Below, piece by piece: positions 1-33,312 of a stretch of DNA of 33,312 nucleotides. The notes under the pieces are model-generated. The model had not been told where the DNA came from, searched no databases, and was given only the letters and a program-made list of their open reading frames with translations. Numbering within the stretch: position 1 is the stretch's first letter; the number at the start of each line of letters is the position of its first letter. The DNA comes from Verrucomicrobiaceae bacterium (GTDB lineage Bacteria > Verrucomicrobiota > Verrucomicrobiia > Verrucomicrobiales > DEV007), in the NCBI GenBank assembly GCA_012719225.1, contig JAAYAT010000246.1, positions 1-33,312 of the forward strand. The letters run 5' to 3'. The position numbers were made by a program, and so were the translations under genes.

Positions 1-386
1 CCTTTTGCCAGCAAGGAATAGGACTGGTCTTGCCAGATCACCGATGCATCTCCGGCGGTGACTTCGCTTTTTTCCAGTCGGGGATCGCCCCCGAAAAGTG
101 GAACGGCATGCCAGCCATCGGTGAAAGTGCGGACGTCGAACTCTGCATGTAAGCGAGGTAGCGGTCCGGAAAAATCGAGTAGATATCGGGCGATAGTGAG
201 AGCGGCATCAAGCGGGGGTTCGGGATCGGGCTGCGGTAGGGCCCCTTGGTGGCTCGCGTTCAGGAGAGCTTTGAGCTCCTGATAGGGTATCGTCACCTGG
301 GCACCGGGAATCGGGGGAAGTTCATCTCCATTGGAGAGAAGAGGACATACTATCGACAGGATGAGTGCGCGGAGAATCGTTTTCAT
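1..386 (-). CDS. Secreted protein of unknown function, partial (N-terminal 128 residues)
   Basis: The reverse strand reads from an ATG at 386 without a stop to the window edge, so the 3' end is missing. The first residues, MKTILRALILSIVCPLLS, look like a Sec signal peptide (short basic start, hydrophobic core), and cleavage would fall near the following NGDE. The mature part opens with a Pro-rich stretch (ELPPIPGAQVTIPYQELKAL), a style seen at the start of secreted verrucomicrobial proteins with beta-sandwich domains. I do not recognise a catalytic motif in what is visible. The gene is divergent from the ParDE pair, with 111 bp between the two starts. Reading frame and signal peptide support a real gene; the function is unknown. 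Confidence 0.72.
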   Translation of the reverse strand, partial: MKTILRALILSIVCPLLSNGDELPPIPGAQVTIPYQELKALLNASHQGALPQPDPEPPLDAALTIARYLLDFSGPLPRLHAEFDVRTFTDGWHAVPLFGGDPRLEKSEVTAGDASVIWQDQSYSLLAK

Positions 387-457
387 GACAAAAACTACGC
401 GAGCACTTTCCTCGGTCTTTCATCGAGACGCCGTCTGAGACGACATTCCAATTTCTT

Positions 458-498
458 CAAAGTTTGACAAACTTTGTTATTTTGACATTATTCTGTCA
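458..498 (+). promoter_or_regulatory. Palindromic operator/promoter region of the parDE operon
   Basis: Positions 458-476 form a perfect inverted repeat, CAAAGTTTG-A-CAAACTTTG (9-bp arms, 1-nt centre). A second, shorter inverted repeat, TGACA...TGTCA, spans 483-498 and runs into the start codon. A TTGACA hexamer at 464-469 lies inside the first palindrome and could be a -35 element. ParD-type RHH antitoxins usually repress their own promoter through such palindromes, so this is a good candidate autoregulatory site. The binding itself is inferred. Confidence 0.6.
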
Positions 499-734
499 TG
501 AATATTTCTCTGACGCCGGAATTGGAAAAAATGGTGCGAGAACGCGTCGAGTCCGGCCTCTACAATAATGCCAGCGAAGTGATCCGGGAGGCGTTGCGGG
601 ATTCATTGCGGCGGGAACGGGAAAGTGAATGGCTCGTGAGGGAGGCGGCGATTGGCTACGCGCAGCTTCAGAGCGGGAACACTGTCGAAGTGAGCACCAG
701 GGAGGAATTCAAAGATCTTTGTTCTCCGCGATGA
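498..734 (+). CDS. parD: ParD-family type II antitoxin (ribbon-helix-helix)
   Basis: This is a 78-residue protein. It starts with a short beta strand (MNISLTPELEKMV) and continues with the ParD-typical helix around residues 20-36 (SGLYNNASEVIREALR), which together form the ribbon-helix-helix DNA-binding fold. The acidic, less ordered C-terminus (about 45-78) would wrap the toxin. The start is fixed by the ATG at 498 directly behind a palindromic operator. The stop overlaps the toxin start by 4 bp (ATGA), the standard coupling for parDE. Role by family: it neutralises the ParE partner and represses the operon. Confidence 0.9.
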   Translation: MNISLTPELEKMVRERVESGLYNNASEVIREALRDSLRRERESEWLVREAAIGYAQLQSGNTVEVSTREEFKDLCSPR

Positions 735-1024
735 CTCTCGAGCTGACCGAAGCGGCGCTCGGCGATTTGCGGAAGATCCGTGAATACACGTTTTCTCAGT
801 GGGGTGAAGCTCAAGAGCAAACTTATCTGGATGGCATTTGGGACAAATTCGAGGAGTTGATCGCCGACCCCGAACGCTGGCGTTCACGCGAAGATCTTTT
901 TCCAGGATGCCGCATGGCTATCCATCACAAGCATCTCATTCTCTTTCGAGTGGACGGCGCAAAGCTACAAGTCATTCGCGTTCTCCACGGGGCGATGGAT
1001 TTGAAACGGCGGTTGGATGACTGA
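731..1024 (+). CDS. parE: ParE/RelE-superfamily toxin
   Basis: This 97-residue protein begins at the ATG overlapping the antitoxin stop; an upstream in-frame start at 629 lies inside parD and is rejected. The sequence shows the ParE pattern: an N-terminal strand (TLELTEAALGDL), two helices with a conserved aromatic/Trp stretch (YTFSQWGEAQ), and a C-terminal sheet with HHKHLILFRVDG followed by VIRVLHGAMD near the end. ParE toxins of this type usually poison DNA gyrase, whereas RelE relatives cleave mRNA. The ParD partner favours the ParE role. Length and motifs are complete, so the module looks intact. It converges on the MFS gene with only 40 bp between the two stops. Confidence 0.88.
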   Translation: MTLELTEAALGDLRKIREYTFSQWGEAQEQTYLDGIWDKFEELIADPERWRSREDLFPGCRMAIHHKHLILFRVDGAKLQVIRVLHGAMDLKRRLDD

Positions 1025-1064
1025 CGGTCGCCGCGGTTTCACCGGATGCGGGTTACCCGTCAGT

Positions 1065-2348
1065 TCACAGCCCCTTCCGATGGGTCTCCTCGGCGAGCCA
1101 GACGGACACGAGGGTGATCACCGCCATGCCGATGAGGTAGAGGGCGACGGGCCAGGGGGCACCGGCGCTCCAGCCGAGCAGGGCGGTGGCGATGAGCGGG
1201 GCGAGTCCGCCGGCCAGCGGAGAGGCGAGTTGGTAGCCGAGCGAGGCCCCGCTGTAGCGAACCCGCGTCCCGAAAAGTTCGGAGAAAAAGGCGGCCTGGG
1301 GCCCGTACATGGCGGAGTGGCCGATCAATCCGAGGACCACCGCGAGGATGACGTAGGCGGGCTCTTTCGTCCCGACAAGCCAGAAAAAGGGAAAGGCGAA
1401 GAGCAGCAGGAAAAAGGCGCCGCCGAGGTAGACGGGACGTCGCCCCCAGCGATCCGAGAGGGCGCCGAAGGCGGGGATCGCGACGAGTTGCACGGCGGAC
1501 CCCAGCATGACGGCATTGAGCAGGCCCGCTTTTCCCATTCCGAGTTGCTGCGATCCGTAGCTGAGGACGAGGACGGTGAAGATGTAAAAGTAGGCGTTCT
1601 CGGCGAAGCGGGCGCCCATCGCGAGGAGGACATTGCGGGGATGTTCGCGGAGGACGGTGAGGATGGGGATTTTCGGCCCGGAATCTTTCGCTTTGGCCTG
1701 GGTGAAGACCGGGCTTTCCATGATTTTCAGCCGGATGAACATGCCCACCCCGAGGAGGATCACGCCGAGGAGGAAAGGAACGCGCCAACCCCAGCTGAGA
1801 AAGGCCGTCTGCTCCATCCGCGAGACGAGCATGAACACCCCGTTGGCGAGAAGCATGCCGACGGGGACACCGGCCTGCACCCAGCTCGCGTGGTATCCGC
1901 GGCGTCCCGCGTGGCTGTGTTCGACGGCCATGAGAACCGCCCCGCCCCATTCTCCGCCGACCCCGAACCCCTGCACGAATCGTAGCAGGACGAGGAGGGC
2001 GGGTGCCCAGATACCGATCTGATTGTAGGTGGGGAGGAGTCCGATGAGAATGGTGGCGATCCCCATCATCATCAGGGTCGTCACGAGCATGGACTTGCGC
2101 CCGATTTTGTCCCCGTAGTGCCCGAAGACAATCCCGCCGAGCGGCCGGGCGAAAAACCCCACCGCATAGGTCCCGAAGGCCGCCATGGTTCCCGCGAGCG
2201 GCTCGAGATTGGTGAAAAAGAGTTGGTTGAAAACGAGGGCGGCGGCGGTCCCGTAGAGGAAGAAATCGTACCATTCTATGGTCGTCCCGATGAAGCTGGC
2301 GAGAACGACGCGGCGGATGCTGGCGGGAGTGACGGACGGAGCGGACAT
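1065..2348 (-). CDS. MFS transporter, metabolite:H+ symporter (MHS) family
   Basis: This 427-residue integral membrane protein has about 12 hydrophobic segments. MHS-family hallmarks are present: EWYDFFLYG at residues 25-33 in the first transmembrane helix, the MFS motif A (GHYGDKIGRKS, about 77-87), the RFVQGFGVGGEWGGA stretch in helix 4, and the second-half motif A copy GALSDRWGRRP near residue 300. This is the family of shikimate (ShiA), 2-oxoglutarate (KgtP) and proline/betaine (ProP) proton symporters; the substrate here cannot be read from sequence. The length is normal. It lies downstream of the ceramidase-like gene on the same strand, with a 138-bp gap, so co-transcription is possible but not tight. 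Confidence 0.9.
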   Translation of the reverse strand: MSAPSVTPASIRRVVLASFIGTTIEWYDFFLYGTAAALVFNQLFFTNLEPLAGTMAAFGTYAVGFFARPLGGIVFGHYGDKIGRKSMLVTTLMMMGIATILIGLLPTYNQIGIWAPALLVLLRFVQGFGVGGEWGGAVLMAVEHSHAGRRGYHASWVQAGVPVGMLLANGVFMLVSRMEQTAFLSWGWRVPFLLGVILLGVGMFIRLKIMESPVFTQAKAKDSGPKIPILTVLREHPRNVLLAMGARFAENAYFYIFTVLVLSYGSQQLGMGKAGLLNAVMLGSAVQLVAIPAFGALSDRWGRRPVYLGGAFFLLLFAFPFFWLVGTKEPAYVILAVVLGLIGHSAMYGPQAAFFSELFGTRVRYSGASLGYQLASPLAGGLAPLIATALLGWSAGAPWPVALYLIGMAVITLVSVWLAEETHRKGL

Positions 2349-2486
2349 GAGTGGGAAAGGCGGGCTGACTAGCGGATGGAGAGGTGGTGAGGATCGTCAA
2401 ATACCGGCTTTTTCAACAGGCTGCGGACCGCTCCCGCGTCGGATTTTCGACAGCCGTTCGAACTTGGTTTCCCATGGCTGCCAGCG

Positions 2487-3950
2487 TTATTCGGCCGCGG
2501 CGGGCTTCACCTCGGCGGCCATTTCGAGGAGGGCGTCCATGATTTTTACGGAAGCCTGCGGTTCCAGATAATTGGTGCCCGGCCAGGTCTCGTATCCGCC
2601 GAGGGCGAAGTGCCGCGGAGTGGGGAGGTAGCCGAAATACCCGTTGGCGAGTTCAATCATGAAGGACTTGGCGAAGGGACTGCGTTCGCGGAATTCCAGT
2701 CCTATTTCGGCAAAGGTCTCGCAGGGACTGGTCCCGATGCAGACTTCGCCGATCCGGAACAATTGCACCGGCAGTTTGGTTTCCGGGCTGGCCTCGGCGA
2801 GACGCTGGACCCGTCCGGCATACGAGAGGGGCAGGACCGCTTTGTCGCCAATGCGGGGGGCGGCGGCTTTCGTTTCACGCGCCCAGGCGAGGAGCTTTTC
2901 GTCCATCTCGCGCCATTTCACGTCCAACTCGCGGTAGCGGGCCTCGAGAGGGGCTTTGGTCTCCCATTCGAGGGACTCGAAGGCGGTGACGACTTTCCCG
3001 GCGAGATCGTTGGCGACATACCGCATCTGCTCGTAGGGAGCCTTGCGCTCCCGCTTCTTGCGGAAATTGATGTTGTTGATGTCACCGCTGGTGCCGTTCG
3101 CCATGATCGCGACCACCGGAGGATCCTGCTCGGCGGTGTTGAGTTCCCGCTCGACCGCCTTGCAGTAGTACCCGAAGTAATCGGCGGAGACGTGGGCTCG
3201 TCCGACCCCGCCGACGTAGTGCAGGGAGTAGGCGGAGAGCAGGGAAATGACGGGGCCGCCGCCCGCTTCGCGCAGGGCGAGGATGGAGACGCGGGGATCG
3301 GTGGGGCCGGCCGGTTCGATGAGATTGTCGCCTCCGGCACCGGGATTCATTTTCACTTTTTCCGAAGTGTCGCCGAAGGGATTGGCGGGCATCGTCCCCT
3401 CTTTCAGATACCAGCGGCGGTTGAAGACGTGCTCGGGCACTTCGATGCTGCCGAAGGCCACCTCGGCGGGGCGCAGCAGGTTCACCGCCCGCCTCACCCC
3501 GTCGGCGATGCGGCGGGCGACGAAGCTCTCATAGTCCGACAGTTCGGCATCCGATTGAAAGCCACGTCCGAGCGCGGTCGTGGCGGAGTGGGTGTGGGTC
3601 CCCGAGACCATGACGTGGCTCACCGGGATGGAGAGTTCGGATTCGATGTGATGTTTGGCCTCGAGGGCGACGCTGCGATGGAGTCCGAGGAGGTCGCAGA
3701 CCACCAGGGCGATTCTCGTGTTCCCGTCATCGAGAACGAGGCAGCGCGCGTGCAGTTCGTCGTGGATATGTTCCGCGGGGTAGGGGGTGAAACCTCCCAC
3801 GATAGGTTTGCCGAGGGGCGGGGTGATGACGCTGGTGGCGGCCCCGGCCCGCAGGACGGGTTCTTTCGCTTCCTCGGTCCGGGACAGCGTGGGGAAAACA
3901 AGGACCAGGGAGAGCAACCATACGGCCCGGAGGTGAGGTCTGAGATTCAT
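2487..3950 (-). CDS. Secreted neutral/alkaline ceramidase-like protein
   Basis: This 487-residue protein has a signal peptide (MNLRPHLRAVWLLSLVLVF, cleavage near residue 24). The N-terminal core resembles the neutral/alkaline non-lysosomal ceramidase domain: RAGAATSVITPP at 34-45, the metal-ligand stretch SGTHTHSA at 116-123, H244 in YSLHYVGG, and NGTSGDINN at 285-293, which corresponds to the active-site loop of ceramidases. Family members hydrolyse ceramide amide bonds in a Zn-dependent way, but the many PVC paralogues have no proven substrate. The C-terminal Ig-like half of true ceramidases seems shortened, since the usual length is 650-780 residues. I chose the ATG at 3950 because the signal peptide follows at once; another at 4000 would add a non-signal leader. 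Confidence 0.85.
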   Translation of the reverse strand: MNLRPHLRAVWLLSLVLVFPTLSRTEEAKEPVLRAGAATSVITPPLGKPIVGGFTPYPAEHIHDELHARCLVLDDGNTRIALVVCDLLGLHRSVALEAKHHIESELSIPVSHVMVSGTHTHSATTALGRGFQSDAELSDYESFVARRIADGVRRAVNLLRPAEVAFGSIEVPEHVFNRRWYLKEGTMPANPFGDTSEKVKMNPGAGGDNLIEPAGPTDPRVSILALREAGGGPVISLLSAYSLHYVGGVGRAHVSADYFGYYCKAVERELNTAEQDPPVVAIMANGTSGDINNINFRKKRERKAPYEQMRYVANDLAGKVVTAFESLEWETKAPLEARYRELDVKWREMDEKLLAWARETKAAAPRIGDKAVLPLSYAGRVQRLAEASPETKLPVQLFRIGEVCIGTSPCETFAEIGLEFRERSPFAKSFMIELANGYFGYLPTPRHFALGGYETWPGTNYLEPQASVKIMDALLEMAAEVKPAAAE

Positions 3951-4283
3951 GCCGCGAGGGTGGCGGTTGGGGACTTTCCCGGCAAGGGCGAAAGTCATCT
4001 CCCGAATGGCGTATGCGCGGGGAAGGCGATGTCCCGGCGACGTCGCTCGTTTGCGTCGACGCGGACGAGTCGGCAAACGTAGAACGGGTCTCCCGGCCCG
4101 TTCCGGCGATGGTCCGGCACAGGCGAGAACGGGCCGGGAGACGCGTCCTACTTTTTGGTGAGGGGGGATCACGGGCGGGTGTCCGCGGGTTAAAAAGCGG
4201 TTGAAGTGAGCGCGGTTCCTCACTACCTTCGCGGTCCCCGCCGCAAATCCCTGATTTTGACGGACAACCCGAGTAGAACCCTC
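3951..4283. other. Divergent intergenic region, 333 bp, with repeats
   Basis: The gap separates the ceramidase-like gene (minus) from the chaperone gene (plus) and must hold both promoters. I see no convincing protein in it. Its centre is occupied by inverted repeats (4048-4151, listed separately). A GTG at 4206 would extend the downstream protein by 26 residues, but these lack conservation features and precede the membrane anchor, so I treat that segment as leader DNA. No clear -35/-10 pair stands out. Confidence 0.5.
4048..4151. repeat. Composite long inverted repeat (REPIN-like element)
   Basis: Two 25-bp arms, 4079-4103 and 4127-4151, are reverse complements with only 2 mismatches. Each arm has an outer GTAG end and a shared core, CTCCCGGCCCGTTC. 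The loop is 23 bp. Directly before it a second inverted pair, CGTTTGC (4048-4054) and GCAAACG (4073-4079), touches the left arm. There is no U-run typical of an intrinsic terminator, and its place between divergent genes argues against termination. Paired inverted palindromes in intergenic DNA are the layout of REP/REPIN elements; mobility is inferred. Confidence 0.75.
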
Positions 4284-5819
4284 ATGCTGACCCAAATCCG
4301 CCACATTCAAAAAGGCACCCTGATCGTCGTCACCGCCCTGATCGTGGTTTCGTTCGCCTTCCTTTACTCTGACTTTGATTTCGTGCGGGGCACCGTGGGG
4401 CAACAGGACTGTGTCGTCCGGGTCTACGACCGTTGCTACCGGCAGAAAGAAGCCCGGAAACTGGCGAGCCATTTCGATGTTGCCCTGGAACTCGGGATGT
4501 ACGACTTCGCCATGGTCCTCTTCGGTGAAAACCGCCGGGACCGCGACCCCACCGATTTCATCATGAGCCTGGTCATTCTCCGCAAAGAAGCCGAGAAGAT
4601 GGGAATCCAGCCGACCTCCGCCCAGATCAAGGAAGCCATCCCGCAGCTCCCCATTTTCCAGCAACCCTGGGTCAACGCGACCTACGTGCAGAACAATATC
4701 CTCGGCCCGAACGGCTTCACCGACGGGGATCTCGCCCAACTGGTGAAGGACTACCTTTGCTTCCAGAAGCTGCGCAGCCTCATCGGGGTCGGGCTCGAGG
4801 CGGTTCCGAGCGAGGTGTCCCGTCTCTACACGAAATCGAACCAGCACTACACCGCCTCGCTGGTCTATTTCGACCGCGCGGAGTTCACCAAGGACCTCGA
4901 GATCACCGACGAGGAAATCAAAACCTATTACGAGGAGAACAAAGAAGGACTCAACTCGGAAGCGAAGCGCGGTTTCGACTACGTGAAATTCATTCCCAAA
5001 CCGGTCGCGGAGGACGCCACCAACGAGGAAAAGGCCAAGGCCAACCTCACTTTCGCCAACGCCGTCAACCGCGCCTACGCCGACCTCGCGGAAGGCACCG
5101 GCGACTTCGCCAAGGTGGCCGCACAGTATGTCGGCGAGAAGGCGGAGTTCACCATGGAACAGGGCGAGCTGGAGCCTTTCTCCCCCGCCGAGCCGGCCGC
5201 GATGCTGGAGAAAGAAGACGCCGTTCTGGAAGCCCTCTTCAGTCCCGCCCAGCAGATCAACGCCGTGACCGTGCCCCTGCAGATCGAAGGCGGCGCCTAC
5301 TACGTCTTTCACTACAACAACTCGGTGGAGCCGGTCCCGCTGACTCTCGAAGAGGCCACTCCGGCGATTCGCGAAGCCCTCACCGCGAGGAAATCCGACC
5401 GCGCCGTCAACGACGCCGCCAGCGCCGCCCTCGCCAAATTGAACGAAGTGCTCCAGTCCGGATCCTCCTTCGCGGAAGCCGCCAAGACCCTCGGGCTGAA
5501 AACCGAAACCCTCCCCGACTTCTCCGAAAACGAACCCCCGGCGGAACGTGACGATGCCGGTCTCATTGTCGAGGCGGTGTCCGGCCTGGCCGAAAAGGAA
5601 ATCTCCGCGGTGATGGAGCGTCCCGGTGGACTCGGGCGTCTCCTCGTCTACGTCGATACCATCGAGATTTACAAAGACGAAGAAGTGGATTCGAAAAAGA
5701 ATTCCCTCGCCGCTGCGGTGGAAAACCAGTTGGATCGCACCCTTTTCACCTCGTGGTTCAACCAACGGCGTCTCGAGTCTGGCTCGCAACGCGCCGATGC
5801 TCCGACCGGTATCCAGTGA
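4284..5819 (+). CDS. Membrane-anchored SurA/PpiD-like peptidyl-prolyl isomerase or chaperone
   Basis: This 511-residue protein has a short cytoplasmic start, one membrane helix (about residues 11-28, TLIVVTALIVVSFAFLY) and a large periplasmic part. The arrangement matches PpiD/SurA-type folding factors: an N-terminal SurA-like helical region (about 40-190, including a motif-like stretch LRKEAEKMGIQPTSAQI), a degenerate parvulin-like segment in the middle (about 225-365), and a C-terminal helical return. Classical parvulin signature residues are not obvious, so it may act as a chaperone without isomerase activity. The ATG at 4284 is preferred over an upstream GTG at 4206 because it sits just ahead of the membrane anchor. 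Its stop overlaps the start of the TPR gene. Confidence 0.8.
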   Translation: MLTQIRHIQKGTLIVVTALIVVSFAFLYSDFDFVRGTVGQQDCVVRVYDRCYRQKEARKLASHFDVALELGMYDFAMVLFGENRRDRDPTDFIMSLVILRKEAEKMGIQPTSAQIKEAIPQLPIFQQPWVNATYVQNNILGPNGFTDGDLAQLVKDYLCFQKLRSLIGVGLEAVPSEVSRLYTKSNQHYTASLVYFDRAEFTKDLEITDEEIKTYYEENKEGLNSEAKRGFDYVKFIPKPVAEDATNEEKAKANLTFANAVNRAYADLAEGTGDFAKVAAQYVGEKAEFTMEQGELEPFSPAEPAAMLEKEDAVLEALFSPAQQINAVTVPLQIEGGAYYVFHYNNSVEPVPLTLEEATPAIREALTARKSDRAVNDAASAALAKLNEVLQSGSSFAEAAKTLGLKTETLPDFSENEPPAERDDAGLIVEAVSGLAEKEISAVMERPGGLGRLLVYVDTIEIYKDEEVDSKKNSLAAAVENQLDRTLFTSWFNQRRLESGSQRADAPTGIQ

Positions 5820-6151
5820 GCGAGGAACTGCAGGACCTTTTCGATGAGGCCAACGGCGATCTCGCCGTCGGCGATCTGGAGGCGGCGGTGGAGAAATACC
5901 GCCGCTGCGTGGAGCTCGATCCCGCCTTCTTCGACGGCTGGCACGCCCTCGCCATGGCCCTGATGAAAACGGGACGTCTCAAAGAAGCGATCGGTGCGGG
6001 GCTCCAGGCCACCACCTTGCAGCCGAACGATCTCCTCGCCTGGACCGCCCTCTCGCAGATGTACGTGCAGGACGGACAGATCGGCGAAGCCGAGGACGCC
6101 AAGGGCAAGGCCCGTATCCTCTCGCTGGGCGGGCGCATCGTGCGGGACTGA
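5816..6151 (+). CDS. Small TPR-repeat protein
   Basis: This 111-residue soluble protein starts at a GTG that overlaps the stop of the chaperone gene (GTGA), so the two are translationally coupled. It consists of about three TPR units: residues about 6-38 (LFDEANGDLAVGDLEAAVEK), 39-72 (WHALAMALMKTGRLKEAI) and 73-106 (AWTALSQMYVQDGQIGEAE). The spacing and the small-Ala/Gly plus aromatic pattern are typical. TPRs bind partner proteins; the tight link to a membrane-anchored folding factor suggests an assembly or quality-control role, which is inference. It has no signal peptide, so it should stay in the cytoplasm. Confidence 0.82.
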   Translation: MSEELQDLFDEANGDLAVGDLEAAVEKYRRCVELDPAFFDGWHALAMALMKTGRLKEAIGAGLQATTLQPNDLLAWTALSQMYVQDGQIGEAEDAKGKARILSLGGRIVRD

Positions 6152-6198
6152 TCCCGCGACGCGGAAACGGACAGGCAGAAGAAAAGGATCCGAGTGGC

Positions 6199-7080
6199 TC
6201 AATAATCCTTCTCACGCCACGAGATGATCTGGGGACTCTCGTGCTTTTCCCCTTTGCGGAGAAGCCCGTGCCGGTCGAGGAAATCATCCATCGTCGCGAG
6301 GGAGGCTTCGTAGGAAACGGGATCGACATTGAAATTGTAAAAATTCCCGTCGCGTCCTTCGAAGGCGGCGAGTTCGCAGACGTTGTGGTGCCGTTGCATC
6401 CTCTCGGCGAACGCGGCGGCGTCCTCGCAGGGAACGAGGCGATCGGCGGTGCCGTGGAGCAGTAGCAGGGGCGGCATCTCCGCGGCGATGTGGCGTGAGA
6501 GCGAGGCGAGACGGGCCTCCTCCGTATCGGTGAACGCGTCGTAGCCGTAGCCGCCCTTGTGAAGGTCGAGGATCGCGCTGAACAGAATCGCGGCATCGGG
6601 CCGGGCGGTCGCCTCGTTGTGGTCCGGATTCGCCTCCGGCAGAGGGATTCCCATCGCCGCGTTCGCCGCGATATTGGCACCCGCCCCACCGCCCACGGCC
6701 ACCACCCGGAAGGGATCGAGGCGATACGATGCGGCGTGTTGGCGCAGGGTGTGGATCGCGGCGCGGCCGTCGCGCAGGGCATCGGTCGGGCACGATCCGG
6801 GATGGCTGCCGCGGTTGCGGTACTCGACGAGACCGCAGACGGCCCCCCGCTCCGCGTAGTAGAGCGCCTGGGGCGCGAACTGGACGATGCTGCCGCGATC
6901 CCACGCGCCGCTGTGGAAAAAAAGAAAGCCCGGTCGCAGCCCGCTCTCGCCGGAATCGCGGGGAAGATACACGTGGATGACGAGTTCGCTTCCGTCCGGG
7001 AGCGTTTCGTAGGGCAGGGTCCGGGCCTCTTCCAGGAGAAGCTGTTCCCGCTCACGCCGCCATTGGAACGCCTTCGTCAT
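6199..7080 (-). CDS. Alpha/beta-hydrolase fold protein, probably catalytically inactive
   Basis: This 293-residue protein belongs to the esterase/lipase (hormone-sensitive lipase or BD-FAE-like) group. Visible fold landmarks are the oxyanion loop FFHSGAW (54-60), the nucleophile elbow and the acid-loop motif LLLHGTADRLVP (D212). The elbow reads V-G-G-G-A-G at 129-134, so Gly132 replaces the catalytic Ser of the expected G-x-S-x-G. The expected catalytic His near 245 is Asn (GRDGNFYNF). Two of three triad residues are therefore missing while the frame and fold are intact, which suggests a binding or scaffold role. There is no signal peptide. It is the last gene of a four-gene minus-strand operon, 9 bp behind the oxidoreductase. 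Confidence 0.82.
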   Translation of the reverse strand: MTKAFQWRREREQLLLEEARTLPYETLPDGSELVIHVYLPRDSGESGLRPGFLFFHSGAWDRGSIVQFAPQALYYAERGAVCGLVEYRNRGSHPGSCPTDALRDGRAAIHTLRQHAASYRLDPFRVVAVGGGAGANIAANAAMGIPLPEANPDHNEATARPDAAILFSAILDLHKGGYGYDAFTDTEEARLASLSRHIAAEMPPLLLLHGTADRLVPCEDAAAFAERMQRHHNVCELAAFEGRDGNFYNFNVDPVSYEASLATMDDFLDRHGLLRKGEKHESPQIISWREKDY

Positions 7081-7089
7081 GTCGGCGGA

Positions 7090-8142
7090 TCACATCATTT
7101 CGCTCAGCTTCACTTCGCGGCCGAGTGCGAGCGATTGTTGTCCGGCCTCCAGCGCGGCGATGAGCTCGACTTCTTCTTCCATCGGCACGCTCACCTTGTC
7201 TCGCAGAACGAGGTCGAGGAAGGCTTCGAGGAGGTAGGCATAGAGATCCTTGAGATTTGGTTCGACGCGGAGGTTGCCTTTTTCACCGAAAAGTTGGATG
7301 GAAAAACCGGCCCGCATCCGCTCCCGCGCACCGACCATCAGGACGATGTCGAGATCCTTTTCATGGCGGAGCCGCACGATGTGGGCGCCCTCGCGTCCGG
7401 TGTTGTGGGCGCTGACCACGCCCGGTCCGAGCACAGCGTAGGCCATCGAGAGGGCGTGGATGCCGTAGTAGATCAGGTCCCCGGGGCCGGTCACGGTGCA
7501 GAGGCGGATCGGCCCGATCACGGCGGCGTCCTCGCGCAGCTTCACGATGTCGGGGACAAAACGCAGACTGCTCGCGGACATGAATTTGGTGCCGGTTTCC
7601 TTGGCGACCTTCGCGATGGCGGCGGCCTCCTTCGCGGTCATCGCGAGCGGTTTGTCGCAAAAGGTGGGGACACCCTGGCGCAGGGCGGCCTCGGCGTATT
7701 TCCACTGGGCACCGCTCCCGTCGTCGATGAGGAGGGCGGCGTCGACGTCCTCGACGCACTGCTCCGGCGTATCGGCCACGGTCTCGATCCCGCAGATCTC
7801 CGCGACGGCGGACGCGGCGGCCTTGTCAGGGTCCCATATTTTCACGACCCTGCCCTCGTCGATCCGCTTGGCCGACTTCACGAAGGTGCCCTCGAAGCTC
7901 TTCGCCTTTTCCTCGTCGTAGCCGTTGAAGGTCGTCGCGAAGGCGGTGCCGTGGTGGGAGCCGGGCGTGCGGGGTTTCGGTTCCGGTCCGTAGGCGGCGC
8001 CGTAGCTGGCCGCCGAGACGAGACCGAGGCGGAGCGGTTTGGCGGCGGTCTCCTGGGCGAGGGCCGAGAGGGCGGGAGAGGCGGCGGCGAGTCCGGCGAG
8101 GGACCGACCGAAGAAGGAGCGGCGTTCGATGGGGGGATTCAT
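7090..8142 (-). CDS. Tat-exported Gfo/Idh/MocA-family oxidoreductase
   Basis: This is a 350-residue protein. The N-terminus is a twin-arginine signal (ERRSFFGRS with R7-R8, then an Ala-rich hydrophobic stretch ending ALSALAQE), so it is exported folded with its cofactor. The Rossmann start after the signal (LRLGLVSAASYG) lacks the usual GxGxxG, while the CDKPLA motif, equivalent to the family's EKP, is present near residue 153. Such proteins oxidise or rearrange sugars with bound NAD(P); periplasmic PVC members are common, and their substrates are mostly unknown. It is shorter than many secreted relatives (about 430 residues). It lies between the SUMF gene (18-bp gap) and the hydrolase-like gene (9-bp gap), in one operon. 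Confidence 0.87.
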   Translation of the reverse strand: MNPPIERRSFFGRSLAGLAAASPALSALAQETAAKPLRLGLVSAASYGAAYGPEPKPRTPGSHHGTAFATTFNGYDEEKAKSFEGTFVKSAKRIDEGRVVKIWDPDKAAASAVAEICGIETVADTPEQCVEDVDAALLIDDGSGAQWKYAEAALRQGVPTFCDKPLAMTAKEAAAIAKVAKETGTKFMSASSLRFVPDIVKLREDAAVIGPIRLCTVTGPGDLIYYGIHALSMAYAVLGPGVVSAHNTGREGAHIVRLRHEKDLDIVLMVGARERMRAGFSIQLFGEKGNLRVEPNLKDLYAYLLEAFLDLVLRDKVSVPMEEEVELIAALEAGQQSLALGREVKLSEMM

Positions 8143-8160
8143 GCGAATGGGATGGTCTTG

Positions 8161-9417
8161 TCAGGGGTTTGGTTCACGGGGCGTTCCCAGAGTGATGCGG
8201 AAGCCGTCGCGGGAGTCGGAGTAGCCCGGCCCGCGCAGACCGAGTCGGACGGCGCAGCGGGCGTTGCCGGGCACGTCGAAGTAGTTGCCGCCGCGGCAGA
8301 CCGGGCGGGGGTTCTCGTCGACGAAATGGACTTCCTCGTGTGCGCCGGCCGGGTCGAAGTGGTCGAGAACGATCTCCCAGACTCCGCCGCACATGTCGGC
8401 GAGGCCGAAGCCGTTGCGGCCCCGCTCCCCGTAGTGGTCCGCCGGCGAGACAAAGGCGAAGCCATCGCTCCAGGGTACCTTCGCAAGCGGCCAGGTGCGG
8501 GTGCGCCCGGGCAGGAAGTCGATCCCGGAAATGTTGAGGCGTCCCTCGCCTTCCTCGATCTCGTCGCCCCACCAGAAGGCGAGGCTCTCCTTGCTGCCGC
8601 CCCGGCAGGCGTATTCCCATTCGGTCTCGGTGGGGAGTCGATAGACCAGGCCCTCGGGAAGGCGGTCCGCGGCGCGTTCCCGCTCCGTCAGCCATTCGCA
8701 GAAAGCGCGGGCGTCGTTCCAGCTCACGCAGACCACGGGAAAGTCATCGCGCAGGGGAAAGGGAAAATTCGGATCGCGCCAGCTCTTTCCCTCCATCGGC
8801 TTCCACGGGTGGACCACTCCCGAGGCGAAGCGGTAGCCAGTCCATTCCGGGTCGAAGCACTGCGTCGTCCCGCCGGGTTTTTCCGCGTCGGTGACGTAGC
8901 CGCTCTCCTCCGCGAAGCGCCGGAACTGCCCCATCGTCACTTCGGTGCGCCCCATCCAGAAGGCCTCCTTCACCCGCGCCGGACGCGACTCGCCCTCGAA
9001 GGATTCGCGCGAGGTTCCCGGCGTGGCCCCGCCTTCGATCCCGGTGGCCCAGGCCTTCTCCTCCGTCGTGCTGCCCATGAGAAATTCGCCGGGCGGGATG
9101 GCGAGAAGCTCGAGGGAGACGCCCGTGCCGAGATCGACGCGTTTCGCCTCCCCTTCCTGCGCCGACAGGGGGAGCATCCATAGAAGAAAGGCCGCCACGC
9201 AGAGATAGCGACTCCCCGTAGCATGGGCATCCTGCCCATGCACCGTGTGAAGACGCCCGGAGTCCTTGCCAGATCCTTCGCGGAAGACCGTCCGCCTCTT
9301 CGCTGTTGGAGCGATTGCCACTCTCCCGGCCTTTCCGCCTTCCAGAACAGTGCATGGGCTGGAAGCCCATGCTACGGGCGGAGCCAACGACGTTTCCTGA
9401 ATGCGGGGCGCGTTCAT
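8161..9417 (-). CDS. Secreted SUMF (formylglycine-generating-enzyme fold) protein with in-frame repeat insertion
   Basis: This 418-residue protein starts at 9417, where the ATG overlaps the stop of the upstream gene (ATGA). Residues 1-14 are followed by about 54 residues encoded by a palindromic element (9215-9378), then by a signal-peptide-like core (YLCVAAFLLWMLPLSAQ, 71-87) and the SUMF domain (about 95-415). Domain hallmarks are IPPGEFLMGS, VSWNDARAFCEWL, RLPTETEWEYACRGG, CGGVWE and CRGGNYFD. The two active-site cysteines of true formylglycine-generating enzymes, which follow the GGS/N-Y motif, are absent (FDVPGNA instead), so sulfatase activation is unlikely. A role in binding or modifying the neighbouring secreted oxidoreductases is inferred. 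A later Met at residue 81 would cut the signal peptide. Confidence 0.82.
   Translation of the reverse strand: MNAPRIQETSLAPPVAWASSPCTVLEGGKAGRVAIAPTAKRRTVFREGSGKDSGRLHTVHGQDAHATGSRYLCVAAFLLWMLPLSAQEGEAKRVDLGTGVSLELLAIPPGEFLMGSTTEEKAWATGIEGGATPGTSRESFEGESRPARVKEAFWMGRTEVTMGQFRRFAEESGYVTDAEKPGGTTQCFDPEWTGYRFASGVVHPWKPMEGKSWRDPNFPFPLRDDFPVVCVSWNDARAFCEWLTERERAADRLPEGLVYRLPTETEWEYACRGGSKESLAFWWGDEIEEGEGRLNISGIDFLPGRTRTWPLAKVPWSDGFAFVSPADHYGERGRNGFGLADMCGGVWEIVLDHFDPAGAHEEVHFVDENPRPVCRGGNYFDVPGNARCAVRLGLRGPGYSDSRDGFRITLGTPREPNP
9215..9378. repeat. REPIN-like paired palindromic element inside a coding region
   Basis: The left arm (9215-9243) and the right arm (9350-9378) are 29-bp reverse complements with 2 mismatches. 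Each arm is itself a hairpin, GCATGGGC-5 nt-GCCCATGC. Between them lie 106 bp without their own gene. This is the REP-doublet (REPIN) plan: two REP palindromes in inverted orientation around a spacer. I recall peptides derived from similar GCATGGGC palindromes in translated verrucomicrobial genomes, but cannot check this here. The element lies in the 5' part of the SUMF gene and keeps the reading frame open. Confidence 0.82.
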
Positions 9418-12400
9418 TTGCTGATCGGCTGGGAAATGCGGAGGTAGGCGAACAGATCGCGCCATTGCTGCTCGTCGAGTCCTTCCAGCAAGCCCTCGGG
9501 CATGAGACTGCGCCCCATCGGCTCGACCGATTCGATTTCGGCGGCGGAGAGGGTCAGGTCCTGCCCGTCGAGACCGCGCAGCACGGTGACCTGGTTGTCG
9601 CGGTCCACCTGGAATCCTCCGAGGGTGCGGCCGTCCTTCGTTTTTACGGTGATGAACTGGAAGCCCTCGCGAATCTCGGCGTTGGGATTGACGATGCTGA
9701 TGAGCATGGTCCCGAGATCGTCGCGCTGGTAGCTGGTCAGTTCGGGTCCGATGTTGCCTCCCTTGAAGAACAATTTGTGGCAGCTCGCGCAGCGCTGGTC
9801 GTAAATCGCCTCTCCGGCATAGGGACTTCCCGGAGCTTTTTTGAGAGCTTCCTCGACGGCGGCGATCTTTGCGTTGAAATCCATCCCGGCGGTCTCGGCC
9901 CGGGGGAAAAGTTTCACCGCGGCGGTGCGGACGGATTCCTCGGGATGCGAGCGCAACTGATCGGCGACGTCGTTGGGCACCAGCGCGAGCGGCACCGCAC
10001 CCGATTGCAAGGCGGCGATGAGCGCGTCGGCCCAAGCCGGACGACTCCCCAGCAGGGTGAAGGCGGCGGGGCGCACTTCTTCGGGGAGTTCCGGGAGATG
10101 TGTCAGGGTCTTCTCGGCGATGACGGCGTCGTCGTAGGTGCCCAGCGAGGCGAAGGCGGCGCGACGCAGATCGGTGTCGCCTTTTCCTCCCGCCACTTTC
10201 AGGAGCACCGGCACGGCCTCGGCGTGTTTGATTTCGCCAAAGCTGCGGGTGTAGCGGAGACGCTCGTCGAGGGGTGCCTTGGCATCGGCGACGAGGGCGA
10301 GAGCCTCTTTCACCGCCGCTTCCTCTCCCTGGCGCAGGCGGATCCCGAGGGACGCGCCGCCCGAGTCGGCGATCGCCGCGATCAGCTCTTCCGGCAGGGC
10401 GGCCATGGTGCGGCCGCGGTAGGCTTCCTCGAATCCGCTGAGGAGTTTCTCGGTTTGCTCCGGTCCGGGGGCGAGTTGGAGGAGCTTCGCCAGATGCACC
10501 AGATCCTGCCGTTTGCCTTCGACGGAGAAACGCCGCGCGATGCGGGGGAGGAGGTGCTCTTTCACGACTTTTTTCTCCCAAAGGGCGGGATTTTCAAAAA
10601 GGGCCATGACGTCGTCGGTGGACGAGGGCAGGTGCGCTTCGAGGACCCACCAGCAGAGCAGCGGGATGTAGGGATCGTCCACATCCTCATCGTGTCCGAG
10701 CAGCGCGGCAACGAGGGGGAAGCCCTGGTCGTTGACGAGGCGGCGGGCGGTCGAGGCCATCTGCGAGCGGACCTCGGCGTCGGGTTCGACGGCGGCGCGG
10801 GCGAGAAGAGTGTCAAAAACATTGGTCGCGAGCGGATAGGCCTCGGTGCGCTCGGGAGGAAGACCGAGGTTGCGCTGGATGCCGTAGGCGTCGCCCAACA
10901 AACGCACCGTCCAGTGCCGCACCGGGGCGTCGGCATGGGCGAGGGCTTTCACTGCGGTGGCGTCGTCGAGCCCGGCGATCCGCTCGAGAGCCCAGAGGGC
11001 GTGCAAGGCGGCGGGTCCGCTGCCGGTGAGGGCGAGTTCCTTCAGCTTCGGCACGACGGCTTCGTCGCCGCGTTCGCTGAGGAGGCGAACGGCGGTGACG
11101 CGGTGCCATTTGTTCTCATGCCCGAGCAGGGCGAGGAGTTCGGTCGAGGATTTGGCGGCGAGATCGTAGCCCTTTTCGAGCGGCATTCCCTCTCCGGCGA
11201 TCCGGTAAATTCGCCCGGTGGTCGGATCGATCTGGTTTTGATAGTGCTGGCCGTGGGCGATGTAGTATTCGTACATGTCCGCGACGTGGAGTGAACCGTC
11301 GGGCGCGTTGGCGACATAGACGGGGCGGAAGGCCACGTCGCTGCTTTTCACGACCGCGCCGTGGTCCACCGTGTCGAAGGTCGATCCGTGCGGTATCCAC
11401 TTCGACGCGATGACCTCGTTGTGGAGCGGATCGATCGCGAAGAGCATCCCGCGGAGCGGCTCGGGCATGGCGGTGCCGTCGGCGAAAGCCCCGAAGTGGG
11501 TGAAGCGGACCACCTCGTCCTCGGTCGCCATCTTGGGCAGATCGCCGAAGGCGTAGGGGTTGCGTGGCGGACCGAACTTGCCGGGATCGACGCCCTGCAT
11601 TTGATAAAAACCGCCCTGGACGTAGTGCCAGCCGCGGGTGCCCCCACCGTTGTGGCCCGAGTAGAGACGACCCACCTCGTCGAACTCGAGTCCGAAGGTG
11701 TTGCCGCTGCCCTCGGCGAAAATCTCGAAGGCGCGCGTCTCGGGGTGGTAGCGCCAGACCATGCAACCCTCGAAATAGACGCCGGGATGCCCCTCTGGCT
11801 CGATCCCGGGCCGGATCACGCGGCAGGACACGGTGCTGCCCTGACCTCCGTAGATCCAGCCGTCGGGTCCCCAGACGAGACCGTTGGCGGCGGAGTGACT
11901 GTCTTCGAATCCGAAACCGGACAAATGCACCACCGGATCCCCGTCGGGGACATCGTCGCCGTCGGCGTCGGGATAGAAAAGCAGGTAGGGCGCGTTCATC
12001 ACCCACACACCGCCCGTTCCGGGCAGGACCGCGTTGGCCATGTTCAGCCCATCGAGAAAGATCTCGCGCGAGTCGTAGCGGCCGTCGCCGTCCGTGTCCT
12101 CGTGAATGGTGACGAGGTCCGCGCCCCGGTCGTGGTTCGGCGGAGCCAGCGGCACCTTGTCGTAGTGGGCTCGGTAGTAGCGGTCGCGGCTGAGCATTTT
12201 CAGTCCCGCCGGGTAGGGATACTGGTTCGAGTGGATCACCCAGAGCCGTCCGCGTCCGTCGTAGCTGAAGTGGAAGGGCTGCGTGATGGCGGGTTCGGCG
12301 AGGATCTGTTCCACGGTCAGCCCGTCCGTCGTCGTGAAGGTTTCCGCTGCTTCCGCCGGCGGCAGTTTGGGACCGTGAACCTGCTCGGCGCGGCCGAGGA

Positions 12401-12926
12401 CGCGGTTCGATTCCCGGAATTCCTCGAAAGTGGCCCGGGCCGGTTTTTCGGCGAGCGCCTTGCCGGGGGTGTAGTCCTCGCCGGAGAGGATTTCCCACTC
12501 GCCTTCGAAGATGCATTCCCAGAAGTAGTTCATCAGGAAAGGCGCCTCCTGGCGGAAGCCGACCGCGCCATCGACCGGACTGGTCTTCACCGCGACCTCG
12601 TTCCACTGCCCCTTCACCAGCGTGCCGACGGGAACTTTGTAGCGGATGATGCCCGACTCGCTCCCTTCGCCGATCTTCACTCCGTTGACCCAGATCTCGT
12701 GGGTGCCGGGCAGATCGCTGAAGTTGAAGCCGACCGACTCCTCGAAGAGGTTTCGGGGGTGCTTTGAAAAGAAGCTGTCGTGGGGCTTGACCCAACTGCG
12801 CAGCCAGACCGTTCCCTCGGCGGGGATGGCACCGGGGACTTTGGCGACTTGCCAGTCGGCGGCGCTGGTCGGGAGGGCGGTCGCGAAAGCGAAGAGGGTG
12901 AGAAGGGTGACGAGATAGGGTTTCAT
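9414..12926 (-). CDS. PVC-type secreted propeller/HEAT/haem-c protein (membrane-bound dehydrogenase family)
   Basis: This 1170-residue protein has a signal peptide (MKPYLVTLLTLFAFATALPTSA). In order it shows an N-terminal jelly-roll-like region (about 25-150, WLRSWVKP...HEIWVNGVKIGEG), the Pirellula/Verrucomicrobium-type membrane-bound dehydrogenase beta-propeller (about 205-620, with Asp-rich Ca-binding-like loops such as EDTDGDGRYDSREIF and DADGDDVPDGD), HEAT repeats (about 640-1000) and a C-terminal cytochrome c-like domain with CASCH at 1046-1050. The family is thought to oxidise sugars or alcohols in the periplasm and pass electrons to haem c, but substrates are unproven. It is the first gene of the operon with the SUMF, Gfo/Idh/MocA and hydrolase-like genes. 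Confidence 0.93.
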   Translation of the reverse strand: MKPYLVTLLTLFAFATALPTSAADWQVAKVPGAIPAEGTVWLRSWVKPHDSFFSKHPRNLFEESVGFNFSDLPGTHEIWVNGVKIGEGSESGIIRYKVPVGTLVKGQWNEVAVKTSPVDGAVGFRQEAPFLMNYFWECIFEGEWEILSGEDYTPGKALAEKPARATFEEFRESNRVLGRAEQVHGPKLPPAEAAETFTTTDGLTVEQILAEPAITQPFHFSYDGRGRLWVIHSNQYPYPAGLKMLSRDRYYRAHYDKVPLAPPNHDRGADLVTIHEDTDGDGRYDSREIFLDGLNMANAVLPGTGGVWVMNAPYLLFYPDADGDDVPDGDPVVHLSGFGFEDSHSAANGLVWGPDGWIYGGQGSTVSCRVIRPGIEPEGHPGVYFEGCMVWRYHPETRAFEIFAEGSGNTFGLEFDEVGRLYSGHNGGGTRGWHYVQGGFYQMQGVDPGKFGPPRNPYAFGDLPKMATEDEVVRFTHFGAFADGTAMPEPLRGMLFAIDPLHNEVIASKWIPHGSTFDTVDHGAVVKSSDVAFRPVYVANAPDGSLHVADMYEYYIAHGQHYQNQIDPTTGRIYRIAGEGMPLEKGYDLAAKSSTELLALLGHENKWHRVTAVRLLSERGDEAVVPKLKELALTGSGPAALHALWALERIAGLDDATAVKALAHADAPVRHWTVRLLGDAYGIQRNLGLPPERTEAYPLATNVFDTLLARAAVEPDAEVRSQMASTARRLVNDQGFPLVAALLGHDEDVDDPYIPLLCWWVLEAHLPSSTDDVMALFENPALWEKKVVKEHLLPRIARRFSVEGKRQDLVHLAKLLQLAPGPEQTEKLLSGFEEAYRGRTMAALPEELIAAIADSGGASLGIRLRQGEEAAVKEALALVADAKAPLDERLRYTRSFGEIKHAEAVPVLLKVAGGKGDTDLRRAAFASLGTYDDAVIAEKTLTHLPELPEEVRPAAFTLLGSRPAWADALIAALQSGAVPLALVPNDVADQLRSHPEESVRTAAVKLFPRAETAGMDFNAKIAAVEEALKKAPGSPYAGEAIYDQRCASCHKLFFKGGNIGPELTSYQRDDLGTMLISIVNPNAEIREGFQFITVKTKDGRTLGGFQVDRDNQVTVLRGLDGQDLTLSAAEIESVEPMGRSLMPEGLLEGLDEQQWRDLFAYLRISQPISK

Positions 12927-13008
12927 GAGAAGGAAGGGAATGGTCTTTGCAGGAGGGTGGGAAACGGAGCTTGCCTTGCGCTTGTTCCAGCACGATAATC
13001 AAAGAAGG

Positions 13009-13224
13009 ATGACGCTTTTGGACAGCACTCTCGAAAAACTGAAGTCTCTGCCGGAAGAAGACCTCGCTGCCGTGCATCGATATATCGACGAACTGCATCC
13101 GTCCACGGTGGAAGGCCGTTTCGACGATCTCCTAGGATGCCTGACAGAGGACGAGTCGAACCGTCTTGCCGACGCCATCGAAGAAAGCTGTGAGCGCATC
13201 GAAACGAATTGCCGAAGCTGGTAG
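13009..13224 (+). CDS. Small acidic protein, probable antitoxin of the following VapC
   Basis: This is a 71-residue acidic protein with predicted helices throughout (MTLLDSTLEKLKSLPEEDL..., then a C-terminal helix NRLADAIEESCERIE). It has no clear RHH, AbrB or Phd DNA-binding motif. It sits immediately upstream of a PIN toxin and overlaps it by up to 35 bp, the usual place of the antitoxin. The start is the ATG at 13009; a purine run (AAAGAAGG) abuts it with no spacer, so the ribosome-binding signal is atypical. An upstream in-frame start at 12925 would overlap the divergent gene's start and seems unlikely. The call rests on context. Confidence 0.65.
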   Translation: MTLLDSTLEKLKSLPEEDLAAVHRYIDELHPSTVEGRFDDLLGCLTEDESNRLADAIEESCERIETNCRSW

Positions 13225-13603
13225 GGTGGTGATCGACACCAGCGCGGTCATCTCCCTGTTTCGGGGACTTGCCTCCGCCGGAGAATGCTTCAACGCGGCG
13301 CGGGAAGTGTGGATGCCTGTGACGGTTTTGGGGGAACTTCACTGCGGATTGCGGAAATGCGGCTGTCCCGTCAAGGAAAGTCTCCGCATCGCGGAACTCC
13401 GGGATCGCTGCTTGCTGATTCCGATCGACGAGGAGACCGCGATGCAATATGCCCGAGTCCATGGCGACTTGGAGAGAGCAGGCGCGATGATCCCGATCAA
13501 CGACCTCTGGATCGCCACTCTCGCCATGCGCCATGGCCTGCCCCTGCTGGCAAAGGATGATCATTTCTCCCGTGTCGATGGTCTCGATTTCGTGGCCTTG
13601 TGA
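13190..13603 (+). CDS. vapC: VapC-family PIN-domain toxin (ribonuclease)
   Basis: This complete PIN domain is about 137 residues. The four acidic positions that bind Mg are visible: VVIDTSAVIS at the N-terminal strand, the Glu in LGELHCGL, the Asp in INDLWIATLA, and the KDDHF motif near the end. VapC toxins cleave RNA, often the initiator tRNA or rRNA. I place the start at the GTG at 13190, inside the antitoxin gene; a GTG at 13226, just before the first strand, is equally possible. It has the same orientation as the small acidic protein upstream and converges on the oxidoreductase gene, 5 bp away. Confidence 0.87.
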   Translation: MSASKRIAEAGRVVIDTSAVISLFRGLASAGECFNAAREVWMPVTVLGELHCGLRKCGCPVKESLRIAELRDRCLLIPIDEETAMQYARVHGDLERAGAMIPINDLWIATLAMRHGLPLLAKDDHFSRVDGLDFVAL

Positions 13604-13608
13604 GGGGA

Positions 13609-14610
13609 TCACCCGATCGTCACCACCTGTCCGGTCCGCGCCGATTCCTCGGCGGCGAGACAGGCGCGGACGGCTTCGCGGGATTCTTCGGGGGTGATGA
13701 CGCCGGGCTGTTTTCCGGTCGCGATGCAGTTGGTGAAGTAGGCCAGTTCGTCGCGCAAGGCGCCGCGGAGCTGGCCGTGGATCATCGGCCAATAGGTCGT
13801 GTCGGGACAGCGCGCCCCGTTTTTGTCCACGACCATCAAGTTGGGATGGGTGTCATGAATGGAGATGGATCCCTCGGTCCCGACGATCTCGAGGCGTTCG
13901 TCGATCTGGAAGGGGGTCGTGTCCGGCAGGCACCAGACCGATTCGAGGATGCACGAGGCTCCGCTCTCCAATCGGTACATGACCTGTCCGAGATCGGGAT
14001 GAGCGTGTTCCCGCACCTGCACGGTCTGGGCGTAGGCGGTGACAGCGCGGGATTCGCTGAACCAGAACATCAGGTCGGTGTCGTGAACCCCGTCGCCGAT
14101 GATGGGGCCGATCTTGTCGAGCACGCTGGCTCCCACCCAGGCGGGCAGGTTGCGGCGGGCGTACATGGAAATGATCTTACCGATTTTCCCCTCGGCGATC
14201 TCCTGCTTCGCGGCGGCGTAGCGCGGATTGAAACGGCAGATGTGCCCGGTCATGAAAATGCCCGAGGCCGCCTTGGCCGCGTTCACGATGAGATCGCAAT
14301 CGGCCACCGTCGAGGCCATGGGCTTTTCGAGAAAGACGTGCTTGCCGGCCTCCAGCGCCGCCACCGCGGGATCGGCGTGCTGATCCCACATCGTCGTGAT
14401 GCTGACCGACTCGATCTCCGGATCGGCGAGCATGGCGCGGTAGTCGGTGTAGGTTTTCGTCACTCCGAACCGGTTCGCCACCTCGGCGAGACGTTCGGGA
14501 TTCCGCGTGCAGACGGCGGCGATCTCGACGTTGGGAATCGCCGCCAGCGCTTCACAATGTTTTTCCCCGAACCAGCCGAGGCCGAGGACCGCATGTTTCA
14601 CTTTTTTCAT
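13609..14610 (-). CDS. Gfo/Idh/MocA-family NAD(P)-dependent oxidoreductase (cytoplasmic)
   Basis: This 333-residue protein has a canonical Rossmann start (AVLGLGWFGEKH, GxGxxG at 10-15) and the diagnostic EKP motif at 94-96 (VFLEKPMAS). The C-terminal alpha/beta domain has the DGVHDTDLMFW stretch typical of sugar or inositol dehydrogenases. No signal peptide is present, unlike the other Gfo/Idh/MocA protein in this window. The ATG at 14610 is chosen; an in-frame start 30 bp upstream would lie in a heptanucleotide repeat region. It is the last gene of a four-gene operon (epimerase-like, VOC, SDR, this gene), which points to oxidation of a sugar, sugar acid or cyclitol. The substrate is unknown. 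Confidence 0.9.
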   Translation of the reverse strand: MKKVKHAVLGLGWFGEKHCEALAAIPNVEIAAVCTRNPERLAEVANRFGVTKTYTDYRAMLADPEIESVSITTMWDQHADPAVAALEAGKHVFLEKPMASTVADCDLIVNAAKAASGIFMTGHICRFNPRYAAAKQEIAEGKIGKIISMYARRNLPAWVGASVLDKIGPIIGDGVHDTDLMFWFSESRAVTAYAQTVQVREHAHPDLGQVMYRLESGASCILESVWCLPDTTPFQIDERLEIVGTEGSISIHDTHPNLMVVDKNGARCPDTTYWPMIHGQLRGALRDELAYFTNCIATGKQPGVITPEESREAVRACLAAEESARTGQVVTIG

Positions 14611-14626
14611 GGTTTTCGTTTGAGTC

Positions 14627-14675
14627 CTTTTACCTTTCACTTTTTACCTTTTACTGGCGGCGCGTCCGCGCCGCC
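14627..14675. repeat. Heptanucleotide tandem repeat followed by a GC palindrome
   Basis: Four consecutive 7-mers read CTTTTAC, CTTTCAC, TTTTTAC, CTTTTAC (14627-14654). One base later a near-perfect GC hairpin follows: GGCGGCGCG (14656-14664), a 2-nt loop, CGCGCCGCC (14667-14675). The hairpin touches the stop codon of the SDR gene. Read along the operon (minus strand), the hairpin comes first and is followed by A/G-rich, not U-rich, sequence, so it does not look like an intrinsic terminator. Confidence 0.75.
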
Positions 14676-15445
14676 TACCACGGCGGCAACGCCATGGTCC
14701 CGCCGTCGAGAACGATGCTGGTGGCGTTGATGTATTCGGCATCGTCGCTGAGGAGGAACGCGGCGGTCTTCGCGATGTCTTCGGGCTGGCCGAGTCGGCG
14801 CACCGGGATTTTTTTGGCCACTTCGGCGTAGAGTTCCTCGACCGGTTTGTCCCAGCCCTCGCAGGTCTCCGCGAGCATGGGAGTGTCGATGGTGCCGGGA
14901 CAGATCCCGACGACACGCACCTTGCCGGCGTGGTCGGCGGCGAGGCAACGGATCAGGGATTCGAGCGCGCCCTTGGAGGCGCAGTAGAGGGCGTGTGCGG
15001 GAAATCCGATGAAGGCCGCCACCGAAGTGGTGATGAGAAAGACCCCTTTGCCGGTCGCCTCCAACGCGGGGATGGCGTGTTTGGCTGTCCAGAAGACGCT
15101 CTTCACATTCACGTTCATGATCTTGCTCCAGATCGCCTCGTCGAATTCGGCGACGGTTCCCTTGCCCCAGACTCCGGCGTTGCAATGGACCCCGTCGAGG
15201 CGGCCATAGGTGGAGAGCGCGAAATCGACCATCGCCTTGACCTGCGCCTCGTCGGAGACGTCGGCGTGGACGAACCGCACCTCCTGTCCGGCGGCGCGGA
15301 GTTCCGCTTCGAGGGCTTCGCCGCGGTCCTGCTGGTTCGAGGCGGCCACGACCTTGGCCCCGAGGGAGGCGAAATGCCGGGCGCAGGCCTCGCCTATGCC
15401 CGAGGTGCCGCCGGTGACGAGAATGACTTTGTCGGTGAGATTCAT
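14675..15445 (-). CDS. Short-chain dehydrogenase/reductase (classical SDR)
   Basis: This 256-residue protein has all classical SDR landmarks: the cofactor loop TGGTSGIG (11-18), NAG at 89-91, and the catalytic set N111, S141, Y154 and K158 (YCASK). The Asp/Gln pattern after the second strand (ASNQQDRGE) does not settle NAD against NADP. It ends with GGTMALPPW, close to the stop formed at the GC palindrome. The ATG at 15445 is used because it opens the first strand (MNLTDKVILVTGG); another 12 bp upstream is possible. It is the third gene of the epimerase-VOC-SDR-Gfo operon and probably oxidises a hydroxyl of the same sugar-derived substrate. Confidence 0.92.
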   Translation of the reverse strand: MNLTDKVILVTGGTSGIGEACARHFASLGAKVVAASNQQDRGEALEAELRAAGQEVRFVHADVSDEAQVKAMVDFALSTYGRLDGVHCNAGVWGKGTVAEFDEAIWSKIMNVNVKSVFWTAKHAIPALEATGKGVFLITTSVAAFIGFPAHALYCASKGALESLIRCLAADHAGKVRVVGICPGTIDTPMLAETCEGWDKPVEELYAEVAKKIPVRRLGQPEDIAKTAAFLLSDDAEYINATSIVLDGGTMALPPW

Positions 15446-15467
15446 ACGATTTATCAATGCAGCGAGG

Positions 15468-15803
15468 TTACCAGGGGAGGTCGCTTTCGTTCTCGAACGT
15501 CATGTATTCGATCACCGCCCCGTCCTTGAAGATGTAGGCGACGGTGAAGTTCGGCGAGGGTTCGAAGGGCTCGATGATGACCTCTTCCCCGGCGATGGCC
15601 GCTTCGAGATCGTCGACACGATAAGCGACGTGGGGCATGTCGCGCGCCGGACCGGTCACGGGACTGTCGGCTTCGAAGCGGAGAAACTCGACCTTGTAGG
15701 GGTGCTTGCGAGGGTCGGTGACCCAGACGCGGGTTTCTTCGACGAAGAATTCGCCGGGCTGGCTCTCGTCCGTGGGAAGACCGATGTGATGGAACTGTTT
15801 CAT
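15468..15803 (-). CDS. Small VOC (glyoxalase-like) family protein
   Basis: This 111-residue protein has the beta-alpha-beta pattern of the vicinal-oxygen-chelate fold: a start with HHIGLPTD, a central MPHVAYRVDDLEAAIAG and a C-terminal FKDGAVIEYMTF. The positions expected for metal ligands (His6, His58 and Glu in IEYM) are present, so it may bind a metal. VOC proteins include isomerases, epimerases and lyases. It lies 22 bp upstream of the SDR start and just downstream of the epimerase-like gene, separated from the latter by a heptanucleotide array. A role as epimerase or isomerase of the operon's sugar substrate is plausible but inferred. Confidence 0.78.
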   Translation of the reverse strand: MKQFHHIGLPTDESQPGEFFVEETRVWVTDPRKHPYKVEFLRFEADSPVTGPARDMPHVAYRVDDLEAAIAGEEVIIEPFEPSPNFTVAYIFKDGAVIEYMTFENESDLPW

Positions 15804-15812
15804 AGGATTTTT

Positions 15813-15868
15813 AGGAGCTAGGAGCTAGGAGCTAGGAGCTGGGAGCTAGGAGCTGGGAGTCAGGAGTT
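15813..15868. repeat. Tandem heptanucleotide array, eight units
   Basis: Eight 7-bp units run without interruption: AGGAGCT four times, then GGGAGCT, AGGAGCT, GGGAGTC, AGGAGTT. The array fills nearly the whole gap between the VOC gene start (15803) and the end of the epimerase-like gene. The last one to two units encode the final Asn-Ser-stop of that gene. The decay of the units toward the coding side suggests an old expansion. On the operon's sense strand it reads as a pyrimidine-rich AGCTCCT repeat. Confidence 0.93.
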
Positions 15869-16801
15869 GGTGATGGCGCGATCGGCCATGCGGAAAAAGT
15901 CGTTTTCGGGGGCGTAGCCGAGGACGGTGCTGGCGCGGGTGATGTTGATCTCGAAGGGGTGGTAGTCGGGACAGCGGATTTCGATGGTGGGAAGGTCGAG
16001 TTTTTGGGAGAGGTAATCGGCCGCGACGCGGTAGTCGAAGGCGGCGGGACCGGCGATGTTGAAGGTCTGCCCGATCGCGGAGGGATTTTCCAGCATTTTC
16101 GAAAAGGCCTGCATCACGTCGTCGACGTGGACGATGTGCCGACGGAACGGCGTTCCTTTTGCGTCCGTCAGGATTGGAATGCGTTCTTCGCCGGCCTTGA
16201 CCAGGGCGAGGGTTGCCTCGGTGATCTCGCCGAATCCGTGGCCGGGCTCGGCGGGATTAACGTTGCGGAGCAGGGAGAAGTGGTTGAGCAGATCGTCTCC
16301 TTCGAAGACCCACGAGGAGCGCAGCACCGTGACCGGCACGCCATACTGGATGGCGTATTGGGCGGCCATGGTTTCCTCCATCACCTTGGAAAAGGCGTAG
16401 TAACCCGGATAGGCGGCGAGGGGATGGTTCTCGTCGAGGGGGATGGGCTGCGGGTAAAACCAGATCCCGAGGGCGGCGTCACCGCCCAAAAGAATAAACT
16501 GCTCGACGCCCTGACGCCGACAGGCTTCGAGAATGTGGAAGGTGCCCTTCACGCTGACGTCAAAGAAGGTGTCGGAATCCTCCTTGGCGGTGGCGAGTTG
16601 CACTACGATGTCGGCCCCGCGGACGGTCTCCTCGACGGCGGCCGCGTCGGTGATGCTCCCGGTGATGGAGGTCACATTCTCCCCCGTCACCGGCGTGCGA
16701 TGGACGAGCGCTCGTACCTGATGATTCCGCCCCGCGAGAACGGCGAGGGCGTGACGCCCCAATTTTCCACTGGCTCCAAATACCGCGACAGTTTTGCTCA
16801 T
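15860..16801 (-). CDS. NAD-dependent epimerase/dehydratase-family protein (extended SDR)
   Basis: This 313-residue protein starts with a Rossmann glycine motif (VFGASGKLG, 9-15). The catalytic Tyr-x3-Lys is Y135-K139 (YYAFSK), preceded by the PLDENHPLAAY segment typical of sugar-nucleotide or uronate dehydrogenase relatives. The C-terminal part binds substrate (RRHIVHVDDVMQAF and FNIAGPAAFDY). Its final residues and stop are encoded by a tandem heptanucleotide repeat. It is the first gene of a four-gene minus-strand operon and is divergent from the PAS-AraC regulator with a 71-bp gap, a usual layout for a regulator and its target catabolic operon. Confidence 0.88.
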   Translation of the reverse strand: MSKTVAVFGASGKLGRHALAVLAGRNHQVRALVHRTPVTGENVTSITGSITDAAAVEETVRGADIVVQLATAKEDSDTFFDVSVKGTFHILEACRRQGVEQFILLGGDAALGIWFYPQPIPLDENHPLAAYPGYYAFSKVMEETMAAQYAIQYGVPVTVLRSSWVFEGDDLLNHFSLLRNVNPAEPGHGFGEITEATLALVKAGEERIPILTDAKGTPFRRHIVHVDDVMQAFSKMLENPSAIGQTFNIAGPAAFDYRVAADYLSQKLDLPTIEIRCPDYHPFEINITRASTVLGYAPENDFFRMADRAITNS

Positions 16802-16872
16802 CGTGAAAAAGTATGCCGGAAGGGCGATTCTATTACTTGGCGGGAAGCGCCAACCTTTGGTATTTTCCGGCC
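16802..16872. promoter_or_regulatory. Divergent promoter region between the sugar operon and the AraC regulator
   Basis: These 71 bp separate the start of the epimerase-like gene (16801, minus) and the preferred start of the PAS-AraC gene (16873, plus). Both promoters and the regulator's binding site should be here or reach into the flanking codons. I could not pick out a convincing direct repeat or -35/-10 pair by eye. The assignment is by position. Confidence 0.4.
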
Positions 16873-17724
16873 ATGACGGAACAAGAGGAAGCGCTGCGAT
16901 TTCAACAGGACTTTAATACGCGCATCGGCGGCGGGATGCAACTCTCGACGCTCTTCGCGACGCTGCCGATGATCGCCTTCCTCGCCAAGGACCGCGAGAG
17001 CCGCTTTGTCTGCGCCAACGCTCGCACCCTGGAAATTTTCAACCTGCGGCACGAATGGGAGATGCTGGGAAAGACCGATCGCGACTTTTTTCCCCACGAG
17101 ATCAGCACTGGTTTCGTCGAGGAGGACCGACGGGTCATGGCCAGCGGCGAGACGCGGACCTACTACGCGCAGATGGTTCCGGACATCAAGGGACCGCTGA
17201 ATTGGTATGTCGTCTCGGTCGCCCCGCTGCGCGATCCCGCCGGGGAAATCCAGGGAGTCGCGATCGTCCTCTACGACACCCACGAGGTCGGCGGCGTGGC
17301 CCATCCCTTCCAGCAGATGGAACCCGCCCTGCGCCATCTCCACACCCGCTACCGCGAGGCCATCGAGACGAAGGAGCTCGCCGCCCTGTCCCACCTCTCG
17401 GAGCGACAATTCACCCGCGTTTTCCGCCAGCTCCTCGGCGAATCCCCGATGCGCTATCTCATCCGCCAGCGCATCCGCGCCGCCTGTCAGGAACTCATCG
17501 CGACGGACCGTCCCGCCGGGGCGATCGCACTGGACTGCGGCTTTTACGACCAGAGCGCCTTCACCCGCGCCTTTCGTCTGCAAACGGGCATGACTCCGGC
17601 GCGCTACCGGCAGCAGCATCTCGACCCGATTCGCGGCGGAGCTCTCAGCGGGAAATCTCCGGCTCCGGGACGAGGGCAGGGGGAACCGAGAAAGGGATCT
17701 CCACCGTCTCGGTCGCGTCCCTGA
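16873..17724 (+). CDS. AraC-family transcriptional regulator with N-terminal PAS domain
   Basis: This 283-residue protein has a PAS-like sensor domain at about 25-135 (LPMIAFLAKDRESRFVCAN..., MLGKTDRDFFP, then WYVVSVAPLRD). The AraC double helix-turn-helix is at about 155-250 (LSERQFTRVFRQLLGESPMRYL and DCGFYDQSAFTRAFRLQTGMTPARYR). The ATG at 16873 starts just before the PAS domain; an ATG at 16813 would add 20 residues without features. It is divergent from the sugar-oxidation operon, so it probably regulates it in response to a ligand bound by the PAS domain. The last ~28 residues after the HTH lie in an 80-bp tail-to-tail overlap with the next gene and are Pro/Gly/Arg-rich, suggesting loss of an earlier stop. 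Confidence 0.9.
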   Translation: MTEQEEALRFQQDFNTRIGGGMQLSTLFATLPMIAFLAKDRESRFVCANARTLEIFNLRHEWEMLGKTDRDFFPHEISTGFVEEDRRVMASGETRTYYAQMVPDIKGPLNWYVVSVAPLRDPAGEIQGVAIVLYDTHEVGGVAHPFQQMEPALRHLHTRYREAIETKELAALSHLSERQFTRVFRQLLGESPMRYLIRQRIRAACQELIATDRPAGAIALDCGFYDQSAFTRAFRLQTGMTPARYRQQHLDPIRGGALSGKSPAPGRGQGEPRKGSPPSRSRP

Positions 17725-18460
17725 CCGTGTCCCCGGTGAGATCCCGGTTGAAAGGCCGTGCGATGCTGTTGCCCGCGAGATCCTCCAGTCGAGGATCGAT
17801 CACCAGCGACCAGGCCCCGGGAGGCAAAGGGTTCCCTGTGTGGATGGAAAAGCCTGTCGCATCCCCTGCGATTTTCGCATCGCGGGACGTCTCCGCACCG
17901 TCCCGCTTCAAGGAGACGCGCTTGCGCAGGGACTCGGGATCAAGTGATTCGCCGGTCTCGGCCCTGACGAATCCTTTTCTCACCTCGATTTTCCACGTGG
18001 TCGGGTCGGGCCGGGTTTCGTCAGGCGGTCCCGCGCGGAACGGATGCTGGACGGTCTCGCCCGTGGGAACTCCGCTCTCGTCGCGCCAAGCGCCGGAGAT
18101 TTCGAGGCGATAGTGTTTGCCCTCTTCGAGGATGGGACCGATCTCGACATTCAGATTCACTCCCGGCTTTTGGCGTCCGGGGTGGAGCCAGAGGGTCATC
18201 CTCGTGAAACTCTCGTCCCAGAGTTCGACTTCGCGAAAGGGTTCGGGGGCTTCGACGAGTTCCGTGCCGTCGGGAGAAACCTCGACGATTCGGAGATGGC
18301 GGAACACATCCCCGCGCTCCATCGGGGCGGGAAAATGCAGGTAAAATTTGAGGTGATTGGCCGGCACCACCGACACGGCGGGTTCGACCCGGACCTCGCC
18401 GGATCGCGCCGAGAGGACGGAAAAAGCGAGCGACAACGCGATGAGAGCCCCCCGTTTCAC
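17645..18460 (-). CDS. Secreted Ig-like protein of unknown function
   Basis: This 271-residue protein starts at a GTG that overlaps the stop of the upstream gene (GTGA). It opens with a signal peptide (VKRGALIALSLAFSVLSA). The rest looks all-beta: repeated segments such as NHLKFYLHFPAPMERGDVFRH, then later PPGAWSLVIDPRLEDLAGN, resemble bacterial Ig-like domains that carry the 'L.D.aGN' ending. No catalytic residues are recognisable. It is translationally coupled to a secreted propeller-like protein, so the two probably act together outside the cytoplasmic membrane. Its 3' end overlaps the AraC gene on the other strand by 80 bp. Confidence 0.78.
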   Translation of the reverse strand: MKRGALIALSLAFSVLSARSGEVRVEPAVSVVPANHLKFYLHFPAPMERGDVFRHLRIVEVSPDGTELVEAPEPFREVELWDESFTRMTLWLHPGRQKPGVNLNVEIGPILEEGKHYRLEISGAWRDESGVPTGETVQHPFRAGPPDETRPDPTTWKIEVRKGFVRAETGESLDPESLRKRVSLKRDGAETSRDAKIAGDATGFSIHTGNPLPPGAWSLVIDPRLEDLAGNSIARPFNRDLTGDTVRDATETVEIPFSVPPALVPEPEISR

Positions 18461-19602
18461 GGCAGTGCCACGAGCTCGATCGCGTGGGGAGCGTCCTTGT
18501 TGGCCGCGTCGGTCTCGCGCATCACCACGACCTCGTCGTTTTCCAACTGGCTCACGATGACCGCGCCGAAGAGCGCCTCGACCACCTCGATGCCCTCCGC
18601 TTCGGGACCGTCCGGGATGTTCACCTTGCGCCGTGCCGCGTTTTCGTTGGTGTCCTCCGCCGAGTCGGCGTCGAGATAGTCCAGGCGGATCCGTGCCGCC
18701 CAATACTTGCTGGGACCGAAGAGGTTTTCCTTGAAGCGTTGGGTGTTGGTCACGAGCCATTCCACCCCGTCCCTCTCGTAGATGAACATGTCGCGAGGCC
18801 GATTGCCGCTCCCCAACTCGACGACGCTGGTGCCCTTGATCTTCGCTCCGCTCTCCAGTTCACTGATGGGAAATTTCGCGATCGGGGTGCAGGCGAAGGC
18901 CCCGACGACGTAGAAATCACCGTCCTCCTCCCAGGGGATGAAGCTCTGGATGGGGGCCTTGGTCTCCCATCGGTTGTGGGCCACGTGAAAGGTCTCGGCG
19001 GAGAAAAAGCGCGCGTTCTCCCCGTGCTCGAGCGGCGAGGGGATTTCGTAGATTTTGTTCGCGAACTCTTCCGAAGACTGGCCCGCGACGATCACGGAAT
19101 CCCCGCCCCAGGCGAGATCGGTGACATTGCGGAGCTGCGCGTTCTCCGCAGAGGGCAGGGTCATGCGGACGTGGCTCATCCCGGCGGGATCCAGCTTGGC
19201 GAGCGAGCCGTCCGCCTCCAGCACGAGGAGGTGGGGCTGGTTTCCGGGTCGTTCCGTGGCGGAAAAATAAATCTTCCCGGAGGCGGGGTTCACCGCCATA
19301 TCGACGACCAGCACCTCCGCGGCACCCGCCGCTTTCGCGAGAGACGCTTCGATGTTGTCGACCCGTTTGGACAATCTTTCGACCGGGCCGGTGTCGCCGG
19401 TGGCCAGGGCCACGACGGAGGCGGATCGCGGATCGGAGACCAGCAGCATCCCCGCCGGACCGAAGGCGATCTTCCCGACCGAACGAAATTCGAGATCGCC
19501 CTTGGCGGCGTTTTTGAAATAGGTCTCCGCCGCGTTCTCCGCCGCGGGCAGGGGAACGGCGAGAGAAACCAGAGGAAGGAGCAAACAGAGGAATGTTTTC
19601 AT
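18457..19602 (-). CDS. Secreted beta-propeller-like protein of unknown function
   Basis: This 381-residue protein has a clear signal peptide (MKTFLCLLLPLVSLAVPLPA). Repeating blade-like strands follow: IAFGPAGMLLVSDP, MAVNPASGKIYFSAT, VTDLAWGGDSVIVAG and MFIYERDGVEWLVTN are spaced as in NHL or six-bladed propellers. I see no haem motif or catalytic signature. It is the upstream partner of the Ig-like gene (4-bp overlap). Secreted propellers in this phylum often bind sugars or act as dehydrogenases without obvious signatures; the role here is open. The ATG at 19602 is set by the signal peptide. Confidence 0.8.
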   Translation of the reverse strand: MKTFLCLLLPLVSLAVPLPAAENAAETYFKNAAKGDLEFRSVGKIAFGPAGMLLVSDPRSASVVALATGDTGPVERLSKRVDNIEASLAKAAGAAEVLVVDMAVNPASGKIYFSATERPGNQPHLLVLEADGSLAKLDPAGMSHVRMTLPSAENAQLRNVTDLAWGGDSVIVAGQSSEEFANKIYEIPSPLEHGENARFFSAETFHVAHNRWETKAPIQSFIPWEEDGDFYVVGAFACTPIAKFPISELESGAKIKGTSVVELGSGNRPRDMFIYERDGVEWLVTNTQRFKENLFGPSKYWAARIRLDYLDADSAEDTNENAARRKVNIPDGPEAEGIEVVEALFGAVIVSQLENDEVVVMRETDAANKDAPHAIELVALP

Positions 19603-19672
19603 GCGGGAGAGGTGGGCGGGTTACGGGAGGCGGGAGTCCGACGAGCGCCGCAAAGACGGTTCGTCGCGGACA

Positions 19673-20017
19673 GTGGGAACCGTTTATAGCGAAAGCGAAG
19701 GCCCCCGACAATATTTTTCGCACTCACTCCCGCCTCTTTCCTACTTGCAGGGCATCCCCGAACTCTCCGTTCCAGAGGATTTGCATTTGCTTGAGGCCGA
19801 CATCATCAAGTTGTTCCGATTGCCTCCGAAGGCTTATACGGACGCATCCCACTTGGCGCTTGTGATTGTTCACCGGATGGATTACCTTCTCACATGGAAT
19901 TGTACTCATTTGGCCAATGCTGTTCTCCAGAAGGAGCTGATGGAGTATTGCGGGTATCACCATCTCCACATTCCCGTGATCTGCACTCCTGAAACCTTGA
20001 TTCCACGCGATGAATAA
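19673..20017 (+). pseudogene. Internally deleted VapC-type PIN toxin remnant
   Basis: About 114 residues are open from a GTG. The C-terminal two thirds match the PIN subgroup with DASHLALVIVHRMDYLLTWNC, THLANA and VICTPETL. The N-terminal strand may survive as TVYSES (family TVYxES). The roughly 45-50 residues that should lie between this strand and the GIPELSV segment, including the middle acidic catalytic residue, are missing, as only about 70 bp separate the two. The remaining protein cannot form a complete active site. It overlaps the start of its small partner gene by 8 bp. The similarity is from memory of the family, so the exact size of the deletion is an estimate. Confidence 0.7.
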
Positions 20018-20213
20018 TCCCATCATAGAAGAAATCAGACAGGCACGCGCCGCTCTGGCCGAGGAGCACGGCTACGATCTCAAGCGCATCAACGAATGGG
20101 CTAGGGAACAGACCGAGGCCCGCCGAAAGTCACAAAACCGATCAAAGGTGAAGGTCGAGGAGCAGCCAATCCCTGCCGACTCCGTTGTTTCGTCGGAGGT
20201 TGTTTCTGACTGA
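20010..20213 (+). CDS. Small partner protein of the VapC remnant (antitoxin-like)
   Basis: This 67-residue protein (MNNPIIEEIRQARAALAEEHG..., then DLKRINEWAREQ) resembles the small helical proteins that follow PIN genes of the 'DALHIALA...LLTWNC' subgroup. Its ATG overlaps the toxin stop by 8 bp. The toxin-first order is normal for this subgroup. The last ~20 residues (VKVEEQPIPADSVVSSEV) are low-complexity. With the toxin internally deleted, this gene has no obvious function left unless it acts on another PIN toxin. Confidence 0.6.
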   Translation: MNNPIIEEIRQARAALAEEHGYDLKRINEWAREQTEARRKSQNRSKVKVEEQPIPADSVVSSEVVSD

Positions 20214-20236
20214 ACCCTCTCCCTTCTTGCCACGCC

Positions 20237-20292
20237 CTCTACGACAGGCACGAGGTCTGCGACGTGGCGCGCTTCTCGGAGCGGCAGTTCAC
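20237..20292 (+). pseudogene. Short relic resembling a PAS-AraC regulator gene
   Basis: In one frame the segment reads LYDRHEVCDVA followed by RFSERQFTPGF. The intact AraC protein in this window has LYDTHEVGGVA (residues 133-143) and LSERQFTRVF (175-184). The DNA matches too: 20237-20270 against 17269-17302 differ at about 5 of 34 positions, and 20272-20292 resembles 17394-17414. In the intact gene these two parts are about 95 bp apart, while here they are adjacent, so the relic carries an internal deletion. Its 3' end touches the end of the DUF2207-like gene on the other strand. Confidence 0.5.
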
Positions 20293-21149
20293 TCCCGGCT
20301 TCTCCGGCCCGCCGCCCGCAGCAACAGGAGCACGAGCGCCCAGAGCAGGAGGACTCCGGAAAAGGCCGCCAGGGGGATGCGGGGATGCTGCAGGAGCACT
20401 TCCTTCCACAGGCTCTGGCTCGCGAAGGTTCTCGAAGGCCAGGCGAGATTGAGAAAGACGGAGTGGTGGTCCCCGAGGGGACGGGTCGTGCGCACGGTCA
20501 TGTGATTGTCCCGGAGGATCGTTTCGAATCCAGGATCGCCGGTCCCGGCGGGTTCCGAGAACCCCGTCACCGCCGGGGAAAATTTTGCCGGAACCACTCC
20601 TTCGGGCAGGCGCACGACGACCTCGGCCCGGTCGATCGGAACGTGGGGGAGGTATCCGGTGGCGTCGATTCCGCCGAAAAACTCGCCTCCGGCCTGACGC
20701 CAATCCGCCCGGCGGCGCGAAGTCACGGTGTAGGTGTGCTCGCGGTGCTCCAGGGTGACTTCGGGTGACCCGATCCAGAGACTGAGGTAGCCGTCCCCTT
20801 TTTCGATCCGATAGGGCTCGGGTTTCCCATCCCGGAGAACGCCGTCGATTTCCATCCCGGTGTCGAGAATGAGTCCGGCCGGGCCGGGAAAGACGGTCAG
20901 GAAATGTAGCACGGGGCCACGGGTGAACACCTCGCCCTCCACCCGGAGACGAAAGGTCCGCCGCGCGGAGATGGTGCCCTCGCGCTCGAAAAAATAGCTC
21001 GCCTGCAAGTCCGTCACCCTCTCCCCCGACGAGGTCTCGGGATGAGGCGATTCCTCCGCCCCCGCGGAACCCACCAGGCCGACCAGGCCGATCGGAAGGG
21101 GGAGCAGCGCCAGAACGAGCCCGGACAGAATGGGGACAGGTAATTTCAA
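20289..21149 (-). CDS. DUF2207-like membrane-anchored protein, short form
   Basis: This 286-residue protein has an N-terminal signal or anchor (VPILSGLVLALLPLPIGLVGLVGS) and a C-terminal membrane helix (about 259-279, AAFSGVLLLWALVLLLLRA) followed by a basic tail. The extracytoplasmic part resembles the N-terminal beta domain of DUF2207 proteins (FFEREGTISARRTFRLRVEG, then VPIDRAEVVVRLPEG). Typical DUF2207 proteins are about 550-650 residues with more helices and a low-complexity tail, so this is a short version. The function is unknown. It lies 67 bp downstream of the ABC transporter gene on the same strand and may be co-transcribed with it. Confidence 0.72.
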   Translation of the reverse strand: MKLPVPILSGLVLALLPLPIGLVGLVGSAGAEESPHPETSSGERVTDLQASYFFEREGTISARRTFRLRVEGEVFTRGPVLHFLTVFPGPAGLILDTGMEIDGVLRDGKPEPYRIEKGDGYLSLWIGSPEVTLEHREHTYTVTSRRRADWRQAGGEFFGGIDATGYLPHVPIDRAEVVVRLPEGVVPAKFSPAVTGFSEPAGTGDPGFETILRDNHMTVRTTRPLGDHHSVFLNLAWPSRTFASQSLWKEVLLQHPRIPLAAFSGVLLLWALVLLLLRAAGRRSRE

Positions 21150-21215
21150 GGTGACAAGGCTACCGTCGATTGCCGGGGCGGGAAAGTGGAATCGAAGTGC
21201 GCCCGTGGGGCCGGA

Positions 21216-24200
21216 TCACACTTTCTGCAACTGCCGCTTGAGGCTGAAGCGGAGGGAAAAGAAGGCCACCACGATGAACATGATCATGGCGAAAAGGTTG
21301 AGATCGAGGGTCTTCACGGTGAAGGCGAAGAGGGGAGTCTCGCTCCGGCGGGGGAAGCGATACTGGCGCTCGGCACCGAAGAAAATGTTCGGCGGGTTGG
21401 CTTTCTTGCGGTAGTCCTCGCGCTCGACTTCGGCGCGGACGAAGAGGTCCTGGACCTTGCTGTTGAGATAGAGATCGCCGACGGAGTAGGTTTTTTCTCC
21501 GGTTCCGGTGGTTTCGTAATAGGGTTCGGGATCGAAGCGGCCTTCTTCGAGGGCTTCGCGGATGGACTTGAGCTGGCGGCTGACCTGACGGGGCGATTCG
21601 CCTTTGATCCCGTGAATCACGGCGAGGGCCTGCTTGAACTGGTAGAGGCGTTCGTGCTGGGCTTCGGTGAGATCCTGATCGAGGGGGATGCGGCTGAATT
21701 TCTGGATTTCCCGTTCGATGTAATTGGTCAGGGTGCTGGCGGGATTGTGCTCGGCGTGGGCGATGATGACCGCTTCGTAGCTCCAGCGCAGGGGCATGAA
21801 GTGGCAGATCGTGGGCACCTTGAGGCGGCTCGCCTCCTCTTTTTCGTCTTCGGGGACGAACCACTGCCGGATGTTCTGGATGATGTCGAAACTGCGGTTC
21901 ATCTCGTCGTATTTGATGAGCGCTCCGCCGAGGATGATGTTGGGGATGAGGATGAGGGGGATGATGTTGATGGCGGTCTTGGGGCTGCTCACGATGCTGG
22001 AGATGAAGAGACCGGCGGCGATGCCGACGAAGGAGGTGAGGAACATCCAGAGGAGGTTGTGGAGGAACATGTCCCGGATCCCGAGGATGGCGTTGCCGAT
22101 GAGCAGGTAGATGACGCACTGGATCAGCGCGAAGAAGCCGAGGGAGAGGTATTTGCCGATGATGTAGCCGCTCACCCGGAAGCCGTGGTGGCGCTCGCGC
22201 TGGAGGAGATTGCGGTCTCGGATGATCTCTTCGGCGGAGTTGGTCATGCCGAGGAAGAGGGCGACGACGAGCCCGAGGAAGAGGTAGGTGGGGATGTGGA
22301 AGGCGTTGGCGAAGTTGTAGGCGCCGTCTTCGGAGTATCGCATCACCATGGCGATGAGGATGGCGAGGGCGGGGGCTTCCAGCAGGGTGGTGGCGAGGTT
22401 GGCCCGGTTGCGCAGTTTGCTGAGGAAGGCGCGTTTGAACTGGTTGGAAAAGCGGACCCAGTCGTGGCGCGGTTTGCGCGGGGGCGCCTGCGGCGTTTTC
22501 TGCAGCGAGGACGTCTGCGAGGTGTCGGCGTCGAGCTCGCGGAGATTGACCTCTTCGAGGAGGCGATAGGTCTGGAAGCGGTCGGACCAGAAGGCGGAGT
22601 TGAAACGCCGCGCGGGAATGAGATTGCCGCGGTTGTCGCGTTCGAAGATGACATCCCCGCCGAGGTCGCGCAGGGGGGTCTCGAGCACGTCGAAGATGAA
22701 ATCGGGGGTGAGATTGGCGCTGCTGTCCCCGTCGCCGAGGGGGGCGGCGCTGGTGTAGATGCCCTCCTGTTTGCGGGCCTCGTGAAAGTATTCGAGAATC
22801 TGTGTCGGCGTTCCGAAAAAGGCCATTTTCCCCCCGTTGTCGAGGAGGAGCACCTTGTCGAACATGTGGAAAAGGCGGCTGCTGGGCTGGTGGATGGAGA
22901 CGAGGGTGATCTTGTTGTGGGTGAGCCCGCGGATCACTTCGAGGACGTGTTCGGAATCCTTCGAGGAGAGTCCCGAGGTCGGTTCGTCGAAGAGGTAGAT
23001 GTCGGCGATCCCTATCATGTCCATGCCGGCGTTGAGACGGCGGCGCTGGCCTCCGGAGAGGCTTTTGGTCTCCTGATCGCCGGCGAGGCGGTGGCGGATT
23101 TCGTTGAGGCCGAGTTCGATGAGCTTGGAATCGACGCGGCGACGGCGTTCCAGGACGGGGAAATGGGGCGCGCGGATCGCGGCGGCGGTGTCGAGGTTTT
23201 CTTCCACCGTGAGGAGCGGGTCGAAGGTCTCGTCCTGCGGGATGATGGCGATGTAGGACTTGAGGTGTTCGTGCTCGGTGTAGAGTTCGACGCCGTTGAG
23301 GTCGATGCGTCCGCCGCGCGGTTTGAGTTGTCCGCCGATGGCCTTGAGCAGGGTGCTCTTGCCGCAGCCGCTCGGCCCGATGATGCAGACCATCTCCCCG
23401 CGCTGGATCGAGAGGGAGACCCCGTCGAGGGCGGGGATCTTGCGGTCGTAGGAATGGCTGACATCGCGCACCTTGAGCGTGCTGATGACATTGCGTTCTT
23501 CTTCGATGATGCCTTCGGAAAAGAGGCAGCGCAGGTATTGGTCGCTGCCCAGGGAGATGACGCTGCCGTCCTTGAGCGGGGCCTGGCCGCGCACGACGCC
23601 GCCTTCGACCGCGACGGGGCGCTCGGACTCGATCACTTCGAGGAGTCCGGTTTTGGTGCTGTTGTCGCAGCGGATCCGGAGGAGGATTTTTCCCGAGGTG
23701 CCCGGGCTGAGAAGAATGTCGCCGGGGGAGAGTTGGCCGGGATCGTTGGAGACGAGATAGACGGTGCGGTTCGGCGGTAGGCTGAAACGTCCGCCGAGCT
23801 CGCGGGCCTTGCGGCGCAGGTCGTCGAAGGAGATCTCGGTATGGTCGGGGAAATCGAGGCGCTCGCGCGAGGTCACTTCGAAGGTGTCGCCTTTGTGGAG
23901 AGCCCGTTTTCCGATGACGGCCTCGGTGGCATTGAGGACTTCGACCTGGATCTTGAGTCCGAAGGAAACGCGCAGGTAGCTCTGCTTCGTCCGCACTTTT
24001 TCGATGAAGTGATTGCGGTTGCTGTCCTGGGCCAGGTAGAGCTGGACGGAGGAGAGATTCTTTTTGGTGTTGAAATAAAAGACCAGATCTTCGAAAGCGA
24101 GGACCTCTTCCCCGATGATGAGGCTCTGGCCTTCGTAGACGCGGCAGAACTCGCCCGCGTTGACCTGACGGCCCCGCGCGAGGATGGGACCGGGGCCGAG

Positions 24201-24908
24201 GTTTTTGACGAGGAGGAGACTCTGGAAGCGGAAGGCGACGACGGAGTGTTCGTCGTCCGAGGTGGCGATGGTGATGTCGGCCGGTTCCCCGGTGGAAAGA
24301 ATGAGAGACTCGAGCCGGTGGCTGTCCTCGCCCGAGTGGAGTCCTTCGCTGGTGAGGGCCTCGGCCTTGCTCAGTTGCGAGAGTTCGCTGGTGTTGAGCT
24401 GATAGACGATGTTGATCGCCTCGGAGGCGACCCCGAGCGTCGTCATGAATTGGTAGAAAGTGATGAGGTTCTCCTTGGGCAGCCCGGCGCGGCTGATGAG
24501 GACGTAGAGCTGCACCCCGAGGAGCACCTTGTCCTCGAGGGGGAGACGTCCGGCGAGGTCCGAGGCGATCGCCTCGAGATCCTGGCGGCGGCGGAGGGAG
24601 CGGATGAAGAGCTGCTTCAGTTCGGTGTAGACCGTCTCGGGAAAATCGTAGCGCAGGAAGCCGAGGATGGAGTCGATCTCCGCTTCGACGACCCGGCCGT
24701 CGAGTTTGGTGAATCCCGCGAAGACCTCGATGAGCATGGGCAGCATGCTCTCCTTGGTGCGCGGCATCTCGTTCTTGAGGAAACTGCGTGAGAAACGATC
24801 CCAGAATCGGCTGCGGCCTCGGGGGAGGCCGGCTTCGGTCCGGGTTTTTTTCCCGGCCGACCCGATTTCACTGACCGGGTCCCGCAGGGTGGAAGAGGGT
24901 TTCGACAT
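21216..24908 (-). CDS. ABCG-type ABC transporter with TerB-like N-terminus and FHA-like regions
   Basis: This 1230-residue single-chain half-transporter has, in order, a TerB-like helical domain (about 55-170, MLIEVFAGFTKLDGRVVEAE) and beta-rich regions resembling degenerate FHA domains (about 200-285 and 400-465). The ABC ATPase follows (about 477-705), with Walker A GPSGCGKST at 511-519, Q558, signature LSGGQ at 617-621, Walker B IYLFDEP at 637-643 and H673. An ABC2-type membrane domain (about 815-1000) comes next, then a long extracytoplasmic or linker part and a last helix near the C-terminus (about 1200-1220). The ATPase-before-membrane order is that of ABCG/White exporters. TerB links such proteins to envelope stress systems, but the substrate is unknown. 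All ATPase motifs are intact. Confidence 0.88.
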   Translation of the reverse strand: MSKPSSTLRDPVSEIGSAGKKTRTEAGLPRGRSRFWDRFSRSFLKNEMPRTKESMLPMLIEVFAGFTKLDGRVVEAEIDSILGFLRYDFPETVYTELKQLFIRSLRRRQDLEAIASDLAGRLPLEDKVLLGVQLYVLISRAGLPKENLITFYQFMTTLGVASEAINIVYQLNTSELSQLSKAEALTSEGLHSGEDSHRLESLILSTGEPADITIATSDDEHSVVAFRFQSLLLVKNLGPGPILARGRQVNAGEFCRVYEGQSLIIGEEVLAFEDLVFYFNTKKNLSSVQLYLAQDSNRNHFIEKVRTKQSYLRVSFGLKIQVEVLNATEAVIGKRALHKGDTFEVTSRERLDFPDHTEISFDDLRRKARELGGRFSLPPNRTVYLVSNDPGQLSPGDILLSPGTSGKILLRIRCDNSTKTGLLEVIESERPVAVEGGVVRGQAPLKDGSVISLGSDQYLRCLFSEGIIEEERNVISTLKVRDVSHSYDRKIPALDGVSLSIQRGEMVCIIGPSGCGKSTLLKAIGGQLKPRGGRIDLNGVELYTEHEHLKSYIAIIPQDETFDPLLTVEENLDTAAAIRAPHFPVLERRRRVDSKLIELGLNEIRHRLAGDQETKSLSGGQRRRLNAGMDMIGIADIYLFDEPTSGLSSKDSEHVLEVIRGLTHNKITLVSIHQPSSRLFHMFDKVLLLDNGGKMAFFGTPTQILEYFHEARKQEGIYTSAAPLGDGDSSANLTPDFIFDVLETPLRDLGGDVIFERDNRGNLIPARRFNSAFWSDRFQTYRLLEEVNLRELDADTSQTSSLQKTPQAPPRKPRHDWVRFSNQFKRAFLSKLRNRANLATTLLEAPALAILIAMVMRYSEDGAYNFANAFHIPTYLFLGLVVALFLGMTNSAEEIIRDRNLLQRERHHGFRVSGYIIGKYLSLGFFALIQCVIYLLIGNAILGIRDMFLHNLLWMFLTSFVGIAAGLFISSIVSSPKTAINIIPLILIPNIILGGALIKYDEMNRSFDIIQNIRQWFVPEDEKEEASRLKVPTICHFMPLRWSYEAVIIAHAEHNPASTLTNYIEREIQKFSRIPLDQDLTEAQHERLYQFKQALAVIHGIKGESPRQVSRQLKSIREALEEGRFDPEPYYETTGTGEKTYSVGDLYLNSKVQDLFVRAEVEREDYRKKANPPNIFFGAERQYRFPRRSETPLFAFTVKTLDLNLFAMIMFIVVAFFSLRFSLKRQLQKV

Positions 24909-25026
24909 GTTGGCCTGGGAAAAATGCTCCGGAACTTATACCACTTCCGCCGCGCTTGAAAACACGGGATCGAATTCATTGCCGCCTTCGCCCTTCGGGG
25001 CGGTGCCGCGGGAAAAGATCCAGAGT

Positions 25027-25086
25027 TACTAAAATTCTGCTTTTATTTATAATTATTATGGTTATTATATTCAGAATATCCAAGAA
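25027..25086. promoter_or_regulatory. AT-rich divergent promoter island
   Basis: About 60 bp of strongly AT-rich DNA interrupt an otherwise GC-rich region between the ABC transporter (minus) and the C39-like gene (plus). A TATAAT hexamer is present on each strand (25048-25053 on plus; 25064-25069 read on minus). Clear -35 boxes were not found. The wider gap is 24909-25086 (178 bp). A shared divergent promoter would tie the two genes together, but this is inferred from base composition and hexamers only. Confidence 0.45.
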
Positions 25087-26133
25087 ATGAAAGCTTTCCT
25101 CCGACCCGATGTTCCCGCCCCGGCCAAAGTGCTCCGCCTCGTCCGGCATCACCACGGCCTGCCGTCGGGGGAGAGCGACGTCATCCCCACGAGCGCGGCG
25201 ATGTGCCGCAAGGGGCTCGCGGGGGTCTGGCGCACGGGGGCGCGGCTCAATCACCTCAAGGCCCGCCGCCGTCGCATCCGTCTCGACGACATTCCGGCGG
25301 AGGCTTTCCCGGTGGTGCTGGAGCTGGGGCAGGGGAGTCAATTTCTCATTCTCCGGGAAAAACTCGACGAGGGTGGGACCGGCTCCTACATCGTGCAATT
25401 CCCCGATGCGAGGGAGTCGCTGGTCCGGGTCGAGCGCATCCGCGAGATCTACGACGGCACCTGCGTCTTTCTGCGTCCCCGCGCGGCGGCGGAGGAGAAT
25501 CCGGGAGAAACGGGGAGCGGCCCGGGCAGAGATTCCCGTCGGGGTTGGCTCGCCGGGCTGCGTTCGCGGATCGCTGCCTTCCCGATGAAACGCGGCGTTC
25601 TCGCGGCGATCACTTGTCATTTCCTGACCCTCGTGGGGGTGCTCGGCGTGGTCGTCTCGCACGGACTGGCTTTTCCCGGGGAAAATCAGGACCCGCTCGT
25701 TCCGGCGGTGGGGGTCTTCATGGCAGCGGCGGTGGTGGCGGGAATCCTCCGGCTGCGCCGCGAAGTCCTCAGCGGACGCTTGGCCGCCGCGCTGGTGGAC
25801 GGGATGTGCCTCCCGTTCTACGGGCTGGTGATGGTGGGGCTCGCCGGATGGATGGCAATGCCCTTTTTCGTCGTGGCCGCGGCGGTCGTCGTGGTGCTGC
25901 TGCTCTCGGACCGTCTCGGGCAGATGCCGTCGCGATTGCGCGAAATCCGTCTCCGCGTGGTCGGGGGCACCTTTTGCGCCGGAGCGGTGACGGGTGCCGC
26001 AGCCGTCTCGCTCGGCTTCCTCCCTCCCGCCGCCATGGTCGGTTGCCTCGTCCTGGGGACCTGCCTGATCGATTTCCTCATTGAGAGCGATGTTCTCTGG
26101 CAGGAGGTTCGCCTGGCCATTCTGACCCGGTGA
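25087..26133 (+). CDS. Orphan C39-like domain fused to a multi-helix membrane region
   Basis: This is a 348-residue protein. Residues about 11-132 resemble the degenerate, Cys-less C39 peptidase-like domain found at the N-terminus of type I secretion ABC transporters of the LapB/RTX kind (VLRLVRHHHGLPSGESD, then FPVVLELGQGSQFLIL and ending YDGTCVFLRP). A basic linker (133-168) follows, then about six hydrophobic helices (171-196, 203-222, 233-256, 257-274, 291-309, 313-332). There is no Walker A or signature motif, so the ATPase half of such exporters is missing. A C39-like domain normally binds the secreted substrate, so this may be a substrate receptor for a separate ABC protein. It is divergent from the ABCG-type transporter. 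No clear ribosome-binding site precedes the ATG. Confidence 0.7.
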   Translation: MKAFLRPDVPAPAKVLRLVRHHHGLPSGESDVIPTSAAMCRKGLAGVWRTGARLNHLKARRRRIRLDDIPAEAFPVVLELGQGSQFLILREKLDEGGTGSYIVQFPDARESLVRVERIREIYDGTCVFLRPRAAAEENPGETGSGPGRDSRRGWLAGLRSRIAAFPMKRGVLAAITCHFLTLVGVLGVVVSHGLAFPGENQDPLVPAVGVFMAAAVVAGILRLRREVLSGRLAAALVDGMCLPFYGLVMVGLAGWMAMPFFVVAAAVVVVLLLSDRLGQMPSRLREIRLRVVGGTFCAGAVTGAAAVSLGFLPPAAMVGCLVLGTCLIDFLIESDVLWQEVRLAILTR

Positions 26134-26213
26134 GCCCCGCGGTAACGCTCGCGATCCGTGGCGGGGAAAAGGTTTTGCTGGAAGGGATTCCCCCGTACCG
26201 CTAGGGTGGAACG

Positions 26214-27356
26214 ATGGAACCAATCACAATCCGCGAACTGAAACAGCAGGCTGGTCCGGTGCCGCTGATGGTGCGGTTCCCCGCCCAACTGGAGAAGTCG
26301 CTCGAGCGCGTCACCAAGACGGGAAACCCATACTACGAACTCACTTTCGCCGACGCGGAGGAGACCCTGGTGCTGCGGGTCTGGAACAACTCCCCCATGT
26401 TCGCGACCTGCGGACAGATGCGCGGCGGGACGTTTTTCGAAGTCTCGGGCGAGTTCGGACTCGGTAACGACGGCCGTTCCATAGATGGGAAAAGCTGGAC
26501 CGCTCGCGCGCTCAACGAGGAGGAAACCGTCGGCGTTCTCGGCGGTTCGCCCGAGCTGCGCCGCAAGCAGGCGGTCGATTATGCCTTCATCGAATCGGCC
26601 GTGGCCGGTCTCGCGGACCCGCGGCTGCACCACCTCTGCCGCGCTTTTCTGGAGCGCTTCGGCACCCGCTTCCGCCGCACTGGAGCGGCTCGGGATTATC
26701 ACCATGCCCGGCGCGGCGGTCTCGTCGAACACGTCTCCCAGATGATGCGCTCGGCGATACAGATCTGCGAGGCCTATCCCATGCTCAATCGCGATCTGCT
26801 CGTGACCGGGGTGCTCTTTCACGATGTCGGCAAACTCTGGGAAAATGTCTATGCGGTGAACGGTTTTTCCATGCCCTACAGCGAGATGAGCGAGTTGCTC
26901 GGGCACATTCCCCTGGGGATGGAAATCGTGAACAAATTCTGGCGCGAGATCCACGAGGATGAGGCGCTCAGCGCGGGTTGGAAAGAGCTCCAACCCGAGA
27001 GCGACCGCGTGCGCCTGCACCTGCTCCACCTCATCGTGGCGCACCACGGCGAGCTGGCCTTCGGCTCTCCGGTGGTGCCCAAAACGCCCGAGGCCCAGGC
27101 CCTGCATTACATCGACAATCTCGACGCCAAGATGGAAATGTTCGATCGCGGCTACCAGGTCGCGAACGAATTGGGGCGAAATGTCTACGATCGCGTCCGA
27201 CCCCTTCCAGGCCGACTGATCGCTCCGCTGGAAGCGTTCGTGCCGGAACCGACGGCGGAATCGGAGCCATCGGATCCGGTGGAAACGCAGGGGGAAGGCT
27301 GGATCACCGACGAACCCGAACCCACGCCGGAACCGGGATCGGACGAACCCTTTTGA
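26214..27356 (+). CDS. yhaM: YhaM-type 3'-5' exoribonuclease (OB fold plus HD domain)
   Basis: This 380-residue protein has an N-terminal OB-fold nucleic-acid-binding region (about 15-105, VRFPAQLEKSLERVTKTGNPYY) and a metal-binding HD domain (about 125-330). HD ligands are visible: H163/H164 and H173 in the HHARRGGLVEH stretch, H203-D204 (LFHDVGK), and the later VAHHGE motif. YhaM/CBF1-family enzymes degrade RNA or single-stranded DNA from the 3' end with Mn. The C-terminal ~50 residues are acidic and Pro-rich (EPEPTPEPGSDEPF), beyond the core, and probably disordered. It is 80 bp downstream of the C39-like gene, on the same strand, and converges on the ACT gene. Confidence 0.87.
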   Translation: MEPITIRELKQQAGPVPLMVRFPAQLEKSLERVTKTGNPYYELTFADAEETLVLRVWNNSPMFATCGQMRGGTFFEVSGEFGLGNDGRSIDGKSWTARALNEEETVGVLGGSPELRRKQAVDYAFIESAVAGLADPRLHHLCRAFLERFGTRFRRTGAARDYHHARRGGLVEHVSQMMRSAIQICEAYPMLNRDLLVTGVLFHDVGKLWENVYAVNGFSMPYSEMSELLGHIPLGMEIVNKFWREIHEDEALSAGWKELQPESDRVRLHLLHLIVAHHGELAFGSPVVPKTPEAQALHYIDNLDAKMEMFDRGYQVANELGRNVYDRVRPLPGRLIAPLEAFVPEPTAESEPSDPVETQGEGWITDEPEPTPEPGSDEPF

Positions 27357-27371
27357 GGGCAGCGGCAGGTC

Positions 27372-27896
27372 TCAGGAGGGATCGTTTTTCAGCTCGACCA
27401 TGAGGTCGGGGGCGATCGCCTCGATTTTTCCACGGACCGTGTCCGCATCGAGAGCGCCGGGCAGGAGAATTTTGGCGTTGGTTTTGAAAAGGCGCTCGCC
27501 CGACCACGGCGCTTGACTGCAATCGGTCGCGAGTTCGACGACATTCACTCCGAGCCGGGCGAGTTCCCCGGAAATCGCGCGGACGATGCCCTGGCGATCC
27601 TGCCCCACGATTTCGAGAGCGAGGGACTCGCCCGTTTCCTCGGTGCCGTCCTCTACGTCGGCGCGGTGGACGCTGGTCCGCAGCCCCGCGTTTTCGAGTG
27701 CCGCGAGAGCGTCGTGCAAGGCGGGGAGCGACTCCTCCGCGAGGACCACCTGGACCATGCCGGAGAACTGTCCCGCGAGCCGGATCATGCGGCTGCCTTC
27801 CCAGTTGCCCGAGGCCGCGGTGATCGCGGAGGAGAGTTGTTCGATGAGCCCGGGACGGTCGGGTCCGATGACACTGACAATGAGGGTGGTCTGCAT
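27372..27896 (-). CDS. Tandem ACT-domain protein, GcvR-like
   Basis: This 174-residue protein is made of two ACT domains: residues about 3-75 (LIVSVIGPDRPGLIEQLSSAI) and about 92-165 (LALEIVGQDRQGIVRAISGEL). This is the layout of GcvR, the co-regulator of the glycine cleavage operon, and of other amino-acid-sensing proteins. The Gly-rich ligand loops (GPDRPG and GQDRQG) are intact, so it can probably bind a small amino acid. No DNA-binding part or enzyme domain is present, and no glycine cleavage genes are nearby, so the regulatory target is unknown. It stands alone on the minus strand, 196 bp from the divergent VapBC start. Confidence 0.87.
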   Translation of the reverse strand: MQTTLIVSVIGPDRPGLIEQLSSAITAASGNWEGSRMIRLAGQFSGMVQVVLAEESLPALHDALAALENAGLRTSVHRADVEDGTEETGESLALEIVGQDRQGIVRAISGELARLGVNVVELATDCSQAPWSGERLFKTNAKILLPGALDADTVRGKIEAIAPDLMVELKNDPS

Positions 27897-28063
27897 GACG
27901 AGGGAGTGTAGCGGGAATCGAGGGAGAGGTCCAGCCCGCGTGAAGGATTATGCTCCCTCGCGGGACGTTGCGGAGTGGAAGGGGGCGACCGACCCCAAGA
28001 GCTTCGGCATTCCCACCTGTCGGCTCGGGTTCTCTTCCCGGTTCGGTAAGTTCTGTTGGACAC

Positions 28064-28092
28064 CAGATGTTGGTTGCTCTATCATCAGATGT
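28064..28092 (+). promoter_or_regulatory. Direct repeats upstream of vapBC, possible operator
   Basis: CAGATGT occurs at 28064-28070 and again at 28086-28092, 22 bp apart (two helical turns), the second directly abutting the antitoxin start. VapB proteins bind repeated or inverted sites at their promoter, so this pair is a candidate operator. The rest of the 27897-28092 gap shows no gene I could support. Confidence 0.35.
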
Positions 28093-28326
28093 ATGAGAAC
28101 AACTCTGGATCTCGATAAGCCGGTCCTCGACGGGTTGAAACGGCTTCAGAAAGAGGAAAAGGCGACCTTGGGAGAAATCGCTTCCCGACTCCTCGCCGAG
28201 GCATTGCGAAGTCGGGAGGAGTTTGGCCGGACCCGCTCGTCGACCCTGGCCTGGAGCACGGCTGACATGGGGGAAAAAGTAGATCTCGCCGACAAGGAAG
28301 CCCTCTACCGTGCTCTCGGCGAATGA
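28093..28326 (+). CDS. vapB: VapB-type antitoxin (ribbon-helix-helix)
   Basis: This 77-residue protein opens with the strand MRTTLDLDKPVLDGL and continues with the helix-turn-helix KATLGEIASRLLAEALRS, the standard N-terminal RHH of VapB antitoxins. The C-terminal half (about 45-77) is acidic and would wrap the toxin. The ATG at 28093 fits the fold exactly; the ATG at 28089 is out of frame. The stop overlaps the toxin start by 4 bp (ATGA). By family, it neutralises VapC and represses the operon. Confidence 0.88.
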   Translation: MRTTLDLDKPVLDGLKRLQKEEKATLGEIASRLLAEALRSREEFGRTRSSTLAWSTADMGEKVDLADKEALYRALGE

Positions 28327-28763
28327 GCTATTCGATCGACGCGAACCTCCTTTTGTACGCGAGCAACACCGCGTGTGACGAACACGCGGCAGCGCGTGCT
28401 TTTGTGCTCGGCCGGGTCGACGATCCGGACCTGTTTTGCCTGACATGGCCTACCGTTTTTGCCTATCTCCGCATCGTGACTCACCCATCTATCTTCCGGC
28501 GACCACTCTCGCCCGAGACCGCGTGGTCCAATTTGCGTGGACTCATGGACCTGCCGAGGGTTTGTCTGATCGGGGAGGAGGAGGACTTCCTCACACAGTA
28601 TGAGTTGGCGACTCAAGGTGTCGTCGTGCGCGGGAATCTCGTGCCCGACGCCCACCTCGCCGCTCTCCTTCATCAGCATGGCGTGAACCGTCTTTACAGT
28701 GCCGACACCGATTTCCGGAAGTTTCGTTTCCTTGAGGTCATCAATCCGCTCGAGACGCCCTGA
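28323..28763 (+). CDS. vapC: VapC-family PIN-domain toxin
   Basis: This 146-residue complete PIN domain has acidic positions visible in SIDANLLLYA (first strand), in the helix after DLFCLTWPTVFAYL where Glu is replaced by neighbouring residues, in VPDAHLAALL, and in ADTDFRKF near the end. This subgroup has a Trp-Pro-Thr in the second motif. Such toxins cleave tRNA or rRNA. The ATG overlaps the antitoxin stop. It lies 86 bp upstream of the NAD-salvage cluster, on the same strand, but the nrtR palindrome in between marks a separate control point. Confidence 0.87.
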   Translation: MSYSIDANLLLYASNTACDEHAAARAFVLGRVDDPDLFCLTWPTVFAYLRIVTHPSIFRRPLSPETAWSNLRGLMDLPRVCLIGEEEDFLTQYELATQGVVVRGNLVPDAHLAALLHQHGVNRLYSADTDFRKFRFLEVINPLETP

Positions 28764-28822
28764 AGCTCCCGTGATCGTGCACCAACGATCATTGCCTTCC
28801 CCTCTGTGAATATATTTGACTT

Positions 28823-28839
28823 AGTGTTAATTTAACACT
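28823..28839 (+). promoter_or_regulatory. Perfect palindrome at the nrtR start, probable NrtR operator
   Basis: The 17-bp sequence AGTGTTAA-T-TTAACACT is a perfect inverted repeat with 8-bp arms and a 1-nt centre. It ends 11 bp before the preferred GTG start of nrtR, so a bound dimer would block transcription or translation initiation. NrtR proteins regulate NAD genes by binding palindromes with TGT/ACA-rich arms, and they commonly autoregulate. The binding itself is inferred from position and family. Confidence 0.72.
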
Positions 28840-28849
28840 TTATTTGTGG

Positions 28850-29533
28850 GTGCCTTGCGTCTACGAATATTCTCGGCCCGCCCTGACGGTCGATTGCGTC
28901 GTCTTCGGGTTCGATGGGGGGGACTTGCAGGTTTTGTTGATCCGACGTGGCTTGGAGCCCTTCAAGGATCGCTGGGCGCTGCCAGGCGGCTTCGTTCATC
29001 TCGACGAAACCCTCGACGAGGCCGCCCGCCGGGAACTCGCGGAGGAGACCGGGCTGCGGGAGGTCTTTCTGGAACAACTCCACACCTTCGGTGCGGTCGA
29101 GCGCGATCCCCGCGAGCGCGTCGTCAGTGTGGCCTACTTCGCCCTGGTGAAACCGACCGCCGCCACCGCTGCGACGGACGCCGCCGAAGCGGAGTGGTTC
29201 CCGGTCGCCTCGATTCCTCCCCTCGCCTTCGACCACGCGGAAATCTTCGCCGCCGCTCTCGCCCGCCTGCGCGGCAAACTCCGCTACGACCCCCTCGGCT
29301 TCGAACTGCTGCCGCCGAAATTCACCCTGAGCCAACTTCAAGGTCTCTACGAAGCCGTCCTCGGGACCGCGCTCGACAAGCGCAACTTCCGTAAAAAAGT
29401 CCTCGGTTTTGATCTTCTCGTCCCGCTGAACGAAAAGCACCGGGACGGCGCCCATCGGCCCGCCCAACTCTTCCGCTTCGACCCGGCGAAGTATCGGCGT
29501 CTCAAGAAGCAAGGCTTCCTTTTTGAACTATGA
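28850..29533 (+). CDS. nrtR: NrtR: Nudix-related transcriptional regulator of NAD metabolism
   Basis: This is a 227-residue protein. Residues about 10-145 form a Nudix domain ([16 protein letters not shown] start). The Nudix box is complete: G-x5-E-x7-REL-x-EE-x-GL in GGFVHLDE followed by [11 protein letters not shown]. Residues about 150-227 form the winged HTH typical of NrtR ([15 protein letters not shown], then RNFRKKVLG and KKQGFLFEL). NrtR represses NAD biosynthesis genes and is released by ADP-ribose. Many NrtR proteins have lost the catalytic box; this one keeps it and may also hydrolyse a nucleotide. I prefer the GTG at 28850 to the TTG at 28844 because it yields the common V/M-P-x-x-Y start. 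The stop overlaps the draG-like start. Confidence 0.9.
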
Positions 29534-30486
29534 GAACTCTGGCAATGACAAAGACCGACCGCATTCTCGGCGGACTCTACGGCTCGCTCGTCGGTGACGC
29601 CCTCGGCGTGCCGGTGGAGTTCGCCCCGCGCAGCGCCCGGACCGCGGACCCGGTGACCGGGATGCGGGCCTACGGCACACACCACCAACCGGCCGGAACC
29701 TGGTCGGACGACGGCGCCCTGCTGCTCTGCTCTGTGGAGAGTCTCGCCGAGAAGGGTGACGACCTTCAGGATATGGGCGGGCGTTTCGTGAAGTGGCTCG
29801 ATCAGGGGCACTGGACCGCGCACGGCGAGATCTTCGACATCGGCATCGCCACCCGGAGCGCCCTCGGGCGCATCCGGTCCGGCGTCCCGGCGGAGGAGGC
29901 GGGCGGACGCAGTCTGCACGACAACGGCAACGGCTCGCTCATGCGCATCCTGCCGGTGGCTCTGGCCTGCTCGGGATGGGACGACAACTTTCTCTCGGAT
30001 CGGGTGCAGCGCGCCTCGGCCATCACCCACGGTCACGGGCGCGCCCGCCTCGCCTGCGTTTTCCACGCTCTCTTCGTCTCGGAATTGCTCGCCGGACGGA
30101 CGCCGCAGGAGGCGCTGGAATCTTGTCGACGCCGTTTCCTGGCCCTGTTCGCCGACCATCCCGAGATGCCGGTGTTCCGGGATCTTCTCTCCGAACCCTT
30201 GGCGGACCGGTCCCCCGACGGGATCGGATCGAGCGGCTATGTGATGGACACCTTGACGGCGTCTCTGTGGTGTCTGCTGACGACAACGAGTTTTTCCGAA
30301 TGCGTCCTCAAGGCCGTCAATCTCGGCGACGACACCGACACCACTGGCTGCGTCGCCGGAGGGTTCGCCGGGCTGCTCTATGGCAGGGAAGCGATCCTGG
30401 CGGAGTGGGTCGCGGCCTTGCCGAAGCGGGATGACTTGGCGCGGCTTTTCGAGCGTTTTGTTGAATCTTTACCTTCCAGTTCGTGA
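29530..30486 (+). CDS. ADP-ribosylglycohydrolase (DraG-like)
   Basis: This 318-residue protein has the DraG family metal-binding motifs: the N-terminal [27 protein letters not shown] in place of the usual [18 protein letters not shown], and the C-terminal [14 protein letters not shown]. It is expected to remove ADP-ribose from proteins or nucleic acids, with two Mg ions. Free ADP-ribose is the effector of NrtR, encoded just upstream, so the pair may form a feedback: DraG releases the ligand that derepresses NAD salvage. The ATG at 29530 overlaps the nrtR stop by 4 bp; a second ATG at 29545 is possible. The stop overlaps the next GTG. Confidence 0.9.
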
Positions 30487-30884
30487 ACACCGATCTCCAA
30501 GTCCATCATCCCAGACGTCACGGTTTCCGTTTTTCGATTTGGGACGCGGTGATTCTGCTCGTTGGCGGAGGAGTCGTCCTACGTCTGTGGCAAGCCTCCA
30601 ACCCGCTCTGGTGGATCGCGGCGATGGCCCTCGGACATTTCTTCCTATTTTGCAATGTGTTCCTGGTTTGGAGACGATGGGAACTGCTTTGGGCGGCGGC
30701 TTTCACTATGAACATGACGCTCCATTTGGCCTTCGATTTCCCGATGCCGTGGTCGGTTCTGCTTTGCCAATTCCCCCTAACCTTGTTTGTCATCTTTCGG
30801 CAGATTCGTTCGCCGTGGTATCATGGCATTTGCGCGGAAACCTTGAACCCCAGACTCGAGGACTATCTCAACGACCGACTTTGA
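30483..30884 (+). CDS. Small membrane protein of unknown function in the NAD cluster
   Basis: This 133-residue protein starts at a GTG overlapping the draG-like stop (GTGA). It has about four hydrophobic segments (22-38, [15 protein letters not shown]; 44-62, [18 protein letters not shown]; 66-85; 92-106, [16 protein letters not shown]). The C-terminal part [19 protein letters not shown] is polar and probably cytoplasmic. I do not recognise the family. It ends 4 bp before pncB. The coupling to draG-like and pncB suggests a role in nicotinate or nicotinamide handling, perhaps uptake, although four helices is small for a transporter. This role is speculation from context. Confidence 0.75.
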
Positions 30885-30888
30885 CGCC

Positions 30889-32334
30889 ATGACCCCCAAC
30901 ACTCCGCTCCTCACCGATCTCTACCAACTCACCATGGCTGCGGGCTATTGGAAATGCGGCAAGGCGGAGCAGGAATCCGTATTCCACCTTTTTTTCCGCA
31001 CGCTGCCCTTCGGGGGCGGTTACGCGCTTGCCGCCGGACTCGGGGACGTGGTGGAATGGCTGGAGCACTTCCGTTTTGCCGACACGGAACTCGATTACCT
31101 CGCCTCGCTGGAGGGCGGAGACGGCTCACCGCTCTTCGAGCGCGGTTTTCTCGATTACCTCGGGAAAATGCGCTGGCGCTGCGACCTCGACGCGATCCCG
31201 GAGGGCACCGCGGTCTTCGCCCACGAACCGCTCCTCCGCGTGCGCGGGCCGCTGCTGCAAGCGCAACTGGTGGAGACGGCGCTGCTGAACATGGTGAACT
31301 TTCAAACGTTGATCGCCACGAAGGCCGCTCGCGTCTGCGAGGCGGCGCGGGGCGAGCCGGTCCTGGAATTCGGCCTGCGACGGGCGCAGGGACCGGACGG
31401 TGCCGTGATGGCGAGCCGCGCCGCCTTCATCGGCGGCTGCGCGGCGACCTCGAACGTGCTCGCCGGTCTGCGACACGGGATTCCGGTGCGCGGCACCCAC
31501 GCCCATTCCTGGGTGATGGCCTTCGAGAACGAGCCGGAGGCCTTCGCCGCCTACGCGGAGGCCCTGCCGAACAACTGCGTTTTTCTCGTCGACACCTACG
31601 ACACTCTGGATGGGGTCCGGCACGCGGTGGAGGTGGGACGACGGCTGCGCGAGCGCGGGCACGAGCTGTCCGGCATCCGGCTCGATTCGGGCGACCTCGC
31701 CTGGCTCAGCGTGGAAGCGCGGCGAATCCTCGACGAAGGCGGCTTTCCCAAAGCCTTCATCGCGGCGAGCAACGATCTCGACGAACACCTCATCGAGAGC
31801 CTGAAACACCAAGGCGCGGAAATCGGGGTGTGGGGCGTGGGCACGCGCCTCGTCACCGGCGGCGAGCAAGCGGCGCTGGGCGGCGTCTACAAGCTCGGGG
31901 CGATCCGCAACGAGACGGGCGTGTGGGAGCCGAAAATCAAGCTCAGCGAGCAGGCCGCGAAGACGAGCCATCCCGGCATTCAACAGGTGCGCCGCTTCAC
32001 CCTCGACGGAGAATTCCGGGGCGACGCGATTTTCGACGAGGAGGTCGGACTCCCCGGCCCCGCCACCATCGTGCATCCGTCCGACGCGACGAGGACGAAG
32101 GAGATGTCCGGGCAGGCGACCTGGGAGGATCTGCTCGAGCCGGTCTATCGCGGCGGGAAATTGGTGATGGACCTGCCGGATCTGCCCCGGATCCGACGGC
32201 GCGGACGCGAGCAACTCGCTAGGTTGCATTCGTCGGTGAAGCGCCTGCGGCATCCGCACGAGTATCCCGCCGGGCTGGAGCGCGGCCTGCACAAGCGGAA
32301 GGTGGAGATGATCCGACAGGCGAAGGCGCGTTGA
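30889..32334 (+). CDS. pncB: Nicotinate phosphoribosyltransferase
   Basis: This 481-residue enzyme makes nicotinate mononucleotide from nicotinate and PRPP with ATP, the entry step of NAD salvage. Recognisable features are the N-terminal [15 protein letters not shown], the [17 protein letters not shown] stretch, [17 protein letters not shown], the catalytic-His segment [12 protein letters not shown] (about residues 202-213), VFLVDTYDT and [12 protein letters not shown]. The length is that of the long bacterial type. It begins 4 bp after the membrane gene, so it is in the same transcript as nrtR. Downstream a PIN toxin-antitoxin pair separates it from pncA. Confidence 0.95.
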
Positions 32335-32365
32335 CCCAAGAGAGCGAAACGGCTAAACTTCCATT

Positions 32366-32641
32366 ATGAGCATTACCTCCATCGCTGATATACCGGAAGA
32401 TCTCGCCGCCGAGGCGGCGCAAGTGGAGGGTCTTCAAGAGCGTCTGATTCTATGGTTGCGCGCCGAAGTCACCCAGGACAAGAAGCGAAAATCGCGCCAC
32501 AGCTCCCAAGCGCGAGAGATCGTGCACCAAGCGATGGACCGGGCTGAGGGGATGAAAGCGGCGGGTTTTGATCGCGAGGAGGCAATGGCGCGATTTCAAA
32601 AGAACTACGATTCCATCATCGAACAGATCAGCCGCCCATGA
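32366..32641 (+). CDS. Putative antitoxin of the following PIN toxin
   Basis: This 91-residue protein starts with a short helical region (MSITSIADIPEDLAAEAAQVEGLQERLILWL) and has a central basic stretch (TQDKKRKSRHSSQ), followed by a helix (AREIVHQAMDRAEGMKAAG). No standard RHH or AbrB motif is clear. The position and the 4-bp overlap (ATGA) with a PIN gene are typical of antitoxins. It starts 31 bp after pncB, a gap too short to show a clear promoter, so read-through from the NAD operon is likely. Confidence 0.65.
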   Translation: MSITSIADIPEDLAAEAAQVEGLQERLILWLRAEVTQDKKRKSRHSSQAREIVHQAMDRAEGMKAAGFDREEAMARFQKNYDSIIEQISRP

Positions 32642-33069
32642 GTTTCCGCGCGGTGCTGGATACCAACGTCGTTCTGGCGGCCAAGCGTTCGACGTCCACC
32701 ACCAGCCCGAATGCGGAGGTCGTCAGCAGATGGCGTGCGGCGGAATTCACTTGGTTGCTGACTCACGACATTCTGAACGAGTATGCGGACAAGCTGCTAG
32801 AGCTCGGCATCGCCGCCACCGATGTGGTGGACTTGCTCGTCGATTTGGGCGCGTTGGGGGAGCTGGTTCCCATCCATTTTTTCCACGTGAGAAATTATCC
32901 ATCCGATGCGGACGACACACCGTTTCTGCTCGCGGCCCTGAATGGCCAAGCCAGCCATCTGGTCACCTACGACGAACATTTGCAGTTGGTGGGCATCTTC
33001 TATCCCGAGTTCAAGACCTGTGAACCTATCGAATTTCTCAGTGATTTGCGAAAGGAACCCCAGCATTGA
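32638..33069 (+). CDS. PIN-domain toxin, COG1569-like family
   Basis: This 143-residue protein has the PIN core: RAVLDTNVVLAA (first Asp), LLTHDILNEYADKL (the Glu position), and a later DADDTPFLLAAL with paired acids, then TYDEHL. This matches the 'putative toxin component, PIN family' group rather than classical VapC. Such enzymes are Mg-dependent ribonucleases. The start overlaps the antitoxin stop. The stop overlaps the TTG start of pncA (TTGA), so pncA may be translated by reinitiation after the toxin. Confidence 0.85.
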   Translation: MSFRAVLDTNVVLAAKRSTSTTSPNAEVVSRWRAAEFTWLLTHDILNEYADKLLELGIAATDVVDLLVDLGALGELVPIHFFHVRNYPSDADDTPFLLAALNGQASHLVTYDEHLQLVGIFYPEFKTCEPIEFLSDLRKEPQH

Positions 33070-33312
33070 AAACCCTCCTCCTCATCGACATTCAGAACGA
33101 TTTCTTGCCGGGCGGTGCGCTGGCGGTGCCGGGCGCGGACGAGCTCGTCCCGGTCGTGAACGCCCTCCTGCCGGGCTTCGATCTCGTCGTGGCGACGCAG
33201 GACTGGCATCCGCCCGATCACGGCAGCTTCGCGGCGAATCATCCGGGTCGGGACGTTTTCGAGACCATCGATCTGGACGGGCTCCCGCAGACGCTCTGGC
33301 CGGTCCACTGCG
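33066..33312 (+). CDS. pncA: Nicotinamidase, partial (N-terminal 82 residues)
   Basis: The reading frame is open to the window end. It starts at a TTG whose last two bases and the next A form the toxin stop. The protein begins L/M-KTLLLIDIQNDFLPGG, the isochorismatase-fold start with the catalytic Asp (D8), and continues with the metal-ligand motif ATQDWHPPDHGSFA (Asp and two His). The PVHC at the end precedes the part with the catalytic Cys, which lies beyond the edge. It deamidates nicotinamide to nicotinate, the substrate of PncB encoded upstream. The start choice could be checked against ATG-starting relatives, but no ATG lies close by in frame. Confidence 0.92.
   Translation, partial: MKTLLLIDIQNDFLPGGALAVPGADELVPVVNALLPGFDLVVATQDWHPPDHGSFAANHPGRDVFETIDLDGLPQTLWPVHC

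Follow-up and report, generated by a model that had tools for sequence, protein, structure and literature searches.

REPINs and RAYTs have been described by Bertels and Rainey (2011, PMC3116915) and by Park et al. (2021, PMC8049555). In PMC8049555 RAYTs are taken to be single-copy genes, inherited vertically and not copying themselves, and the insertion of a REPIN is treated as an event that destroys a gene. The system described here shares with REPIN/RAYT systems an inverted pair of GTAG-tagged hairpins, their repetition in the genome and an HUH/Y1 transposase with these hairpins on either side. It departs from the picture in PMC8049555 in that RAYT elements lie within many host genes and REPINs are carried in frame by genes that look intact.

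In-frame translation of such elements has been reported. The 'REP-decorated proteins' (PMC3733652, published in 2013) contain intragenic GTAG REPs that are translated in frame, most of them in Opitutus terrae, of the Verrucomicrobia; the inserts mostly encode 20–30 residues, and some are N-terminal and were suspected of being misannotated. Translated GTAG hairpins, some at N-termini, are likewise what we find, whereas that paper neither describes a RAYT gene in frame within a host gene nor singles out signal peptides. The Rickettsia palindromic elements (RPEs, ∼150 bp) are also translated in frame and are reported to encode a conserved peptide (PMC10969869, PMC3733652). As described there the RPEs behave alike, as palindromic elements translated within host proteins, but they belong to other bacteria, no transposase is mentioned with them, and in our elements lengths and frames are not conserved. 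Taken alone, the element in the window (the whole stretch of DNA analyzed, 33,312 nt) is of a kind already known, as an in-frame GTAG REP (PMC3733652) with RPEs alike (PMC10969869). What is new, as far as the open-licence literature can be searched, is the presence inside essential genes of RAYT elements that would be translated with them; searches of that literature for nested RAYT genes (in frame, in Verrucomicrobia, in a tRNA synthetase) returned no report.

A REPIN ahead of the signal-peptide core of a SUMF-like gene

The window comes from a Verrucomicrobiaceae genome (G000) assembled into 443 contigs (3.98 Mb, 97.7% complete), which by its named relatives belongs to the Akkermansiaceae/Verrucomicrobiales. 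The host gene lies on the minus strand (8161–9417) and encodes a SUMF/FGE-like secreted protein of 418 aa (PF03781, Pfam E = 2.7e-47). Its ATG forms an ATGA stop/start overlap (9414–9417, minus strand) with the upstream gene (9414–12926, minus strand), which has DUF7133, HEAT and cytochrome c-like matches in Pfam and whose stop codon occupies 9414–9416. From the ATG at 9417 the frame is open to the stop ending at 8161 and runs through the first 13 codons (MNAPRIQETSLAP; 9379–9417, minus strand), which form the host n-region, then the element, and then the hydrophobic core YLCVAAFLLWMLPLSA (9160–9207, minus strand). This core, like the others discussed below, was assigned by hydropathy, and its position matches the signal peptide of the closest orthologue.

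The element itself (9215–9378) is 164 nt long, or ∼54.7 codons, and has two inverted arms of 32 nt that are 91% complementary and are separated by 100 nt; the left arm occupies 9215–9246 on the plus strand and the right arm, inverted, 9347–9378 on the minus strand. Within each arm, a perfect 8-bp palindrome encloses a 5-nt loop (GCATGGGC-N5-GCCCATGC), namely GCATGGGC-ATCCT-GCCCATGC at 9221–9241 and, written on the plus strand, GCATGGGC-TGGAA-GCCCATGC at 9352–9372, and the GTAG tag is outermost in both, with GTAGCATGGGC at the two outer ends. By this sequence architecture, an inverted REP pair with a spacer, it belongs to the REPINs, the non-autonomous mobile elements of REP/RAYT systems. As RNA it is predicted to fold at −96.3 kcal/mol, compared with −67.7 ± 4.2 for shuffled sequences (z = −6.8; 0/200 as low), with the arms pairing with one another in a single long stem and not folding into a hairpin each. 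A preliminary description of this DNA had recognized a 164-bp element with inverted hairpin arms, which these measurements bear out. It had placed the element 36 bp inside the gene, after the first 14 residues and ahead of the core; the position is right, but the offset is 39 nt and the count 13 codons. It had also predicted strong mRNA hairpins just after the start codon.

The element is missing from the closest SUMF orthologue, that of UBA2367 (L070, 90% identical), which starts at an ATGA in the same way and whose signal peptide (MNALSPIFRSLFPVVLFSAIFALAPLLAQEG) is plain. On both sides the flanking sequence of L070 aligns collinearly with the window (83% and 85%), and an assembly chimera was rejected as the origin of the window element on this ground. 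The distance from the ATG to CAGGAAGG is 84 nt in L070 vs 258 nt in the window, and the difference of 174 nt is exactly 58 codons. The preliminary description was correct that the gene overlaps its predecessor by ATGA, an overlap kept in the orthologue, and that the frame stays open through the element, the net gain being these 58 codons; ATG 9417 is, from the sequence, the probable start of translation.

The SUMF orthologue of a further genome, G010, carries a translated hairpin element in frame at the same place. It is 63% identical to the window element and has a different loop in one arm, and is thus a distinct copy. The same SUMF spot has probably been hit twice, judging by these sequences, the alternative history being one old insertion followed by loss. 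The similar segment in G010 might be taken to mean that the 54 residues are a conserved functional part of the protein whose DNA is palindromic by chance. However, because the G010 copy differs in sequence and loop, the insert is an element rather than a conserved domain of the protein; the segment is absent from the closest orthologue and from others that we read, and the same hairpins are found elsewhere in the genome, away from the SUMF gene. We rejected conservation of the segment, whose probability we regard as close to nil. The preliminary description had proposed alignment with orthologues lacking the element, of which L070 is one, and had held that orthologues sharing the 54 residues as conserved protein would count against an insertion; no such sharing appeared.

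The reading that we favor, with a probability of roughly 0.78, is that a REPIN inserted in frame in the signal peptide is read through from the native ATGA start, and that its probable mover is a RAYT nested in leuS. The REPIN inserted, without stops, after the start codon and a short n-region and ahead of the hydrophobic core, and translation would probably run from the native start through the element to give a signal peptide with an n-region of ∼70 residues. Cleavage of the signal peptide would take the REPIN-encoded extension with it and leave the mature enzyme unchanged, which would explain the survival of such insertions. The in-frame REPIN in the signal peptide first noticed in the preliminary description is confirmed, and the interpretation given there is supported.

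The SUMF orthologues L043 (G015), L044/L071 (G013/LJ.2) and L072 (UBA6138) have a palindromic insert of another kind, GGGGACAAAGGAATTCCTTTCATTCCCCTGTCCCC (read as KGMGTKEFLSFPCP), at the junction of the upstream gene and the SUMF start, and there the gene's own ATG comes after the insert. This insert resembles the GGGGWSAS terminal repeats of TIRYT transposases as described in PMC3733652.

The hairpin family and other REPIN-bearing signal peptides

The palindrome recurs in the source genome at 21 sites with ≤2 mismatches, compared with 1 for a reversed-pattern control; a unique palindrome, which the preliminary description had named as evidence against a REPIN-like element, is not what the genome contains. 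The window element has one nearly full-length relative elsewhere in the genome (72%), and the hairpin family has matches in 12 of the 34 genomes of the genus. We read 34 REPINs across 46 regions of seven genomes, a small survey drawn from the strongest matches. Their lengths are spread over all three phases (14/12/8) without enrichment in multiples of 3, so an open frame is not a built-in property of REPINs, and a frame-preserving design was rejected for the same reason. The base rate for an open frame through a REPIN is 84/204 (41%).

REPINs lie between the n- and h-regions, with no ATG between REPIN and core, in eight cases (the window element and seven others) from five genes, a small set in which some members are orthologous and not all are independent. 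The five are the SUMF gene (window and G010), a WD40/PSCyt1 protein in G000 and G028, a PSCyt1/DUF1549/DUF1553 protein (MKIAFR[REPIN]PALLALAAITLHSTVAA), a sulfatase (MRTFAGR[REPIN]FHVFFSAVFFLSVATAA) and a 547-aa secreted protein in G029 and G042. The frame through the REPIN is open in all eight of these cases, and is closed in 5/9 where the gene's own ATG lies downstream of the REPIN.

The 547-aa protein provides a clean comparison of filled and empty sites. Its orthologues in the genus have a common start context, GGAAATGA (GGAAATG), and those that we read comprise three filled alleles (G029, G042 and G010) vs nine empty ones (G000, G001, G006, G008, G013, G015, G017, G028 and G034), the latter with short plain signal peptides such as MKSLLTLFAAAGLAISG. 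The filled alleles read MSKYPRTSG(A/V)DSR[REPIN]SL(L/F)LGV(V/A)LALLF in G029 and G042 and MSEHRKEGFGRLK[REPIN]ILGIALLVLFSTVLHA in G010; all retain the native ATG, carry the REPIN in frame and have no ATG between REPIN and core. The G029 and G042 proteins are 93% identical and come from two species. That persistence bears on the idea that the insertion has damaged the SUMF gene, with the hairpin and the long signal peptide abolishing export or expression and the gene now decaying. Strong RNA structure near the start could indeed lower expression, and GC3 in the element is 0.59, below the 0.85 of the mature gene, but the mature SUMF ORF is intact and retains its 90% identity to UBA2367, and we consider damage very improbable.

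The same data weigh on the proposal that the REPIN is effectively a 5′ leader, with translation starting inside it and the open frame upstream accidental. In the window the best alternative start would be the in-frame GTG at 9241–9243 (minus strand), codon 59 of the host frame, which would yield a normal signal peptide (MHGQDAHATGSRYLCVAAFLLWMLPLSA). Several of the other signal-peptide REPINs also contain an in-frame ATG or GTG, and PMC3733652 cautions that, for many N-terminal REPs, the annotated start may be wrong. However, no Shine–Dalgarno-like stretch precedes GTG 9243, filled and empty alleles alike keep the native start, in frame, and an open frame in 8/8 cases exceeds the base rate of 41%. 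An internal start is therefore unlikely in our judgment, and read-through from the native ATG is preferred.

Two near-tandem REPIN copies (L208:15344-15535, G000:C82) stand directly ahead of the core in the WD40/PSCyt1 protein, and the similar gene in G028 (L283) has a REPIN at the same spot.

A RAYT in frame within leuS

A scan of the source genome for Y1 transposases gave four matches, and the hairpin-flanked one (C213:5671-6345; L177, L207) is the genome's one close RAYT. Each of its ends carries an inverted hairpin; the loops, TTCCA and AGGAT, are those of the window element read along the SUMF strand, in the same order. The RAYT for which the preliminary description had suggested searching is thus present and bounded by the same hairpins, in an unexpected place: it lies in frame within leuS, without a stop on either side, in an open frame of 1167 aa. 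Unlike the usual free-standing RAYT gene it has no stop of its own, and the open frame continues for 469 codons into leuS; the transposase would therefore be an internal domain of leucyl-tRNA synthetase. The site is a variable loop of the CP1 region (VV-APEGNEDK-CFTGNG in relatives). In 24 other aligned leuS genes of the genus this loop is mostly ∼8 residues long, with a few other, unrelated loops, and none contains a RAYT. The arrangement in G000 is also found in G029 and G010, and an assembly chimera was rejected because it occurs in three separate genomes. None of these three has a further leuS match above the family cut-off besides the RAYT-bearing gene.

The predicted fusion scores 973.6 bits against the NCBIfam leuS model, with REP_Tyr_transpos inside it, and the nested RAYT has a PF01797 domain with an HUH motif (MPNHVH) and a catalytic tyrosine motif (WQAESYDH), scoring 68–74 bits against NF047646, for which the NCBIfam cut-off is 80. 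Residues H116 and H118 are invariant in 48 RAYT sequences. Between species, dN/dS is 0.10–0.12 for the RAYT core, 0.10–0.25 for LeuRS and 0.45–0.77 for the right linker and hairpin; a value of ∼0.1 indicates that the nested RAYT is under purifying selection. Modeled alone with 48 sequences, the RAYT reaches a pLDDT of 88, and Foldseek places first the structure of E. coli TnpAREP in complex with a REP hairpin (4er8, E = 4e-8), which is also the only significant sequence match of the RAYT in the PDB. Compared with TnpAREP, its best structural match, the nested RAYT is longer in its N-terminal part and lacks a stop. The AF2 model of the full LeuRS–RAYT fusion is poor (pLDDT 57.6): the RAYT part, a compact unit flanked by low-confidence linkers, and the editing domain are confident, and the catalytic core is not. 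We have for this reason not used it as evidence of function.

This hairpin-bounded RAYT, in frame in the only leuS found, is the probable mover of the window REPIN. By analogy with what has been proposed for TnpAREP, it would nick and copy hairpin-bounded single-stranded DNA. Most insertions within genes would be lost, and the survivors would be those that keep the frame in tolerant places. The n-region of a signal peptide would be tolerant because it should be cleaved off, and the loops of LeuRS, ValRS and IspG because a RAYT can fold as a separate unit.

Extra residues are found in other leuS genes as well. The loop used by the RAYT has other, unrelated residues in L242 (G028) and L248 (G008), and L222, the leuS of G005, has ∼65 extra residues elsewhere; these reflect either a general tolerance of inserts or remnants. 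UBA2367 (G028/G419) has 38 hairpin sites at ≤1 mismatch and no leuS-type RAYT, so leuS-type RAYT presence and REP abundance do not track simply. Either this RAYT was lost recently from UBA2367, or the hairpin family there is served by another RAYT, distant and free (C95, 211 aa).

Nested RAYTs across the Verrucomicrobiae

The whole leuS–RAYT junction is matched in 9 of 384 genomes of the class, from four families, which together with G029 and G010 makes eleven. Many other RAYT matches lie within stop-free frames of 400–1600 aa; by a hand count, which gives an estimate, ∼70 of ∼118 listed RAYT rows have a frame of at least 400 aa. Host genes were identified by Pfam on nineteen of the long frames, and comprise hsdR (5), ispG (3), valS (3), sua5/tsaC (2), an Eco57I-type restriction-modification gene (2, one judged by resemblance), metH (1), a dinG-like helicase gene (1) and dtd, with the RAYT at the C-terminal end (1); the remaining frame has no recognizable host. 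With this hostless frame left out and the eleven leuS genes added, there are 29 nested cases. In each of the 29 the inverted hairpins that bound the RAYT are better than those of all 20 shuffles, and all 29 keep the HUH motif. Free RAYTs mostly reach a stop 5–24 codons after the core, compared with 78–608 codons for nested RAYTs other than that in dtd.

Most of the genomes surveyed are metagenome assemblies. One of the ispG cases is from a single-contig genome (G271), in which the flanking hairpin recurs at 9 sites (control 0); because G271 is a single contig, this nested RAYT is no artefact of metagenome assembly, and a chimera was rejected for it. In a tree of 54 RAYTs the minimum number of changes is three in the leuS group, one in ispG and two in valS, which suggests that RAYTs have probably entered host genes repeatedly, including the same leuS loop. 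A single ancient insertion in leuS is unsupported, since at least three changes are forced, although three changes in the leuS group can also be read as one gain and two losses.

It could be supposed that the insert in leuS is excised at the RNA or protein level, in the manner of an intron or intein, and never forms part of a working synthetase. The fused protein may not be stable, and its full-length model is poor, both of which leave room for such removal. However, removal needs neither a maintained frame nor the absence of stops, yet both hold in all the internal cases that we read, and the insert consists only of the RAYT and its hairpins; in the inserts scanned, Pfam and NCBIfam reported no intein splicing domain. 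We consider removal improbable, although less so than damage to the SUMF gene.

We think it likely, if somewhat less so than our reading of the window, that RAYT lineages in the Verrucomicrobiae are translated guests of their host genes, under purifying selection and recurrent in the same loops, and that REPINs are likewise translated guests in signal peptides. On this account a complete but stop-less RAYT and two REP hairpins would sit in frame in loops of the essential proteins LeuRS, ValRS, IspG, TsaC/Sua5 and MetH and of defence enzymes (HsdR), and imprecise deletion of the transposase would kill the host, so that a transposase fused into an essential gene could be lost only by precise deletion. 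Nested RAYTs and in-frame REPINs conflict with the premises in PMC8049555 that insertion destroys genes and that RAYTs do not copy themselves; they provide repeated natural cases, including ones in the essential genes leuS and valS, in which both assumptions seem untrue. A possible answer to the long persistence of RAYTs is that a transposase fused into an essential gene is not easily lost. The predicted proteins, such as a synthetase that would carry a DNA-nicking domain, are testable, and signal peptides with and without 50-residue inserts form a natural series. For annotation, there is a risk that proteins with nested RAYTs are taken for assembly errors or chimeras.

Among the hsdR genes, the in-frame RAYTs do not all occupy one position in the protein (L200, G029:C70; L277, G198; L266, G086; L205, G017; L203, G006), and might affect restriction activity. 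In G280, two tandem RAYT matches (C330:22077-22700 and 22929-23552) each lie in a stop-free frame of 717 aa, apparently placing two transposase domains in one polypeptide.
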